Shown here: piece by piece, positions 1 through 64,000 of the stretch
Position numbering within the stretch: position 1 is the first letter of the stretch
Layout: every line of letters starts with the position of its first letter
Source: Flavobacteriales bacterium
GTDB lineage: Bacteria; Bacteroidota; Bacteroidia; Flavobacteriales; UBA7312
Length of the DNA: 64,000 nt
Assembly: GCA_016779995.1 (NCBI GenBank)
Contig: JADHMO010000009.1
Coordinates: forward strand, 1 to 64,000
Direction: 5' to 3'
Made by a program: the position numbers and the translations under genes
The notes under the pieces: generated by a model
Databases searched by the model: none
What the model saw: only the letters and a program-made list of their open reading frames with translations
What the model was told of the DNA's origin: nothing

Positions 1-3000
1 TTTCTCCAGCAGGTAAAACAACATTCAAACCACTAGTAAACAGTTCTCCATTGACATACCAATCATAAGTATAAGAAGGGTTAGGATTAGATACAGAAAG
101 TGATGCTGCAGTATCTCCGTAACATAAAATATTGTTTGTTATAGAACCCGTTGTAGTATTGATAGAGGATGTCACAGGGCTACCCGCAATAATTTCAACA
201 GGTAATGGCAAACCACTACCACTTAGCACACCCGAACATCCGTGCTCATCGGTTACCGAAATTTGATAAAAATCAGCACATAATAAATCAAATTCAGATA
301 ATGAATCACTTTGATTAGTAGCAATTATTTCATTTGATGAATTGATACAATTAATCGTGTAACTACCAACACCGCCATCAACTTCTACTTTAATTTGACC
401 ATCACAAGACGAAAATTCACCAGAACAAGTTTCATCATTTTCCTTGAAAACCGAATACTGTAATTCAGTTGGTTGATCAACATTAATTTGTGTTGTTTTA
501 GCACAACCGTTAACGTCAGTTACAACTACACTAGTAACTCCTTGTGTTAAGTTTAAAATAGTATTATTACTAGCTGGACTCATCTGTTGAGAAATAATTC
601 CTTCTGAAGTGTTCCAATCATAAGTATAGGGTCCAAAACCACCTATAGAACTAACTGTTGCACTTCCACTAGCATCTTCATAACAATTTAAAGGAGTTGA
701 ATTTATTGCTAGTGTAAAATTATCCTCTAAAGGAATCTCTAAGCTAAGAGTATCCTTACAAGCATTATCATCTTCAACAATAACAGTATAAATTCCTGAT
801 GTTTGATTTGACAAGACAGCACCAGTTTGTCCAGTATTCCATGTGTAAGAATACATTCCATCGGGATTTAAAAAACCACCCGAAGTAACAACTGAAGCCT
901 CACCAGCAGGGATATTTAAACAATAAGTTGGAATTATTTCACTAACTTCTAGATTGATTGCTGGAGGTTCATCTATGAAAGCATAAGCAGTATGACTACA
1001 CCCGTTAAAATCAACAACATTTAAGACATAGGGCAAATTAGAAGAAGATACTGAGCTTAAGATGTAATAATCAAATCCAACAGTATCATTATTCAAAGTC
1101 CAAGTGCAGGTGTATGTATCATCAAAAAAGGGAGTTCCACCGCTAATATCAGCTTCAATATTTCCATTAGAACCTCCAAAACAACTGACATCATCAATTG
1201 ACAATTCAGTTCTTATCTTTTGAGGCTGATTTATAAGAATTGTGTCTTCAGTTATACAACCTATTTCATCTTCAACTATTACCCAATATTCTCCAAAACC
1301 TGAAGTGATTGAAGATGAGTTTTCACCAGTAGACCAGGTGTATGTTAAGTTTCCTGTTCCTCCAACACTAAAAATTGTTGCCGTTCCATCATATAAACCA
1401 AAACAAGATGTAGGTGTTGAACTTAATTGTGAAATTATTTCGTCATTCTCTCCAACCTCAACAGAGTCAGTTAGGCTGCAGCCTCTTGAGTCAGTAACTT
1501 CTACAGAGTATATTCCAGATGGAATTTGCCCAGCATCAGCGTTAACATGTCCACTACTCCATTGATAAAAATATGGCGGCGTACCTCCATTAGCAATGAC
1601 ATGAGCTGAACCAGTTGAAGCTCCGAAGCAACTAATTCCAAGGCTTTCCACTTGAATTGTTAAAGGTGTAGGTGATTCTGTTATTTCAATACTTAAAGAA
1701 CTTGTACAATCATTAGCATCAGAAATTTCTAACTCATACACGCCATCTTCTAAATTATAAAGATATGGGGTATGTGCATTACCAAAATTAACCCAATCTA
1801 ATTCGTATGGTGGTGTACCTCCTCCATTTACACTAACCACAATTTGACCATCGTTACCACCATGACAGGTCACATCATTTTTAGTGTATGAAGTTGAAAA
1901 AGGATTGGGCTGTGTTACGAACACCTCATCAGTCGCTTGACAACCGTTATCATCTTCAACAACCAAATAGTACCCTCCAGCAGGAACCGTTAAAACTGAA
2001 TCCGTTCCAACTACTTCATCAGTGCCAGAATTAAACCATGTATAAGAATATCCAGAGCTAACATTTCCACCAGAAATTTCTTCAACTCTAACTACTCCTG
2101 AACTATCACTTGGACAGCTTATGTCTAATGATGTAGTTAAAACTTCAATATCAGGTTGTGCAGATTCTACAAAAATACTATCGCTGATTACACATCCTAT
2201 TCCATCTTTAACTTTTATATCGTAACTTCCAAAATTTAAGTTATTAAAAGTAAAGAAATCAAAATAGTTTTGACCTCCATCAATAGAATATTGAATTGGT
2301 GAAATGGCCGTACTTTGAGGTAAAATCGTTATTGAACCGTCGGAATAGCCTTGACAACTTACATCTTGGACGCTGACATCCAAACTAAAGTCATCAGTTG
2401 CAGTTGTAGGAACTAGTATTGTACTTGAACATCCTATTGAGTCTATACCTTCAAGCGTGTATGTAATAGACGATAAAGTTGAAATCTCAATTGTACTTCC
2501 AGTGTCAGATGATAAGGACAAATTTGGCGACCAAAAATAGGTCTGAGCACCATAAGCACTAACTTCGACGGGTATTCCACCACAAACTAATATTTCTTCA
2601 GGTGAAAATGACACTTCAGGCAAAGCCTTCTCGAATAACTCTATATTATGAATATCCGAACATCCATTAGAATCTACAACAGTCAATGTGTAAATACCTG
2701 GCTCATTAACTTCAAGTTGATTAGCATTTCCAAAGTCTCCCCAGTCAAAATAAAAAGGTGCCGTACCACTGTTTATAACTGGATCGATTAAGTAGGTATC
2801 CCCCTCGCAATAATTATCTTGATTTGGTAAAACAATTTCTGGAACTGGCTGTGAATATACTCTCAAAGAATCAGATTGAACAGTACATCCAGTTGAGTCA
2901 GTAGCCTGAACCCAGTAATATCCTGGAGTTGCAATAACACTTTGAGTTGTTTCACCAGTATTCCAAAGAAATTCATAATTATCACCTGCAACATTAGCAG

Positions 3001-3934
3001 TAAGTGTTACGGGTGCTCCGCAATTGGTGAATATCTCGGAAGAATCAACGCCTAAACTATTATCTACTGTTAGTGGTGGTGAAGAAAAACTACCAGCTTC
3101 TAATAATACAAAAGAAGATAATCCTGTATCGGTACCATCAGCTATTGCCAATCGTATATGATAAGTAGCACCACAAAGAACATTGGCCTCGGCAGTAATT
3201 ACTGTGGTAAAACCATCAACAGTAGAGTTAACTGTATTTGCACCATTATTTTGATTAGTTATAAATAGAGCGGGGTTGTATGATGAATTTACAGAAGAAA
3301 TAGTGATAGGTAAATCTACTCCTAAACTATTTAGCTCCATACTTTCAAAGGTAGCAATATTAATACTTCCATCAGGAAATTCTGGCGGACTAGAATAAGG
3401 CCCTACAATATTAGGTCCTGAAATAAAGAAACCGAAAACATCATTAAATTGAGTGTTTTCATATGCAAAATATTCTTCCGAGGCGAAAACATATTTAAAT
3501 GACAAGTAAGAAGAAACAGGCACGAAATCAAATTCTAAAATTGCAACGTCATTGACAGATGTTACGTTGAAATTTTGTCCTATTAAGTCAGGAACAGAAC
3601 TAGCTAATTCCAATAAATCTGGATCGTCAACAGCATTAGCAAAAAATCCTCCAAAAGCACCTGGAACAATCTCAACAATATCTCCAGTAGCCATTACAAT
3701 TCCACTATCCAATCCAATGTTACTGTTTTCACCATTAAAGAAGCCTATTTGTAAAGGATCTCCTTGAAAAGTGTGATTAGTAGCAACAACACCCTCACCC
3801 AACAATAAACTATCAACTAGAAATATTGGAGAATCATAAGGAGGATTAGAATCTGTCGTAATTTGAGCGTATGAATTTAAGAAAAATACACACAATAATA
3901 GTGTCAAAAAATTTTGAGGTTTAGTGGTCTTCAT
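1..3934 (-). CDS. Giant secreted choice-of-anchor L / SprB-repeat protein, C-terminus beyond window
   Basis: An open minus-strand frame runs from ATG at 3934 off the left edge, about 1311 codons without a stop. It starts with a signal peptide (MKTTKPQNFLTLLLCVFF..., cut near SYA-Q). A choice-of-anchor L domain follows (YVFASEEYFAYENTQFND, then FGFFISGPN) and then PKD/Ig-like segments. Many SprB-type repeats come next (C-x-G-x-x-DG...GG-x-PY-x-Y-x-W pattern). It is a close tandem paralogue of the next gene; the window edge falls where that protein is near residue 1310 of 1640. The missing end therefore probably carries more SprB repeats and a type A T9SS sorting domain. By family it is a cell-surface or secreted adhesin-like protein, perhaps linked to gliding or attachment; the ligand is unknown. 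The start is supported by the match with the paralogue's start and upstream DNA. Confidence 0.88.
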   Translation of the reverse strand, partial: MKTTKPQNFLTLLLCVFFLNSYAQITTDSNPPYDSPIFLVDSLLLGEGVVATNHTFQGDPLQIGFFNGENSNIGLDSGIVMATGDIVEIVPGAFGGFFANAVDDPDLLELASSVPDLIGQNFNVTSVNDVAILEFDFVPVSSYLSFKYVFASEEYFAYENTQFNDVFGFFISGPNIVGPYSSPPEFPDGSINIATFESMELNSLGVDLPITISSVNSSYNPALFITNQNNGANTVNSTVDGFTTVITAEANVLCGATYHIRLAIADGTDTGLSSFVLLEAGSFSSPPLTVDNSLGVDSSEIFTNCGAPVTLTANVAGDNYEFLWNTGETTQSVIATPGYYWVQATDSTGCTVQSDSLRVYSQPVPEIVLPNQDNYCEGDTYLIDPVINSGTAPFYFDWGDFGNANQLEVNEPGIYTLTVVDSNGCSDIHNIELFEKALPEVSFSPEEILVCGGIPVEVSAYGAQTYFWSPNLSLSSDTGSTIEISTLSSITYTLEGIDSIGCSSTILVPTTATDDFSLDVSVQDVSCQGYSDGSITILPQSTAISPIQYSIDGGQNYFDFFTFNNLNFGSYDIKVKDGIGCVISDSIFVESAQPDIEVLTTSLDISCPSDSSGVVRVEEISGGNVSSGYSYTWFNSGTDEVVGTDSVLTVPAGGYYLVVEDDNGCQATDEVFVTQPNPFSTSYTKNDVTCHGGNDGQIVVSVNGGGTPPYELDWVNFGNAHTPYLYNLEDGVYELEISDANDCTSSLSIEITESPTPLTIQVESLGISCFGASTGSAHVIANGGTPPYFYQWSSGHVNADAGQIPSGIYSVEVTDSRGCSLTDSVEVGENDEIISQLSSTPTSCFGLYDGTATIFSVGGTGNLTYTWSTGENSSSITSGFGEYWVIVEDEIGCITEDTILINQPQKIRTELSIDDVSCFGGSNGNIEADISGGTPFFDDTYTCTWTLNNDTVGFDYYILSSVSSSNLPYVLNVVDFNGCSHTAYAFIDEPPAINLEVSEIIPTYCLNIPAGEASVVTSGGFLNPDGMYSYTWNTGQTGAVLSNQTSGIYTVIVEDDNACKDTLSLEIPLEDNFTLAINSTPLNCYEDASGSATVSSIGGFGPYTYDWNTSEGIISQQMSPASNNTILNLTQGVTSVVVTDVNGCAKTTQINVDQPTELQYSVFKENDETCSGEFSSCDGQIKVEVDGGVGSYTINCINSSNEIIATNQSDSLSEFDLLCADFYQISVTDEHGCSGVLSGSGLPLPVEIIAGSPVTSSINTTTGSITNNILCYGDTAASLSVSNPNPSYTYDWYVNGELFTSGLNVVLPAGE

Positions 3935-3948
3935 AATGAACTTGAAAT

Positions 3949-3978
3949 AAACTATCGCAAGTTACTAAAAGTATTTCA
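3949..3978 (-). repeat. Upstream block shared by the two tandem adhesin genes (copy 1)
   Basis: This 30-base block lies 14 bases before the start of the first giant gene. It matches the block at 8990-9019 at 26 of 30 positions, by direct comparison. It indicates that the tandem duplication included upstream regulatory DNA. On the minus strand it holds a TACTTTTA sequence resembling the Bacteroidota -7 box, so part of it may be the promoter. Confidence 0.7.
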
Positions 3979-4051
3979 TTTTATGAAGTATTTGACAATA
4001 TTCGACTTACATATTCATCACTTTTTTTTACAAAATAAAGCTTAGATGTTA

Positions 4052-7000
4052 TTAATCTAAAACTATCGATTGTTTATAGCTTTCTGTTTCTGAGCTAATT
4101 TGTAGAAAATAGAGCCCTTCAGCTAAATCACCCCTATCAAGCAAAATAGACTCTTTAAAAACTTTTTCTTTAACAATTCTACCTCTTGAATCTATCAAGT
4201 TCAAAACAAATTCTTGGTTTTGATTTTTAGATTTAACCTCAACAATAAAATGAGTACTAACAGGATTAGGATAAATCAGTAATTTAGATTTTTCAAATTC
4301 CGAAACCTCAACATTTGTTATTACTTTCATAATTCTACTTTCACACCCACTTGCGTCTTTAGCAACTAATGTAATTTCACCATTTTCTGATGGGGTAAAT
4401 GTATTGCCACTTGATTGATAATTTCCAAAATATAACCAATCAAAAGTATAAGGCGAATTCCCTCCACTAGCACTAGCTTCAAAAGGGATTTGATTTGAAT
4501 TGAAATTTGCAGTAACAGCTGAAGGTTGATTTATTGTTATTTCTACAATACTTGAGCAAGAATTAACATCTGATATTACAACATCATAGACTCCCACATT
4601 TAGTGAAGTCGAGTCCTCGCCCTGCCAATTTATTGAATAAGGAGCTGTTCCTCCTGCAACTGTCAAAGTAGCACTACCATCATTACCTCCATTGCAACTG
4701 ACATCTTGTACAATTGAACTTGCTGATAAACTACTTGGCTCGAAGACTTCAATTTCAAATTGACGCTCACAATTGCTAGCGTCTTTTAATAATAAAGTAT
4801 ATACACCTGCTGCCAAATTACTAATATCTTCAGTAGTTCCTAAACCATCACTAAGATGTGACCAACTGTAAGTGTATGGTAAAACTCCACCAACTCCTTC
4901 AATGTTAATATTTCCATTATTGCCTCCATTACAACTCACATGATCTATTTCTTGTGTTATCATAAGCTGAGAAGGTTGGTTAAATATAATTGACTCAGAA
5001 TTGGTGTAACAATTAGGAGTTGCGATAGCTCTTATGTGAATTTCACCAGCGGGCAAAATGGCGTTTATACCACTAGAGAACAATACATTATCGACATACC
5101 ATTGGTAAGTGTAACTTGAGTTTGGGTTTAAAACTGTTGCAGAAACAGCCGTGTCACCGTAACAATTTATTGAGTTACTTATTGAACCTGGATTTGTATT
5201 TATAGCTGATTGTACAGGGGTACCAGCTATTATTTCTACTGGTAAAACAAGTCCGTTACCACTAGCTGATGCAACACAATTATTTTCATCCTCTACAATT
5301 ACCTGATAAAAATCAGCACACAATGAAGTAAACAATGCCTCAATATTAGATTGACTAGTAGAAATTACATCATTTGAAGCATCTAAGCATTTAAAATTGT
5401 AAGAGCCTATTCCTCCTTCTGCTTGAACACGCAGTACTCCGTCACATGCTGACACTTCTCCAGAACAACTTTCATCAAATTCTTTAAAGACAGAGAAAAC
5501 CAATTCCTCTGGTTGCTCAACATTTACTTGTGTTATTTTAGTACAACCATTTACATCTGTAACGGATACACTTGTAATTCCTTGAGTAATATTCATTAAG
5601 GTATTGCTATTAGCATTACTAACATTGGAAACTATACCTAAATTAGGGGTATTCCAATTGTAAGTATATGGAGAAAAACCTCCTGTTGATACTACAGTCG
5701 CTTTACCACTTGCATCGTCATAACAATTCAAAGAGTCTGAAGTTATAGTTAATTGAAATTTGTCGTCTAATGGAATTTCTAAAACAAGTGAATCCTTGCA
5801 TGAATTATCATCTTCAACCGTAACAGTATATGTTCCCGGAATTTGATTTTGCAAAACAGACCCTGTATTGCCCGTACTCCAACTAAACATATATTCACCA
5901 TCAGGCTCTAAAAATCCACCTGAAGCAATTACTGAAGCCTTACCTGATGGAATATTGTAACAATATGAGGCGACAACTTCACTGGTATCTATTTCTAATT
6001 TTGACGGTTCACTTATAAAAGAATAAACCGTTTTCGAACAACCGTTGGAATCAACAACCTTAAGAGCATATGGCGAAGTTGATGCAGGTAAGTTATTTGC
6101 AATATTATTATTGTAGGGCAAAGGGTTTCCGTCAATTGTCCAATTGTAGGTGTAATTCTGATTATTATATAGAGTACCTCCACTAACAAAACTTTCTAAT
6201 TTACCATCAAACCCTCCGTTACAACTCACATCTGTCGTCAATAATCGAACACTAATTTTTCTAGGCTGATTGATTAAAATTGTGTCGGTTTTTATACAAC
6301 CCAATTCATCTTCAACAAACAGAATATACTCTCCAAAACCTGATGTTATAGAATTTACAGAAATTCCATTAGACCAATTGTACGTTAAATTTCCTACTCC
6401 GCCAGATGCCGTTACAACTGCTGTTCCATCTTGAGTTCCATAGCAACTGGTTGGAGTTACATTTCTATTCGTAACAATTGCATTATTTTCAACAACTTCA
6501 ATAGAATCAATTGCAATACAACCTCTTGAGTCTGTTACTTTAATAGTATAGATTCCTGATGATAATTGCTCTGCCGAAGGTGTTACATGACCGCTGCTCC
6601 ATTGATAAAAATATGGTGGGTTGCCACCATTTACTGATACACTTGCAGTTCCAGTTGACTCTCCATGACATTCAATTTTAGTACTATCCAAATTAAAAGA
6701 CAAGGGCAATAAAGGCTCTTCAATTTGAAAACTTAAAGATGTCATACAATTATTACTATCTGTAATCAATAAATTATATGTCCCTTTTTCTAAATCTTCT
6801 AAGAATGAAGTAGATGCATTTCCATAGTTTAACCAATCATAACTATAAGGTGGAGTGCCTCCTCCGTATATACTAATGCTAATTTCACCATCTTTTTCAC
6901 CATAACATGAGATATCTGTTTTAGTCGTATCGTACAATAATGCCATTGGCTGTTCTACATCAACTTCGTCAGTAACACGACAGCCGTTGTCATCTTCCAC

Positions 7001-8974
7001 TACTAGATAATAAGCAGCTGCAGGAACATTTAAAAGAGAGTCTGTACCAACTAATTCATTAGTCAATGAATTGAACCATTTGTAAGAGTAAGAAGAAGCT
7101 ACATTTCCACCAGAAATTTCTTCAACCCATACAACCCCAGAGGGGTCACCATAGCATTTAGGGTTTGAGGAACCAACGAGTAATTCAATTTCTGGTTGAG
7201 AGGAGCCAACAACAGCAGTTTCTGAGACAATACAACCCAAGCCATCCATAACTTGCACGTCATAAGTTCCAAAATCTAAATTATTGAATATATAATTATT
7301 GTGAAAGTTTTGCCCCCCGTCAATTGAATAATGTAGAGGTGAAACAGCTGAATTATTAGCTAAAATTGTAATCGAACCATCACTAAAACCTTGACAACTT
7401 ACTGGGTTAGTTGTAATATCTAAATCAAAGTTCTCTGTTGCTGATACTGGCACATATAAAGAATTTTTACAACCATTACTGTCAGTTCCCTCTACCGTAT
7501 AAGTAATTGATGATAATACATTAATCTCTACAGTTTTTCCTGTATCGGAGGACAAAGAAATATTTGGACTCCACTTGTAACTTTTAGCACCATCAACACT
7601 AACTAAAACAGGAGTACCACCACATACCAAAATATCTTGTGGAGAATAAGACAATTCTGGCAAGGGCTTTTCTACTATTTCTATACTCGCTGTATCTGTA
7701 CAACTATTAGCATCAGTTGCGACAATTGTGTAAACACCCCCTTGATTCACTTCTAACTGCAAATCATTACTATAATTTATCCAATTGTATTCATAAGGCA
7801 ATGTCCCTCCACTTACCACTGGGCTTAAAAGAACTGAACTATTTTCACAAAAATAATCCTTTTCTGAAAGTTCTATTTCTGGAATCGGTTGAGAATAAAC
7901 TCTCATTGAATCCGACTGAATTGAACAACCTGATGAATCCGTCGCTTGTACCCAATAATAGCCTGGAGGAACTGTAATACTTTGAGTTGTATCTCCGGTA
8001 TTCCATAAAAATTCAAAAATTTCTGGGTCTTGCACTTGAGCAGATAAAGTAACTGGCGCACCACAATCTGTAAATATCTGGTCTGAATTGACCCCTAAAC
8101 TATTACCAACTTCAATCGGTGGTGAAGAAAAACTTCCTGCATCAAGCAATACAAAAGATGAAAAACCAACATCACCTCCGTCTGCAATGGCTAAACGAAT
8201 ATGATAAGTTTGTCCACAAACTACATGAGCTTGTGCCGTCATTTCTACTGTAAATCCATCAACATCTGAATTAACAGTGTTAGTTCCGTTTTGATTACTA
8301 ACAAAAAAAGGAGAGTTATAATCTCCATTGATAGAAGATATGGTAATGGGTAAATCTACGCCCATACTATTAGCCTCAATACTTTGAAATGTTGCTATGT
8401 TTATGCTGCCATTAGGAAATTCTGGAGGACTAGAATAAGGCCCTGCAATATTTGGTCCTGATATAAAAAAACCAAATACATCATTAAATTGTGTGTTTTC
8501 AAAAGCAAAATACTCTTTTGAAGCAAAGACATATTTGAATGACATATAGGAGGAAACGGGCACAAAATCAAATTCTAAAATCGCAATGTCATTAACAGAA
8601 GTGACTGTAAAACCTTGATCAATCAATGGGGGTACAGAATTGGCTAAGTCGAGTAAATCAGGATCAACTACATTGTTAGTTGTAAATTGATTTATATTTT
8701 CAGGAACAATTTCAGATATTCCGCCAGTTGACATTACAATACCACTATCTAGTCCAATATTGGAATTGACACCATTAAAAAAACCTATTTGTAATGGATC
8801 TCCTTGAAAAGAATGGTTAGAAGCAATAACTCCTTCACCCAAAAGTAAACTGTCAATTAGGTAGGTAGCTGTGTTGTAGGGTGCGTTGTTGTTAACAGCA
8901 ATTTGAGAAAACGTATTCTTTAAAAAAAATAAAAAGGTAAATACAAGAAGAAAAGTAGGTTTTAAGACTTTCAT
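4052..8974 (-). CDS. Giant T9SS cargo protein: choice-of-anchor L domain plus SprB repeats
   Basis: This 1640-residue protein has a signal peptide (about 1-23, cut near TFS-Q). A choice-of-anchor L domain follows at roughly 35-285, marked by YVFASKEYFAFENTQFND and FGFFISGPN. Ig/PKD-like segments extend to about 540. After that come about eleven recognisable SprB-type repeats (for example VSCNGGNDGSATLTVAGG followed by APYSINW) plus two degenerate ones. The last 80 residues form a type A T9SS sorting domain: IYPNPVSTHFIVEV, a GR turn (DSRGRIVKE) and GLYFLQI. The family knowledge is that SprB repeats come from the flavobacterial gliding adhesin and that this C-terminus directs export through T9SS and surface attachment or release. 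A specific role in gliding here is inference. It is a tandem paralogue of the gene at 1-3934 on the same strand, 117 bases apart. Confidence 0.92.
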   Translation of the reverse strand: MKVLKPTFLLVFTFLFFLKNTFSQIAVNNNAPYNTATYLIDSLLLGEGVIASNHSFQGDPLQIGFFNGVNSNIGLDSGIVMSTGGISEIVPENINQFTTNNVVDPDLLDLANSVPPLIDQGFTVTSVNDIAILEFDFVPVSSYMSFKYVFASKEYFAFENTQFNDVFGFFISGPNIAGPYSSPPEFPNGSINIATFQSIEANSMGVDLPITISSINGDYNSPFFVSNQNGTNTVNSDVDGFTVEMTAQAHVVCGQTYHIRLAIADGGDVGFSSFVLLDAGSFSSPPIEVGNSLGVNSDQIFTDCGAPVTLSAQVQDPEIFEFLWNTGDTTQSITVPPGYYWVQATDSSGCSIQSDSMRVYSQPIPEIELSEKDYFCENSSVLLSPVVSGGTLPYEYNWINYSNDLQLEVNQGGVYTIVATDANSCTDTASIEIVEKPLPELSYSPQDILVCGGTPVLVSVDGAKSYKWSPNISLSSDTGKTVEINVLSSITYTVEGTDSNGCKNSLYVPVSATENFDLDITTNPVSCQGFSDGSITILANNSAVSPLHYSIDGGQNFHNNYIFNNLDFGTYDVQVMDGLGCIVSETAVVGSSQPEIELLVGSSNPKCYGDPSGVVWVEEISGGNVASSYSYKWFNSLTNELVGTDSLLNVPAAAYYLVVEDDNGCRVTDEVDVEQPMALLYDTTKTDISCYGEKDGEISISIYGGGTPPYSYDWLNYGNASTSFLEDLEKGTYNLLITDSNNCMTSLSFQIEEPLLPLSFNLDSTKIECHGESTGTASVSVNGGNPPYFYQWSSGHVTPSAEQLSSGIYTIKVTDSRGCIAIDSIEVVENNAIVTNRNVTPTSCYGTQDGTAVVTASGGVGNLTYNWSNGISVNSITSGFGEYILFVEDELGCIKTDTILINQPRKISVRLLTTDVSCNGGFDGKLESFVSGGTLYNNQNYTYNWTIDGNPLPYNNNIANNLPASTSPYALKVVDSNGCSKTVYSFISEPSKLEIDTSEVVASYCYNIPSGKASVIASGGFLEPDGEYMFSWSTGNTGSVLQNQIPGTYTVTVEDDNSCKDSLVLEIPLDDKFQLTITSDSLNCYDDASGKATVVSTGGFSPYTYNWNTPNLGIVSNVSNANSNTLMNITQGITSVSVTDVNGCTKITQVNVEQPEELVFSVFKEFDESCSGEVSACDGVLRVQAEGGIGSYNFKCLDASNDVISTSQSNIEALFTSLCADFYQVIVEDENNCVASASGNGLVLPVEIIAGTPVQSAINTNPGSISNSINCYGDTAVSATVLNPNSSYTYQWYVDNVLFSSGINAILPAGEIHIRAIATPNCYTNSESIIFNQPSQLMITQEIDHVSCNGGNNGNINIEGVGGVLPYTYSWSHLSDGLGTTEDISNLAAGVYTLLLKDASNCERQFEIEVFEPSSLSASSIVQDVSCNGGNDGSATLTVAGGTAPYSINWQGEDSTSLNVGVYDVVISDVNSCSSIVEITINQPSAVTANFNSNQIPFEASASGGNSPYTFDWLYFGNYQSSGNTFTPSENGEITLVAKDASGCESRIMKVITNVEVSEFEKSKLLIYPNPVSTHFIVEVKSKNQNQEFVLNLIDSRGRIVKEKVFKESILLDRGDLAEGLYFLQISSETESYKQSIVLD

Positions 8975-8989
8975 AGTAACTAAGGATTT

Positions 8990-9019
8990 AAACTACCGCA
9001 ATTTACGAAAACTATTTCA
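8990..9019 (-). repeat. Upstream block shared by the two tandem adhesin genes (copy 2)
   Basis: This is the second copy of the 30-base block at 3949-3978. It sits 15 bases before the start of the second giant gene and differs at four positions. The distance to the start codon is almost the same in both copies, which fits a conserved promoter or leader element. Confidence 0.7.
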
Positions 9020-9043
9020 AAAAAATTTAAAATTTATCTTGAA

Positions 9044-10798
9044 CTAATTTTGAAATTGTAAATCATACAATAACTTGTATTTACCATTTGTAGATAATAA
9101 TTCTTGATGTGATCCTTCTTCTATCAATTCACCATCTTCAAGTAAAATAATGGTATCAGCATTTTGAACGGTGGCCAAACGGTGAGCAATTACTATTGAA
9201 GTTCTGTCCTTTGTTAATTTTTCAGAAGAGCGTTGAATTAAAGACTCACTTTCTGAATCTATACTTGAGGTAGCCTCATCCAGTACTAATATTTTAGGCT
9301 GGTTGACATAAGCTCTAACAAAAGAAATTAATTGTCGCTGACCCAAAGATAACATACCTCCTCTTTCTCTAACATTGTAATGATAAGTATTAGGTAAAGA
9401 CTGAATAAAGTCATCAATTTCGATGTCTTTGGCATAAGCTTTTACTTTATCCAAATTTATATCTCTTCCTAGAGTAATGTTATTGTAAATAGTATCAGAA
9501 AACAAGAATACGTCCTGCAATACAACAGCGATATTTTCTCTCAATGAATTTAAATCGTATTCCAAATAATCAATTCCATCGATTAGTATAGAACCTTTGT
9601 TAATTTCATAATTGCGAGTCAATAAATTGATAATCGAGGACTTACCAGCACCAGTAGCTCCTACTAAAGCTAAGGTCTCTCCTGCAGAAACTTTAAATGA
9701 CACATCTCTTAACACCCAATCCTCATCGTTGTAGGCAAACCAAACATTCTTGAACTCAATATCACCTTTGCAATTATCAAGTGACATTTTTCCTAAATTA
9801 GAGATTGAGTCGTCTGTATCTAAAACTCTGAATACTCTTTCAGAAGCTACCATTCCCATTTGTAAAACATTGAAACGATCAGCTAACTGGCGAATAGGTC
9901 TAAACAACATGTGAATGTATAATATAAAAGCTATCAATTCTCCAAGTGTAACGTCTGAAGTCGTAACGGCTTCTATCCCTCCCCACCAGATAAGTAATCC
10001 GATAGAAATAGCTGATAAAATTTCAACAATTGGAAAAAATACAGAGTAATACCAAATGGATCTAATATGAGCTTTTTTGTGGCTATTATTGATTGTTTTA
10101 AATTTTTCAAACTCAATATCTTCTCTATTGAACAATTGAACAATATACATACCAACGATATGTTCCTGAACAAAAGTGTTTAAGGCAGATACTTGCTTTC
10201 TAACATCTTGAAATGCTGATTTAATAGAACGCTTAAACCAGTAGGTAGCTATTAGCAATAAAGGAATTGATGCTAAACTAAATAAGGCTAATCGCCAGTC
10301 GGTTACAAACATTACAACAATGACGATAATTAACTTCAGAATATCGGCTATGATAACTAATAAACCTTGAGAAAATATATCTGAAATAGTTTCTATGTCT
10401 GAAACAACACGAGTTACTAAAGCACCTATTGGATTCTTATCAAAGTATTGTTGTTTAAAATTGATGATTTTTTGGTAAACCTGTAATCTCAAATCTCTAA
10501 TTACACTTTGACCTAAAAAATTGGACCAGTAGGTGTAAAAGTATTGCAATATGCTTTCAGCAAATAACAAGCCTACTAACAAAAGGGTTATTAAAAGTAA
10601 TTTGTCTTCATTTGGAGTTAGGATGAAGTTATCAAAAGCATACTGAATTAATAAAGGTCGTGTAGGAGATAGAAAAGCGATTAAAATTGCAAATATTGCC
10701 GTACCATAAAAAATCTTTATATAAGGTTTTACATACTTCAAAACCCTCTTTAACAATGAGGCGTCAAAAGTTTTACCGCTTACTTTACTCATGACCAT
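9044..10798 (-). CDS. ABC exporter, fused membrane and ATPase domains (MsbA/LmrA type)
   Basis: This 584-residue half-transporter has about six transmembrane helices in residues 20-310, followed by a nucleotide-binding domain. Walker A is GATGAGKS (about 380-387), the ABC signature is LSLGQRQ (about 483-489), Walker B is ILVLDEA (about 503-509), and the H-loop lies in VIAHRLATV. It works as a dimer in the inner membrane and exports a hydrophobic or lipid substrate; which one cannot be read from the sequence. The start ATG lies inside the end of truA (10-base overlap), so the two are probably co-transcribed. A second ATG two codons later is an equally possible start. Confidence 0.93.
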   Translation of the reverse strand: MVMSKVSGKTFDASLLKRVLKYVKPYIKIFYGTAIFAILIAFLSPTRPLLIQYAFDNFILTPNEDKLLLITLLLVGLLFAESILQYFYTYWSNFLGQSVIRDLRLQVYQKIINFKQQYFDKNPIGALVTRVVSDIETISDIFSQGLLVIIADILKLIIVIVVMFVTDWRLALFSLASIPLLLIATYWFKRSIKSAFQDVRKQVSALNTFVQEHIVGMYIVQLFNREDIEFEKFKTINNSHKKAHIRSIWYYSVFFPIVEILSAISIGLLIWWGGIEAVTTSDVTLGELIAFILYIHMLFRPIRQLADRFNVLQMGMVASERVFRVLDTDDSISNLGKMSLDNCKGDIEFKNVWFAYNDEDWVLRDVSFKVSAGETLALVGATGAGKSSIINLLTRNYEINKGSILIDGIDYLEYDLNSLRENIAVVLQDVFLFSDTIYNNITLGRDINLDKVKAYAKDIEIDDFIQSLPNTYHYNVRERGGMLSLGQRQLISFVRAYVNQPKILVLDEATSSIDSESESLIQRSSEKLTKDRTSIVIAHRLATVQNADTIILLEDGELIEEGSHQELLSTNGKYKLLYDLQFQN

Positions 10799-11535
10799 AT
10801 TGTTTTAGGGTAACATACTTGAGTTAAGTACAACGCATGTGCAGGAACAGAAGTTCCAGCTTGTGCCCTATCTTTTGATTTTATGATGTTAATAAAATCA
10901 TCAATACTTATTTTGCCTAAACCAACATTTATTAAAGTACCTACAATAGCTCTTACCATATTTCTTAAAAAGCGGTCTGCTTGGATAGTAAAAATAAGCG
11001 TATCATTCTTTTGCTCCCAAACTGCTTTCTTTATGGTGCAGTTGTTAGTCTTGGTCTGCGTATGCAATTTAGAGAAGGAAGTAAAATCTATGAAATCAAA
11101 TAAACAGTTTGCTGCTTTGTTCATTTCATCAATATCTAATGTCTTATGTAAAAAATAAGCCTTGTCAACCCAAAAAGGATTTTTAGAGTTATAGATAATG
11201 TACTCATAAGTTCTTGAAATCGCATCAAATCGACAATGCGCATCAGCTTTTACCTCACTAATAGATTTTACACAAATGTCTTCTGGTAGAAAACAATTAA
11301 GACGATAAACGATATTCTCATCTGTTAGATTGGAGTCGTAATCAAAATGCGCAAAAAATTGCTTAGCATGAACGCCTGTATCGGTACGGCCAGCTCCCAT
11401 AACTCCTATTTTTTTATTTAAAACTGTACTTATTGCCTTCTCTAATTGCTCTTGTACTGTAACAGAATTAGGTTGAACCTGCCACCCATGATAGTTAGAA
11501 CCATCATACATTATTTCTATAAAATATCGCTGCAT
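10789..11535 (-). CDS. truA: tRNA pseudouridine(38-40) synthase TruA
   Basis: The enzyme isomerises uridines 38-40 in the anticodon stem-loop of many tRNAs. The catalytic motif GAGRTDTGVHA with its aspartate is present, along with the N-terminal YFIEIMYDGSNYHGWQ and the C-terminal FLRNMVRAIVGTLINVG typical of the family. The start is set at ATG 11535 (MQRYFIEI). This gives about 248 residues, the usual size. An in-frame extension to a TTG at 11598 is possible but adds 21 residues with no family match. It is followed by the ABC exporter with a 10-base overlap. Confidence 0.95.
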   Translation of the reverse strand: MQRYFIEIMYDGSNYHGWQVQPNSVTVQEQLEKAISTVLNKKIGVMGAGRTDTGVHAKQFFAHFDYDSNLTDENIVYRLNCFLPEDICVKSISEVKADAHCRFDAISRTYEYIIYNSKNPFWVDKAYFLHKTLDIDEMNKAANCLFDFIDFTSFSKLHTQTKTNNCTIKKAVWEQKNDTLIFTIQADRFLRNMVRAIVGTLINVGLGKISIDDFINIIKSKDRAQAGTSVPAHALYLTQVCYPKTIWS

Positions 11536-11681
11536 ACTTTGAACAGTGCGAAGATATTCAATTGAATTTAGAAAATTAGTCTTTTGTCTGAATTTCAAAA
11601 TGTAAATAATGTAATCGTAAATTGTTTGACAATAAAATTCATTTTTTAGGGCAATAGAATTAGATTTGTGACGTTTGAACC

Positions 11682-11712
11682 TTGAAAAAATTAAAGCACT
11701 TTATTAAATTTG
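11682..11712 (+). promoter_or_regulatory. Promoter of the MoxR/Bat operon
   Basis: TTG at 11682-11684 and TAAATTTG at 11705-11712 are separated by 20 bases. This matches the Bacteroidota -33/-7 consensus (TTG, about 19-21 bases, TAnnTTTG). The ATG of the MoxR gene is 21 bases after the -7 box. No other comparable promoter was noticed before the next seven genes, which are overlapping or abutting. Confidence 0.75.
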
Positions 11713-11733
11713 CACTTATTTTAAATTTAAACT

Positions 11734-12738
11734 ATGGATACAACTTCAACAACTGTGAGTATTAAAGAATTAAACGACAAAATCAATAAAGAGAGCGCTT
11801 TTATCGATATGCTGATGATGGAAATGAACAAAGTAATCGTTGGTCAAAAGCATATGACTGAACGACTTCTTATAGGATTACTTTCCAATGGTCATATTTT
11901 GTTAGAAGGAGTTCCTGGATTAGCTAAAACACTAGCTATCAACACATTGGCAACTACTATTGATGCTAATTTCAGTAGGATACAATTTACACCTGACTTA
12001 TTACCTGCCGATGTTTTAGGAACACAAATATATAGTCCTAAAAACGAAACATTCTCGGTTAAAAAAGGACCTATTTTTGCTAATTTTATTCTAGCTGATG
12101 AAATCAATCGTGCTCCAGCAAAAGTACAATCTGCTCTTTTAGAAGCTATGCAAGAGCGTCAAATCACTATAGGCGATGAAACATTTAAGTTAGATGAGCC
12201 ATTTCTAGTTTTAGCCACACAAAACCCAGTTGAGCAAGAAGGAACTTATCCTCTACCAGAAGCGCAAGTTGATAGATTTATGCTAAAAGTAGTTATCGAC
12301 TACCCAACTAAAGATGAAGAAAAACTAATCATCAGAAATAACTTAGCAAAATCTTTCCCTAAAGCCAATCAAATTCTTAAACCCAATCAGATAATTGCTG
12401 CTAGAGAACTTGTCAAAGAAGTATATATGGACGAGAAAATAGAGCAGTATATTGTAGATATTGTTTTTGCAACACGTTTTCCAGAAAAATTTGGCTTAAC
12501 AAAATTCAAGGACTTAATAAGTTTTGGGGCATCGCCAAGAGCAAGTATTAGCTTAGCATCTGCTGCTAAAGCATTTGCCTTTATACAAAGAAGAGGGTAT
12601 GTAATACCTGAGGATGTTCGTTCTATTTGCCACGATGTTCTTAGACACAGAATAGGATTATCATACGAAGCTGAAGCTGAAAACATTAGTAGCGAAGATA
12701 TTATTACTGAAATTCTAAATACTGTTGAAATTCCATAA
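11734..12738 (+). CDS. MoxR family AAA+ ATPase
   Basis: This 334-residue AAA-3 type ATPase has Walker A GVPGLAKT (about 59-66), a Walker B/DEINRAP stretch (ADEINRAPAKVQSALLEAMQ) and the AAA lid domain in the last 90 residues. MoxR ATPases act as chaperone-like remodelling enzymes for VWA-domain partners. Here the partners are plausibly the DUF58 protein and BatA/BatB encoded directly downstream. The stop codon overlaps the next start by one base, indicating tight translation coupling. It is the first gene of the Bat operon and has a clear promoter upstream. Confidence 0.95.
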   Translation: MDTTSTTVSIKELNDKINKESAFIDMLMMEMNKVIVGQKHMTERLLIGLLSNGHILLEGVPGLAKTLAINTLATTIDANFSRIQFTPDLLPADVLGTQIYSPKNETFSVKKGPIFANFILADEINRAPAKVQSALLEAMQERQITIGDETFKLDEPFLVLATQNPVEQEGTYPLPEAQVDRFMLKVVIDYPTKDEEKLIIRNNLAKSFPKANQILKPNQIIAARELVKEVYMDEKIEQYIVDIVFATRFPEKFGLTKFKDLISFGASPRASISLASAAKAFAFIQRRGYVIPEDVRSICHDVLRHRIGLSYEAEAENISSEDIITEILNTVEIP

Positions 12739-13607
12739 TGGAGACCAGCGATTTATTAAAAAAAGTTCGAAAAATTGAATTGAAGACTAAAGGTCTTTCT
12801 AATCATATATTTGCAGGCGAATACCATACTGCATTTAAAGGTAAGGGAATGGCTTTTAGTGAGGTCAGAGAATACCAACCTGGCGATGATATCAGAACTA
12901 TAGACTGGAATGTTACTGCTCGTTTCAACAACCCTTTCATCAAGGTGTTTGAAGAAGAAAGAGAAATGACCGTCATACTTATGATTGACGTTAGTGGCTC
13001 TAAAAACTTTGGAACACAAAATCAAATGAAACAAGAGTTAGTCACTGAATTATCGGCAGTTATAGCTTTTTCGGCTATCCAAAATAACGATAAAATCGGA
13101 GTTATTTTCTTCAGTGATAAAGTCGAGAAATTCATTCCGCCCAAAAAAGGGAAATCCCACATTCTTAGAATTATTAGAGAATTAATAGCATTTGAACCTG
13201 AAAACAAAGGAACAAATATTGGTGAAGCATTGCGTTATTTCAATAATGTTATAAAAAAACGAAGCGTTTGTTTTGTTATCTCAGATTTCATTGCTGATGA
13301 CTTTGACGCTCCACTAAAAATAGCCAATAAAAAACACGATTTAGTAGCCATTAGAATTCACGATATAAGAGAAGAAGAATTACCTAACGTAGGACTTGTT
13401 CAAATGAGAGACTCCGAAACAGGACAAATCAAATGGATTGACACAAGTAGCAAAGAAATAAGAGATTCTTATCACAAAAATTATATGGAAAATGAACAAT
13501 CTATAAATCAATTGTTTAAAACAAGCGGTGTTGATACCATTCAACTGCGTACTGATAAAGATTACATCAAGCCATTAATCCAATTTTTTAAAAGTAGAGG
13601 GAAATGA
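12738..13607 (+). CDS. DUF58 domain protein with VWA-like fold
   Basis: This 289-residue protein carries the DUF58 signature YQPGDDIRTIDWNVTAR (about 46-62). A VWA-like segment follows with a MIDAS-type DVSGS (D84-S88). It has no signal peptide or clear membrane segment, so it is probably cytoplasmic and peripheral. In this gene order it is the standard partner of the MoxR ATPase. The molecular function is not established. It overlaps the next gene by four bases. Confidence 0.93.
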   Translation: METSDLLKKVRKIELKTKGLSNHIFAGEYHTAFKGKGMAFSEVREYQPGDDIRTIDWNVTARFNNPFIKVFEEEREMTVILMIDVSGSKNFGTQNQMKQELVTELSAVIAFSAIQNNDKIGVIFFSDKVEKFIPPKKGKSHILRIIRELIAFEPENKGTNIGEALRYFNNVIKKRSVCFVISDFIADDFDAPLKIANKKHDLVAIRIHDIREEELPNVGLVQMRDSETGQIKWIDTSSKEIRDSYHKNYMENEQSINQLFKTSGVDTIQLRTDKDYIKPLIQFFKSRGK

Positions 13608-14473
13608 AAAAGCTACTAATACTTCTTCTGCTACCCACAGCTATGTTTGCTCAACTTAGCGTTAAAGTTGACAGCACCAATATCCTTATTGGCGATCAAA
13701 TAAACTTTAGTATAGAAGCAAATATATTCGAAGGCGATAGCCTACCCCATTTCACTGATACTATAGGTGCTCTAGAAATTGTTTCTAAATCAGTGATAGA
13801 CAGTATTAAAACTGAAGAAGGATGGCAACTTACACAATCTTATGTTTTAACAGTTTGGGATAGCGGGGTTTATTATATACCATCTGTTCAGTTTAAGTCG
13901 TTTGTAAGTGACTCTATTGCCATATTAGTTAATACAATAGAAATGGCAGAAGATGCTGAACTCAAAGATATTAAAGCACCTATACATACTCCAATAACTT
14001 TTGAAGAATTAAGCCCTTACCTACTAGCTCTTCTCATTCTTGCCCTTTTGATTTACATAATTAGATGGTATGTCAAAAACAGAGAGAAAACTCCAGTTGA
14101 TATCAAAACCGTTGAAAGAGTGATTCCACCCTATGAAATTGCTCTTATCGAACTGGAAAAACTAAATGCCAAAAAATTATGGCAAGAAGATAATGTAAAG
14201 GAATATTATAGTGAACTTTCTGAAATTATTAGAACTTACATTGAAAACGGTATTGGTACTCCAGCAATGGAAATACCTACACAGGAAATTCTTTTTCAGC
14301 TTCACCAAAAAGGAATTGATACCACTAAGCTAAAAGAACTTTTGACTAGATCTGATTTAGCTAAATTTGCTAAGGCTAAGCCTTTACAAGTAGAAAATGA
14401 AGAAAGTCTAAAAATAGGGTACGACTTTATTCACCAAACAAAACCTCAAAAAGAAATCGATGATGTGGAATAA
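13604..14473 (+). CDS. Small BatD-like membrane protein of the Bat operon
   Basis: This 289-residue protein has a signal peptide (MKKLLILLLLPTAMFAQ) and a periplasmic beta-rich region to about 135. One transmembrane helix (about 139-157, LLALLILALLIYIIRW) is followed by a cytoplasmic helical tail. The plan (signal, beta domain, TM, helical tail with a conserved RTYIENG/YFSNKFN-like patch) is that of BatD at 17202-18974, but at half the length. I therefore read it as a reduced BatD-like protein; homology has not been tested by alignment. Such a gene sits between DUF58 and BatA in many Bacteroidota. It overlaps DUF58 by 4 bases and batA by 14 bases. Confidence 0.8.
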   Translation: MKKLLILLLLPTAMFAQLSVKVDSTNILIGDQINFSIEANIFEGDSLPHFTDTIGALEIVSKSVIDSIKTEEGWQLTQSYVLTVWDSGVYYIPSVQFKSFVSDSIAILVNTIEMAEDAELKDIKAPIHTPITFEELSPYLLALLILALLIYIIRWYVKNREKTPVDIKTVERVIPPYEIALIELEKLNAKKLWQEDNVKEYYSELSEIIRTYIENGIGTPAMEIPTQEILFQLHQKGIDTTKLKELLTRSDLAKFAKAKPLQVENEESLKIGYDFIHQTKPQKEIDDVE

Positions 14474-15455
14474 TTGGACATTCTATAACCCCGATTTTTT
14501 ATACGCCCTGACTCTAGTGCCATTGCTCTGGATATGGTATTACTTTAGACAAAGGGAACAAGCCGCACAACTGCAAATTTCTTCTTTAAAAGGTATTACT
14601 AAAAATAGCTGGAAGGCAAAAGGACGCCATCTTGTATTTCTATTTAGAACCACAGCTTTAGCCATTCTAATAATTGCATTTGCCCGACCACAATCGACCT
14701 TATCTTGGGAAGATATGACTACAGAAGGTATTGATATTGTCATCTCAATGGATATATCGGGAAGTATGTTAGCTCAAGATTTAAAACCCGATAGACTGGA
14801 AGCTTCAAAAAATGTGGCTATGAATTTTATTTCTGGACGTCCTAACGATAGGATTGGACTAGTGATATTCAGTGGCGAGAGTTTTACTCAATGTCCATTA
14901 ACTACAGACCATCAAGTATTGCAAAATTTATTTGCAAATGTTAAAAGTGGAATGGTTGAAGATGGAACTGCTATCGGCATGGGCTTAGCTACTGCTGTAA
15001 ACAGACTAAAAGAAAGTGAGGCCATAAGTAAAGTTATTATTCTATTGACCGATGGAGTCAATAATCAAGGCTCGGTAGCTCCCTTAACGGCAGCTAAGAT
15101 TGCGCAGAAGTTCGGCATAAGAGTTTATACCATTGGTGTTGGTACACAAGGATATGCCCCTTACCCTTTTAAAACACCTTTTGGCACGACAGTATATCAA
15201 GATGTCGAAGTACAAATAGACGAAGAAACACTACAAAATATAGCCTCTGTTACTAATGGACAGTATTTTAGAGCAACTTCAAACAAAGCTCTTGAGTCCA
15301 TTTATAGAGAAATTGATCAACTGGAAAGATCCAAAATTGAAGTCAAAGAATATCATAAGAAAAAAGAAGAATTTTTTCCTTTAGCACTTTTGGCATTAAC
15401 TTTATTAATTATTGAGTTTCTACTCAGACACACTGTATTTAGAAGTATAACCTAA
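14460..15455 (+). CDS. batA: Aerotolerance VWA protein BatA
   Basis: This 331-residue inner-membrane protein has two N-terminal hydrophobic segments (about 12-28 and 58-75), a VWA domain and a C-terminal transmembrane helix (about 308-325). An intact MIDAS motif DISGS (D98-S102) and the later threonine and aspartate (IILLTDGVNNQG) suggest metal binding. Bat proteins were first linked to aerotolerance in Bacteroides fragilis; the mechanism is uncertain. It abuts batB with a one-base overlap. An ATG at 14463 is an equally good start. Confidence 0.93.
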   Translation: MMWNNWTFYNPDFLYALTLVPLLWIWYYFRQREQAAQLQISSLKGITKNSWKAKGRHLVFLFRTTALAILIIAFARPQSTLSWEDMTTEGIDIVISMDISGSMLAQDLKPDRLEASKNVAMNFISGRPNDRIGLVIFSGESFTQCPLTTDHQVLQNLFANVKSGMVEDGTAIGMGLATAVNRLKESEAISKVIILLTDGVNNQGSVAPLTAAKIAQKFGIRVYTIGVGTQGYAPYPFKTPFGTTVYQDVEVQIDEETLQNIASVTNGQYFRATSNKALESIYREIDQLERSKIEVKEYHKKKEEFFPLALLALTLLIIEFLLRHTVFRSIT

Positions 15456-16498
15456 TGTTGAGATACGAAAATAGCGAATGGTTGTTTTTATTGGTTCTGA
15501 TACCAATAATAATCCTTGTATTTATCCTTTCTGTAAGATGGAGAAAAAAAGCTATTGGAGTATTTGGACAACTTAAGCTAGTTTATAAACTTATGCCTAT
15601 GGCCTCAGAGTTTAAGCTACGAATCAAATTTATATTGTTCGCTATTGCAATAAGTTCACTCATTATAGGTATTGCCAACCCTCAGATTGGCTCCAAAATG
15701 GAAGAGGTAAAACGAGAAGGAGTCGATTTAATGATTGCTATTGATTTATCAAATAGTATGTTGGCTGAAGACCTGCAGCCTAATCGCTTAATAAGAGCTA
15801 AACAATCCATATCTAAATTGATTGATAGACTTGATGGCGACAGAATAGGATTGATTGTTTTTGCTGGTGATGCTTATGTACAACTACCAATTACAACTGA
15901 TTACTCTGCCGCTAAATTATTTTTATCTACCATCAATACAAGTATAGTACCTACTCAGGGAACAGCTATTGGTAAAGCTATTGAATTATCCATAAAAAGT
16001 TTTGATTTAGACAATGACCAAAACAAAGCCATAATTGTCATTACAGATGGCGAAAATCACGAAGATGATGCCATTGAAAAGGCTAAAGAAGCACAAGAAT
16101 TAGGCATATTTGTACACACTATAGGAATGGGTTCTGTTGAAGGTGGTCCTATTCCAATTAAAAATAGGTACGGCACCATATCATCTTATCAAAAAGACAG
16201 AGAAGGTAATACTATTATTACTGCCTTAAATGAAGAAATGCTAAAACAAATAGCCCAATCAGGTGGTGGCTCCTATATTCGAGCCAATTCAACTCAAAGT
16301 GGTCTAAATGCCTTGTTCAAAGAAATAAACAAAATGGAGAAAAAAGAAATTGGCTCCAAAGTATTTACTGATTATAAAGACCGATTCCAATGGTTTATTG
16401 GATTAGCCATAATTCTTCTAATTATAGAAACACTAATGAAAGGAAGAAAAAATAAATGGAGTAGTAAAATTAATTTGTTTGAAGAAGATGAAAATTAG
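15455..16498 (+). CDS. batB: Aerotolerance VWA protein BatB
   Basis: This 347-residue paralogue of BatA has the same plan: two N-terminal membrane segments (about 9-28 and 56-74), a VWA domain with MIDAS DLSNS (D97-S101) and VITDGENH, and a C-terminal membrane helix (about 311-326). Both copies keep their metal-binding residues, so neither looks degenerate. It probably forms a membrane complex with BatA and the TPR proteins BatC and BatE. Its end overlaps batC by 20 bases. Confidence 0.93.
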   Translation: MLRYENSEWLFLLVLIPIIILVFILSVRWRKKAIGVFGQLKLVYKLMPMASEFKLRIKFILFAIAISSLIIGIANPQIGSKMEEVKREGVDLMIAIDLSNSMLAEDLQPNRLIRAKQSISKLIDRLDGDRIGLIVFAGDAYVQLPITTDYSAAKLFLSTINTSIVPTQGTAIGKAIELSIKSFDLDNDQNKAIIVITDGENHEDDAIEKAKEAQELGIFVHTIGMGSVEGGPIPIKNRYGTISSYQKDREGNTIITALNEEMLKQIAQSGGGSYIRANSTQSGLNALFKEINKMEKKEIGSKVFTDYKDRFQWFIGLAIILLIIETLMKGRKNKWSSKINLFEEDEN

Positions 16499-17201
16499 AC
16501 TCACATTATTTGTTATTCTATTAAATTCAGTTGTTGTTTTTGCACAACACCACAACAGTAAAATCAGAAAAGGTAATACCGCCTATAAAGACAGTTTATA
16601 CAGTGATGCTGAACAACTATATAGAGAAGCTTTGATGAAAGACCAAAGCTCCTATGAAGCTTCTTTTAATATGGCTGATGCAATTTATAAACAAGAACGT
16701 TACAGTGAAGCTAATTCATTGTTCAAAGCACTATCAGAAAAAACTGATGATAAAATAAAAAAGTCAGAAAGCTATCATAACTTGGGGAATTCATTACTTA
16801 AAGAGCAAAAATTAGACGAAGCCATAGAAGCCTATAAAAATGCACTACGAAACAACCCAAAAGACTTAGATACTAAACACAATTTGGCATACGCTATGCG
16901 AATGAAAAATCAAAATCAAGAGCAAGAAAAAGAAGAGCAAAAAGAAGAAGATAAGAAGGAAGAAAAAGAGGAGCAAAAAGAAGAAGAAAAAGATAAAGGT
17001 GAAAACCAAAATGAAAAAGGAGAACAATCAGAAGAAGAGAAAAAAGAAGAACCTAAACAACCTCAAGATCCCAATGAGATGACTGAAGAAGAAGCACAAC
17101 AAATATTAGATGCTTTACAACAACAAGAAAAAGAACTTCAGGAGGACTTACAAAAGAAGAAACAACAGGGAGTTAAACTCAAAATTCTAAAGGATTGGTA
17201 G
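16479..17201 (+). CDS. batC: BatC, TPR protein with a charged tail
   Basis: This 240-residue protein has an N-terminal signal/anchor (MKIRLTLFVILLNSVVVFAQ). Two to three TPR repeats follow (about 30-140; SYHNLGNSLLKEQKLDEAIEA is typical). Then comes a highly charged, low-complexity stretch of Glu, Lys and Gln (about 145-205), and a short helical end rich in Gln. The TPRs likely bind partner proteins in the periplasm. ATG codons at 16479 and 16488 are both possible; the second gives a cleaner signal peptide. The stop abuts batD directly. Confidence 0.88.
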   Translation: MKKMKIRLTLFVILLNSVVVFAQHHNSKIRKGNTAYKDSLYSDAEQLYREALMKDQSSYEASFNMADAIYKQERYSEANSLFKALSEKTDDKIKKSESYHNLGNSLLKEQKLDEAIEAYKNALRNNPKDLDTKHNLAYAMRMKNQNQEQEKEEQKEEDKKEEKEEQKEEEKDKGENQNEKGEQSEEEKKEEPKQPQDPNEMTEEEAQQILDALQQQEKELQEDLQKKKQQGVKLKILKDW

Positions 17202-18974
17202 ATGAAGAATTGGATTATTTACATACTTGCTTTTTTACCTTTCCTCTCATTCGGACAAAGCTTAGAGTTAAGTGTTAGCAAAAATCCAGTAGCTGTTGGC
17301 GAAGAATTTAGAATAGATTTCACTCTAGATGGAGAAGGTACAGGCTTTAATCCGCCTACCTTGAATGGACTAAGGAAAATCAGTGGACCTAATCAATCTT
17401 CAAGCAGTAGTATGCAAATAATTAATGGCAAAATTAGCCGTTCTCAAAGCACAACCTACTCCTACTACGTAACTGCACTAAAGGAAGGCGAACTCAAGAT
17501 TGGAGAAGCAAGTATTACTTCCAATGGAAAGCTTATTCGTTCCAAAGCAGGAATAATGAATGTAACCAAGGCTAACCCTAACACCAAGTCTAGTGCTAGT
17601 TACAACATAGCTGAAAACGTTTATATAAAGGCAACAGTCAATAAAAGAAACATCTATCAAGGTGAACAAATAGTGGTCAGCTATAAACTGTACTCAAAAA
17701 TAAACTTAGCTGATATTAATATATCAACTATACCTGAACTTAATGGCTTTTGGAAAGAAGATGTAGAAACTAAATCAACGCCTAAATTAGAAGTTATAGA
17801 TGGTGAAAGACACAACGTTTGGGAAATAAGTCGATTTATCTTAACACCTCAAAAAAGTGGTAAGTTAAATATTGACCCTATGGAAATAAACGTCACTGTG
17901 CAAGTTAAAAAACAACGTAACAGAAGAGACCCATTTGGAGATCCGTTTGGAATGTTTGGTTCTTATCAAAATATTGAAGAAAAGATAAAATCAAAAAATA
18001 TTACGGTTAATGTAAAAGATTTGCCAGATGGTGCGCCTGAAAATTTTAATGGTGCAGTAGGTCAATTTGAAATTAAATCGTCTGTAGACAAAACAACAGC
18101 CGATGCCAATGAAGCTATTAATTACAAGCTGACCCTTTCGGGAAATGGCAATATCCACTTAATAGATAATATCCCTATTGATTTCCCTTCAAACTTTGAA
18201 GCTTATGACCCACAAAAAAAAGACAAGACATTTAGTACAAAAAGTGGAATTGCAGGAAGTGTCGAATTTGAACACCTATTGATACCAAGATACAAAGGGG
18301 AATACACCATAGAAGGAGTAGGATTTAGCTACTTTAACACCAAAACAAAGACTTACAAAAGCCTTAAAACTCAAGACATAACAATAAATGTTCTAAAGGG
18401 AGAAAACAACGAAAACTCCTACTTATCTTCTGAAGAACTTCAAAACAACAATAATTCTCAAGCATTTAGTACAATAAAAGTAGACACAACGCTAGAACGA
18501 TTTAACAAAAGCCCTTTCAACAAATGGCTATTTATTCTACTAGTTTCATTACCAATTTTAGCTGTTATTGCATACTTCATTAATTTATATTTTGAGGAAA
18601 AGAATAATAGAAATCCTGTTTTGAGAAAATATCGAAAATCGCTTGTTTTTGCTCAAAAAAGACTAAAAAAAGCTCAAAAACACCTCGAAAATGATGAAAA
18701 AGAGCAGTTTTTTGAAGAAATAGAAAAGTCGCTTTGGAATTATTTCTCCAATAAATTTAATGTAAATATGGCTGATTTATCCAAAGACACTATCAATGAC
18801 TACTTTAATAAAAATGGAGTGACTGAAACAGTAATAAATAACTTCACATCAATTATAGAAAAATGTGAGTTTTGTCGTTTTGCACCTTCAGCATTAGAAA
18901 CTGAAGATATGAAAGAGGTTTATGAAAAAGCAACGGCAGTGATAATTGAAGTAGAACAAGACCTAAAAAAATAA
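17202..18974 (+). CDS. batD: BatD, large membrane-anchored Bat protein
   Basis: This 590-residue protein has a signal peptide (cut near SFG-Q). A long periplasmic beta-rich region (about 20-430) follows, with the BatD features SKNPVAVGEEFRIDFTLDG and YKLYSKINL. There is one transmembrane helix (about 443-463, KWLFILLVSLPILAVIAYFI) and a cytoplasmic helical tail. The start ATG is immediately after the batC stop. The family is known as oxygen tolerance BatD; it is thought to assist the BatA/BatB complex, but the biochemical activity is unknown. It overlaps batE by one base. Confidence 0.92.
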   Translation: MKNWIIYILAFLPFLSFGQSLELSVSKNPVAVGEEFRIDFTLDGEGTGFNPPTLNGLRKISGPNQSSSSSMQIINGKISRSQSTTYSYYVTALKEGELKIGEASITSNGKLIRSKAGIMNVTKANPNTKSSASYNIAENVYIKATVNKRNIYQGEQIVVSYKLYSKINLADINISTIPELNGFWKEDVETKSTPKLEVIDGERHNVWEISRFILTPQKSGKLNIDPMEINVTVQVKKQRNRRDPFGDPFGMFGSYQNIEEKIKSKNITVNVKDLPDGAPENFNGAVGQFEIKSSVDKTTADANEAINYKLTLSGNGNIHLIDNIPIDFPSNFEAYDPQKKDKTFSTKSGIAGSVEFEHLLIPRYKGEYTIEGVGFSYFNTKTKTYKSLKTQDITINVLKGENNENSYLSSEELQNNNNSQAFSTIKVDTTLERFNKSPFNKWLFILLVSLPILAVIAYFINLYFEEKNNRNPVLRKYRKSLVFAQKRLKKAQKHLENDEKEQFFEEIEKSLWNYFSNKFNVNMADLSKDTINDYFNKNGVTETVINNFTSIIEKCEFCRFAPSALETEDMKEVYEKATAVIIEVEQDLKK

Positions 18975-19705
18975 TGAAGTATAGAATAATCATCTTTTTT
19001 ACATTCTTGTCATTAATAGGATTTTCTAAAACCCATTTAGATAGCCTATTTATTACTGCCAACGCACACTACCAAACTGAAAAATACGCTGAGGCAATAG
19101 ACAATTACCAAACTATTTTAGACTCCAACTATTTTTCTTTTGAGCTTTATTTTAACCTAGCTAATGCAAATTACCAATTTGGCAAAATTCCTTTAAGTAT
19201 TTATTATTACGAAAAAGCACTTCAAATAAAAAAAGATAAAAATGCTATAAACAACCTAGCTTTAGCTCAAAATAGAATCACTTTAATCGAACCTATACCT
19301 CAATTGTTTTATGTCAGATGGTGGAACAATATCACTCATCAACTTTCACTGAAGATATGGAGCGTTTTATTAATAACTGGGATATGGCTTTCATCAGTTT
19401 TTTTAATATTGTTTATCAAGAATAGAAAAAAGTGGAAGTTTAATGGACTACTTTTAAGTATCATAATTACTTTTTTAATTGGGGCTCAGATGTATAATGC
19501 CAACATTCAAGAAAACAAAGTCTATGCTATAATTCTTAAAGAAGCTAAGTTATTTGATGATAACATCAACTATCAGTCTAATGGAAATGTAGATAGAGGT
19601 AATAAAGTATTAATATTAGATGAAAGTGAAGAAATGTTTCATATTAAACTTCTAGATGGGCAAAGTGGTTGGGTAGAGAAAAAAATAGTTAAATTACTAG
19701 AATAG
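18974..19705 (+). CDS. batE: BatE, TPR and SH3-like protein
   Basis: This 243-residue protein has a short signal sequence and TPR repeats (about 20-105, including YFNLANANYQFGKIPLSIYY). Two transmembrane helices lie at about 130-150 and 157-173, and a C-terminal SH3-like domain ends with LLDGQSGWVEKKIVKLLE. It is the last gene of the Bat operon. After it a 42-base gap leads to an unrelated secreted-protein gene. No terminator hairpin of note was seen in the gap. Confidence 0.88.
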   Translation: MKYRIIIFFTFLSLIGFSKTHLDSLFITANAHYQTEKYAEAIDNYQTILDSNYFSFELYFNLANANYQFGKIPLSIYYYEKALQIKKDKNAINNLALAQNRITLIEPIPQLFYVRWWNNITHQLSLKIWSVLLITGIWLSSVFLILFIKNRKKWKFNGLLLSIIITFLIGAQMYNANIQENKVYAIILKEAKLFDDNINYQSNGNVDRGNKVLILDESEEMFHIKLLDGQSGWVEKKIVKLLE

Positions 19706-19747
19706 TATAGTAAAAAATACTAAATTCGTTTGTTCTACTTAAAAACC

Positions 19748-21538
19748 ATGAAATTCAAACCAATATTCCTTATTATTGTTTTAGTATCATTATCGAATTT
19801 CTATGCTCATTGTCAACATGCTGGTGAAGATATTACCATTTGTGAAGGTAGTTCCACTCAGCTAAACGCAAACTCAGAACTCACAAAAATTTCTTGGTTA
19901 CCCGCAGAATATTTAAGTAATCCAAACATTCATAATCCAATTGTTAGTGGACTAACAACTACAACAGATTTTATAATTACTGCCAATTCAAAAAACTTGA
20001 TTATTAATGGCGATTTTGAGTTAGGCAATACATCATTCAATACAGATTATACCTATTCGAACAATTCAGGTCAATTTGGTGTATTATCAAATGAATCAAG
20101 CTTTACTATAACTAATGATGCTTCTTTAGCACACAATAATTTTGATGGTAATGATCATACAAATCCACCCAATGGCAAGTTCATGGTAATAAATGGATCA
20201 GAAGTGATTAACACTAAAGTATGGTGTCAAACTGTGAATACAGAACAAAATACAGAATATGAATTTTCTACATGGGTAACATCTGTATTTGCCAATAACC
20301 CAGCAATTTTAGAATTTAGTATAAATAATGAACCATTAGGAGATTCGTTTACTGCTCCAGATGAAATAAATACATGGGATAATTATTATGAAGTATGGCA
20401 TTCAGGAATTAATACATCAGCGGAATTATGCATCGTAAATCTTAACTCACAAGGTGCTGGCAATGACTTCGGAATTGATGATATTTCATTCAATATTTAT
20501 GAAATGAAAGACACTGTAAGAGTTTTTGTTAAAGAAAGAGAGCAATTTTCACATGAAATCGATTTATGTGAAGATGAAAACTCAATGAAGACAAGTCTTT
20601 ATAATATAAACAACTTAAATAGTTACTCTACCCTCCAAAGTAATGAGGAAATAAAATGGTTTCAAGAAAGTACACTAACCAATCCTATAAACGACTCAAC
20701 CATAATAGCTACAGAAAATACTAAACTGTATGGTATTACTAGCGATCTAGAATGCAAATTAGCTATTATTAATTTTAAAATTTATGACAAGCCTAAAATA
20801 GAAATTCTTTCAGATAACAGAATCTGTGCAGGTCAAAGTTATAATTTTTCAAATACATCGATAAATTTTAATACCAACGATAATATTAAATTTCTTTCTT
20901 TTTCTAACATTTATGGCCAACTACTGTCTACAACTAATTTTTATCCAAAATCTGATTTAAATGTAATCATAGAATGTGAAACTGAGTATGGTTGTCAAGA
21001 TTTAGAGAACTTCAAAATATTCGTTTACAACATAAAAGCTCAGTTCTTAATGGATAGAGATAAAATTTATGTTAATGAAGAAGTAAAATTTGAAAATAAT
21101 TCTCTAAATTCAGATAACCTATTTTGGGATTTCGGAAATGAAAAAACTGGCACAGAACAAACCCATACAATAACTTACGACACTACTGGCTTGTACGAAG
21201 TAAAACTAAAAATTAAAAACTCTGAAAATTGCGTAGATAGTGTAAGCAAATATATATTGGTTCGACCATATATAAACCTTTACATACCCTCCTGTTTTAG
21301 CCCTAATGAAGACGGAAAAAATGATATTTTTGAAATCTACGGCGATGGATTACTCGAATATGACTTGAGTATATTTAATAGATGGGGAGAGAAAATATAT
21401 CAAAATAGAAATGTAGGGTGGAATGGTAAGTATAAAAACAAAATGAGTCCAAACGGTGTTTATTGCTATAAGGTTAAAATTACAGACTTTGAATACAAAT
21501 CGCATTATTTTTATGGGGATTTTTCTTTAATTCGCTAA
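19748..21538 (+). CDS. Secreted protein with PKD domain and type B T9SS sorting domain
   Basis: The start is set at ATG 19748 (MKFKPIFLIIVLVSLSNF), giving about 596 residues. An upstream in-frame TTG at 19730 would spoil the signal peptide. After the signal come Ig-like segments and a jelly-roll-like domain (NLIINGDFELGN ... FGIDDISFN), which resembles carbohydrate-binding modules. A PKD-type domain follows (DNLFWDFGNEKTG). The C-terminal CHU_C/gliding-motility-associated domain (YIPSCFSPNEDGKNDIFEIYG, RWGEKIYQN, GVYCYKVKI) is the type B T9SS signal. It is probably exported to the surface; binding to polysaccharide is inference only. Confidence 0.88.
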   Translation: MKFKPIFLIIVLVSLSNFYAHCQHAGEDITICEGSSTQLNANSELTKISWLPAEYLSNPNIHNPIVSGLTTTTDFIITANSKNLIINGDFELGNTSFNTDYTYSNNSGQFGVLSNESSFTITNDASLAHNNFDGNDHTNPPNGKFMVINGSEVINTKVWCQTVNTEQNTEYEFSTWVTSVFANNPAILEFSINNEPLGDSFTAPDEINTWDNYYEVWHSGINTSAELCIVNLNSQGAGNDFGIDDISFNIYEMKDTVRVFVKEREQFSHEIDLCEDENSMKTSLYNINNLNSYSTLQSNEEIKWFQESTLTNPINDSTIIATENTKLYGITSDLECKLAIINFKIYDKPKIEILSDNRICAGQSYNFSNTSINFNTNDNIKFLSFSNIYGQLLSTTNFYPKSDLNVIIECETEYGCQDLENFKIFVYNIKAQFLMDRDKIYVNEEVKFENNSLNSDNLFWDFGNEKTGTEQTHTITYDTTGLYEVKLKIKNSENCVDSVSKYILVRPYINLYIPSCFSPNEDGKNDIFEIYGDGLLEYDLSIFNRWGEKIYQNRNVGWNGKYKNKMSPNGVYCYKVKITDFEYKSHYFYGDFSLIR

Positions 21539-22030
21539 ATGAAAATCGGTCTGCTTTCTGACACACACTCTACATTGCACCCAAAAGTATTTGAACACTT
21601 TAAAAATTGTGATGAAATTTGGCATGCAGGAGATATTGGCTCCGTAGAAGTGATAGACCAACTATCTGCTTTCAAACCATTAAGAGCCGTATATGGCAAC
21701 ATAGACAACCACAAAATTAGAGCTATTTGCCCTAAAGATTTACATTTTGAATGCGAAGGTGTTAAAGTATGGATAACACATATAGGTGGCTACCCTTATA
21801 ACTATACAAAAAACATCAGAGAAGAATTAGATAAAAATAGTCCTGATTTATTCATTTGTGGACATTCTCATATATTAAAAGTTATGTATGATAAGAATCG
21901 TGAAATATTACACATGAACCCAGGTGCAGCAGGAAACTACGGTATTCACAAAGTCATTACGATGTTAAGATTCGATATCGAAAAAGGAGAAGTAAAAAAT
22001 CTAGAAGTTATAGAGTTTAATAGACACTAA
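21539..22030 (+). CDS. YfcE-type metallophosphoesterase
   Basis: This 163-residue small calcineurin-like phosphoesterase shows the metal-binding motifs DTHS (8-11), GDIGS, GNIDN and GHSH, all intact. Members of the YfcE/MJ0936 group hydrolyse phosphodiesters in vitro; the physiological substrate is not known. The ATG follows directly after the stop of the preceding gene, so the two are probably co-transcribed. It converges with the DUF4293 gene, overlapping its end by four bases. Confidence 0.93.
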   Translation: MKIGLLSDTHSTLHPKVFEHFKNCDEIWHAGDIGSVEVIDQLSAFKPLRAVYGNIDNHKIRAICPKDLHFECEGVKVWITHIGGYPYNYTKNIREELDKNSPDLFICGHSHILKVMYDKNREILHMNPGAAGNYGIHKVITMLRFDIEKGEVKNLEVIEFNRH

Positions 22031-22416
22031 CGGATTCTATCAGCCGATTGAACCAAATTCTCGTCTTTTTTAATGAATCTATTAGCTAAAAGTATAAGTA
22101 CATAAGGAATAATAAAAACAAACATACCTCTGGCCGGAAAAAGTTCTCCCTTAGTAAAGAATAAAATAAAGAAAGTAACTGAAAGTAAAAACTTACTAAT
22201 TTGATTAAATAACAATTGTTTTTTTCTATTCTTGAATAAGAAAATGGAATAAAGCAATAAAAAAGATGACACTAAAATTGATATATGAGCATATATGAAT
22301 TGATGAGTGAAAAAGACCTCACCTTCTTCACTAATCAGAACTGGCAAAAAATAGGTTATTCCTACCATAAAAAATATTGAAAACAATAAATAAACGGATT
22401 GAACTCTCTGAATCAT
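22027..22416 (-). CDS. DUF4293 family membrane protein
   Basis: This 129-residue protein has four predicted transmembrane helices (about 5-25, 43-61, 74-90 and 95-112). The N-terminal MIQRVQSVYLLFSIFFM is the family mark of DUF4293. Function is unknown. In many Bacteroidota it is encoded divergently from rho, exactly as here. A perfect -7 box lies 23 bases before its start. Confidence 0.88.
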   Translation of the reverse strand: MIQRVQSVYLLFSIFFMVGITYFLPVLISEEGEVFFTHQFIYAHISILVSSFLLLYSIFLFKNRKKQLLFNQISKFLLSVTFFILFFTKGELFPARGMFVFIIPYVLILLANRFIKKDENLVQSADRIR

Positions 22417-22439
22417 AATCTGTAAATATAGAATTGGAA

Positions 22440-22447
22440 CAAAATTA
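22440..22447 (-). promoter_or_regulatory. -7 box for the DUF4293 gene
   Basis: On the minus strand this reads TAATTTTG, an exact fit to TAnnTTTG. The ATG is 23 bases downstream. No convincing -33 TTG was identified. Confidence 0.55.
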
Positions 22448-22471
22448 AACCATTAAAATCAAAGACATCAC

Positions 22472-22501
22472 TTGTTTTGAAATAAATTATTAGTATAATT
22501 G
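22472..22501 (+). promoter_or_regulatory. Promoter of rho
   Basis: TTG at 22472-22474 is followed after 19 bases by TATAATTG at 22494-22501, one mismatch from TAnnTTTG. This gives a leader of about 85 bases. The leader begins with a six-base-pair hairpin (22507-22522, GAGTTC-GACT-GAACTC). Confidence 0.55.
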
Positions 22502-22592
22502 CACTCGAGTTCGACTGAACTCTATGAAAAATACCCACTCTTTTTCTTTAAAGTAATTCATTTAAAAAAATAACTCAAATTTAAAATATCAA

Positions 22593-24023
22593 ATGATTGA
22601 TATACATACATTAAACAAAAAGCTATTACCAGAACTTAAAGATATAGCAAAAGACTTAGGCGTACCACGCTACCAAAAATTAAAAAAACAAGAACTTGTA
22701 TACGAAATATTAGATGTTCAAGCTAAACAACTCTCTGTAGAGAAAAAATCTGAAGAAGCTAGAAAGCAAAGAGAGAAAAAGCAAAATGAAAATCCCAAGC
22801 CTAAACACACCAACAACAATAACAACCCTAACGGCAAAGAGAAAAACCCTAATCATCGTCATAAAGGAAACAACCCAAATAAAAAAAGTCATGAAGAACA
22901 TGAGTTTGATGGAATTGTTACAGCAGAAGGTGTTTTAGAAATGATGCCAGACGGTTTTGGTTTCCTTAGGTCTTCAGACTATAACTATTTAAGCTCTCCT
23001 GATGATATATATGTATCTCACTCACAAGTTAGATTGTTTGGGTTAAAAACAGGTGACACAGTAAGTGGTACGGTTCGTCCGCCAAAAAAAGGAGAAAAGT
23101 ATTTCCCTTTAATTAAGGTTGAAAAAATCAATGGTAGAGATCCTAACATTGTTAGAGACAGAGTGCCTTTTGAATTCCTTACACCATTATTCCCAGACGA
23201 AAAGTTTCGTCTAACAGAAAATGGTAAAAGTTCACTATCTACAAGAATGATTGACTTATTTGCTCCTATTGGAAAAGGTCAAAGAGGATTGATTGTAGCA
23301 CAACCTAAAACAGGTAAAACGGTTCTTCTTAAAGAAGTAGCAAACGCTATTGCGGCTAATCATCCAGAAGCCTATCTAATGATTTTACTGATTGATGAAA
23401 GACCAGAAGAAGTTACCGATATGGCAAGAAGCGTAAATGCCGAAGTTATAGCATCTACCTTTGATGAACCTGCTGACAGACACGTTAGAATTGCAAATAT
23501 TGTTCTTGAAAAAGCAAAAAGACTAGTCGAATGTGGGCATGATGTAGTTATCCTTTTAGATTCTATTACACGTTTAGCAAGAGCTTACAACACTGTACAA
23601 CCAGCATCTGGTAAAATTCTTACTGGTGGTGTTGATGCCAATGCATTACAAAAACCAAAACGATTCTTTGGTGCTGCCAGAAAAATTGAAAATGGTGGTT
23701 CACTAACCATTCTAGCTACTGCATTGACTGAAACAGGTAGTAAAATGGATGAAGTTATCTTCGAAGAATTTAAAGGTACAGGTAATATGGAACTTCAATT
23801 GGATAGAAAAATATCTAACCGTAGAATATACCCTGCTATTGACGTTACATCATCTAGTACTCGTAGAGAAGACCTACTACTTGGTAAAGATTTAACTCAG
23901 AAGATTTGGGTGCTTAGAAACCATCTTGCAGATATGACTCCTGTAGAGTCTATTGAATTTATGAGAGATAGGCTGCTAAGAACGGAGACAAATGAAGAAT
24001 TCATTGTGACTATGAATAGCTAA
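22593..24023 (+). CDS. rho: Transcription termination factor Rho
   Basis: This 476-residue RNA-dependent ATPase helicase terminates transcription. It has a Rho N-terminal helical domain (1-40) and an Asn/Lys/Pro-rich low-complexity insertion (about 55-105). An RNA-binding cold-shock-like domain ([13 protein letters not shown]) follows, then the ATPase core with Walker A AQPKTGKT (about 236-243) and [13 protein letters not shown]. The secondary RNA-binding Q- and R-loop regions look intact. The length is greater than the 419-residue E. coli protein because of the insertion, which is typical of Bacteroidota. A strong hairpin terminator follows. Confidence 0.96.
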
Positions 24024-24024
24024 G

Positions 24025-24053
24025 AAAAAGCCCTCATCTGAGGGCTTTTTTTT
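24025..24053. terminator. Bidirectional terminator between rho and mpl
   Basis: AAAAAGCCCTC-ATCT-GAGGGCTTTTT forms an 11-pair hairpin followed by a T run on either strand. It lies between the convergent rho gene and the Mpl-type ligase gene and can stop transcription from both sides. Confidence 0.9.
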
Positions 24054-24057
24054 GCAT

Positions 24058-25410
24058 TTAACTTTCCAACAGGTCTTCTGCTAGGCGGTTAAAATCAATA
24101 CCATCAAAATTGCCGGAACTCATCATTAAAAGATTTCGATTCTTCCATTCTAATGACTTTAAGAAAAGTTGCAAATCTTTAGAGTCCGTAAATACTTTTA
24201 AATCTAGTCGACCAAAAGCTTTATGGACTTGCTCCACAGAAATATCTTCTAACTTTTTGTGAGCTATAGCCGCTTTACTAAAATACACTACAGCTATATC
24301 AGGTGTGTCCATAGCACCCAAATACTCTTTTAAAAAATCCTTATTCAGACTAGAAAAAGTATGCAATTCCATACAAGCGACTAATGCTCTATGGGTGTAT
24401 TGCTTTTTCATAGCCGATGAAGTTGCCTTTAGTTTTGATGGAGAGTGAGCAAAGTCTTTATAAACAACTGAGCTCTCCCCTCTTTTTACTAACTCCAATC
24501 GTTTAGATGCTCCTTTAAATAAGGAAATAGCTTTGTAAAAATCACTCTTTTGAATACCTAATTCTTGACAAACTAATAAAGCAGCATTCAAATTCTGTAA
24601 ATTATGCTCTCCGAATATTTCAAGTCTATGTTTAGACTCTCCATCTATTAGGTAAGTGATACCATCTTCAACACAATGATTTGGAACGCTATACGACTCT
24701 AATCGGCAAGTAGAATCTTCTTGGCATAAATCAGATAAAACCTTATCGTCATCACAATAAAAAAGTACATCTTCAACATCATTTTTAAAAATCCTAAACT
24801 GATTGACATAATTTTCAAATGTTGGAAACACATTAATGTGGTCCCAAGCTATACCACTAAGAATAGCTATATGAGGCTTATACCAATGGAATTTAGGCCG
24901 TCTATCAATTGGCGAGGAAAGATATTCATCACCCTCCAAAACGATTACTGGAGCTTCAGCAGTTAACCTAACCATAGTATCAAAGCCATCTAACTTAGCT
25001 CCTACCATATAATCACAATCCATATTGTAATGATGTAAAACGTGTAATATCATAGCCGTAATAGAAGTTTTTCCATGACTCCCCCCTATCACAACTCTTT
25101 TCTTGTCAGTACTTTGATTATAAATATACTCTGGGTAAGAAAAAATTGGAATTTTCAACTCTTGAGCTTTAATTAACTCAGGATTATCAATTCTAGCATG
25201 CATGCCCAATATTATAGCGTCAAGGTCTTTATGAATCTTTTCAGGAAACCAACCCATCTTTTGTGGCAATAAGCCAAAAGCGTCAAGGCGACTTTTAGAT
25301 GGTTCAAAAATAGCATCGTCAGAACCCGATACTTCGAAGCCTTTATGGTGTAATGCTAAAGCTAAATTATGCATTGCACTACCACCGATTGCTATTAAAT
25401 GTACTTTCAT
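24058..25410 (-). CDS. mpl: Mur ligase family protein, Mpl type
   Basis: This 450-residue enzyme resembles UDP-N-acetylmuramate:L-alanyl-gamma-D-glutamyl-meso-diaminopimelate ligase, which reattaches recycled murein tripeptide to UDP-MurNAc. The N-terminal Rossmann-like part starts VHLIAIGGSAMHNLALAL, which distinguishes Mpl from MurC (GIGGIGMSG). The ATP loop is GGSHGKTS (109-116). The central EGDEYLSSPIDRRPKF and the C-terminal KDFAHSPSK are typical. The reading as Mpl rather than MurC is based on these motifs. Cytoplasmic; it faces the rho gene with a shared terminator. Confidence 0.85.
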   Translation of the reverse strand: MKVHLIAIGGSAMHNLALALHHKGFEVSGSDDAIFEPSKSRLDAFGLLPQKMGWFPEKIHKDLDAIILGMHARIDNPELIKAQELKIPIFSYPEYIYNQSTDKKRVVIGGSHGKTSITAMILHVLHHYNMDCDYMVGAKLDGFDTMVRLTAEAPVIVLEGDEYLSSPIDRRPKFHWYKPHIAILSGIAWDHINVFPTFENYVNQFRIFKNDVEDVLFYCDDDKVLSDLCQEDSTCRLESYSVPNHCVEDGITYLIDGESKHRLEIFGEHNLQNLNAALLVCQELGIQKSDFYKAISLFKGASKRLELVKRGESSVVYKDFAHSPSKLKATSSAMKKQYTHRALVACMELHTFSSLNKDFLKEYLGAMDTPDIAVVYFSKAAIAHKKLEDISVEQVHKAFGRLDLKVFTDSKDLQLFLKSLEWKNRNLLMMSSGNFDGIDFNRLAEDLLES

Positions 25411-25456
25411 TGATAAAATTTATTTAAATTGTAAATTATAGATAATTGACATTTTA

Positions 25457-25464
25457 TACATTTG
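25457..25464 (+). promoter_or_regulatory. -7 box for the metallo-hydrolase gene
   Basis: TACATTTG is an exact TAnnTTTG match, 20 bases before the ATG at 25485. It lies inside the longest open frame (from 25446) and so favours the downstream start. Confidence 0.55.
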
Positions 25465-25484
25465 AAAAAATTAAACTTTTCAAC

Positions 25485-26324
25485 ATGAAGGTGTATACAA
25501 TTGACACGGGTTATTTTAAGCTAGATGGTGGGGCTATGTTTGGAGTTGTTCCTAAAGTTTTGTGGAGCAGAACTAATCCAGCAGATGAAAATAATTTATG
25601 TCCTTGGGCCATGCGTTCTTTACTTGTAGAAGATGGCAACAAACTCATTCTAATAGACAATGGTATTGGCGACAAACAAGACGATAAATTTTTAAAACAT
25701 TATTATTTGCATGGTGATGTTTCCTTAAATAGCTCACTTGAAAACTTAGGCTATTCGCCTTCTGACATTACAGATGTTTTTTTGACACACCTACACTTTG
25801 ACCATTGTGGAGGTAGCGTCAAATGGAATAAGGATAGAAGTGGTTTTGAAATGGCTTTTAAGAATGCTAAATATTGGAGCAATAAAGACCATTGGCAATG
25901 GGCAACACAACCCAACAATAGAGAAAAAGCTTCATTTTTAAAGGAAAATATAATCCCTATTCAAGAAAGTGGGCATTTAAATTTTGTTGAACAAGAAGGT
26001 GAGCTTTTTAAAGACTTTTCTACTCTTTTTGTAAATGGACACACAGAAGCACAAATGATACCTCATATACAATATAAAGGTAAAACTCTAGTGTTTGCCG
26101 CCGATTTACTACCTAGCACAGGACATATACCACTACCCTATGTTATGGGCTACGACACAAAGCCATTAGTCACTTTGACCGAAAAAGAAAAATTTTTAAA
26201 CGAAGCAGCTGACAAAGAATATGTCATTTTTTTACAGCACGACAATTACAACGAATGTTGTACTGTTCAGCATACCGAAAAAGGAGTTAGGCTAAAAGAT
26301 ACGTTTAAACTTAATGAACTGTAA
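25485..26324 (+). CDS. MBL-fold metallo-hydrolase
   Basis: This is a metallo-beta-lactamase-fold enzyme of about 279 residues with the metal-binding signature HLHFDH (H102, H104, D106, H107 counted from 25485). Downstream histidines in VNGHTEAQM and FLQHDNY, plus FAADLLPST, complete the site. It resembles lactonase-like or general hydrolase members of the fold; the substrate cannot be told. The start at 25485 is preferred because a -7 box lies between it and the earlier in-frame ATG at 25446, and because MKVYTIDTGYF starts the conserved domain. Confidence 0.88.
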   Translation: MKVYTIDTGYFKLDGGAMFGVVPKVLWSRTNPADENNLCPWAMRSLLVEDGNKLILIDNGIGDKQDDKFLKHYYLHGDVSLNSSLENLGYSPSDITDVFLTHLHFDHCGGSVKWNKDRSGFEMAFKNAKYWSNKDHWQWATQPNNREKASFLKENIIPIQESGHLNFVEQEGELFKDFSTLFVNGHTEAQMIPHIQYKGKTLVFAADLLPSTGHIPLPYVMGYDTKPLVTLTEKEKFLNEAADKEYVIFLQHDNYNECCTVQHTEKGVRLKDTFKLNEL

Positions 26325-26373
26325 TTTAATCTAAAGTATGTAACAATTCAATTAAACTGTTCGTTATAGATGT

Positions 26374-26931
26374 ATGAAAAACATTAAACCCAAAAAAGGA
26401 AGATTATTAATTTCAGAGCCAAGTATGTTGGACTCAAATTTCAAGCGTTCCGTATTACTTCTTACAGAACATAACGATAATGAAAGTATCGCCTTTATAC
26501 TTAATCAGCCTACCAAAATTAAAATTCACGACTTGTTTGAAGACTTTCCCTCTTTTGATGCTAATGTGCATGTTGGAGGTCCAGTTGAAAAAAATACGCT
26601 TCACTACATTCACAGCCTAGGAGATAAAATTGATAATTCAATACCAATTAGTGATAATTTGTATTGGAGTGGAAATTTTGACACTCTAAAAAAACTGATA
26701 ATAAACAAAGAGGTAAACGCTAAAGAAATACGCTTTTTTGTGGGCTATTCGGGTTGGAGTCCAGGACAACTAGAACACGAGCTCAGTGAAAAATCTTGGA
26801 TAGTATGCAATGAAGATGTAAAACATCTTCTTGATAATAACGATAAACACATGTGGCGTGATTTCATTAAAAAAATGGATAAAGAGTACGCTATTTGGTC
26901 AAATATGCCCGAAGACCCCGAATTAAATTAG
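26374..26931 (+). CDS. YqgE/AlgH family protein
   Basis: This 185-residue protein matches the YqgE/AlgH family (old DUF179). The N-terminus KPKKGRLLISEPSMLDSNF is followed by the conserved SVLLLTEHN, GFILNQP-like (AFILNQPT), VHVGGPV and FVGYSGWSPGQLE. Function is not established; a structural, possibly regulatory role has been proposed for homologues. It follows the metallo-hydrolase by 49 bases and converges with the aminotransferase gene, overlapping by nine bases. Confidence 0.93.
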   Translation: MKNIKPKKGRLLISEPSMLDSNFKRSVLLLTEHNDNESIAFILNQPTKIKIHDLFEDFPSFDANVHVGGPVEKNTLHYIHSLGDKIDNSIPISDNLYWSGNFDTLKKLIINKEVNAKEIRFFVGYSGWSPGQLEHELSEKSWIVCNEDVKHLLDNNDKHMWRDFIKKMDKEYAIWSNMPEDPELN

Positions 26932-27723
26932 TGAATTTAATTTTGTGGCGACTTTCTTTGATATTGTATTGGTATAGCCCTCAAATTGCCCAAACTTCTT
27001 GACATAGCGAACGCCATTGCAGTTGGTAAAAAAAATCTCTTCAGCTATTTGAATATCTTTTAAATCTAAAGCTACCTCCTCAACTGCGAAATGGTCTAAC
27101 ACTAATGAACGCATACAACCCATCAGAGGCCCTTCAGAAAGTGGTGGTGTAAAAATCTTATCATCTCTTACAATAAATAAATTAGAGTTCGTACCCTCAA
27201 CAGGTCGTTTATCAGAATTAAGTAATAATAATTCATCTAAGCTTTTGCTTTTCTTTTCTAATGAAGCCAATACATATAAATTTGCGCTAGAAGACTTTAT
27301 TGTAGATAGTAAACTTTTGGATTTAAGATGCTTGTCATAAACTCCTATCTGCAGACCATCACCTAATGAAAAACAATCAGATGCCTGGCCCATAGTTTCT
27401 ATTACATAACTAGCTTGAAGTGTCTCTGGAGTATATAAGCCTCCTGAGTTTCTATATATCGAAATTCTAGCACTACAAGAAGTTAGCCCATTATGATGAG
27501 CTAAATACTCTACTTGTTCAAAAAGCTCATCTATAGAAACTGAAATATTAAGTTGTAACTCTTTCAATGAAAAAGATAATCTGTTGTAATGATTTTTTCT
27601 ATTGAAAACTTGACCGTTAAACAGTCTAAGACGTTCAAACAAACCGTCTCCGTACAAGAAAGAACGGTTATTCATCTCTAGCCGAACAGCACTTACAATT
27701 TCACCATTCTGATTATAAAACAT
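26923..27723 (-). CDS. Aminotransferase class IV (PabC/IlvE-like PLP enzyme)
   Basis: This is a fold-type IV PLP enzyme of about 266 residues. It has the N-terminal RSFLYGDGLFERLRLFNG and the putative PLP lysine in TIKSSSANLYVLA. The cofactor-phosphate region (PVEGTNSNLFIV) and the late LMGCMRSLVLD are also present. This length and pattern fit 4-amino-4-deoxychorismate lyase (folate synthesis), but branched-chain or D-amino acid aminotransferases share the fold, so the substrate is not settled. Start ATG 27723 is preferred over the in-frame TTG at 27744. Confidence 0.82.
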   Translation of the reverse strand: MFYNQNGEIVSAVRLEMNNRSFLYGDGLFERLRLFNGQVFNRKNHYNRLSFSLKELQLNISVSIDELFEQVEYLAHHNGLTSCSARISIYRNSGGLYTPETLQASYVIETMGQASDCFSLGDGLQIGVYDKHLKSKSLLSTIKSSSANLYVLASLEKKSKSLDELLLLNSDKRPVEGTNSNLFIVRDDKIFTPPLSEGPLMGCMRSLVLDHFAVEEVALDLKDIQIAEEIFFTNCNGVRYVKKFGQFEGYTNTISKKVATKLNSLI

Positions 27724-27793
27724 ACACCAATTGATAAAGGTCAACCATAATGAACAAAGAAAATAAAATTAGATGAGTAAATTTAGTTTTTTA

Positions 27794-27801
27794 TACTTTT
27801 G
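27794..27801 (+). promoter_or_regulatory. -7 box immediately before rsmE
   Basis: TACTTTTG is an exact TAnnTTTG match that ends only eight bases before the rsmE ATG. The expected mRNA leader is therefore just a few bases long. Confidence 0.55.
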
Positions 27802-27809
27802 AAAATAAT

Positions 27810-28514
27810 ATGCAATTGTTTTACACGCCAGACGTAAATTCAGATGAATACACTCTTTCAAAGGAAGAGAGTAGACATTGTATTCAAGTATTACGCAAAG
27901 AAATTGGTGATATAATTCATCTTGTTGATGGTAAAGGTGGGTTTTACAAAGCAACATTGATTGGTGACAATCCAAAATCCTGTCAATTAAAAATAGATCA
28001 AGTAGAACGTAATTATGGTAAAAGCACCATACATATTCATATAGCTATTGCACCTACAAAAATGAATGAACGTTTCGAATGGTTTTTGGAAAAGTCTACA
28101 GAAATAGGGATTAATGAAATTACACCAATTCTATGTGAACATTCAGAAAGAAAAGTCTTGAAACTTGAGCGAATGAATAAAATATTAGTAGCTGCTATGA
28201 AGCAATCAAAACAAGCCTACCTTCCAAAACTTAATGCGGCTGTTTCATTTGATAGTTTCGTTAGTAACAATACTGTAGAAGAACGATACATTGCTCATTG
28301 TGTTGAAAATGACGAAAAAAAACAACTTAAGGAAGTCATTAAAAAAGGTGCTGACACCCTAGTATTGATTGGTCCAGAAGGCGATTTTAGCCAAAAAGAA
28401 ATAGACCATGCTCTGAAACATGGTTTTTCTGCAGTTTTACTAGGTAAAAATAGACTTAGAACAGAAACTGCTGCAATAGTAAGTTGTCACACAATAAATT
28501 TATTAAATCAATGA
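27810..28514 (+). CDS. rsmE: 16S rRNA m3U1498 methyltransferase RsmE
   Basis: This 234-residue SPOUT methyltransferase N3-methylates U1498 of 16S rRNA. The N-terminal PUA-like segment contains HCIQVLR. The C-terminal knot carries LVLIGPEGDFSQKE and VLLGKNRLRTETAA, the SAM-binding motifs of the family. The TGA stop overlaps the ATG of the next gene (ATGA), so translation is coupled. A -7 box sits just before the start. Confidence 0.95.
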   Translation: MQLFYTPDVNSDEYTLSKEESRHCIQVLRKEIGDIIHLVDGKGGFYKATLIGDNPKSCQLKIDQVERNYGKSTIHIHIAIAPTKMNERFEWFLEKSTEIGINEITPILCEHSERKVLKLERMNKILVAAMKQSKQAYLPKLNAAVSFDSFVSNNTVEERYIAHCVENDEKKQLKEVIKKGADTLVLIGPEGDFSQKEIDHALKHGFSAVLLGKNRLRTETAAIVSCHTINLLNQ

Positions 28515-29164
28515 AAAAGCTAATCTTCCTAAGTATTGTCATAATAGCATTTGGTTTTTCTTCTCCATCATACAAAATTGCTGTGTTAAAATATTATGGT
28601 GGTGGCGATTGGTATTCTAATCCTACGGCATTAAACAATCTAATTGTTTTTTGCAATGAAAATTTAGGAACTAATATTGACAGAAAATACGATATTGTTG
28701 ATGTAGGAAGCACAGATATTTTCAATTATCCTTTCGTACACATGACCGGTCACGGAAATGTTATATTTTCAACAGAAGAAAGCGAAAATCTAAGAAAATA
28801 TTTGATTGGTGGTGGATTTCTTCATATAGACGATAATTACGGTATGGATAAGTTTGTAAGACCAGAGATGAAGAAAATTTTTCCTGAAAGTGAATTTGTA
28901 GAATTACCCTATTCTCACCCTATATATCATCAGACTTATGATTTCGATAATGGTTTGCCAAAAGTACACGAACACGACGCTAAACCGTCACAAGGGTTTG
29001 GACTTTTTCACGAAGGCAGAATGGTCGTATTTTATTCTTACGAAAGTGATTTAGGTGACGGCTGGGAAGATGCTGAAGTACACAACGATAGTCCTGAAAT
29101 TAGGCTAAAAGCCCTAAAAATGGGAGCTAATATTATCGATTTTGTTTTTTCAAACCAAAACTAA
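28511..29164 (+). CDS. DUF4159 family exported protein
   Basis: This protein of about 217 residues starts at the ATG overlapping the rsmE stop (MKKLIFLSIVIIAFGFS, a signal sequence). The rest forms a glutamine-amidotransferase-like DUF4159 domain: KYYGGGDWYSNPTALNNL, FVHMTGHGNV, LRKYLIGGGFLHIDDNYG, and later ELPYSHPIYH. Function is unknown. The order rsmE-DUF4159-AI-2E permease-methyltransferase has short gaps or overlaps, suggesting a single operon. Confidence 0.9.
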   Translation: MKKLIFLSIVIIAFGFSSPSYKIAVLKYYGGGDWYSNPTALNNLIVFCNENLGTNIDRKYDIVDVGSTDIFNYPFVHMTGHGNVIFSTEESENLRKYLIGGGFLHIDDNYGMDKFVRPEMKKIFPESEFVELPYSHPIYHQTYDFDNGLPKVHEHDAKPSQGFGLFHEGRMVVFYSYESDLGDGWEDAEVHNDSPEIRLKALKMGANIIDFVFSNQN

Positions 29165-29176
29165 TACATTAGATAA

Positions 29177-30259
29177 ATGAACCGCACCCTCAAAAACAGC
29201 ATTATACTCATAGCATCAATTATTGGAATAGTGCTAGTTTTTTATCTCAAAACAATTGTTGTATACTTAATAGTATCACTAGTGTTGGCACTTATCGGTA
29301 GGCCAATAATGAAATTGCTCAGTAGAATCCAAATCAAAAAAAGAAATTTACCCAACGCCCTAAAAAGTGTTATTACGCTACTGGTTCTTTTGACATTCTT
29401 TACAGGTTTTTTTGCTCTTTTTACTCCTTTAGTGATGGAAGAAGCTAGAATCATATCTAAAATTAATTTTGAAGCAGTATCATTAGAACTGGAGGAACCC
29501 ATAAATGATTTAGAAAATTGGCTAAAAGACAAACATTTATTGGATGAAAAATCGTCTATTGATAATGAGATAGTTCAATTATTCAGCCTTACCGATGTAA
29601 AATCTATTTTCAATTCGGCCATAGGAATTTTAGGGAACAGCATAATTGCTTTATTTTCTATTATATTCATCACTTTCTTCTTTTTAAAAGAAAAAAAGCT
29701 GTACAGTGATTTTTTGTTAGCCCTAACTCCTGAAAGCAAAACAAATCAGATTCTGAACGTGTTGAAAAACACAAAGCGACTTTTAAGTAGATACTTTATT
29801 GGAATAATATTACAAATAATCATTATTACTATTATAGTTAGCACTGGACTTTCTATTCTAGGAATTAAGAATGCTATTCTAATTGGATTTTTAGCTGGGA
29901 TTATAAATGTTATCCCATACATAGGACCTATGATTGGAGCTATAATTGGTGTAATTATTGGTATTTCAACTAATTTAGATTTGGACTTTTATACACAAGT
30001 TATTCCATTAAGTTTAAAAATATGTGTTGTATTTGCCATTATGCAATTAATTGACAATTTCGTTCTACAACCACTCATATTTTCTAATTCAGTAAAGGCA
30101 CACCCCTTAGAAATTTTCATAATTGTTATTTCGGCAGGTACTTTATGGGGTGTTTTAGGAATGATTATAGCCATACCTTTTTACACTCTTTTTAGAGTTA
30201 TTGCCAAAGAGTTTTTATCTGAATTCAAACTGGTTCAAGAATTGACTAAAAACATTTAA
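29177..30259 (+). CDS. AI-2E (PerM/TqsA) family transporter
   Basis: This 360-residue integral membrane protein has about eight transmembrane helices. Two lie at the N-terminus, a soluble segment spans about 85-140, and the C-terminal helices include the family patch GIINVIPYIGPMIGAIIG and the late VLQPLIFSNSVKAHPLEIF. Members export AI-2 or small molecules or act as Na+/H+ antiporters, so the substrate cannot be assigned. Its stop overlaps the next start (TAATG). Confidence 0.9.
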   Translation: MNRTLKNSIILIASIIGIVLVFYLKTIVVYLIVSLVLALIGRPIMKLLSRIQIKKRNLPNALKSVITLLVLLTFFTGFFALFTPLVMEEARIISKINFEAVSLELEEPINDLENWLKDKHLLDEKSSIDNEIVQLFSLTDVKSIFNSAIGILGNSIIALFSIIFITFFFLKEKKLYSDFLLALTPESKTNQILNVLKNTKRLLSRYFIGIILQIIIITIIVSTGLSILGIKNAILIGFLAGIINVIPYIGPMIGAIIGVIIGISTNLDLDFYTQVIPLSLKICVVFAIMQLIDNFVLQPLIFSNSVKAHPLEIFIIVISAGTLWGVLGMIIAIPFYTLFRVIAKEFLSEFKLVQELTKNI

Positions 30260-31458
30260 TGTCTACTGACTTTAAGAATAAATACAACTTTCTGAACGAT
30301 GAGTTTTGGCAAGATTTTATAGCAAAAAATTATAAGAATCCTATTGACAAACTTCTGTTTTCATTAAATCAAAAACTAGAAGTAGATAGTGGAATTTTAG
30401 CCAATCAACTCAAGGCTAGGCAAATAATTGAAACGAAAATACCCTCATGGAAAAATCATAAAAATCTCATCTTTCCTAAACAACTTAGCATGGAACAATG
30501 CTCATCTGAGCATACTGCTTTATATAAATCCAAAATTTGTAAAGGCGAATCCTGTATTGACTTAACTGGTGGCTTTGGAATAGACAGTTTTTTTATCAGT
30601 AAATCTTTTAAAAATACTATTCATTGCGAAAAGGATTTGGAACTACAATTTATTGCACAACATAACTTGAAGTGTTTGCAAGCAAAAGTTGAATCTCATT
30701 TTACTGATGGCATTGAATATTTAAAGCAAACTAATCAGAGCTTTGACTTGATTTATATTGACCCTTCAAGGAGAAATGAAAACAATACCAAAGTCGTAAG
30801 ACTAGAGGAATACACCCCAAATATCATACTGCACTTAAACCTACTTTTAGAAAAGGGAAAGCAAATCTTAGTTAAAACCTCGCCTTTGCTTGATATCAAA
30901 CTAGCTATGGAGCAATTGCCTCAGCTCAAAGAAATACACGTCATAGCAGTCAATAATGAATGTAAAGAATTGTTGTTTCTCATTGACGCTAATTCAAGTA
31001 AAAAGCAAACATCTATAATTTGTAAAGATTTAGTAAAAGACTTCACTTTTAAATTTGACAATGAGCAAGAACTTAATACTACAATAAACTTATCATTGCC
31101 ACTAAAGTACATTTACGAACCCAATGCAAGTATTTTAAAAGCTGGTGCTTTTAAGTCTATTGCCCTAGCTTTTAAACTAAGTAAACTTCATTCTAACAGT
31201 CATCTTTATACTTCAGAAAATTATGTAAAAGATTTTCCTGGAAGATGTTTTGAACTGAATACGATATGTCGATTGAGTAAAAAAGAAATTCAAACGGCTA
31301 TAAAGTCTAAAAAAGCAAATATTTCTAAGAGAAACTTCCCTAATTCAGTAAATGAGATTCGTAAAAAATTAGGTCTAAATGAAGGTGGTAATGATTATAT
31401 TTTTGCCACTACTTTAATGAATGAAGAAAAGAGACTTTTAATCTGTAGTAAGTGTTAG
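30259..31458 (+). CDS. Class I SAM methyltransferase with THUMP-like domain
   Basis: This 399-residue protein has a SAM-binding motif in CIDLTGGFGIDSFFIS and a catalytic-type DLIYIDPSRRNENN. The C-terminal part resembles the THUMP-like domain seen in Bacteroidota RNA methyltransferases. The target, presumably RNA, is unknown. It is the last gene of the rsmE operon. Its stop overlaps that of the convergent hutH by four bases, with no hairpin terminator between them. Confidence 0.85.
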   Translation: MSTDFKNKYNFLNDEFWQDFIAKNYKNPIDKLLFSLNQKLEVDSGILANQLKARQIIETKIPSWKNHKNLIFPKQLSMEQCSSEHTALYKSKICKGESCIDLTGGFGIDSFFISKSFKNTIHCEKDLELQFIAQHNLKCLQAKVESHFTDGIEYLKQTNQSFDLIYIDPSRRNENNTKVVRLEEYTPNIILHLNLLLEKGKQILVKTSPLLDIKLAMEQLPQLKEIHVIAVNNECKELLFLIDANSSKKQTSIICKDLVKDFTFKFDNEQELNTTINLSLPLKYIYEPNASILKAGAFKSIALAFKLSKLHSNSHLYTSENYVKDFPGRCFELNTICRLSKKEIQTAIKSKKANISKRNFPNSVNEIRKKLGLNEGGNDYIFATTLMNEEKRLLICSKC

Positions 31459-32948
31459 TATATTAAACTTTCCTCTAAAGATAAATTCTGAATAAATTGC
31501 TGCGACTTCATCATTTCATCATGAAGCACTACATCTTTAGATAAAACAGCTACTTCTTGTCTAAAACTATTCACAAAACTTTCTATAAAATCAGAAGACT
31601 TTTTAGTTCTGAAAGATAAGGCTTGAGAGGAAGTCATCAACTCAATACTTAATATTCTTTCGATATTTTCAGCGACTTTATAAAGTTTTGTAGCAGCATT
31701 TGCTCCCATACTAACGTGATCTTCTTGACCATTCGATGATACAATACTATCTACAGATGCTGGAGTACACAATTGTTTGTTTTGACTAGCAATACTTGCA
31801 GCCGTATATTGTGGTATCATAAAACCAGAATTCAAACCAACATTTGGCGTCAAGTAAGGAGGCAAACCTCTTTGCCCTGATACCAAAAGATAAATTCTTC
31901 TTTCAGAAATACTTCCCAACTCGGATAATGCTATTGCCATATGATCCATAACTAATGCTAATGGCTGACCATGAAAATTACCTGCTGATATTACTTTACC
32001 CTCTTTAGCAAAGACATTAGGGTTATCAGTAACTGAATTGATTTCAGTAATAATAGTGTTTTTAGCATAATCTAAAGCATCTTTGGTTGCTCCATGTACT
32101 TGCGGTATGCAACGGAAAGAATATGGGTCTTGAACATTAACTTTTTCCTGTTTGATTAAATCGCTACCCTCTAAAAATTCTGAAATATTTTTAGCCGTCT
32201 TTAACTGCCCACTATGAGGGCGTATAAGGTGTACTAATTCATTAAATGGTTCTATTCTACCATCAAAGGCTTCTAAAGAAACAGAGCCAATTAAATCGGC
32301 TAAATAAGATAGTTTGTAAGCCTTGAAAAGTGTATGAAGTGCGTATGCACTCATAAATTGGGTGCCATTCAATAAGGCTAACCCTTCTTTAGACTTTAAA
32401 CTAATAGGCTTCCAATCCATTTCTTTTAAAACTTGCTCTGATTTGACTTTCTGACCTTTATAATATACTTGACCCAAACCAAGCAATGGTAAAGAAAGAT
32501 GAGCTAAAGGGGCTAAATCACCAGAAGCACCTAGAGAACCTTGCTGATAAACAACAGGTAAAATGTCTTCGTTGTAGAAATCAATAAGTCTATTGACGGT
32601 TTGTAGCTGAACGCCCGAATAACCATACGATAAAGACTGAACTTTTAAAAGAAGCATAAGTTTTACAATAGAACTAGGAACTTCTTCACCAAAACCACAA
32701 GCATGAGAAATGACTAAATTCACTTGTAATTCTTCCAAATTTTCTTGAGAAATGGATTCGTTACATAAGGAGCCAAAACCAGTATTGATACCATAAATTG
32801 GTGTGCTATTATCAGATTGTTCATCTAGGAAAGAACGACAATCTAAAATTCGCTTACTAGCATCTTTAGACAATTTTATAACCTGTTGTTCATGAACAAT
32901 TTCATGCAATTTTTCTAAGGTCAAATATGTGTTATCAATCTGATGCAT
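31455..32948 (-). CDS. hutH: Histidine ammonia-lyase HutH
   Basis: This 497-residue enzyme deaminates L-histidine to urocanate. The MIO cofactor is formed from Ala141-Ser142-Gly143 in GSLGASGDLAPLAH. YGINTGFGSL near residue 52 and the C-terminal part are family-like. The length is normal. It lies 15 bases downstream of aroK and is probably co-transcribed with it, an unusual pairing. HutI and FtcD are encoded 10 kb away; HutU is not in the window. Confidence 0.95.
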   Translation of the reverse strand: MHQIDNTYLTLEKLHEIVHEQQVIKLSKDASKRILDCRSFLDEQSDNSTPIYGINTGFGSLCNESISQENLEELQVNLVISHACGFGEEVPSSIVKLMLLLKVQSLSYGYSGVQLQTVNRLIDFYNEDILPVVYQQGSLGASGDLAPLAHLSLPLLGLGQVYYKGQKVKSEQVLKEMDWKPISLKSKEGLALLNGTQFMSAYALHTLFKAYKLSYLADLIGSVSLEAFDGRIEPFNELVHLIRPHSGQLKTAKNISEFLEGSDLIKQEKVNVQDPYSFRCIPQVHGATKDALDYAKNTIITEINSVTDNPNVFAKEGKVISAGNFHGQPLALVMDHMAIALSELGSISERRIYLLVSGQRGLPPYLTPNVGLNSGFMIPQYTAASIASQNKQLCTPASVDSIVSSNGQEDHVSMGANAATKLYKVAENIERILSIELMTSSQALSFRTKKSSDFIESFVNSFRQEVAVLSKDVVLHDEMMKSQQFIQNLSLEESLIY

Positions 32949-32963
32949 AGCAAACAGTCTTTC

Positions 32964-33467
32964 TTACTCTTCTAAGCAGTATTCTTGGAGTTTTTTGGCA
33001 GATAGGTTATATCCAGTAACTACTTTATGTGCTTTATGGTAAAAGCCTTCTCTTTCTCTGAGTGTTTTATATACATAGTCAAGTAAAACCTCGCCTTCCA
33101 TACCAGCAATTAAAGGTCTAAAAGAATCTGACAATTGTAATCTAGGAATAAGAGCCTTAGGGTGCATATTGATATATACCGTTAGACCATACTCATTCAT
33201 TTGTTCCATATTATCAAAGAAGCAAGGCGTACCTCCACCTACTGAAATAACTACATTTTCAGTATCAATTACTCGGTGAAGATAAACTCTTTCTAGCTTT
33301 CTAAAATAGTCTTCTCCATCATCAGCAAAAATTTCTTTGATGGTTCTACCCTCCTGTTCTTCAATATAATTGTCTAGGTCAATAAAATCGTGTTTAAGGT
33401 TATGGGCAAGTTTTTTTCCTAGGGTGCTTTTTCCGCAACCCATATAGCCGACTAAAAAAATGGTCAT
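32964..33467 (-). CDS. aroK: Shikimate kinase AroK
   Basis: This 167-residue kinase phosphorylates shikimate in the aromatic pathway. Walker A is GYMGCGKST (7-15). The shikimate-binding DLDNYIEEQEG and the Gly-rich VISVGGGTPCF are present, and the lid arginine region is SDSFRPLI. It lies between the SDR gene (28 bases upstream) and hutH (15 bases downstream). Confidence 0.95.
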   Translation of the reverse strand: MTIFLVGYMGCGKSTLGKKLAHNLKHDFIDLDNYIEEQEGRTIKEIFADDGEDYFRKLERVYLHRVIDTENVVISVGGGTPCFFDNMEQMNEYGLTVYINMHPKALIPRLQLSDSFRPLIAGMEGEVLLDYVYKTLREREGFYHKAHKVVTGYNLSAKKLQEYCLEE

Positions 33468-33495
33468 TGTAAATTTAATTTAGGATTAAAAAGGA

Positions 33496-34299
33496 TTAAA
33501 AAGGTGAATTAGGTTCTTTCTTTAAATGATTGTACACTAAGCTATCAACTAAACTTGGTAATAGTTTGTTCAAAAGTACGGTAAGTTTTCCATTAATCGT
33601 TAAAACTAATGAATTTTGTCTATTAACAACAGCTTTATAAATGTATTCTGCAACTTTTTCAGCGGTCATCATTTTACTTTCATCTCTAGGGCTTTCTTTC
33701 TGAATCTCTCCATCTTTAGACAAAGCTGTGTTGCGAATATTTGAAGCCGTAAAACCAGGACAAGCAATAAGGACATGTAAGCCTTTCTTCAAATTTTCTA
33801 TTCGTAAAGATTCTAAGAACCCTTGCATAGCAAACTTAGAAGCTGAATAGGCAGTTCTAGCGGGCAAACCTTTGTAACCTGCTATTGAAGAAACTCCAAC
33901 AACAGAACCTTTTGATTTTAAAATATGAGGTAAGGCATATTTAGTGCAAAATACAGTCCCATAAAAGTTGATATCCATAACTTTTTTCATAACTGATAAA
34001 TCCATTTCCTCAAGAGTTGCTCGCATGGATATCCCAGCATTATTAATAAGAACATCAATTCCTTTAAACTTACTAATGGTTTCTGAAATCAGATGTTGGC
34101 AATCTTCTTCGATACTTACATCTGCTTGAACTGTAAGGACTTCATAACCAGCTGACATCATTTCCTCGCCAACAACTTTTAGTTTGTCATTATTTCTAGC
34201 AGCTAAAACGACCTTACTACCATTCTTGGCAAAATGCCAAGCACAAGCCTTTCCAATTCCTGAAGATGCACCAGTAATGACAACAACTTTGTTTTTCAT
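33496..34299 (-). CDS. Short-chain dehydrogenase/reductase
   Basis: This 267-residue classical SDR carries the NAD(P) motif TGASSGIG (9-16), NNAG (86-89), the catalytic Ser138 and the YxxxK pair Tyr151/Lys155. Arg at 36 after the second strand (LAARNNDK) favours NADP(H). Substrate unknown; the C-terminus (VLLNKLLPSLVDSLVYNHLK) resembles membrane-associated DHRS7-like reductases of lipids. It is the first gene of a likely SDR-aroK-hutH unit. Confidence 0.9.
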   Translation of the reverse strand: MKNKVVVITGASSGIGKACAWHFAKNGSKVVLAARNNDKLKVVGEEMMSAGYEVLTVQADVSIEEDCQHLISETISKFKGIDVLINNAGISMRATLEEMDLSVMKKVMDINFYGTVFCTKYALPHILKSKGSVVGVSSIAGYKGLPARTAYSASKFAMQGFLESLRIENLKKGLHVLIACPGFTASNIRNTALSKDGEIQKESPRDESKMMTAEKVAEYIYKAVVNRQNSLVLTINGKLTVLLNKLLPSLVDSLVYNHLKKEPNSPF

Positions 34300-34343
34300 T
34301 TAAATTTCAGCTTAATTTGCTTTTACAAATAAACGGAATTTAA

Positions 34344-35507
34344 ATGATAATCATAGAAGTAAAAACGTCTGCTCATATAAAAGCTTTTCATAAAATTCCT
34401 TTTGAGATTTATAAAAACGATTCCAACTGGATACCTCACATCAAACAAGATATAGAAAAGGTGTTCACTAAAAAGGAAAACAAATTTTTTAGACATGGTG
34501 AGGCCATTAGGTGGATTTTGAAGAATGACGATAATGTTTACATAGGTCGTATTGCGGCTTTTATCAATAGAAAAAAAGCATTTTCGGAAAAACAACCCAC
34601 AGGAGGAGTAGGTTTTTTTGAATGTATAGATGACCCTAAAGCCTCATCTCTAATGTTTGATACCGCCAAAAAGTGGCTTGAGGATAGAGAAATGGAAGCC
34701 ATGGATGGACCCATAAATTTTGGGGAAAGAGATAGATATTGGGGACTATTAGTTGAAGGCTTTGAAAATAGACCTATCTATGCCAACCCTTATCAGCCAC
34801 CCTATTATCAAAAGTTATTTGAAGATTACGGCTTTTTAACTTACTTCGAACAATTCATGTATTGTCGAAACATCAGTGATGATATTTCAACTAAATACAA
34901 AGAACGATCTGCTCGAATTTTACAAGATAAAGGATATACCTTCAGACATCTAGAAACCAAAAAGATGTTCGACTATGCCGAAGATTTTAGAACCGTCTAT
35001 AATAAAGCTTGGACAACACATAGCAACTTTAAAGGAATGCCTGCTTCTCAAGCCCGTTCTATAATGCGTAAGATGAAACCTATAATGGATGAAAAACTCA
35101 TTTGGTTTGCCTATTATAACAATGAGCCAATAGCTTTTTTCATTGCATTACCTGAGATAAATCAAATTTTTCAGCACATCAATGGTAACTTAAACTGGCT
35201 AGGCAAACTGAAATTTTTATACCATAAATGGAAAGGAAGTTGTAACAATGTATTTGGTATTGCATTTGGTGTAGCACCTGACTTTCAGAAGAAAGGTTTA
35301 GAAGGCGCTATTATTATGGCTGTTAAAAATCAGTTTGAGAATGAAAGTAAGCAGTACAAACAGCTCATCATCACATGGATTGGTGATTTTAACCCCAAAA
35401 TGATAAAGATTGTTCATAATTTGGGTACAGAAAAATATATGACTCTAAGAACCTATCGAAAACTATTCGACGAGAACGCTGATTTTGAACGTTGTAAGAC
35501 AATTTAA
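34344..35507 (+). CDS. GNAT-like acyltransferase of the large Bacteroidota type
   Basis: This 387-residue protein has an N-terminal region with FHKIPFEIYKNDSNWIPH and GRIAAFINRK. The middle includes GPINFGERDRYWGLLVEGF and the C-terminal half contains AFGVAPDFQKKGLEGAII, a GNAT acetyl-CoA-binding-like stretch. Proteins of this sort are usually annotated as GNAT family N-acetyltransferases with unknown substrate. It is divergent from the SDR gene with a 44-base gap and is followed by the tRNA genes. Confidence 0.75.
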   Translation: MIIIEVKTSAHIKAFHKIPFEIYKNDSNWIPHIKQDIEKVFTKKENKFFRHGEAIRWILKNDDNVYIGRIAAFINRKKAFSEKQPTGGVGFFECIDDPKASSLMFDTAKKWLEDREMEAMDGPINFGERDRYWGLLVEGFENRPIYANPYQPPYYQKLFEDYGFLTYFEQFMYCRNISDDISTKYKERSARILQDKGYTFRHLETKKMFDYAEDFRTVYNKAWTTHSNFKGMPASQARSIMRKMKPIMDEKLIWFAYYNNEPIAFFIALPEINQIFQHINGNLNWLGKLKFLYHKWKGSCNNVFGIAFGVAPDFQKKGLEGAIIMAVKNQFENESKQYKQLIITWIGDFNPKMIKIVHNLGTEKYMTLRTYRKLFDENADFERCKTI

Positions 35508-35535
35508 AAAGTCTTAAAAATTTAATTTTATTTTC

Positions 35536-35565
35536 TTGCTGATTGAAATAATGCAATTATATTTG
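35536..35565 (+). promoter_or_regulatory. Promoter of the tRNA-Lys/tRNA-Leu pair
   Basis: TTG at 35536-35538 and TATATTTG at 35558-35565 are separated by exactly 19 bases, a very good Bacteroidota consensus promoter. The tRNA-Lys 5' end is 19 bases after the -7 box. Confidence 0.8.
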
Positions 35566-35584
35566 CACACTCAAAATTAAACCT

Positions 35585-35657
35585 GACCTGGTAGCTCAGT
35601 AGGTAGAGCATCTCCCTTTTAAGGAGAGGGTCCTGGGTTCGAGCCCCAGCCAGGTCA
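35585..35657 (+). tRNA. tRNA-Lys (UUU)
   Basis: A full cloverleaf can be drawn. The acceptor GACCTGG pairs with CCAGGTC and the discriminator is A. The D-arm is GCTC/GAGC and the anticodon stem TCTCC/GGAGA has loop CTTTTAA (anticodon TTT). The T-arm is CTGGG-TTCGAGC-CCCAG. CCA is not encoded. Confidence 0.97.
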
Positions 35658-35658
35658 C

Positions 35659-35684
35659 AAAACCCGTTCATTCGGGTTTTTTTT
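35659..35684 (+). terminator. Hairpin between tRNA-Lys and tRNA-Leu
   Basis: AAAACCCG-TTCATT-CGGGTTTT followed by further T residues looks like an intrinsic terminator placed directly after tRNA-Lys. If it works fully, tRNA-Leu needs readthrough or its own promoter, and none is obvious in the few bases between them. Confidence 0.7.
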
Positions 35685-35689
35685 GTCCC

Positions 35690-35773
35690 GCCCAGGTGGT
35701 GAAATTGGTAGACACGCAGTCTTGAGGGGGCTGTGCTCTTATGAGCGTATGGGTTCAAGTCCCATTCTGGGCA
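35690..35773 (+). tRNA. tRNA-Leu (GAG)
   Basis: This is an 84-base class II tRNA. The acceptor GCCCAGG pairs with TCTGGGC and the discriminator is A. The anticodon stem CAGTC/GGCTG encloses TTGAGGG, giving anticodon GAG with G37. The long variable arm has stem GCTC/GAGC, and the T-arm is ATGGG-TTCAAGT-CCCAT. CCA is not encoded. Confidence 0.95.
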
Positions 35774-35784
35774 CTAAAAAAAAG

Positions 35785-35816
35785 ACTTCTTTTCTAGTAG
35801 ATTAGAAGTTTTTTTA
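35785..35816 (+). terminator. Likely terminator after tRNA-Leu
   Basis: ACTTCT (35785-35790) can pair with AGAAGT (35804-35809), followed by a T run. A smaller inner stem, TTCTA/TAGAA, is an alternative fold. Weaker than the next hairpin. Confidence 0.5.
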
Positions 35817-35848
35817 CGTTTTAGACAACCGATAGACAACCGTACAAA

Positions 35849-35877
35849 AAAATAGCCGAGCGTCTGCTCGGCTATTT
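35849..35877. terminator. Strong hairpin, terminator of the minus-strand T9SS gene
   Basis: AAATAGCCGAGC-GTCT-GCTCGGCTATTT is a perfect 12-pair stem with a four-base loop, flanked by A and T runs. It lies 18 bases after the stop of the minus-strand gene at 35896-36897 and can also serve the tRNA side. Confidence 0.85.
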
Positions 35878-35895
35878 TACATATTAACCAAAAAA

Positions 35896-36897
35896 TTACT
35901 CCATAACTACTCGAACCCTACTTGCTTTTTTATCTCCAATAAATTGTAAAAAATAAACCCCCTGACTCAAAGAACCTTTGTGAAGGTATTCAACAGAATT
36001 ACTGACTGATTTACTTAATAATAGCCTACCATACACATCATACAATTGATAAGAATTTACCTTATCCTTAAAATCCAAGGTAGCATAATCACTAAATGGA
36101 TTGGGGTAAATATCTATATCCAAAATATATTCTTGAATAGTAGTCGTATCTATTTGACAAGCAGCTTGGCAATCTTGTTGATTATTAAAATTTCCTTCTA
36201 ATAAACCAACCTCTTCGCAGCCCGTTGTAGTATTACACTTCCAATTATAGGTACACTCAACCCATTGATCAGGATTGAAATCATATCTTTCTAATTCTAA
36301 ATCTCCTAAACCAACAATATCAATAGCCATTTCTTCCCCATTATCACTTAACGTATAATTAGTAGTAATCACTCCTGAAATTAACAACTGACTATTTCCT
36401 TGGTCCGAACATGTTAAATAGTTAAGAGTGTAACAGCCAACTGAATCAAAACGATAAACAAAGACAGAATCTGTAGTAAACTCAAGATACATTAAAACAG
36501 GAGAGGTTGTTTTCCACTTTCCTTGGTAATTAGAATTTGTATTTGAAGAATCTGAACATGGTTCATAATCGTCTATTGTAAAATCATAAGAATAATAGGT
36601 GGCATTATCAAATGCACTCGTCATATTTAATACTGAATTGCCATCTTGTAGAGTATAATTTACAGGGTAAGATTGACCTGCAACAGACAACGTTAATGTA
36701 TTATTTCCAGAATCGGTAAAAGGAATTTTATCAAGATTATAACAACTATCAACTATTTCATAATAATAAATAGTATCAGAAATTATTTCAACCAGTTCAG
36801 TGGTGTCGCTATTTCGCCACTTTCCCAAATAATCTTGAGATTGTGAAAAAGCGATAAAAGGGAACATAAAAATTATAAGGTAGAATATTTTTTTCAT
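35896..36897 (-). CDS. Secreted T9SS protein with two lipocalin-like repeats
   Basis: This 333-residue protein has a signal peptide (cut near AFS-Q). Two copies of a beta-rich domain of about 95 residues follow; one begins YLGKWRNSDTTELVEIISD, the other YQGKWKTTSPVLMYLEFTTD. Each has a Cys pair around YNLDKIPF/YTLNYLTC and a YTL-x-D-x-G turn. A short Cys-rich module comes next (WKCNTTTGCEEVG ... DCQAAC). The end is a type A T9SS sorting domain (IYPNPFSDYATLDF, YDVYGRLL, GVYFLQFIG). It is probably exported to the surface; the function of the repeats is unknown. Confidence 0.85.
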   Translation of the reverse strand: MKKIFYLIIFMFPFIAFSQSQDYLGKWRNSDTTELVEIISDTIYYYEIVDSCYNLDKIPFTDSGNNTLTLSVAGQSYPVNYTLQDGNSVLNMTSAFDNATYYSYDFTIDDYEPCSDSSNTNSNYQGKWKTTSPVLMYLEFTTDSVFVYRFDSVGCYTLNYLTCSDQGNSQLLISGVITTNYTLSDNGEEMAIDIVGLGDLELERYDFNPDQWVECTYNWKCNTTTGCEEVGLLEGNFNNQQDCQAACQIDTTTIQEYILDIDIYPNPFSDYATLDFKDKVNSYQLYDVYGRLLLSKSVSNSVEYLHKGSLSQGVYFLQFIGDKKASRVRVVME

Positions 36898-37124
36898 GAC
36901 GATTTTTAGGCTTAAGATTATGGCACAAATTTAGTTTTTATTTTTTAAACATCCTTTAAATCAATGTTAACTTATTACGCCTTTAAATAAATTCAACAAA
37001 GTTTTAATGAAAAAACTTATACTTTATATAATAATTATATATTATTGATTTTAAATATTTTATAATATACTTTTGACATTTTGTCAGTATAGATTTAATC
37101 AAATTATAAGACCATTTCAAGCAC

Positions 37125-37152
37125 TTGGCTAATAAAGAATTTTGTAACTTTG
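37125..37152 (+). promoter_or_regulatory. Promoter of trmD, almost at the start codon
   Basis: TTG at 37125-37127 and TAACTTTG at 37145-37152 are separated by 17 bases. The ATG begins at 37157, four bases after the -7 box, so the transcript may start at or next to the ATG. The rest of 36898-37124 is AT-rich and I see nothing else in it. Confidence 0.6.
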
Positions 37153-37156
37153 ATTT

Positions 37157-37834
37157 ATGAGAATTGATATACTAACGATACATCCCGAACTGTTAAAGAG
37201 CCCCTTCGAGCACTCAATTTTGCAACGAGCTATTGATAAAAAAATAGTCGAAATAAGGCTTCATGACATACGCTCCTACTCCACCGATAAACACAAAAAA
37301 GTAGATGATTATCAATTTGGAGGAGGTGCGGGAATGGTTATGTGCATACAACCCATAGCTGATTGCATTGACCAACTAAAATCAGAACGCAACTACGATG
37401 CGGTTGTGTATATGACACCTGACGGTGAGCGACTAGACCAATCCATAGCCAACCACTACTCTACTTTTGAAAACATCATAATACTCTGCGGACATTACAA
37501 GGGTGTTGACCAACGTATCAGAGACCATTACATAACACACGAATTATCCATAGGTGATTTTGTACTAACTGGTGGCGAATTAGCTGCCGCTCTATTTTGC
37601 GACAGCATTATCAGACTGATTCCTGGTGTAATTTCTGACGAAACATCCGCACTAACAGACTCTTTTCAAGACAATTTACTAGCCCCACCTGTCTATACAC
37701 GACCTGCAGAATACAACAATTGGAAAGTTCCAGAAATATTACTATCAGGCAACTTTCCTAAGATAGAAGAATGGAGACACGAACAAGCCATAGAAAGAAC
37801 TAAAAAAAGAAGACCTGACTTATTAGATTCTTAA
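37157..37834 (+). CDS. trmD: tRNA (guanine37-N1)-methyltransferase TrmD
   Basis: This 225-residue SPOUT methyltransferase makes m1G37 in tRNAs reading CNN and CCN/CGG codons, preventing frameshifts. [12 protein letters not shown] opens the protein. The knot holds [12 protein letters not shown] and the SAM-binding [16 protein letters not shown], and the late [15 protein letters not shown] is typical. The gene precedes rplS by 89 bases, a common pairing. tRNA-Leu(GAG) with G37, encoded 1.4 kb away, is a likely substrate. Confidence 0.97.
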
Positions 37835-37923
37835 GTATTTTTTCTTTTGATTCTTGAGCTTTATTTAAAATTATATCGTAATATTGCAAACCTTTTTCAA
37901 GGCTAAAACATAACATTACTACA

Positions 37924-38271
37924 ATGGAACAGATTAACTACGTAGAAAACGAATTATTAAAAGGTAATGACTTTCCTTCTTTCAGTGCTGGTGATACAGT
38001 AACTGTACACTACAAAATTAAAGAAGGTGGTAAAGAGAGAACACAGCTTTTTAAAGGTGTAGTAATACAGAGAAAAGGAAAAAGCACAACAGAAACATTT
38101 ACGGTTCGTAAAATTTCAAGTGGTGTTGGTGTAGAAAGAATATTCCCGGTATTATCACCTGCAGTTGAGAAAGTTGAAGTTAATAAAGAAGGTTCTGTAA
38201 GAAGAGCTCGTATTTATTACCTAAGAGGATTAACAGGTAAAAAAGCTAGAATTAAGGAGAAGAGAAGATAA
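37924..38271 (+). CDS. rplS: 50S ribosomal protein L19
   Basis: This 115-residue L19 sits at the 30S-50S interface. The family core [45 protein letters not shown] and the basic tail [11 protein letters not shown] are all present. Its likely -7 box is a weaker TAATATTG about 40 bases upstream, or it is read from trmD. A terminator hairpin follows 21 bases after the stop. Confidence 0.97.
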
Positions 38272-38292
38272 TTTTTCGACGCTCAAGATATT

Positions 38293-38320
38293 AAACCTGC
38301 ACATTGGTGCAGGTTTTTTT
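38293..38320. terminator. Terminator after rplS
   Basis: AAACCTGCAC-ATTG-GTGCAGGTTT is a ten-pair hairpin followed by a T run. It lies between convergent rplS and the PorE-like gene, ends five bases before the latter's stop, and may act in both directions. Confidence 0.88.
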
Positions 38321-38324
38321 ATGT

Positions 38325-40247
38325 CTATTTTTTAGTAATAAAGAATTCTGTTCTTCGATTAGTTGCCTTGCCTTCTTGCGTATCATTTGCAACCAAAGGT
38401 TTTGACTCTCCAAAGCCTTTAAAAGATAGGCGGTTGGCGTCAACACCTATTGATATGAGATAATCATGAACTTCTTGAGCTCTTTTTGTAGAAAGCTCTA
38501 GGTTAGAAGTGTTATCTCCGACATCATCAGTATGGCCATGAATTGCGACACTAACGCTTGGATTCAAGTCCATGAACTCCGTAAAACTGCTAAGTACATT
38601 TTTGGCTTGTTGATTCAATTCGAAAGCATCTGTATTAAAATAGATGTTATTTATGCGAAAGGATTTACCTTCCTCAATAGCCTGCATTTCAAAATCTAAG
38701 TCTGCTGGCTTATGAAAATAACTATCGTCAGAAGATATATACTGAGAATTAAAAGCGTAGTCTTTACTCTTAACTGTAACCATTACATCTTCATCTTCTT
38801 GGATATTGACAACACCTACGTACTGACCACTCTCTTGGTTAACTTCAATACGACTAACTTTCTTTGAATTCATTGACTTAACCTCAACAACAGCATCAAA
38901 TAATATTTCTCCTTGTTCAGCTTTAACATCTCCTTTTATAAAAAGTACTTTTTCGGGTCTTGCGGCTCTGTGTAATGGAAATTCATACAAATCCCAACCA
39001 CCGACTCCAGATAGCTTATTTGACGAGAAATAAGCTGTTTTACCATCGGTACTTACAAAAAATGCTAAATCGTCATTTTCACTATTTATGGGATAGCCAA
39101 TATTTACTGGATTTGCCCAATTACCTGTAGAATCTTTTTTACAGTAGAATATATCCAACCCTCCCAATCCTAAATGCGTGTCAGAAGAAAAATACAAGGT
39201 TTCACTATCTGGGTGTAAAAATGGTGATTTCTCATTACCTTCTGTATTAACATTAAGGGATTTTAAGTTGCCCCAATTACCATTTTCATCTCTATTAACA
39301 CTATACAAGTCCGAACCACCTAGCCCTCCTTCTCTAATACTGCTAAAAATAAGCGTATTTCCATCGGAAGAAATAGTAGGTTGGGATTCCCAACTATCGC
39401 CTTTATTAATCGGGTATTTTAATCGCTTTAACTCCGACCAATCTTCGTACTTTTTCTTTGTATAATAAATGTCACAATTTTTGTAGCCATTTTCATTGGT
39501 ACAAATAGTAAAAAATAACTCTCTATTATCTATTGACAAACTAGGCCCTCCCTCATTTGGTCGCATATTGAAGGGGTATGGCATCTTTTTTCCTTTATCG
39601 AATTTACCATCTTTCTTTGCTGAGACTGTAAACTCCTCTACTGTTTCAGGTCGTAGCATACCTATTTTTTGTTTGGTACTTCTTCGAGTGTAATAAGCAA
39701 ACTCATTGTCCGGCGATAGTGCTGAGAGGTATTCATCATTTGCTGTACTGACACCTTTGACAGCTTTTGGAGCAAAAGGAACAGGGTTCGAATACATATC
39801 GTCGTAAAACTCGGCGGTTTTAATTTTCTGTCTAGCCATAGCCTTATTTTCTTCAGGCAAAGAAAGAAACTCTAAATAGCTATTTAAATATTTTTTGGCT
39901 TGTTTGAATGATTTATCTTCCATAGCCGCACTAGCCAAAAACCAATACACTAAAGGTGAATGCATAGGACATACCTCAATAGTTTTTTCATAGTAGAGCT
40001 TGGCATTATCCATATCCTTTTTAAGCTCATATATCCTCCCCATTAAAAAATAGGCATTAGGGTAATTGGATTGAATCTCAAGAGCTTTTTTAATATTATG
40101 AATGGATTCTGAATAACGAAGACCATCAGCTAGTCGTTTGGCCTTGTTAAAATGCTTTTTTGCAGTCGCATCAACATCAAGATTACAATTATCTTGAGCT
40201 AAAAGTGTAAAATTGAAACACAGAAATATATAAAGTAGTACTCTCAT
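38325..40247 (-). CDS. OmpA-family protein with TPR, beta-propeller and CRD domains (PorE-like)
   Basis: This 640-residue exported protein has a short signal sequence (MRVLLYIFLCFNFTLLAQ). TPR repeats lie at about 28-140 and PD40/WD40-like blades at about 165-430 (SPDNEFAYYTRRS, SSDGNTLIFSSIREGGLGGSDLY). A carboxypeptidase-regulatory-like beta domain spans about 435-520. The C-terminal OmpA peptidoglycan-binding domain (about 530-640) has SVAIHGHTDDVGDN and LSTKRAQEVHDYL. This domain order is that of PorE, a T9SS component described in Porphyromonas gingivalis, but many Bacteroidota carry several paralogues, so the T9SS role is inference. Its start abuts the stop of the symporter gene. Confidence 0.85.
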   Translation of the reverse strand: MRVLLYIFLCFNFTLLAQDNCNLDVDATAKKHFNKAKRLADGLRYSESIHNIKKALEIQSNYPNAYFLMGRIYELKKDMDNAKLYYEKTIEVCPMHSPLVYWFLASAAMEDKSFKQAKKYLNSYLEFLSLPEENKAMARQKIKTAEFYDDMYSNPVPFAPKAVKGVSTANDEYLSALSPDNEFAYYTRRSTKQKIGMLRPETVEEFTVSAKKDGKFDKGKKMPYPFNMRPNEGGPSLSIDNRELFFTICTNENGYKNCDIYYTKKKYEDWSELKRLKYPINKGDSWESQPTISSDGNTLIFSSIREGGLGGSDLYSVNRDENGNWGNLKSLNVNTEGNEKSPFLHPDSETLYFSSDTHLGLGGLDIFYCKKDSTGNWANPVNIGYPINSENDDLAFFVSTDGKTAYFSSNKLSGVGGWDLYEFPLHRAARPEKVLFIKGDVKAEQGEILFDAVVEVKSMNSKKVSRIEVNQESGQYVGVVNIQEDEDVMVTVKSKDYAFNSQYISSDDSYFHKPADLDFEMQAIEEGKSFRINNIYFNTDAFELNQQAKNVLSSFTEFMDLNPSVSVAIHGHTDDVGDNTSNLELSTKRAQEVHDYLISIGVDANRLSFKGFGESKPLVANDTQEGKATNRRTEFFITKK

Positions 40248-41539
40248 TAGCTCATTAATTCTTTATCTGTTACATCTTTTAATTGATCCTCAGTAGCTGC
40301 AACTACTGTTGCTACAGTAGCATCGCCAGTAACATTTACTACCGTTCTTAGCATATCTAATAACCTGTCTACAGCAAAAATAAGTGCTATTCCTTCAGGA
40401 TCAATACCAATAGAGCTTAACACTATAACTAGCATGACCATTCCTGCACCAGGAACTGCTGCTGCACCAATAGAGGCTAAAGTAGAGGTTAAAACAATAG
40501 TCAGTTGTTGGCTTAAATCTAAATCATACCCAAAGGCTTGAGCAATAAATACAGCCGCTACGGCCTGATACAAAGAAGTTCCGTCCATATTTATAGTAGC
40601 CCCTAATGGCAAAACAAAAGATGAAACTTCTTCGGAAACACCGAGATGGTCTTCACATCTTTCCATAGTAACAGGTAATGTTGCTGCACTTGAGCTGGTA
40701 GAAAATGCTAACATCTGTGCAGGAGCAATACCCTTGAAAAAATCAAAATAATTAAGCTTAGTAAAGGTTTTTAAAATAAGAGGATAAACGACCATTATCA
40801 TAAGAAGCAGTCCAATAACAACGCTTAAAGAATAAATACCTAGAGCTTGGAAAAGCTCGGCAGATCCTCCAAAATCAACGACTAAGCCCCCTAGTAATGC
40901 AAATACACCATAGGGAGCGGTTAGCATTATTAAATCCACTATTTGTAAAATAATATCATTAACACCGTCAAAGAAAGCTTTGACAACAGAAGTCTTTTCT
41001 GAAGGAAGCATAACCATAGCAATACCAAAAAGAATAGCAAAGAAAATGACTTGTAACATATTCTTATTGTTGCCTGTTGCTTGAATAAAATTGCTGGGCA
41101 CCATATCAACAATGAATTGCAGAGGACCATCTTCTTTAACATTTTTAGCAGATGCTATTTTGCTAGCAGCATTTGAAGCATATTGTTCTTTCAACTCCAT
41201 TCTTTTTTCTTCAGAAAAGGATGTTCCAGGTTGAATAATATTGACCAATAATAAACCAAAAGTCACCGCCACTACAGTTGTAAAAAGATACATACCAATA
41301 GTTTTGCCTCCAATTCTAGAAAGTTTAGAAATATCACTCAAGCTACTAACCCCTTTTATAAGCGAAGCAAATACTAATGGAACAGCTATTAGTTTTAATA
41401 AATTGATGAAGATTTTACCCCATGGTTTTATCCAGTCGTTGGTGAAATCTACCCAACCCATTTTACTAGCTACAAGTCCGTAGAACACTCCCAGAACCAT
41501 TCCTATAATTATCTTCCAATGCAAAGCGAGCTTTCTCAT
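40247..41539 (-). CDS. Dicarboxylate/amino acid:cation symporter (DAACS family)
   Basis: This 430-residue carrier has about eight transmembrane helices and two re-entrant loops. The substrate-site signatures are present: the serine-rich AFSTSSSAATLPVTMERCE and the NMDGTSLYQA motif, plus the late GIALIFAVDRLLDMLRTVVNVTGD. It takes up glutamate, aspartate or C4-dicarboxylates with Na+ or H+. It overlaps the PorE-like gene by one base and lies two bases after aroC, suggesting one transcript aroC-symporter-PorE-like. Confidence 0.93.
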   Translation of the reverse strand: MRKLALHWKIIIGMVLGVFYGLVASKMGWVDFTNDWIKPWGKIFINLLKLIAVPLVFASLIKGVSSLSDISKLSRIGGKTIGMYLFTTVVAVTFGLLLVNIIQPGTSFSEEKRMELKEQYASNAASKIASAKNVKEDGPLQFIVDMVPSNFIQATGNNKNMLQVIFFAILFGIAMVMLPSEKTSVVKAFFDGVNDIILQIVDLIMLTAPYGVFALLGGLVVDFGGSAELFQALGIYSLSVVIGLLLMIMVVYPLILKTFTKLNYFDFFKGIAPAQMLAFSTSSSAATLPVTMERCEDHLGVSEEVSSFVLPLGATINMDGTSLYQAVAAVFIAQAFGYDLDLSQQLTIVLTSTLASIGAAAVPGAGMVMLVIVLSSIGIDPEGIALIFAVDRLLDMLRTVVNVTGDATVATVVAATEDQLKDVTDKELMS

Positions 41540-41541
41540 CT

Positions 41542-42600
41542 TTAAAGTTTTGAATTTTTATTGAGTAAATACATGTCGGCAAGAACCAATGCTGTCATAG
41601 CCTCAACAACAGGAACTGCTCTTGGCAATACACAGGCGTCATGACGACCTTTTCCCTCTAACATAACTTCTTGTCCACTTGCATCAATACTTTTTTGCTC
41701 TTTCATCAAAGTAGAAACTGGTTTAAAGGCCACTCTAAAATAGATGTCCATACCATTACTTATACCTCCTTGTATTCCTCCAGAAAGGTTACTTTGAGTT
41801 GTTCCATCAGGATTAAAAATATCATTGTGCTGACTACCTCTCATTTCAGTAGAACAAAAACCACTACCAAACTCTATTCCTTTGACAGCGTTTATGGATA
41901 AAAGTGCTTTTCCTAAACTAGCGTGTAGCTTATCAAAAATTGGTTCGCCCAATCCTTGTGGGACATTTTGAACTACTCCAGTAATGATACCTCCAATGGT
42001 ATCACCATCGTTTTTAACTTCCTCTATCAAGGCCATCATTTTATGTGCCGTAGCTGAATCAGGGCAACGCACACTATTACTTTCAATGTGTGAGAAATCC
42101 AATTCTTGATAAGGTTTATCAATAGAAATTGCTCCTACTGATGAAACAAAAGCATTAATTTTTACATCTGACAGTAATTGCTTAGCAATTGCACCAGCAA
42201 CCACCCAATTGGCAGTTTCTCTAGCCGAAGAACGACCGCCACCTCTATAATCTCTAAAACCGTATTTCTTGGTATAACTAAAGTCGGAATGGGACGGTCT
42301 AAAAGTGTCTTTCAAATGACTGTAGTCTTGAGATTTAGAGTCTTTATTTGGAATAGTAAATCCTATAGGTGCTCCTGTAGTTTTGCCTTCAAAAATTCCA
42401 GAGTGAAACTGAACAATATCACTTTCTTTTCTCTGAGTAGTAATGGAAGATTGACCAGGTTTTCTTCTATCCAATTCAGATTGGATACGTTCTAAATCTA
42501 ATGATAATCCAGCAGGACAACCGTCAATTATTCCACCTATGGCAGCACCATGAGATTCTCCAAATGTAGTTAAACGAAATAGCTTTCCTATAGAATTCAT
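41542..42600 (-). CDS. aroC: Chorismate synthase AroC
   Basis: This enzyme of about 352 residues converts EPSP to chorismate with reduced FMN, the last shikimate step. The N-terminal [23 protein letters not shown] is invariant-like, and [21 protein letters not shown] and RGSQHND follow. The start is set at ATG 42600. An in-frame extension to 42633 would read through a perfect -7 box and add residues with no family match. It is divergent from hutI with a 78-base gap. Confidence 0.96.
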
Positions 42601-42606
42601 ACCCCA

Positions 42607-42614
42607 CAAATATA
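42607..42614 (-). promoter_or_regulatory. -7 box of aroC
   Basis: On the minus strand this reads TATATTTG, an exact TAnnTTTG match. It lies only six bases before the aroC ATG; a TTG is found 16 bases further upstream. It decides the aroC start and predicts an almost leaderless mRNA. Confidence 0.6.
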
Positions 42615-42678
42615 AGCAAATATCAAGGAGCAATTTATGGGCTATTTTTTCTATTTTCGCTAAGATTTAATCATTCTA

Positions 42679-43926
42679 ATGAAAACAGTAATAAAAAACA
42701 TTTCTGAGCTCGTTCAAGTTGAATACCAAATCAGAAAGTGGGTCAGCGGCTCTGAAATGAGTGAAATTGACACCATAAAAGACGGGTTCATAGAGATTCA
42801 AGACGGAATTATTACTGCTTTTGGCAGTATGGACCAATGGACAGGTATTGACGACTGGAACAATACCGAAATAATTGATGCTAACGGAGGAATGGTATTC
42901 CCTTCCTATTGTGATAGCCATACGCATTTAGTTTTTGCTGGAAATAGAGAAAACGAATGGGAGCAGCGAATAAAAGGTGCTAGTTATGAAGATATTGCTA
43001 AAAATGGTGGCGGTATCTTGAACTCCGCCAAAAAGCTACAAGAAACTTCTGAAGACGAACTACTAGAAAAAGCGTTACAACGTGCTAATGAAGTTATGAG
43101 AATGGGTACTGGTGCTATCGAAATTAAAAGTGGTTATGGACTAACAACAGAAGCTGAACTCAAAATGCTTAGAGTGATAAAGAGATTAAAAAAGTTATCT
43201 CCTTTAACTATCAAAGCCACTTTCTTAGGGGCACACGCTATCCCCCAAGAATACAAAACCAATAAATCGGCCTACTTAGACCTCATCATTGATGAAATGC
43301 TACCTCAAATTGCACAAGAACAACTAGCAGAATACATAGATATTTTTTGTGAGGAAGGTTACTTTTCTGTAGAAGATACAGAAAGACTTCTTGAGGCTGC
43401 CCAGTCCTTTGGTTTAATACCAAAAACTCACGTCAATCAATTCACAATTCAAGGTGGCGTTAAAGCAAGTGTCAAATACAAGGCCTTATCTGTTGACCAC
43501 TTAGAAATAATGAGCGATGAAGATATAGAAGTTTTAAAAGGTAGCGAGTGTATGCCAACTTTATTACCATCGTGTTCATTCTTTCTAGGCATACCCTACG
43601 GACCTGCCAAAAAATTAATGGAAAATGATTTGCCTGTGGCTCTAGCTACTGACTATAACCCCGGCTCTAGCCCAAGTGGAAATATGAATTTTGTAGCTTC
43701 ACTAGGCTGTATTAGAATGGGCATGACACCAGAAGAAGTCATTAACGCTACAACAATAAATACAGCTTACGCAATGGGGCTAAGTCAAGAACTAGGAAGT
43801 ATTGCTGTTGGCAAGAAAGCCAATTTATTCATTACAAAACCTATATCATCTTATGCTTTTATCCCCTATTCTTTTGGACATAAGTATATTGATAAAATAA
43901 TCATTAACGGAAAAATACAATCTTAA
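42679..43926 (+). CDS. hutI: Imidazolonepropionase HutI
   Basis: This 415-residue amidohydrolase-fold enzyme hydrolyses 4-imidazolone-5-propionate to N-formimino-L-glutamate, the third step of histidine breakdown. Metal-binding HTH is at 81-83 in CDSHTHLVFAGNRENE. The later EIKSGYGL, THVNQF and ATDYNPGSSP are family marks. It is followed seven bases later by ftcD, the next enzyme, so they form a two-gene unit. Confidence 0.95.
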   Translation: MKTVIKNISELVQVEYQIRKWVSGSEMSEIDTIKDGFIEIQDGIITAFGSMDQWTGIDDWNNTEIIDANGGMVFPSYCDSHTHLVFAGNRENEWEQRIKGASYEDIAKNGGGILNSAKKLQETSEDELLEKALQRANEVMRMGTGAIEIKSGYGLTTEAELKMLRVIKRLKKLSPLTIKATFLGAHAIPQEYKTNKSAYLDLIIDEMLPQIAQEQLAEYIDIFCEEGYFSVEDTERLLEAAQSFGLIPKTHVNQFTIQGGVKASVKYKALSVDHLEIMSDEDIEVLKGSECMPTLLPSCSFFLGIPYGPAKKLMENDLPVALATDYNPGSSPSGNMNFVASLGCIRMGMTPEEVINATTINTAYAMGLSQELGSIAVGKKANLFITKPISSYAFIPYSFGHKYIDKIIINGKIQS

Positions 43927-43933
43927 AAAAATA

Positions 43934-45628
43934 ATGAAAAGACAACTCATAGAATGCGTCCCAAACATCTCGGAAGGTAGAGATGCCAAAAAAATACAAG
44001 AAATCGCTAATGTAGTAGAAACTGTTGATGGTGTAAAACTACTAAATGTAGACCCTGGAAAAGCCACCAACAGAACCGTAATAACCTTTGTAGGAGAACC
44101 TCAACAGGTCATTGACGCTGCATTTTTATTGATACAAAAAGCACAAAACCTCATTGACATGAGTAAACATAGTGGAGAACACCCTAGAATGGGTGCTACT
44201 GATGTTTGCCCTTTAGTCCCAATAGCTGATATTTCTATGCAAGAAACTGCACAGTGGGCTCATAAACTCGCTGAAAGAGTTGGCAATGAACTGAACATAC
44301 CAATTTACTGTTATGAAAGTGCCGCTAAAGAAGAAAAAAGAAAAAATTTAGCCAATTGTCGTTCAGGAGAATACGAAGGCTTAAAGCAAAAATTAGTTGA
44401 CCCTAACTGGAAACCTGACTATGGACCTGCCGAGTTTAACAAATCTGTTTCTAAATCTGGAGCAACTGCCATTTCAGCAAGGGACTTCTTAGTCGCTTAT
44501 AACATCAACCTCAACACCACCTCTACTAGACGTGCAAATGCTGTAGCTTTTGACATTAGAGAAGCTGGAAGATTAAAAAGAGAAGGCGATTCTGTTACAG
44601 GAAAAATATTAAAAGATGAAAATGGCGAACCTTTGCGAGAGCCTGGATTGTTTAAGCACGTTAAAGGCATCGGTTGGTTCATTGAAGAATACGGCGTAGC
44701 ACAGATTTCCTACAACCTAACCAACATTAATGTATCTCCACTTCATGAAGTTTTTGATAAAACATGTGAACGTGCTCAAGCTCGTGGACTTCGTGTTACT
44801 GGTTCAGAATTGGTTGGGCTAGTTCCTAAAAAAGTACTTATTGACGCTGGAGTTCATTTTTTAAAAAAACAAGAACGTTCTATCGGGATTTCAGAGCAAG
44901 AAATCATGAAAATTGCTGTCAAAACCCTTGGACTTGATGAGTTATCGCCCTTTATTCTACAAGAAAGGGTTATAGAATATATGCTCGATGATAACAATAC
45001 TAAGCGTTTGATTGATATGAACCTTATTGAATTTGCTAACGAAACTTCTAGTGAAAGCCCTGCACCGGGTGGAGGCTCTATTTCTGCTTATTGTGGAGCT
45101 ATGGGTGCTGCTCTAGGAACTATGGTTGCCAACCTTTCCGCTCATAAAAGAGGTTGGGACGATAAATGGGAAGAATTTTCGAATTGGGCAGAAAAAGGAA
45201 TTGCTTTTCAAAACGAACTATTGAGATTAGTAGATGAAGACACCAACGCCTTCAACAAAATAATGGAAGCTTTTCGTTTACCAAAAGATAGTGAAGAAGA
45301 AAAGGCTCTTAGAAATGATGCTATTCAACAGGCTACTAAATTTGCTATAACTACTCCTTATAAAGTTATGCAAACAGCCTACGATTCTATGCAAGTGATG
45401 AAAGCTATGGCTGAATTTGGAAACCCCAACTCAGTGACAGACGCAGCCGTTGGCGCTTTGTGTGCCAGAACTGCCGTTAGAGGTGCATTTCTAAATGTAA
45501 AAATTAACTGTGGAGATTGTCAAGACAAAGACTTTGTAAACGATATTCTTACTAAAGGACAAAGTCTAGTGGATAAAGCGACTGACTTAGAAAAAGAAAT
45601 AATGACTATTACTGAAAGTAAAATTTAA
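43934..45628 (+). CDS. ftcD: Bifunctional formimidoyltransferase-cyclodeaminase FtcD
   Basis: This 564-residue fused protein has an N-terminal glutamate formimidoyltransferase (about 1-330; QLIECVPNISEGRD, SGEHPRMGATDVCPLVPI with its catalytic His). The C-terminal formimidoyl-THF cyclodeaminase (about 350-564) has SSESPAPGGGSISAYCGAMG and VTDAAVGALCARTAVRGA. It transfers the formimino group to tetrahydrofolate and makes methenyl-THF plus ammonia and glutamate, linking histidine breakdown to one-carbon metabolism. It ends convergently on comEC with a four-base overlap. Confidence 0.95.
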   Translation: MKRQLIECVPNISEGRDAKKIQEIANVVETVDGVKLLNVDPGKATNRTVITFVGEPQQVIDAAFLLIQKAQNLIDMSKHSGEHPRMGATDVCPLVPIADISMQETAQWAHKLAERVGNELNIPIYCYESAAKEEKRKNLANCRSGEYEGLKQKLVDPNWKPDYGPAEFNKSVSKSGATAISARDFLVAYNINLNTTSTRRANAVAFDIREAGRLKREGDSVTGKILKDENGEPLREPGLFKHVKGIGWFIEEYGVAQISYNLTNINVSPLHEVFDKTCERAQARGLRVTGSELVGLVPKKVLIDAGVHFLKKQERSIGISEQEIMKIAVKTLGLDELSPFILQERVIEYMLDDNNTKRLIDMNLIEFANETSSESPAPGGGSISAYCGAMGAALGTMVANLSAHKRGWDDKWEEFSNWAEKGIAFQNELLRLVDEDTNAFNKIMEAFRLPKDSEEEKALRNDAIQQATKFAITTPYKVMQTAYDSMQVMKAMAEFGNPNSVTDAAVGALCARTAVRGAFLNVKINCGDCQDKDFVNDILTKGQSLVDKATDLEKEIMTITESKI

Positions 45629-47694
45629 TTCTTGAGATTAACAATCAAGGCTTTATCTTTTTTAAGGGAGTAGCTATTCACATTCAAATGCTGACATTCT
45701 TTATTTAGTTTTTGCACCTCATAGTAGGACAAAGCAGCATCTAAAACAATCCGTTTAGGTTGGTACGTTTGTAAGAGTTTCTCAACAGGAAAATAATCAG
45801 AAATTAAGCAGTAATCCACATCTATAGGGGTTTGGTTAGTCTTTATTTTGAAATCATCGTTAATCCATAACAGTCGTAAATGACCCAATTGAATGTGATT
45901 TTCCTTTTTCCAAACTAGAGCATTTTCTAGATTCGTATCTAAGGGCATCTTCTCTAAGGTAGTCAAACCAAGATAGGACCAATGGTTATGCAAATTGAAT
46001 TTTTGACTGGCCGTATTCTTTAGCAAATCCTTATCCATAAAAATAAAGGCTTCTTTTTGGTGTACTATTCCAAAGGCAGTTTGTTTATCAATAGCATAAA
46101 AAACCAATTCACTGGCGTTCAACCTTTTTTCATCTTCATACCAATCGCTAATTTGCAAAGCAATGACTATAACAAACGAAAGTGTAAAAACCGAAAAACT
46201 TCTAAAGTAAATACTCCATAACACTATGCCAATCAAGAGGTAAACCAAAGCCATTTCAAAAGTACTCAGCCATAAAAAGTCAGTAAAAGAATAAGGAAGA
46301 CTCTCTATCTTTCTAACTATTAACACCAACAATTCAATTAGGTAATTTAAAGCATATAAAATGGGCTCACTAAGTATTTCAAATCGAGCAAAAAGTAAAT
46401 AAGACAAGCCACAATAAATAATTAAAGGAACTAAAGGAAGAACCAGTAAATTTCCTAACAAAAAGTAATTGGGAAATTGATGAAAATAATAGACAACCAA
46501 TGGAAATGTTGCTATTTGAGCCGCTATAGAAACTCCTATCAATTGCCATATTTTATCCCAAAGAAAAAACTTAAAAGAAAGGACAGAATATATTTTTGGA
46601 TAAATACTAACTATACCTAATACTGCTAGATATGATAACTGAAAACCAAGCTCATAAATATAGTTAGGGTTTATAAATAATAAAATAAAAGCAGAAGCCG
46701 CTAAAGTGTTATAAATGTTTGAATTTCTATTTATTGTAGCACCAAAAGCCACAAAAGAAAATAATGTTGCAGCACGCATTACTGATGGACTGAGGTTGGT
46801 TATAAAAGCATAGAGCCACAAAGACAATAGCACAAGAAACAGTTTAAGCCATCTTAGAAAAATAGTTTTGTCCATAAAAGACAAAAGAGCAGCTAACAAT
46901 ATATATATGATACCGACATGCAATCCTGAAACAGCTAATATATGTATTACACCAGAACGACTAAAAGAATCCTTTAAAGATGAATTCATATCGTTTTTAT
47001 AACCTAGTAATAAGGCCGAAGAGATGGCTTTTCCATCTTCCGATAAATCGCTATTATTCAACTTTGAGAGTAATTGCTTTCGAATTGAAATAACCCACCT
47101 CAGAATGACATGACCTGCTGCATCATCGACCAATACTATATCTTCTTTTGTAAGATAAAGTTGATGCGATATATTTCTATGACTTAAAAATTCAGCATAA
47201 TTAAACTGATAAGGATTTGAAGGTGATTTTATATGTTGAGGCTTTTTAATTGTAATGAATTGACTACCATAGCTTAAGCTATCAAGTTCTTTATGCAAGT
47301 ACAGAAGTATCTTTCCACAACTGGGCTGTTCGTTTACCGATAAAACTTCAGCAACTGTTTTATAGGAGTTAGGTTTTTCTGAGGGGTCTTCCAACAATTC
47401 AATAAATAGGTAACTGTCATCGTCAAGATGATTAGCAAAAAAGTTATCTTGATTTTTATCTAAAGAGATGGTTTTCAACCATACACCAACTCCAAAAACA
47501 AATAGATAAGCCAAAGCACCAAATACCCATCTTAATCTGTAGCTCATTCTTTTACTTTGAATGATAAGCAGTAATACCAGTAGTGAAAGATTGACAATTA
47601 GTAATTGATTAAAATAAAGATAATCGGCAAGTAATATTCCTAGAATTAATGGAAAAATTAAACGAAACAGAGGTAGAGAATTCCAGGATTGCAT
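45625..47694 (-). CDS. comEC: ComEC/Rec2 family DNA uptake channel protein
   Basis: This 689-residue membrane protein has an N-terminal DUF4131 region (about 1-200). The Competence domain (about 220-500) carries the characteristic SGVIHILAVSGLHVGIIYIL and LSPSVMRAATLFSF. The C-terminal part (about 520-689) is where other ComEC proteins have a metallo-beta-lactamase-like domain. Here no HxHxDH motif is visible, so any nuclease site is lost or absent. The likely role is transport of single-stranded DNA across the inner membrane. It is 31 bases downstream of lpxB on the same strand. Confidence 0.9.
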   Translation of the reverse strand: MQSWNSLPLFRLIFPLILGILLADYLYFNQLLIVNLSLLVLLLIIQSKRMSYRLRWVFGALAYLFVFGVGVWLKTISLDKNQDNFFANHLDDDSYLFIELLEDPSEKPNSYKTVAEVLSVNEQPSCGKILLYLHKELDSLSYGSQFITIKKPQHIKSPSNPYQFNYAEFLSHRNISHQLYLTKEDIVLVDDAAGHVILRWVISIRKQLLSKLNNSDLSEDGKAISSALLLGYKNDMNSSLKDSFSRSGVIHILAVSGLHVGIIYILLAALLSFMDKTIFLRWLKLFLVLLSLWLYAFITNLSPSVMRAATLFSFVAFGATINRNSNIYNTLAASAFILLFINPNYIYELGFQLSYLAVLGIVSIYPKIYSVLSFKFFLWDKIWQLIGVSIAAQIATFPLVVYYFHQFPNYFLLGNLLVLPLVPLIIYCGLSYLLFARFEILSEPILYALNYLIELLVLIVRKIESLPYSFTDFLWLSTFEMALVYLLIGIVLWSIYFRSFSVFTLSFVIVIALQISDWYEDEKRLNASELVFYAIDKQTAFGIVHQKEAFIFMDKDLLKNTASQKFNLHNHWSYLGLTTLEKMPLDTNLENALVWKKENHIQLGHLRLLWINDDFKIKTNQTPIDVDYCLISDYFPVEKLLQTYQPKRIVLDAALSYYEVQKLNKECQHLNVNSYSLKKDKALIVNLKN

Positions 47695-47725
47695 GGCTTA
47701 AATTTGTCAGCCTAAAGTAATAAAA

Positions 47726-48811
47726 CTAATGCAAAGAGTTAATAGCTTCGGCAGCTCTTTTAGAAGCACCTACATCGCCAAGAAGACGTATCATACTATC
47801 ATAATCAGACAAAATTTGAGTTTTGTTCTTCTTATTCAAAATACGATTCAACTCATTGACTAAGTTATCAGCATTGAAATCATCTTGTATCAATTCCTTT
47901 ACCACTTCTTTATCACAAATAAGATTGACCAATGCAATGTATTTTACCTTGACAACTAACTTAGCAAGGAAGTAAGAAATTGAGGAAGTCTTATAACATA
48001 CAACTTGAGGAACTTTAAGAATTGCAGCCTCTAAAGTAGCTGTTCCAGATGTAACGATAGCGGCTTTACATTCTTTCAACAGGGCGTGAGTCTGATTAGA
48101 CAAAACTGGCATATACGAATCCTGTGTTATAGAACGGTAATAATCTTGAGAAATGGATGGTGCTCCAGCAATAATAAATTGATAATTTTCAAAAGACTTG
48201 GCAACCTCCATCATAATGGGAAGTGAAGTAGCTATTTCTTGTTTTCTACTACCCGGCAAAATAGCTATGATGGGCTTTTCTGATTCTATATTTCTGCTAT
48301 CCAAATCCTTGAAAGCATCAAGTAAAGGGTGACCAACATAATTGACATCTATACCATGTCTAGCAAAAAATGAACGTTCAAAGGGTAAAATAGGTAATAG
48401 TAAATCTACATCTCTTTTTAACTTATTAACTCTATTTTCTTTCCACGCCCAGACCTGAGGTGTAATGTAATAGACTACCTTAATGTTGTGCTTCTTTGCA
48501 AATGTCGCCATTCGCATATTAAAGCCTGGATAATCCACCAAAACCAAAACGTCAGGCTTAAATTCAAGGAGTTCTTTTTTAGCCTGTTTAAAATTCTTTC
48601 TAATAGCAGATAAGTTCATCAACACCTCCCAAAATCCCATAAATGCCATCTCTTGGTAATGCTTTGTTAATTCAAGTCCTTCTTTTTGCATTCGTTCGCC
48701 ACCAAACCCTTGAAATGTAGCATCTGTATCTAATCGAGATAGTTCTTTAATAAGATTTGCCGCATGTAAATCGCCAGAAGCCTCTCCTACTATGAAGTAG
48801 TAACGTTTCAA
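47726..48811 (-). CDS. lpxB: Lipid-A-disaccharide synthase LpxB
   Basis: This 361-residue GT-B glycosyltransferase joins UDP-diacylglucosamine and lipid X. The N-terminal YYFIVGEASGDLHAANLI, LVLVDYPGFNMRMATFAKK, YYITPQVWAWKENR, AILPGSRKQEI and the late AIVTSGTATLEAAILKVPQV are all diagnostic. It shows that the organism makes lipid A. Its start overlaps the small membrane protein gene by four bases; the order surE-small ORF-lpxB-comEC suggests an operon. Confidence 0.96.
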   Translation of the reverse strand: MKRYYFIVGEASGDLHAANLIKELSRLDTDATFQGFGGERMQKEGLELTKHYQEMAFMGFWEVLMNLSAIRKNFKQAKKELLEFKPDVLVLVDYPGFNMRMATFAKKHNIKVVYYITPQVWAWKENRVNKLKRDVDLLLPILPFERSFFARHGIDVNYVGHPLLDAFKDLDSRNIESEKPIIAILPGSRKQEIATSLPIMMEVAKSFENYQFIIAGAPSISQDYYRSITQDSYMPVLSNQTHALLKECKAAIVTSGTATLEAAILKVPQVVCYKTSSISYFLAKLVVKVKYIALVNLICDKEVVKELIQDDFNADNLVNELNRILNKKNKTQILSDYDSMIRLLGDVGASKRAAEAINSLH

Positions 48812-49104
48812 AATAAGAACTTATTAATCATCACAAATAAGGCTAAAAGGATAGTAACCATTAGAATCCCTTTAGCCGGTTTTTCTCTGTCGGCTCTCAT
48901 AAAAATAAGAAAAGGTATGAGGTTTAGGAATGCACACAAACTCAATACATGAGTATGTACGTCCATAGCTTTTAACTGATAATATAAGGCTAACATATCG
49001 CCCTCCATAACTATATTAGAATAAACTAAAAAAGCAAGAGTAGGAAGTATTAAACCTAATACAGCACCTTTTATAAATAAAGAATCATTTATCATAAATC
49101 CCAT
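48808..49104 (-). CDS. Small three-helix membrane protein between surE and lpxB
   Basis: This 98-residue protein has three hydrophobic segments (about 11-28, 50-68 and 77-95) and a short loop with basic residues (MRADREKPAK). No family is recognised from sequence alone. It overlaps surE by 13 bases and lpxB by four bases, which supports it being a real translated gene. The tight coupling suggests an envelope-related role, but that is only context. Confidence 0.72.
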   Translation of the reverse strand: MGFMINDSLFIKGAVLGLILPTLAFLVYSNIVMEGDMLALYYQLKAMDVHTHVLSLCAFLNLIPFLIFMRADREKPAKGILMVTILLALFVMINKFLF

Positions 49105-49859
49105 GATTTTAGTTCAGAAATACAATCATAAGCAGTTATATCGTATTGTACCGGCACTATAGAAACATAGCCGTTGGCTAACGCCCACTCGTCTGTGTCA
49201 TTGCCTTTATCAAAATTTTGAAAACTTCCAGTTAACCAATAGTAAGTTCTACCTGTAGGATCTTTTCTTTTATCAAAATCTTCAACCCAATTGGCGTCAG
49301 CTTGTCTGCATATTTTATAGCCCTTGATATCAGAATACGGTAATTTAGGAATATTGACATTTAAACATCTCCCCTTGGGTAATCCTTCTTTCAAGACCTT
49401 TTCAACTACAGTCTTAACAACTCTTTTAGACGCACTAAAGTCGGCATCATGAGAATAATCTAACAATGAAAAACCAATTGAAGGTATACCCTCCAAAGCT
49501 CCTTCTACTGCAGCAGACATCGTACCAGAATAAATGACGTTTATTGAAGAATTGGAGCCATGATTTATTCCTGAAACACACAAATCTGGTTTTCGTTCTA
49601 AAATGGCACTTACAGCTAATTTGACACAATCAACAGGAGTACCCGAGCACTCGTATTCAATTTGTGGACCATCATCGAAATGAATCTGATCACATCTTAA
49701 AGTAGAATTTAATGTAATAGCATGCCCCATACCTGATTGAGGGCCGTCAGGAGCAACAACGACAACATCTCCAATTTCACGCACCACATCTATCAATGCT
49801 CTTATACCGGGAGCTGAAATACCATCATCATTTGATACTAAAATTAAAGGTCTATCCAT
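49092..49859 (-). CDS. surE: 5'/3'-nucleotidase SurE
   Basis: This enzyme of about 255 residues dephosphorylates nucleoside monophosphates. PLILVSNDDGISAPGIRAL holds the metal-binding Asp-Asp pair. VAPDGPQSGMGHAIT, SGTPVDCVKLA and the VSGINHGSNSSINVIYSGTM loop complete the site. The start is ATG 49859, 18 bases after a -7 box; the earlier in-frame start at 49889 lies upstream of that box. It is first in the surE-lpxB-comEC run. Confidence 0.95.
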   Translation of the reverse strand: MDRPLILVSNDDGISAPGIRALIDVVREIGDVVVVAPDGPQSGMGHAITLNSTLRCDQIHFDDGPQIEYECSGTPVDCVKLAVSAILERKPDLCVSGINHGSNSSINVIYSGTMSAAVEGALEGIPSIGFSLLDYSHDADFSASKRVVKTVVEKVLKEGLPKGRCLNVNIPKLPYSDIKGYKICRQADANWVEDFDKRKDPTGRTYYWLTGSFQNFDKGNDTDEWALANGYVSIVPVQYDITAYDCISELKSWDL

Positions 49860-49877
49860 TGTTGAAAGTTTATACCA

Positions 49878-49885
49878 CAAATTTA
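49878..49885 (-). promoter_or_regulatory. -7 box of surE
   Basis: On the minus strand this reads TAAATTTG, an exact TAnnTTTG match. It lies 22 bases from the opposite-facing -7 box at 49908-49915, so the two promoters are back to back and their -33 regions overlap. Confidence 0.6.
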
Positions 49886-49907
49886 CCAAAAGAAAGTGAA
49901 GAACTTA

Positions 49908-49915
49908 TACTTTTG
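49908..49915 (+). promoter_or_regulatory. -7 box of the DUF4442 gene
   Basis: TACTTTTG is an exact TAnnTTTG match, seven bases before ATG 49923. It makes the earlier in-frame GTG at 49896 an unlikely start. No TTG is visible at the expected -33 position. Confidence 0.6.
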
Positions 49916-49922
49916 CAACTCT

Positions 49923-50426
49923 ATGTCAAAAGTAAAGATAGGTAACCGAAAATACAGTTCAAAATTACTCAGAAAGGTGATGAATTTTTTTCCACCTCTA
50001 TTAGTTAACCGTATTAAAATAGTCGAAAATGATTCGGACTTTATGAACCTAAAAGTTAAGGTCAACTATTCTTGGCTGAATAAAAATCTACAAAAAGCCA
50101 TTTTCGGTGGCACTATATTTAGCGCCATTGATCCTTATTATGCCGTTATGTACTGGCAAATATTTAGCACAAAAGGCATACCAATGGAAGTTTGGATAAA
50201 AAAAGTGGAAATTAGATATCGTAAAGCTGCTACATCAAATCTTGAAATTGCATTTTGTCTTACAGAAAATGATGTTAAAAATGCTATTACTGGCTTGAAG
50301 ACCGAAGACAAATACGAGGTATGGCACGATGTAAACGCTATTGATGAAAATCAAGAAGTATGCACTGAGGCTAGAGTATTAGTACATATTAGAAATACAA
50401 AAAAACACAACTTAAATATTTTTTAA
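49923..50426 (+). CDS. DUF4442 (hotdog-fold) protein
   Basis: This protein of about 167 residues matches DUF4442, which is related to thioesterase-like hotdog proteins. It has the core FFPPLLVNRIKIVENDSDF, VNYSWLNKNLQKAIFGG and SAIDPYYAVMYWQIF. Substrate unknown. It is read away from surE and ends 40 bases before the small-RNA promoter. The start is chosen by the -7 box just upstream. Confidence 0.85.
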   Translation: MSKVKIGNRKYSSKLLRKVMNFFPPLLVNRIKIVENDSDFMNLKVKVNYSWLNKNLQKAIFGGTIFSAIDPYYAVMYWQIFSTKGIPMEVWIKKVEIRYRKAATSNLEIAFCLTENDVKNAITGLKTEDKYEVWHDVNAIDENQEVCTEARVLVHIRNTKKHNLNIF

Positions 50427-50465
50427 AAAAAAGTAAATGAAGTCATAAAACTTAAAAAGTTTATT

Positions 50466-50473
50466 TATCTTTG
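50466..50473 (+). promoter_or_regulatory. -7 box of the small RNA candidate
   Basis: TATCTTTG is an exact TAnnTTTG match in the gap after the DUF4442 gene. No clear TTG is seen 19-21 bases upstream. Confidence 0.55.
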
Positions 50474-50477
50474 TTGT

Positions 50478-50557
50478 TCCCATTAGGGAGAGGGAAGTAA
50501 GTTTTTTCATGGCTTTAAGGGGCTACCCGAGTAGAAATACTCGGGTAGCTTTTTTTT
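50478..50557 (+). ncRNA. Candidate small RNA with its own promoter and terminator
   Basis: The segment between a perfect -7 box and a strong intrinsic terminator is about 80 bases and holds no plausible reading frame. Its 5' part can fold as TTCCC...GGGAA or TCCC-ATTA-GGGA, two mutually exclusive hairpins. A T/G-rich middle follows. The end is the 12-pair stem GCTACCCGAGTA-GAAA-TACTCGGGTAGC with a GNRA loop and eight T residues. It could instead be the leader of the DUF2147 gene that begins 51 bases later, but the terminator argues for an independent transcript. It could belong to a known Bacteroidota structured RNA family such as Flavo-1; I cannot check that. Confidence 0.55.
50522..50557 (+). 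terminator. Strong intrinsic terminator with GAAA loop
   Basis: A perfect 12-base-pair stem closed by GAAA and followed by a run of eight T bases. It ends the candidate small RNA or the DUF4442 transcript. Confidence 0.9.
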
Positions 50558-50608
50558 ATGCCTATAGGTTTCAAAAAATGATTACCTTGCTCAAAAAACA
50601 AGTACACT

Positions 50609-51043
50609 ATGAAAACAATAACTTTATTATTTGGACTATTATTTAGTATCACAACTTTTGCTCAATCAGATGCTATTCTAGGTGAATGGTATACATCTGA
50701 CAAAGAAGCCGTTGTAACTATATTTTTAGATGGAAAAACTTTTGCGGGAAAAACTACATGGATGAAAGAACCCAATGATAGTAACGGAAAGCCAAAGTTA
50801 GATAAAGAAAATCCTGAAGAAAAATTAAGAAGTAGAAAACGATTGGGTTTGAAAATAATGCAAGGTTTTGTGTTTACAGGAGATAATGTTTGGGAAGATG
50901 GAGTAATATATAAACCTTCTAATGGTAAAACATACGGAGGAACTGCCACACTAGTAGACGAAAATACTCTTGAACTTGAAGGTTATCTAATCAGTTTACC
51001 TTTTATAGGTAAGACCTCTACTTGGACAAGAAAAACAGACTAA
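50609..51043 (+). CDS. DUF2147 family exported protein
   Basis: This 144-residue protein has a signal peptide (MKTITLLFGLLFSITTFAQ). A DUF2147 beta-barrel-like domain follows: AILGEWYTSDKEAVVTIF, a Lys/Glu-rich middle, GLKIMQGFVFTGDNVWEDG, IYKPSNGKTYGGTATL and the end FIGKTSTWTRK. These are typical for the family. It is presumably periplasmic; function unknown. No neighbours are closely linked; ribBA follows after its own promoter. Confidence 0.92.
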   Translation: MKTITLLFGLLFSITTFAQSDAILGEWYTSDKEAVVTIFLDGKTFAGKTTWMKEPNDSNGKPKLDKENPEEKLRSRKRLGLKIMQGFVFTGDNVWEDGVIYKPSNGKTYGGTATLVDENTLELEGYLISLPFIGKTSTWTRKTD

Positions 51044-51073
51044 TTTCAGTCCGTTTCTTACTCTCTAATAACT

Positions 51074-51081
51074 TATCTTTG
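51074..51081 (+). promoter_or_regulatory. -7 box of ribBA
   Basis: TATCTTTG is an exact TAnnTTTG match, 17 bases before the ribBA ATG. The leader is too short for an FMN riboswitch. Confidence 0.6.
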
Positions 51082-51098
51082 CACCAAAATAAAACTGG

Positions 51099-52310
51099 AT
51101 GCTAAACACAATAGAAGAAGCTATTGAAGACATCAAAGCAGGTAAAATTGTTATTGTTGTTGATGATGAAGATAGAGAGAATGAAGGTGACTTTTTAGCT
51201 GCTGCTGATAAAGTTACTCCTGAAATGATAAACTTTATGGCTACGCATGGTCGTGGTCTTATTTGCGCACCATTAATTGAAGACCGATGTGAAGAATTGG
51301 AACTTGAATTAATGGTGGGCAAAAATACAGCCGAATACGAAACCCCTTTCACCATATCAGTAGACCTTATCGGTCACGGCTGTACCACAGGTATTTCTGC
51401 TAGTGACAGAGCAAAGACTATTAAAGCTTTAGTAAACCCTAACACTAGAGCCAGTGAATTAGGTAAACCCGGACATATTTTTCCATTAAAAGCTAGAAAA
51501 GGTGGTGTCCTTAGAAGAGCTGGACATACCGAAGCTGCAATAGATTTAGCTCGATTAGCTGGACTCTATCCAGCTGGTGTTATTGTTGAAATAATGAATG
51601 AAGACGGTTCAATGGCAAGAATGCCTGAACTTAAAGTCATTGCTAAAAAACATCAACTTAAAATAGTTACCATTAAGGATTTAATTGCTTTTAGAATAAA
51701 AAATGAAAGTCTTATTGAAAAACAAATAGATGTTGACTTGCCTACAGAAATAGGTAATTTCAAACTACATGCCTTTCGTCAAATTACTAATGACCAAACT
51801 CATTTAGCTTTAGTAAAAGGAAAATGGGAAAAAGATGAGCCTATTCTCGTCAGGGTTCACTCATCTTGTATTACAGGCGACATTTTTGGTTCCTGCCGTT
51901 GTGACTGTGGCCCTCAGCTAGAGGCAGCTATGCAAATGGTGGAAAAAGAAGGCAAAGGAGTAATTGTATACATGAATCAAGAAGGAAGAGGTATTGGCTT
52001 GTTAAATAAACTAAAAGCTTACAAGCTACAAGAACAAGGCAGAGATACCGTAGAAGCCAATGAAGATTTAGGATTTAAAGCCGATTACAGAGATTATGGT
52101 GTTGGTGCTCAAATCCTACGCTCATTAGATGTTCACAAAATAAAGCTAATGAGTAATAATCCTAAGAAAAGGTCTGGACTTATTGGGTATGGCCTCGAAA
52201 TAGTAGAAAATATTGCTATTGAAATAGATTCCAATGAACATAACGAGTTTTACCTCAAAACTAAGCGAGATAAATTAGGACATCGACTGTCCAAATTAGA
52301 TGATGAGTAA
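51099..52310 (+). CDS. ribBA: Bifunctional DHBP synthase / GTP cyclohydrolase II RibBA
   Basis: This 403-residue fused enzyme makes both riboflavin precursors. The N-terminal half (about 1-200) is 3,4-dihydroxy-2-butanone 4-phosphate synthase with [19 protein letters not shown] and the late [14 protein letters not shown]. The C-terminal half (about 205-403) is GTP cyclohydrolase II with the zinc cysteines in [15 protein letters not shown] (about 257-270), [11 protein letters not shown] and the [11 protein letters not shown] loop. Both active sites look intact. The 3' end overlaps tsaD by 11 bases. Confidence 0.96.
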
Positions 52311-53328
52311 ACCCATTATTATACTCGGTATAGAATCTTCTTGTGATGATACCAGTGCTGCTATCATTCAAGATGGAAAAATTTTATCTAATATCATAGG
52401 TAGTCAAAAAATTCACCAGCAATATGGTGGTGTAGTACCAGAATTAGCATCTAGAGCCCATCAGCAAAACATAATTCCTGTCGTTCATCAAGCTATCAAA
52501 GAAGCAGGAATCCACAAAAATCAAATATCGGCAGTAGCATTTACTAGAGGACCTGGGTTGCTAGGCTCACTTTTGGTCGGCGTATCTTTTGCTAAATCCT
52601 TTGCCCTAGCTTTGGGCATTCCGATTATTGACGTTAACCATATGCAAGGGCATATTTTGGCTCATTTTATTAAAGAAAAAGATGGCAGTGGCAAGCCGCC
52701 GAACTTTCCGTTTTTATGTCTTACTGTATCTGGTGGACATACTCAAATAGTAAGAGTTAAGAATTACCTTAATTTTGAACTAATAGGAGAAACCATAGAC
52801 GATGCTGCCGGCGAAGCTTTCGACAAATCTGCAAAACTTTTAGGACTGCCCTACCCTGGCGGACCACTAATTGATAAATACGCTAAAGAAGGCAACCCTA
52901 ATGCTTTCACTTTTGGCATACCCAAAGTCGATAGGCTTAACTTTAGCTTTAGTGGGTTGAAAACAAGCATACTCTATTTTATTCAAAAGAAGACCAAAGA
53001 GAATCCTCAATTCATTGAACAAAACTTAGCAGATATTTGCGCCTCTATTCAGCACAGTATCATCAATATTTTGATGAAGAAAGTAGAAAAAGCCGCAAAA
53101 GAAACGCAAATAAACGATATAGCAATTGCTGGAGGAGTATCAGCCAACTCTGGCTTAAGAATACGACTAACAGAAATGGAGCAATCACACCAATGGAAAA
53201 CATACATTCCACCATTTTCGTACTGCACAGATAACGCAGCTATGATAGCTATTACGGGCTATTACAAGTACCTCAATAAAGAGTTTTGTAGTCAAGAGAT
53301 TACTGCCAAAGCAAGACTCAGCATCTAG
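52300..53328 (+). CDS. tsaD: tRNA t6A synthase subunit TsaD
   Basis: This 342-residue ASKHA-fold protein transfers the threonylcarbamoyl group to A37 of ANN-decoding tRNAs such as tRNA-Lys(UUU), encoded in this window. [16 protein letters not shown] opens the protein. The metal-binding HMQGH (His114, His118) and the later [26 protein letters not shown] and [12 protein letters not shown] are diagnostic. ATG codons at 52300 and 52303 are equivalent starts. Confidence 0.97.
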
Positions 53329-53440
53329 CCAAATTGAATTTTGGACAAATAAGCTTCATACTAGATTAAAAAATCGTTATATTAGACGTTGAATATCTAA
53401 TATTTGAAGTAGATTGCTTCCGTAGTAGGCATATCTGTTT

Positions 53441-53448
53441 TACATTTG
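53441..53448 (+). promoter_or_regulatory. -7 box before the 53480 gene
   Basis: TACATTTG is an exact TAnnTTTG match, 31 bases before the start codon. The nearest upstream TTG is 24 bases away, longer than usual. It probably starts the 53480-55554 unit. Confidence 0.5.
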
Positions 53449-53479
53449 TATTAGTTAACTTTTACTAAACAGGTTTATT

Positions 53480-54985
53480 ATGAAGCAATTATTATTTCTA
53501 TTGGTCACTTTAATCAGCTTAAACTCACAAGCTCAAACATTATGCGAACAAACCTACACAACAGGCAACTATTATGTGTTTGAAGTAGCTATTCCAACAA
53601 CAGGAAATGGATTGCCTAACATGGCACCATTATATGCTTACACCACTACCCTATTAGACACTTGGGAAGACAGTTGTTTTGGTGGCCCTTGTACACATAT
53701 TGTATACAACGAGTATAATGAAGATTCAATCACGACATGCATATCTTATACTTTAACAGACTCATTCTATAATGTGGACACATTGGAATGTTGCATTACT
53801 CAATACTGGGACGGCAATGTATGGTCAATAATTTCAGATACTGAAATGAATTGTGAAAATCTAGAAATTATGGTAACGTCATCATCGGAATCAACTATTA
53901 ATATGACTTCTAACGCTGAGTTTTGCATGGATCAGAGTTTGGGGCCATTTACTTACTCGTGGTCAGCATACAGCACCGATGGTGATTTTATTGTATGGTC
54001 TTCTGAAGAAGATTTGAACACCTACTTAGGCAATAACATTTCACTCACTGATTCAATTGATGTTTGCTTTGGATTGACTGCTGCCAATGGTGATGTTTGC
54101 GAAGTATGTGATACACTTTTTTATAATGGACCTATTTATGAATGGATAAGCATAAATACTGAAAATCAAGCAATTGATTTAGATTGTGAAGATATAGAAC
54201 TCAATATTTCTTCTTCTAATGATTATCAAATTGTTATGAACTCCAATGCAGATGATACAGAAGGCGTATTAGGATATTACTGGATAGTCTATGATTTTTT
54301 CAACAACATTATTTCCTCTAGCTCATCTATCGTTCTAGACCAAAACATGTTTTATGACTCCTTAAATGTATGTATTTCAATTGTTGATGAATATGATGAA
54401 AACTGCGATGTATGTGAAACCATATATTGGTCTGGAGAAAATTGGTCTATGGATACAAATGATATCTATGATGTAACGGATTATTTGTACACAATTTGTG
54501 ACACCTTAGAAGTAATATCTGAAGTTTCAACTGAAGAGTGGGTAATACTTTCAACAAACTTATTTTTTCTAGACTATTTAAACTCAAACAATCTATTAGA
54601 TGAAATTTCTTTTAACTGGCAATCATGGGGTAACGATTTAGTATCAGAATCCTCATCAATTATTACATTTTACGCACCAAATAGTGAAGATGATTATTAT
54701 TTCATGTTAGAAATTTTATATGATGAAAATGGTGAAAATTCAACGATTCTCTGTCAATACCCATTTCTAATAAATTGGAATCCAAACAACTACATGTGGC
54801 AACCTTTGAGCATTCAAATGAACCAACTACCAACTTCTATTGACTCATACCATAATGAATTGCAAAACAAGAAGTTAGTGAAAATAACTGACGTTTTTGG
54901 AAGAGAAGTTAAAGAAGAAAAGAACAACTTACTTTTCTACATTTATGAAGATGGGAGCGTTAACAAAACTTATTTTATAAAATAA
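53480..54985 (+). CDS. Secreted protein of unknown function with a short GRE-type tail
   Basis: This 501-residue protein has a signal peptide (MKQLLFLLVTLISLNSQAQ). Three or four related Cys-containing blocks follow (for example CEDIELNISSSNDYQIVMN and CENLEIMVTSSSESTINMT, each followed by YYWIVYDFF/YSWSAYST and a VC-x-VC-x-T motif). The protein is very acidic and poor in Lys before the end. The last 37 residues (KLVKITDVFGREVKEE... FYIYEDGSV) look like the second half of a T9SS type A signal without YPNP. No family is recognised. It overlaps the next gene by one base. Confidence 0.75.
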   Translation: MKQLLFLLVTLISLNSQAQTLCEQTYTTGNYYVFEVAIPTTGNGLPNMAPLYAYTTTLLDTWEDSCFGGPCTHIVYNEYNEDSITTCISYTLTDSFYNVDTLECCITQYWDGNVWSIISDTEMNCENLEIMVTSSSESTINMTSNAEFCMDQSLGPFTYSWSAYSTDGDFIVWSSEEDLNTYLGNNISLTDSIDVCFGLTAANGDVCEVCDTLFYNGPIYEWISINTENQAIDLDCEDIELNISSSNDYQIVMNSNADDTEGVLGYYWIVYDFFNNIISSSSSIVLDQNMFYDSLNVCISIVDEYDENCDVCETIYWSGENWSMDTNDIYDVTDYLYTICDTLEVISEVSTEEWVILSTNLFFLDYLNSNNLLDEISFNWQSWGNDLVSESSSIITFYAPNSEDDYYFMLEILYDENGENSTILCQYPFLINWNPNNYMWQPLSIQMNQLPTSIDSYHNELQNKKLVKITDVFGREVKEEKNNLLFYIYEDGSVNKTYFIK

Positions 54986-55554
54986 TGAATAGACAATTTA
55001 TACTCTACATTATACTAGGACTTTTATTCGCCCAAAAGGTCTATTCACAGGTCAACCTAAGTGTTCATAGTGTAATTCACTCTGACACACTAGATGCCAA
55101 TGTTCCTTTTTATATCGACTTTGAACTTACTAACAATGATACTGTTACATTCAATGAAATTGTAAAAATTAATTTAAGTTTTGCCTTACCAAACGACACC
55201 AGCTTTATTGAAGAACATATCATACTTGGAATTAATCAATACCAAGGAATAGATGTAGGAGAAAGTTTATCTTTCAGCATTGAGTTAATAGAGCCTCAAG
55301 ACATGTATCAACAATCAGGTGATAATTTAGTCGTTATTTGGCCCTCATCAGTCGCACCACTTACAACCGACACAAGCATTACACCTGTTTTTATTAAGGA
55401 AACCACTAGCAACATAAAAGATTACTTTATTTCAAAAGAAAACAATGCAAAAGCAGTGGACTTATTAGGAAGAGAATATGACTCTATACATGCTATTCCT
55501 AGAGGAACTATATATATCAAAAAGGGAAAGAAACACATCAAAAGTCTAAGGTAA
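54985..55554 (+). CDS. Small exported protein with a variant GRE tail
   Basis: This 189-residue protein has a signal peptide (MNRQFILYIILGLLFAQ). An Ig-like beta domain resembling CARDB follows (about 25-130; DFELTNNDTVTFNEIVKINL). The basic end reads KAVDLLGREYDSIHAIPRG. The tail seems a variant of those in the genes at 53480 and 61804. It is translated from an ATG overlapping the previous stop, so the two products probably work together. Function unknown. Confidence 0.75.
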   Translation: MNRQFILYIILGLLFAQKVYSQVNLSVHSVIHSDTLDANVPFYIDFELTNNDTVTFNEIVKINLSFALPNDTSFIEEHIILGINQYQGIDVGESLSFSIELIEPQDMYQQSGDNLVVIWPSSVAPLTTDTSITPVFIKETTSNIKDYFISKENNAKAVDLLGREYDSIHAIPRGTIYIKKGKKHIKSLR

Positions 55555-55557
55555 TTC

Positions 55558-56976
55558 ATGAAAATACTAGATACAGTTATACAGTCCCTTTCTAAAGAAG
55601 AAATACGCTTTTATAAGCTGTTTGTTGGAAGAACAAATCAATCTAAAGAAAGAAAAGACCTCAAACTTTTTGATTTAATTAAAAAAAATTTAAACCAAGA
55701 TTATTCTAAAAAAGCGATTAACAGCTTAAATGTTACATCAAATAATTTTTACCAATTAAAAAATAGAATTTACAACGACCTGAATAATTCTATGGTGTGG
55801 CAACACATCTCAAAAGATCAGCAATCCAAATCTTTTAGTTTCATTTTACTTTCAAGAGTTTATAAAAATAAAGGCGAACTAGATTTAGCATATCATTACT
55901 TAAAGATTGCTGAAAAAGAAGCTATTAAGCTAGAACTCTTTGAAATATTAGCCATTGTTTACTCTGAAATCATTGAACTATCTCACGAGCTTATATCCAT
56001 CGATTTGGATAAATACTTTAAATTAAAAAAAGAAAACTCTAAAGCAAGAGCCGAAATAGAAGATATAGACACGCATCTAGCTAAGTTGATGTATGACATA
56101 AAAACCAAACAAAATTTTTCTAAATCTGATTCGGCTCTAACTCAACTTTTAAACGCTCATTACCAAAAGAATGCTGAAAATAAAAAGGTTTTAAATTCAC
56201 CAAGATTTAAGCTTAGACTATTTAAAATGTATAGTCGCTTATTGCTACAAAAAAAAGATTACAACACCTTAGAGTTATACTTATCGGAATCATACGATGA
56301 CTTCACCAAAAATGATTTATTTGGCAGACATAATCATAATGATAAACTAACTCTACTTACTTATTTAGCAAACTGTTTGCATAAAACAAATCAATTTAAA
56401 AAATCATTGGAAGTCGCTGAACAATTACACCATGCGATGAAAGAATACGAAAGCTTTTTATATGATAAGTATATCTTCTATTACTACAATGCTCTAGTGC
56501 TAAATTATGCTAAAGAAGATAAAGAAAAAGCTCTAGAGACTTTACAACTAGCCAAGAATAATGAAACCATAAAAAAACTTCCAGGCTACACTTCTTTTAT
56601 TTACTTAAACACTAGCTTAATTTATTATTACCAAGAAAAATATAATTCTGCAAAAACAAATATTTCTAGGCTTATCCAACAAGAAGACTTTCTTTCATTA
56701 GATGTGGTTTTTCAATTTAAAATCTTAATTGTTGAATTAATTATGAGATTAAAATTGGATCAATATGAACTTATACTGGAGAAAATTGAGAATTTAAAAT
56801 CTAATTATGAATCCCTTATTTCAAATAAAAAATTATCTAGGGACAATAAAGCTTTAGCTTGTATTCAACAACTTGCAGAAGGCCAGAATTTAGATAAAAA
56901 AACTCTAATTAGTTTTTTTGAAAATAGTCATGAAGAAGATATCATAGACTATTCTGAGTGGGTCAGCAAAATATAA
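55558..56976 (+). CDS. Cytoplasmic all-helical TPR-like protein
   Basis: This 472-residue protein has no signal peptide. It begins MKILDTVIQSLSKEEIRFYK and is helical throughout. Several TPR-like helical pairs are visible (for example SRVYKNKGELDLAYHYLKIA and TYLANCLHKTNQFKKSLEVA). It has many Lys, Asn and Leu residues and no obvious catalytic motif. It starts three bases after the previous stop, in the middle of a run of secreted-protein genes. It might be an assembly or regulatory factor for its neighbours; that is a guess from context only. Confidence 0.75.
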   Translation: MKILDTVIQSLSKEEIRFYKLFVGRTNQSKERKDLKLFDLIKKNLNQDYSKKAINSLNVTSNNFYQLKNRIYNDLNNSMVWQHISKDQQSKSFSFILLSRVYKNKGELDLAYHYLKIAEKEAIKLELFEILAIVYSEIIELSHELISIDLDKYFKLKKENSKARAEIEDIDTHLAKLMYDIKTKQNFSKSDSALTQLLNAHYQKNAENKKVLNSPRFKLRLFKMYSRLLLQKKDYNTLELYLSESYDDFTKNDLFGRHNHNDKLTLLTYLANCLHKTNQFKKSLEVAEQLHHAMKEYESFLYDKYIFYYYNALVLNYAKEDKEKALETLQLAKNNETIKKLPGYTSFIYLNTSLIYYYQEKYNSAKTNISRLIQQEDFLSLDVVFQFKILIVELIMRLKLDQYELILEKIENLKSNYESLISNKKLSRDNKALACIQQLAEGQNLDKKTLISFFENSHEEDIIDYSEWVSKI

Positions 56977-57128
56977 AAGAATTTGTCTACTATTTTCAAC
57001 CTTTAATAAATCAATGTTATAAATTTTGATTGAAGTAATAAGTAAATTTCTATTGAGTTTTTTAGAACTTGTTTTAAGATTGTTAATTATCAAATATTAA
57101 CCGTAAATTGTCGAATCTTAAACACAAG

Positions 57129-57668
57129 ATGTTCAAACAATTTAAAATATCATTAAATAGTGTTTTTTTAGTTTGTATTTTGTTTCAAACATACAAGTCT
57201 AATGTGTTTGCACAAACTGATGATGTTTTTACAATCTATCTAGTCAGACATTCTGAAAAGGATTATACCTCTAATAATACATCAGACTTACCACTTTCAG
57301 CATGCGGTGAACAAAGATCACAAGATCTAAGTAATTTTTTGAATGACATTCACCTAGATGCCGTTTACTGCACTGACTACACTAGAACAAGAAATACAGC
57401 TTTGCCAACTGCTACTGCAAAAGATATTGATATCACATTATATGACACTCAAAATCTAAATTCATTTTCTAACCATCTTTTGACAAATAAACAAGATGCC
57501 CTAGTTGTAGGACATACTTACTCAACAGGTGTTTTAGCAGGACTACTCACCAATCAAAATATTGGTGATATTGATTTAGATATTTATAATCGAATTTATC
57601 AGGTTGTAATTTGTGGCGAGTCACGGAAACTTAATTTATTTAACTCATCTTTTGAATGCATTGAATAA
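57129..57668 (+). CDS. Exported histidine phosphatase family protein
   Basis: This protein of about 179 residues starts at ATG 57129 (MFKQFKISLNSVFLVCILF) with a signal sequence ending near FAQ. The rest is a small SixA/phosphoglycerate-mutase-like domain. It has the phosphohistidine motif LVRHSEK (usually RHG, here RHS), SACGEQRSQDL, CTDYTRTRNTA and the second catalytic His in VVGHTYSTGVLA. The active-site residues are therefore kept. Probably periplasmic or lipid-linked; the substrate is unknown. An earlier in-frame TTG at 57108 is less likely. It is 28 bases before the giant gene at 57697. Confidence 0.82.
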   Translation: MFKQFKISLNSVFLVCILFQTYKSNVFAQTDDVFTIYLVRHSEKDYTSNNTSDLPLSACGEQRSQDLSNFLNDIHLDAVYCTDYTRTRNTALPTATAKDIDITLYDTQNLNSFSNHLLTNKQDALVVGHTYSTGVLAGLLTNQNIGDIDLDIYNRIYQVVICGESRKLNLFNSSFECIE

Positions 57669-57696
57669 AACCAATTTACAATTTAACTAACCTACT

Positions 57697-60600
57697 ATGA
57701 CAAGACAATTTATACTAACTCAATTTATACTGCTTTTTCTATTTAGTTTTTCTTGGGCTCAAGTGGTTGTGCCAATTACAAACTACTCTGTAAATAACAG
57801 TGGTCAAGCTCTTCTTTCAATAGAGGCTCAGGAAGGTAAATATTATGTCCTAACTTCTCAGCATAGTCCTACATTTGAATGGGCTACCTCAGTGAATATT
57901 GGCGTAAACGGAACTATGATTATCTCTGATCAAGGCGGCTCCTATCCTCTTGAAAATTATACCATTACCGAATATGATATTGCTAACCCTGGTGATATAG
58001 ATGGAGATGGCATCGATGATATGACAGAGTTAAATAATATGCCTACGGATGCACCCATAAATTTTGCTCAAGCCATTGATTTTGAAGATGGTGCAACTTC
58101 TATTCCTGATGCTGAAACTTTCATGCAATTAGCAACTGTAAATAATGTAGGATGGGCTCCTTTTCTTGACGGACAACTTTATGTAAAATTTGGAATATTG
58201 GATAGAGACAGTCCAGAACCAAAGGTATATTTCATCAATAGCAACACCTATACTATTCATGGGGCATTTTTTGCTGGTATAGGTGCTTCAGTAACTGGAG
58301 ATGATGGTTCAGGAGAAATTGTATTTAATCCAAACAGTGGAGTCAATGGTACATATTCTTTTAACTTCTCATTCGGCAATACCTATGAGTTTGAAGATGC
58401 TCAAAGGACATACGAATTGTTAGTGGCCAATATGCCATTTCTTCAGAACAATATGAATCACTTTATTAGTGAAAACAACGAAAACTATTATTTAACAAAT
58501 TATGCTGATGAATATGAAGATTCAAGAATTAATGTAGTACTAGAATATGATGTTTTTGGAAACATCAATTATATTCCCTTTCATGAAGCAGAAGGCTATG
58601 GTTACTTCAAACAAATGAGTCTTGACGAAACTCCTGGCTCAAGAGATATCGTACTTTACGATGCTCTACCCAATTCTTTACCAAGAGTTGGTGGCATTAT
58701 TACTTCAGTCATACAAACACCACTATCGCATGTCAACTTAAGAGCCATACAAGATAATGTTCCTAACGCCTACATTCAAGACCCATTATCTATTGACTCC
58801 ATTGCTAACTTATTGAACAACTATGTCTATTATAAGGCTGAAAATGAAACCTTCCAATTTAGAGAAGCCACACTTGAGGAGGTTAATAATTGGTACGATG
58901 CCTTAAGACCTACTGAGCCTCAAATACCTGCGCGGGACCTTAGTATAACAGAAATAATGCCTCTAGATGACATAGAATTTGATATGTCAACCGCCTTTGG
59001 TGCAAAATGCTCAAATGTAGCTACAATGCGATCGTTTGGATTGCCCGAAGGAACCATCCCCGATGGTTTTGGTATTCCATTTTACTTTTATGATGAATTC
59101 ATGCAATACAACAACTTCTATCTGGAAGCTCAAGTCATGATAGATAATCCTGCATTTCAAAACGATATCAATTTCCGTATAGATCGTTTAAAAATGTTCC
59201 GTGACGACATAAAAGATGCGCCAATGCCACAATGGATGATGGATCAGCTTCAAGCTATGCACGATGACTTCCCCGCAGGAACTAAAGTAAGATGTAGATC
59301 CAGTACTAACAATGAAGATTTACCAGGGTTTAGTGGTGCTGGTTTATATACTTCAAAAACTCAACACCTAGATGAAGGGCATATTTCGAAATCTATCAAA
59401 CAAGTCTATGCTAGTATGTGGAACTTTAGAGCTTATGAAGAACGTGACTTCTATCGAGTAGACCATTTTATGGCAGCTATGGGAGTACTGTGTCACCCCA
59501 ATTTTGAAGAAGAAAAATCAAATGGTGTTGGAATTAGTATAGACCCTATTTACGAAACAGAGAACACCTTCTATTTAAACACACAACTTGGAGAGTCATT
59601 GATTACAAACCCAGATCCAAATTCTTTACCAGAGGAAATATTACTATATGAAGATCCTGAAGAAGCAGCTGGCTATTTGGTACTACAACTGTCTAACCTT
59701 GTTGATCAAGGACAACTAGTGATGGACCAAAGCTATCTCGATCAAATGAGGGATTACTTATCTGTTATCCATGATGAATTTGCTATTTTGTACGATGTGG
59801 TGGGTATTGAAGGCTTTGGTATGGACATAGAATACAAGGTAACAGCTGATGATCAACTAGTCATTAAACAAGCTAGACCATGGGTGTCATTTTGGGCAGA
59901 TATTAAAGCAGACAATGATTTAGAATTCACAGAGTTTACAAGTCCAACATCGTCTTCCGACTTAGGTAGTAATGAAATTATAAGTGCAGTAGTTTCTAAT
60001 ACTGGACTAAACCCTATGAGCGATTTTACCTTAACATTATTAGTAGATAATCAAGAAATTGAAACTTTAACAATCTCTGAAACTATTGAGCCATTTTCTA
60101 ATGCAGAATTTCAATTCGAAACTCTACAAGATTTCTTAGAAGTTGGAGAATATTATCTTACAGGAATTGTAAGCGATACTGATGATGAATATGGAAATAA
60201 TGACACCTTAAGGTATACGCTCAATAAGATTCATCAACTAGATGCAGGAGTAGTTCTTGGTACTCTTAATCAAAATTGCAACAACGATGTTGAAGCAACA
60301 ATTATCGTAACTAATAATGGAGAAAGTACCATAAATAGTGTTCAATTTGAAATTATTATTAATGATGAAAGCGCAGGATATTTCAATGAGCAAGTTGAAA
60401 TTTCATCACTAACAGAGGAGAAAATATCTGTCATTGTTGATGCTAACTTTCAAGCTAATGACAACGAAGTCGAAGTAAGCTTTATCTCCATAAATGGTCA
60501 AATAGATCAGGATGCATCCAACGATTATGCTGTTTCCATTTTAGATGTACAATCAACCTATGATTATGTTACTTTGATAATTAACGGTGATTCATACCCG

Positions 60601-61614
60601 TATGAGATATCTTGGGCAATTATTGACTTCAACGATAACACTATTGCTAGTGGAGAACTTGGTAATGGAGTTAATGATATAGAAGAAGAAATTTGTTTAG
60701 ACTATACCTCTTGCTACTCATTATTCGTTTACGATTCTTATGGAGATGGAATTTTAGGTGATGGTGATTTTTCGGTTGTTAATTCTTTAGGACAAACCAT
60801 TGTTTACAATGACGGTAACTTTGGTAGTCAAGCTATTGAAATAGTCTGTCCTGACGGATCTGCTTGTGCAATAAATGCAGATGTAGTCGTGACTCATTCT
60901 ACAAACAATGATGGGATAATTTCAATTTGGACCTCATCATCAGAACAGTACAATTATAGCATAGATGGTGGCTTAAATTTTTCAACAGAAAATACATTTT
61001 CAGGACTAACACCAGGCGAATACAATGTTTTTGTTCAAGATGAAAGTGGATTATGCAACTATGAAGAAACGGTAATTGTTGATGAATGTATCTTAACCGC
61101 AGTTGATATTTCAGCTACAAATGTTACTTCTGCTACGATTGCAAATGGTTCTATAATTATTACTCCAACTTCTGGATTAAGCCCATATTTGTACAGTGTT
61201 GATAATGGACAAAATTTCCAAGAAGACAACGAGTTCTATAACTTGGCAGTAGGTAATTATAATGTAGTAGTTCAAGATGCTTCTGGCATTTGCGAATATG
61301 AAGTCAATGTTCCTGTTGAAGTTGAAGGAGGAACTGGAATAAAAGAAAATAGTAGTGATACAGATGATATCATTATTTATCCTAATCCTACCAAAGATCA
61401 AATATACATAGAGCTTACTTCAAATTCTAATTGGTCGGAAGAAATCATTATTGAAGTATTTGACAATGCCGGAAGATTAGTTAGTGTTGCTACATCATTA
61501 GACAATAACAAGACTAAAACAATGATCTCTTTAAATGGATTAGAATCAGGAATATATTACGTTAAATGCCATAACAAAACATTTAACAATTATTTCAAAG
61601 TTGTTAAACTCTAA
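57697..61614 (+). CDS. Secreted T9SS protein with permuted PEP-synthase/dikinase-like domains
   Basis: This 1305-residue protein has a signal peptide (about 1-22, FSWAQ). A Ca-binding-like DIDGDGIDDMTE lies near 105. A phosphohistidine-type domain has His345 in TPLSHVNLRA. After it comes a PPDK_N/ATP-grasp-like domain (about 430-735), with TMRSFGLPEG, VRCRSSTNNEDLPGFSG (about 531-547) and the late VIKQARPWVSFW, which resembles the PEP-synthase VTRPET end. Two CARDB-like beta domains follow (about 740-950). Next is a domain with LFVYDSYGDGILGDG, then SprB-like repeats (about 1065-1215), and a type A T9SS signal (IYPNPTKDQIYIEL to the end). The order His domain then ATP domain matches glucan water dikinases rather than PEP synthase. 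Activity outside the cell is unproven. Confidence 0.85.
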   Translation: MTRQFILTQFILLFLFSFSWAQVVVPITNYSVNNSGQALLSIEAQEGKYYVLTSQHSPTFEWATSVNIGVNGTMIISDQGGSYPLENYTITEYDIANPGDIDGDGIDDMTELNNMPTDAPINFAQAIDFEDGATSIPDAETFMQLATVNNVGWAPFLDGQLYVKFGILDRDSPEPKVYFINSNTYTIHGAFFAGIGASVTGDDGSGEIVFNPNSGVNGTYSFNFSFGNTYEFEDAQRTYELLVANMPFLQNNMNHFISENNENYYLTNYADEYEDSRINVVLEYDVFGNINYIPFHEAEGYGYFKQMSLDETPGSRDIVLYDALPNSLPRVGGIITSVIQTPLSHVNLRAIQDNVPNAYIQDPLSIDSIANLLNNYVYYKAENETFQFREATLEEVNNWYDALRPTEPQIPARDLSITEIMPLDDIEFDMSTAFGAKCSNVATMRSFGLPEGTIPDGFGIPFYFYDEFMQYNNFYLEAQVMIDNPAFQNDINFRIDRLKMFRDDIKDAPMPQWMMDQLQAMHDDFPAGTKVRCRSSTNNEDLPGFSGAGLYTSKTQHLDEGHISKSIKQVYASMWNFRAYEERDFYRVDHFMAAMGVLCHPNFEEEKSNGVGISIDPIYETENTFYLNTQLGESLITNPDPNSLPEEILLYEDPEEAAGYLVLQLSNLVDQGQLVMDQSYLDQMRDYLSVIHDEFAILYDVVGIEGFGMDIEYKVTADDQLVIKQARPWVSFWADIKADNDLEFTEFTSPTSSSDLGSNEIISAVVSNTGLNPMSDFTLTLLVDNQEIETLTISETIEPFSNAEFQFETLQDFLEVGEYYLTGIVSDTDDEYGNNDTLRYTLNKIHQLDAGVVLGTLNQNCNNDVEATIIVTNNGESTINSVQFEIIINDESAGYFNEQVEISSLTEEKISVIVDANFQANDNEVEVSFISINGQIDQDASNDYAVSILDVQSTYDYVTLIINGDSYPYEISWAIIDFNDNTIASGELGNGVNDIEEEICLDYTSCYSLFVYDSYGDGILGDGDFSVVNSLGQTIVYNDGNFGSQAIEIVCPDGSACAINADVVVTHSTNNDGIISIWTSSSEQYNYSIDGGLNFSTENTFSGLTPGEYNVFVQDESGLCNYEETVIVDECILTAVDISATNVTSATIANGSIIITPTSGLSPYLYSVDNGQNFQEDNEFYNLAVGNYNVVVQDASGICEYEVNVPVEVEGGTGIKENSSDTDDIIIYPNPTKDQIYIELTSNSNWSEEIIIEVFDNAGRLVSVATSLDNNKTKTMISLNGLESGIYYVKCHNKTFNNYFKVVKL

Positions 61615-61803
61615 AATCTTCTTAAAAAGCAGAAAACTATCTCAAAATGAGATGAATCTCCGCTTTGGTGGGCTTAAGTGTTCAATTTTAGAGCTTGACC
61701 TTAATAAAATGGTTCACTGAACTTATAAGAATTAAACTATTGGAATTTGTTTTTGTGATTTAAGTTACGCAGTATTGTTACAATGAAAATTTAAAAAATA
61801 ATT

Positions 61804-62442
61804 ATGAAACAATTTTTACTAACCTTTTTTATATCTTTAGGTCTATCTCAAACCACAAATGCACAAGTAATAACAGCTGTTCCTTGTGATATGTTGGGCA
61901 TGTCTATAAATGTTGGTTCTCAAGAAACCTTTATCAGTATTTACCATTCAGGTCAATATATGACTCATCCAAGACCAGAAAATACCTTTACTTGGGAGTT
62001 TTCAGACCAACAAGGAAACATATTACATCAAGACACTATAGTTGATCAACAAACAATAGCTTTTGGTCATAATTGGTCATTAACTGATACAATAAATGTT
62101 ACAGTAACTTTAGTAAATGATTCGGCTAATTTGGATAATTGGTATATTTCTGAAGGTTTGCCGCCTAATGGCAATTCAATTAACTGTCTTTTTGAAGATC
62201 AATTATTTTGGTATATAGATACATTTCCTAATGGAACACCTTATGGTTCTTGGACGTTTATTAATAATAATACAGGTATTGATTTAAATACTTCAACAGC
62301 TATTGATAATTTTGTTTTACATCATAAACGATTAGTTAAAATAGTTGATGTATTAGGTAGAGAGTCTAAAGAGATTAAAAATCAACCGCTTTATTATATT
62401 TATGATGATGGAACAGTGGAGAAGAAAATAATTCTTGAATAA
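61804..62442 (+). CDS. Small secreted protein with GRE-type tail
   Basis: This 212-residue protein has a signal peptide (MKQFLLTFFISLGLSQTTNAQ). A beta-rich domain follows (about 25-165; FTWEFSDQQGNILHQDTIVD, WSLTDTINVTVTLVNDSA). The tail (RLVKIVDVLGRESKEIKNQP, then YYIYDDGTVEKK) is nearly the same as that of the 53480 gene. No family is recognised. Upstream, 61615-61803 is AT-rich; I see no clear promoter. A hairpin terminator follows the stop. Confidence 0.72.
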   Translation: MKQFLLTFFISLGLSQTTNAQVITAVPCDMLGMSINVGSQETFISIYHSGQYMTHPRPENTFTWEFSDQQGNILHQDTIVDQQTIAFGHNWSLTDTINVTVTLVNDSANLDNWYISEGLPPNGNSINCLFEDQLFWYIDTFPNGTPYGSWTFINNNTGIDLNTSTAIDNFVLHHKRLVKIVDVLGRESKEIKNQPLYYIYDDGTVEKKIILE

Positions 62443-62444
62443 TT

Positions 62445-62475
62445 AAAAACCCACTCAATTGAGTGGGTTTCTTTT
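62445..62475. terminator. Terminator shared by the 61804 gene and tRNA-Val
   Basis: AAACCCACTC-AATT-GAGTGGGTTT is a ten-pair perfect stem with T-rich flanks on both strands. It lies between the plus-strand gene end and the 3' end of the minus-strand tRNA, one base from the latter's CCA. Confidence 0.88.
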
Positions 62476-62478
62476 TGG

Positions 62479-62553
62479 TGGGCAATACTGGATTCGAACC
62501 AGTGACCCCTACCCTGTCAAGGTAGTGCTCTAAACCAACTGAGCTAATTGCCC
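62479..62553 (-). tRNA. tRNA-Val (GAC)
   Basis: The full cloverleaf is on the minus strand. The acceptor GGGCAAT pairs with ATTGCCC and the discriminator is A. The anticodon stem CTACC/GGTAG encloses TTGACAG, anticodon GAC. The T-arm is CTGG-type with TTCGAAT. The three bases after the discriminator (62478-62476) read CCA, so CCA is encoded here, unlike in the two tRNAs at 35.6 kb. Confidence 0.96.
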
Positions 62554-62565
62554 AAAAATAGAATG

Positions 62566-62597
62566 CAAAAATAAGTATAAAATTATCACAATACCAA
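62566..62597 (-). promoter_or_regulatory. Promoter of tRNA-Val
   Basis: On the minus strand a TTG (complement of 62595-62597) is followed after 21 bases by TATTTTTG (complement of 62566-62573), an exact -7 match. The tRNA 5' end is 12 bases downstream. Confidence 0.65.
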
Positions 62598-62661
62598 AGC
62601 AAGTAAAACACTTACATTTTAATTATTTATATTAAATTAGCATTAATTTAAAACTTAAAGC

Positions 62662-63042
62662 ATGAAAGCTAGTCTTGCACTTAGAATTGTTTCAATTCCT
62701 TCTTTTATTATTTGCTGTTCCGTTTTCATCTTCAATGATTTTTATATAATGGAGGTGCTTTCAGAAGTAGATTATAATGACAATAAAGAAATTCGCTACT
62801 TGATTAATATTTGCGCTATTTGTGGAATAAATATATCCATACTGTTATTCAATGCCAGCACACTTGAAGAAAAAAGCGCAAGAAGAATGCTTAAAGCTAG
62901 TGGATTAATTTTTGCTATTATGACCGTTACTTTATTCGTCACTATTTTTTCTTCTGCAATAAGAATACCTCACTATATATTATTTATGGTATTCATCTAT
63001 AGCGTATTTTCGTATGCTATTGCCTATAAGACTGAAAATTAA
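62662..63042 (+). CDS. Small four-helix membrane protein
   Basis: This 126-residue protein has four hydrophobic segments (about 6-27, 47-63, 78-98 and 102-120) separated by short charged loops (EVDYNDNKEIRY, TLEEKSARRMLK). It has no recognised domain. It lies 27 bases before the DUF3078 gene on the same strand and may share its transcript. An inner-membrane location is inferred. Confidence 0.7.
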   Translation: MKASLALRIVSIPSFIICCSVFIFNDFYIMEVLSEVDYNDNKEIRYLINICAICGINISILLFNASTLEEKSARRMLKASGLIFAIMTVTLFVTIFSSAIRIPHYILFMVFIYSVFSYAIAYKTEN

Positions 63043-63069
63043 ACTAATTTTTAAATATCAAAAACAAGC

Positions 63070-63993
63070 ATGAAAAAAATCGCTTTTTTATTATTAAGCC
63101 TCAGTAGCATAGCATTGAAAGGTCAAGAAAATAAAACCACCAAATCAGATTGGGAGCTAGGTGGTACATCTCGATTAAATTTTTCTCAAGTGGCACTAAG
63201 CAATTGGTCTGCTGGAGGTCAAAATTCTCTTACCTTAAATGGGCTGATGAGTATGCATGCTCACAAATCCAAAGGCAAAGGAAGATGGGAGAATTTTTTA
63301 GAAATAGGTTATGGAACTATCAAACAAGGTCAAAGTAGTTGGATAAAAACGGATGATAGAATCGATTTTACTTCCAAATACAACTATGAAGCTAAAGGCA
63401 AATGGTATTATGCTGCTTTGCTAAATTTTAAAACTCAATTGACAGATGGTTACAACTACCCTAACGATAGTGTTAAAATTTCAGGCTTATTCTCTCCAGC
63501 TTACTTTTTAGAGTCTTTTGGTTTTGAATACAAAGCCAATGATAAGTTCAGTTGTTACATCGCTCCTGTTACTCTAAAAGCAACTATTGTGGGCAATCAA
63601 GACTTAGCCAATTTAGGTGCTTTTGGGGTAGAAGCCGCAGATGTAGATACTGCAGGTAATATTCTTAGAGAAGGAGAAAATACGCGTACCGAATTTGGTG
63701 GCTACATCAGAATATATTTCGACACCGAAGTAGTAGAAAACATAAACCTCAATACTAAATTAGAGCTATTCTCTAACTATTTAGATAAGCCTCAAGATAT
63801 CGATGTCAATTGGGAGTGTTTATTATCCTTAAAAGTAAATAAATTCATTTCAGCCACTTTATCTACTCAACTGATTTACGATAAAGACATTGATATTGCT
63901 ACAGACTCTAACAATGACGGTATTATTGATACTATGGAGCCAAAAGTTCAATTCAAAGAAGTGTTTGGTTTAGGGCTTACATATACTTTATAA
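63070..63993 (+). CDS. DUF3078 family outer-membrane-type protein
   Basis: This 307-residue protein has a signal peptide (cut near LKG-Q). A DUF3078 domain follows: LGGTSRLNFSQVALSNWSAGG is the family mark, then alternating beta strands ending in an aromatic (FGLGLTYTL). This fits an outer-membrane beta-barrel. Asp-rich turns (IATDSNNDGIIDTMEP) may be surface loops. Function unknown. The stop lies seven bases before the window end. Confidence 0.9.
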   Translation: MKKIAFLLLSLSSIALKGQENKTTKSDWELGGTSRLNFSQVALSNWSAGGQNSLTLNGLMSMHAHKSKGKGRWENFLEIGYGTIKQGQSSWIKTDDRIDFTSKYNYEAKGKWYYAALLNFKTQLTDGYNYPNDSVKISGLFSPAYFLESFGFEYKANDKFSCYIAPVTLKATIVGNQDLANLGAFGVEAADVDTAGNILREGENTRTEFGGYIRIYFDTEVVENINLNTKLELFSNYLDKPQDIDVNWECLLSLKVNKFISATLSTQLIYDKDIDIATDSNNDGIIDTMEPKVQFKEVFGLGLTYTL

Positions 63994-64000
63994 GTAAGGT

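Follow-up and report, generated by a model that had tools for sequence, protein, structure and literature searches.

A predicted exported dikinase of Flavobacteriales and the exported histidine phosphatase encoded beside it

The window, a 64,000-nucleotide stretch of DNA from a Flavobacteriales bacterium, contains a 1305-amino-acid open reading frame (57697-61614, + strand, open over 1305 codons) whose product carries a PPDK_N-type ATP-grasp domain preceded by a putative phosphohistidine segment (Table 1). The favoured explanation, to which a probability of about one half is given, is that this protein is an exported phosphohistidine dikinase that would use external ATP to phosphorylate an extracytoplasmic acceptor, and that an adjacent phosphatase would reverse or reset the reaction. 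The presence of a predicted exported dikinase beside a predicted exported phosphatase suggests a phosphorylation/dephosphorylation system that may operate outside the cytoplasm.

Table 1. Positions of the predicted features of the dikinase-like protein and of the neighbouring phosphatase gene.
Feature	Positions	Strand	Residues	Basis
Exported histidine-phosphatase-superfamily gene (branch 1, compact, SixA-sized)	57129..57668	+	179 aa	PF00300
Signal peptide, dikinase-like protein	57697..57762	+	1-22	Sequence inspection; N-terminus MTRQFILTQFILLFLFSFSWAQ
Beta-rich N-terminal region with Asp-rich DIDGDGIDD loop	57763..58107	+	23-137	AlphaFold, pLDDT mostly ~90
Middle region, conserved	58108..58566	+	138-290	Alignments; VYFINSNTYTIHGAFF...TYELLVANMPFL
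Phosphohistidine (swivel-type) segment, putative	58567..58911	+	291-405	His345 at 58729-58731 in QTPLSHVNLRAI
PPDK_N-type ATP-grasp domain	58942..59916	+	416-740	Lys437, Arg534, Asp710/Glu712, Gln725, Arg727
Divergent CARDB/Ig-like spacer	59917..61374	+	741-1226	CARDB match, sub-threshold
T9SS type A sorting tail and stop codon	61375..61614	+	1227-1305	Pfam/TIGR profile matches

The resemblance of the ATP-grasp domain exceeds chance by a wide margin, both in sequence and in the model. PPDK_N (PF01326) matches residues 434-729 (E 9.3e-21; 74.9 bits, cut-off 27), and by sequence match the domain resembles PEP synthases. An AlphaFold model of residues 23-740, with an alignment of 54 sequences (55-85% identical to the window's protein) as input, is confident in the ATP-grasp part. 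This part matches rifampin phosphotransferase (RPH; 5hv1) with a Z score of 29.2 over 292 residues (rmsd 2.5) and PEP synthase (2ols) with 28.7 over 290 residues, whereas other ATP-grasp enzymes score only about 11. Lys437, Arg534 (the first residue of RSSTNNEDLPGFSG), Glu712, Gln725 and Arg727, as well as His345, are invariant in all 54 aligned sequences, and position 710 is Asp in 52 of them and Glu in the other two. Read against PEP synthase alignments, K437, R534, E712, Q725 and R727 are the set that contacts the ATP phosphates (Lys22, the Arg of RSS, Glu, Gln and Arg in PPDK/RPH), the equivalence with RPH being one of aligned residues rather than of a superposed active site. All activity of RPH depends on Lys22, and its second half-reaction requires Arg117 (PMC4844700). 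By its PPDK_N domain and its phosphate-contacting residues the protein is placed in the PPDK/PEPS-type dikinase superfamily. The original prediction, which had proposed an ATP-binding-like segment, an ATP-grasp fold over residues 430-735 and retention of the ATP-site residues among homologues, is thus upheld on all three points.

The SHVNLRA motif of the putative phosphohistidine segment, taken in the original prediction for that of a swivelling His domain, occupies residues 344-350 and includes His345, and TPLSH and the surrounding residues are invariant in the alignment. The PEP-utilisers profile (PF00391), which the original prediction had proposed for a search, does not match this segment; GWD1_pHisD (PF22973) matches instead, below threshold (E 0.048-0.062, 13.7 bits against 27). 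The same sub-threshold match recurs in 20 of 27 relatives (best E 0.0018), among which only two other Pfam families match the segment, in one member each. When whole genomes were searched with GWD1_pHisD, the exported gene was the best or only match in six of the seven matching genomes, always below the cut-off, and sub-threshold matches were also present in 5 of 14 control genomes. A canonical PEP-utiliser swivel domain exceeding the cut-off was found in 14/14 control genomes versus none in the window's genome.

Profile comparisons connect the segment to known dikinases in steps, with His aligned on His at each. The segment matches a short exported family (E 2e-14) and a third exported family (E 2e-7; about 975 amino acids), which in turn matches canonical PPDK/PEPS (E 9e-8); direct comparison of the segment with canonical PPDK/PEPS gave nothing, and an unrelated control gave 0.085 over 14 columns. 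The proposed link to canonical PPDK/PEPS therefore holds only via the third exported family. Because AlphaFold confidence in protein residues 323-361 (301-339 of the model) falls to a pLDDT of about 30-40, the swivel fold is a prediction only, and the segment is assigned as a putative swivel-type phosphohistidine segment from the invariance of His345 (54/54) and from the chain of profiles.

Predicted export rests on both ends of the protein and on its genome. In addition to the signal peptide, Por_Secre_tail (PF18962) spans residues 1227-1299 (49.8 bits against a cut-off of 27), and TIGR04183 matches the tail with 42.6 bits against 23. The window's genome (1.96 Mb, 97% complete) encodes SprA (2605 bits, cut-off 200) as well as 69 T9SS tails that exceed their cut-off, so the dikinase-like protein would be one of many cargo proteins. 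With a signal peptide recognized by inspection, a type A tail and a T9SS-bearing genome, it is a predicted T9SS type A cargo, in agreement with the original prediction of an exported protein. No Pfam match to a PEP TIM barrel or a PEP-utilisers C-terminal barrel occurs within the 1305 amino acids, again as predicted, and Pfam likewise gave no match to a known carbohydrate-binding domain, including starch-binding CBM45 or CBM20; a divergent binding module may have gone unrecognized. For the N-terminal region (23-137) no Pfam family was hit in two or more members, and a comparison with PDB sequences gave no match; sequence searches with the middle region (138-290) returned no Pfam or PDB match; the Foldseek/VIA lists were filled by ATP-grasp matches, and these two regions were barely probed by fold. 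Part of the middle region is also recognizable in short relatives (~630 amino acids) that stop directly after the ATP-grasp domain, and this region is a candidate acceptor-binding or docking part. A search of a phage collection gave no match.

A scan of genome contigs yielded at least 508 relatives, of which 80, from Flavobacteriales, Saprospiraceae and Chitinophagales, were kept; the dikinase family occurs widely among Flavobacteriales and Saprospiraceae. The order foreseen in the original prediction, with the His segment preceding the ATP-grasp domain as in glucan water dikinase and not as in PEP synthase or PPDK, is seen in the window's protein (His345 before 434-729) and in every one of the 80 kept copies (of at least 508) with both motifs readable. 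Mean pairwise identity is 0.77 in the His part and 0.76 in the ATP part, versus 0.59 and 0.62 in the preceding regions, and mean identity to the window's protein is 81-82% in the catalytic part versus 31-50% in the spacer. Against the three nearest relatives, residues 291-740 have dN of about 0.04-0.05 and dS of about 1.7-2.2, and the tail has dN of 0.17-0.24. These values give a dN/dS of about 0.02-0.03 for the catalytic part and of about 0.1-0.2 for the tail; the ratios are approximate because dS is near saturation. The catalytic part is under strong purifying selection, and this ratio together with the invariant residues indicates that the protein is very probably an active enzyme.

The gene for an exported histidine phosphatase adjacent to the dikinase gene is newly found; it did not figure in the original prediction. 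It lies immediately upstream, its stop codon separated by 28 bp from the start of the dikinase gene. Its product matches PF00300 with 45 bits against 21.7 and carries the RH...R...H catalytic set of branch 1, of which R40, H41, R63, R86 and H129 are invariant in 30 relatives. The model (pLDDT 88) matches SixA (1ujb) with a Z score of 17.4, tied with other branch-1 enzymes, and the protein falls below the cut-off of the SixA equivalog (TIGR00249; 21.6 against 74.5 bits). A simple pattern marked 15 relatives as potential lipoproteins, in at least one case (L046) wrongly as judged by eye, and others begin like ordinary secreted proteins.

The two genes are usually neighbours in one lineage. Of the 81 loci kept, 42 have the phosphatase next to the dikinase: in 39 it is upstream and same-stranded, and in three it stands downstream in a rearranged, convergent order. 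The next commonest neighbour family is found in six of 81. A 43rd adjacent case, L060, was placed from the genome search on the assumption that contig C9 is that locus's contig. Within the window's lineage (L022-L065, L071, L092, L093 and the window) adjacency thus reaches about 43 of 46 assessable loci. In 396 Flavobacteriales genomes, taken as raw counts that ignore genome kinship, the long dikinase occurs in nine, and the phosphatase subfamily (at least 231 bits) occurs in seven of these nine versus none of the 387 others, where the next scores are 131 bits; within this set the subfamily is found nowhere but next to this dikinase. One genome (66% complete, 4% contamination) holds two dikinases and two phosphatases, paired, the second pair resembling another family's in both genes. 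Distances of phosphatase and dikinase co-vary moderately (r 0.51, 38 pairs), to an extent that shared descent alone could yield. Among the kept loci the phosphatase is not seen beside the divergent Saprospiraceae/Chitinophagales dikinase copies, whose genomes hold mostly only remoter histidine phosphatases, and the partner is therefore not obligatory. For the same reason the phosphatase was rejected as a general partner of the dikinase family.

Like plant glucan and phosphoglucan water dikinases (GWD, PWD), the window's protein has a putative His domain preceding a C-terminal PPDK_N ATP-grasp domain, no PEP barrel, an LSH-type His motif (the plant motif as quoted in the original prediction) and a recurrent weak GWD1_pHisD match. 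Unlike them, it is predicted to be exported by the T9SS and has N-terminal and middle regions with no family match; it is not filed as a GWD because no starch-binding module was found in it and the score of its His domain is below the cut-off. With PEP synthase and PPDK it shares the phosphate-contacting ATP-grasp residues, and its His segment is linked to theirs transitively, but it is assigned to neither because it is missing the PEP/pyruvate TIM barrel and has the opposite domain order, and it is predicted to be exported. Rifampin phosphotransferase and HpeHI-type enzymes provide the closest solved ATP-grasp folds and a phosphohistidine relay to a non-pyruvate acceptor, such as is predicted here, but they differ in domain order or subunit split and are not exported, and no rifampin-binding-like domain was detected in the window's protein. 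The partner resembles SixA and other branch-1 histidine phosphatases in its compact fold and RH...R...H set, and differs from SixA in its predicted export, its variant RHSEK/RHAEK motif and its score below the equivalog cut-off. The window's protein appears to be a dikinase-superfamily variant destined for export, accompanied in one lineage by a putatively exported phosphatase. PPDK-type dikinases in the papers cited here act inside cells, and a literature search covering few subscription journals found no paper on exported dikinases of this type.

From the computed domains, residues, selection and linkage we infer all the chemical steps, the acceptor and the place of action, as follows. The T9SS would export the dikinase, whose ATP-grasp domain would then bind ATP available outside the cytoplasm. 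His345 would take up the beta-phosphate of ATP, with AMP and Pi as the products left over. The His segment, being mobile, would then hand this phosphate on to a hydroxyl of an acceptor, either extracellular or at the cell surface, which the N-terminal and middle regions would hold in the manner of glucan water dikinases with starch. The adjacent phosphatase would strip the phosphate from the acceptor or hydrolyse the phosphohistidine, making the pair reversible or resettable. Free ATP is scarce outside cells. The objection raised in the original prediction, that there would be no ATP there, is not a strict bar, as dissolved ATP in seawater and its use by marine microbes are documented in PMC9298688, citing Azam and Hodson 1977. 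SixA acts on phosphohistidine carriers, among them NPr (PMC7948535, PMC6282199) and Ndk (PMC12934123), and the phosphatase could therefore target both the His and the product. The plant enzymes GWD and PWD transfer the beta-phosphate of ATP to glucans (PMC13011383), which makes them the closest functional model, by analogy, for the exported dikinase. That the acceptor is a glycan is a guess, and since no starch-binding domains were found a glucan acceptor is suggested only by analogy. It is a tentative and rather doubtful extension of this analogy that the pair might form an extracytoplasmic bacterial counterpart of the plant starch dikinase/phosphatase cycle, in which the dikinase would use external ATP to phosphorylate a polymer, be it of the surface or of the environment, from which the co-inherited exported histidine phosphatase would remove the phosphate.

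Other readings would use the same parts to different ends. The dikinase might autophosphorylate His345 with external ATP and the SixA-like phosphatase hydrolyse the phosphohistidine, so that ATP is scavenged as AMP and two phosphates for uptake. A partner nearest SixA in size and fold (if tied with others), the action of SixA on phosphohistidine carriers and the microbial use of seawater ATP, the last two as cited above, are consistent with scavenging. However, a single nucleotidase would suffice for that purpose, the N-terminal and middle regions, being large and conserved, point to an acceptor, relatives with no adjacent phosphatase retain the same catalytic part, and the phosphatase misses the SixA equivalog cut-off; scavenging is judged unlikely. 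With RPH, PEP synthase and HpeI as its nearest structures, the dikinase might also use another phosphate donor, or have as its periplasmic or surface substrate a small molecule such as an antibiotic or a phenol, comparable to the substrates of the intracellular rifampin phosphotransferase and HpeHI. Dikinases of the RPH/HpeHI type do accept diverse small molecules (PMC4844700, PMC12167813), but RPH has the reversed order, with ATP-grasp first and His C-terminal, and its rifampin-binding domain has no detected counterpart here; the full set of ATP-site residues makes ATP the simplest donor, and this reading too is judged improbable.

Two further possibilities go back to the original prediction, which had suggested a binding protein or action before export for a dikinase-like protein outside the cell. 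One, that the protein is non-catalytic and its dikinase fold serves binding or adhesion, would agree with a surface cargo bearing Ig-like and CARDB-like modules and with the scarcity of external ATP, but it is a poor fit with the invariance of His345 and the examined ATP-site residues (position 710 alone varying), with a dN/dS far lower in the catalytic part than in the tail, and with the conservation of the neighbouring phosphatase, and it is less probable still. The other, that a substrate is modified inside the cell before export, would take advantage of plentiful cytoplasmic ATP. Against it stand the signal peptide, the T9SS tail and the presence of the T9SS in the genome; moreover, Sec substrates are exported unfolded and Sec/T9SS cargo crosses the inner membrane in that state, so that action before export is very improbable.

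If the favoured explanation, an exported phosphohistidine dikinase acting on an extracytoplasmic acceptor, is correct, marine Bacteroidota would possess a widespread and strongly conserved exported dikinase that carries out ATP-driven phosphate transfer outside the cytoplasm. The neighbouring phosphatase makes this idea directly testable with two proteins. Dissolved ATP would then have a use other than nutrition.

The genes for the exported histidine phosphatase and the dikinase form a pair that is kept across the lineage. Two small exported proteins are encoded close to this pair in the window, neither of which has a convincing Pfam match.

Genes accompanying the dikinase gene in the window
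Feature	Coordinates	Position
Exported histidine phosphatase	57129-57668	Immediately 5' of the dikinase gene
Two small exported proteins	53480-55554	Close to the conserved pair, outside it

No canonical PEP-utiliser swivel domain scored over the cut-off anywhere in the genome that contains the window (G000), and PEP synthase, PPDK and EI therefore went undetected there.

The dikinase copy of G002, a genome closely related to that of the window (L010, L022), carries a single in-frame TAA just 5' of the phosphohistidine motif, which reflects either decay of the gene or a sequencing error. A tandem pair of dikinase genes lies on one Chitinophagales contig (L091). In some longer relatives (L020, L037), an INEINYRS-type stretch occurs near the C-terminal end, before the sequence stops, and by eye resembles the start of a lamin-tail domain.

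A short exported form of approximately 630 aa (L016, L104-L110, L165-L175) lacks the T9SS tail, its C-terminus falling directly after the ATP-grasp domain. A third family (L111-L120, L122), of which no description was present in the literature found, is approximately 975 aa long and apparently exported. Its members place the His ahead of the ATP-grasp domain, carry the motifs NLVSHVQLLARNLGIPNA and RSDTNMEDL, and are found in Flavobacteriales and other Bacteroidota.
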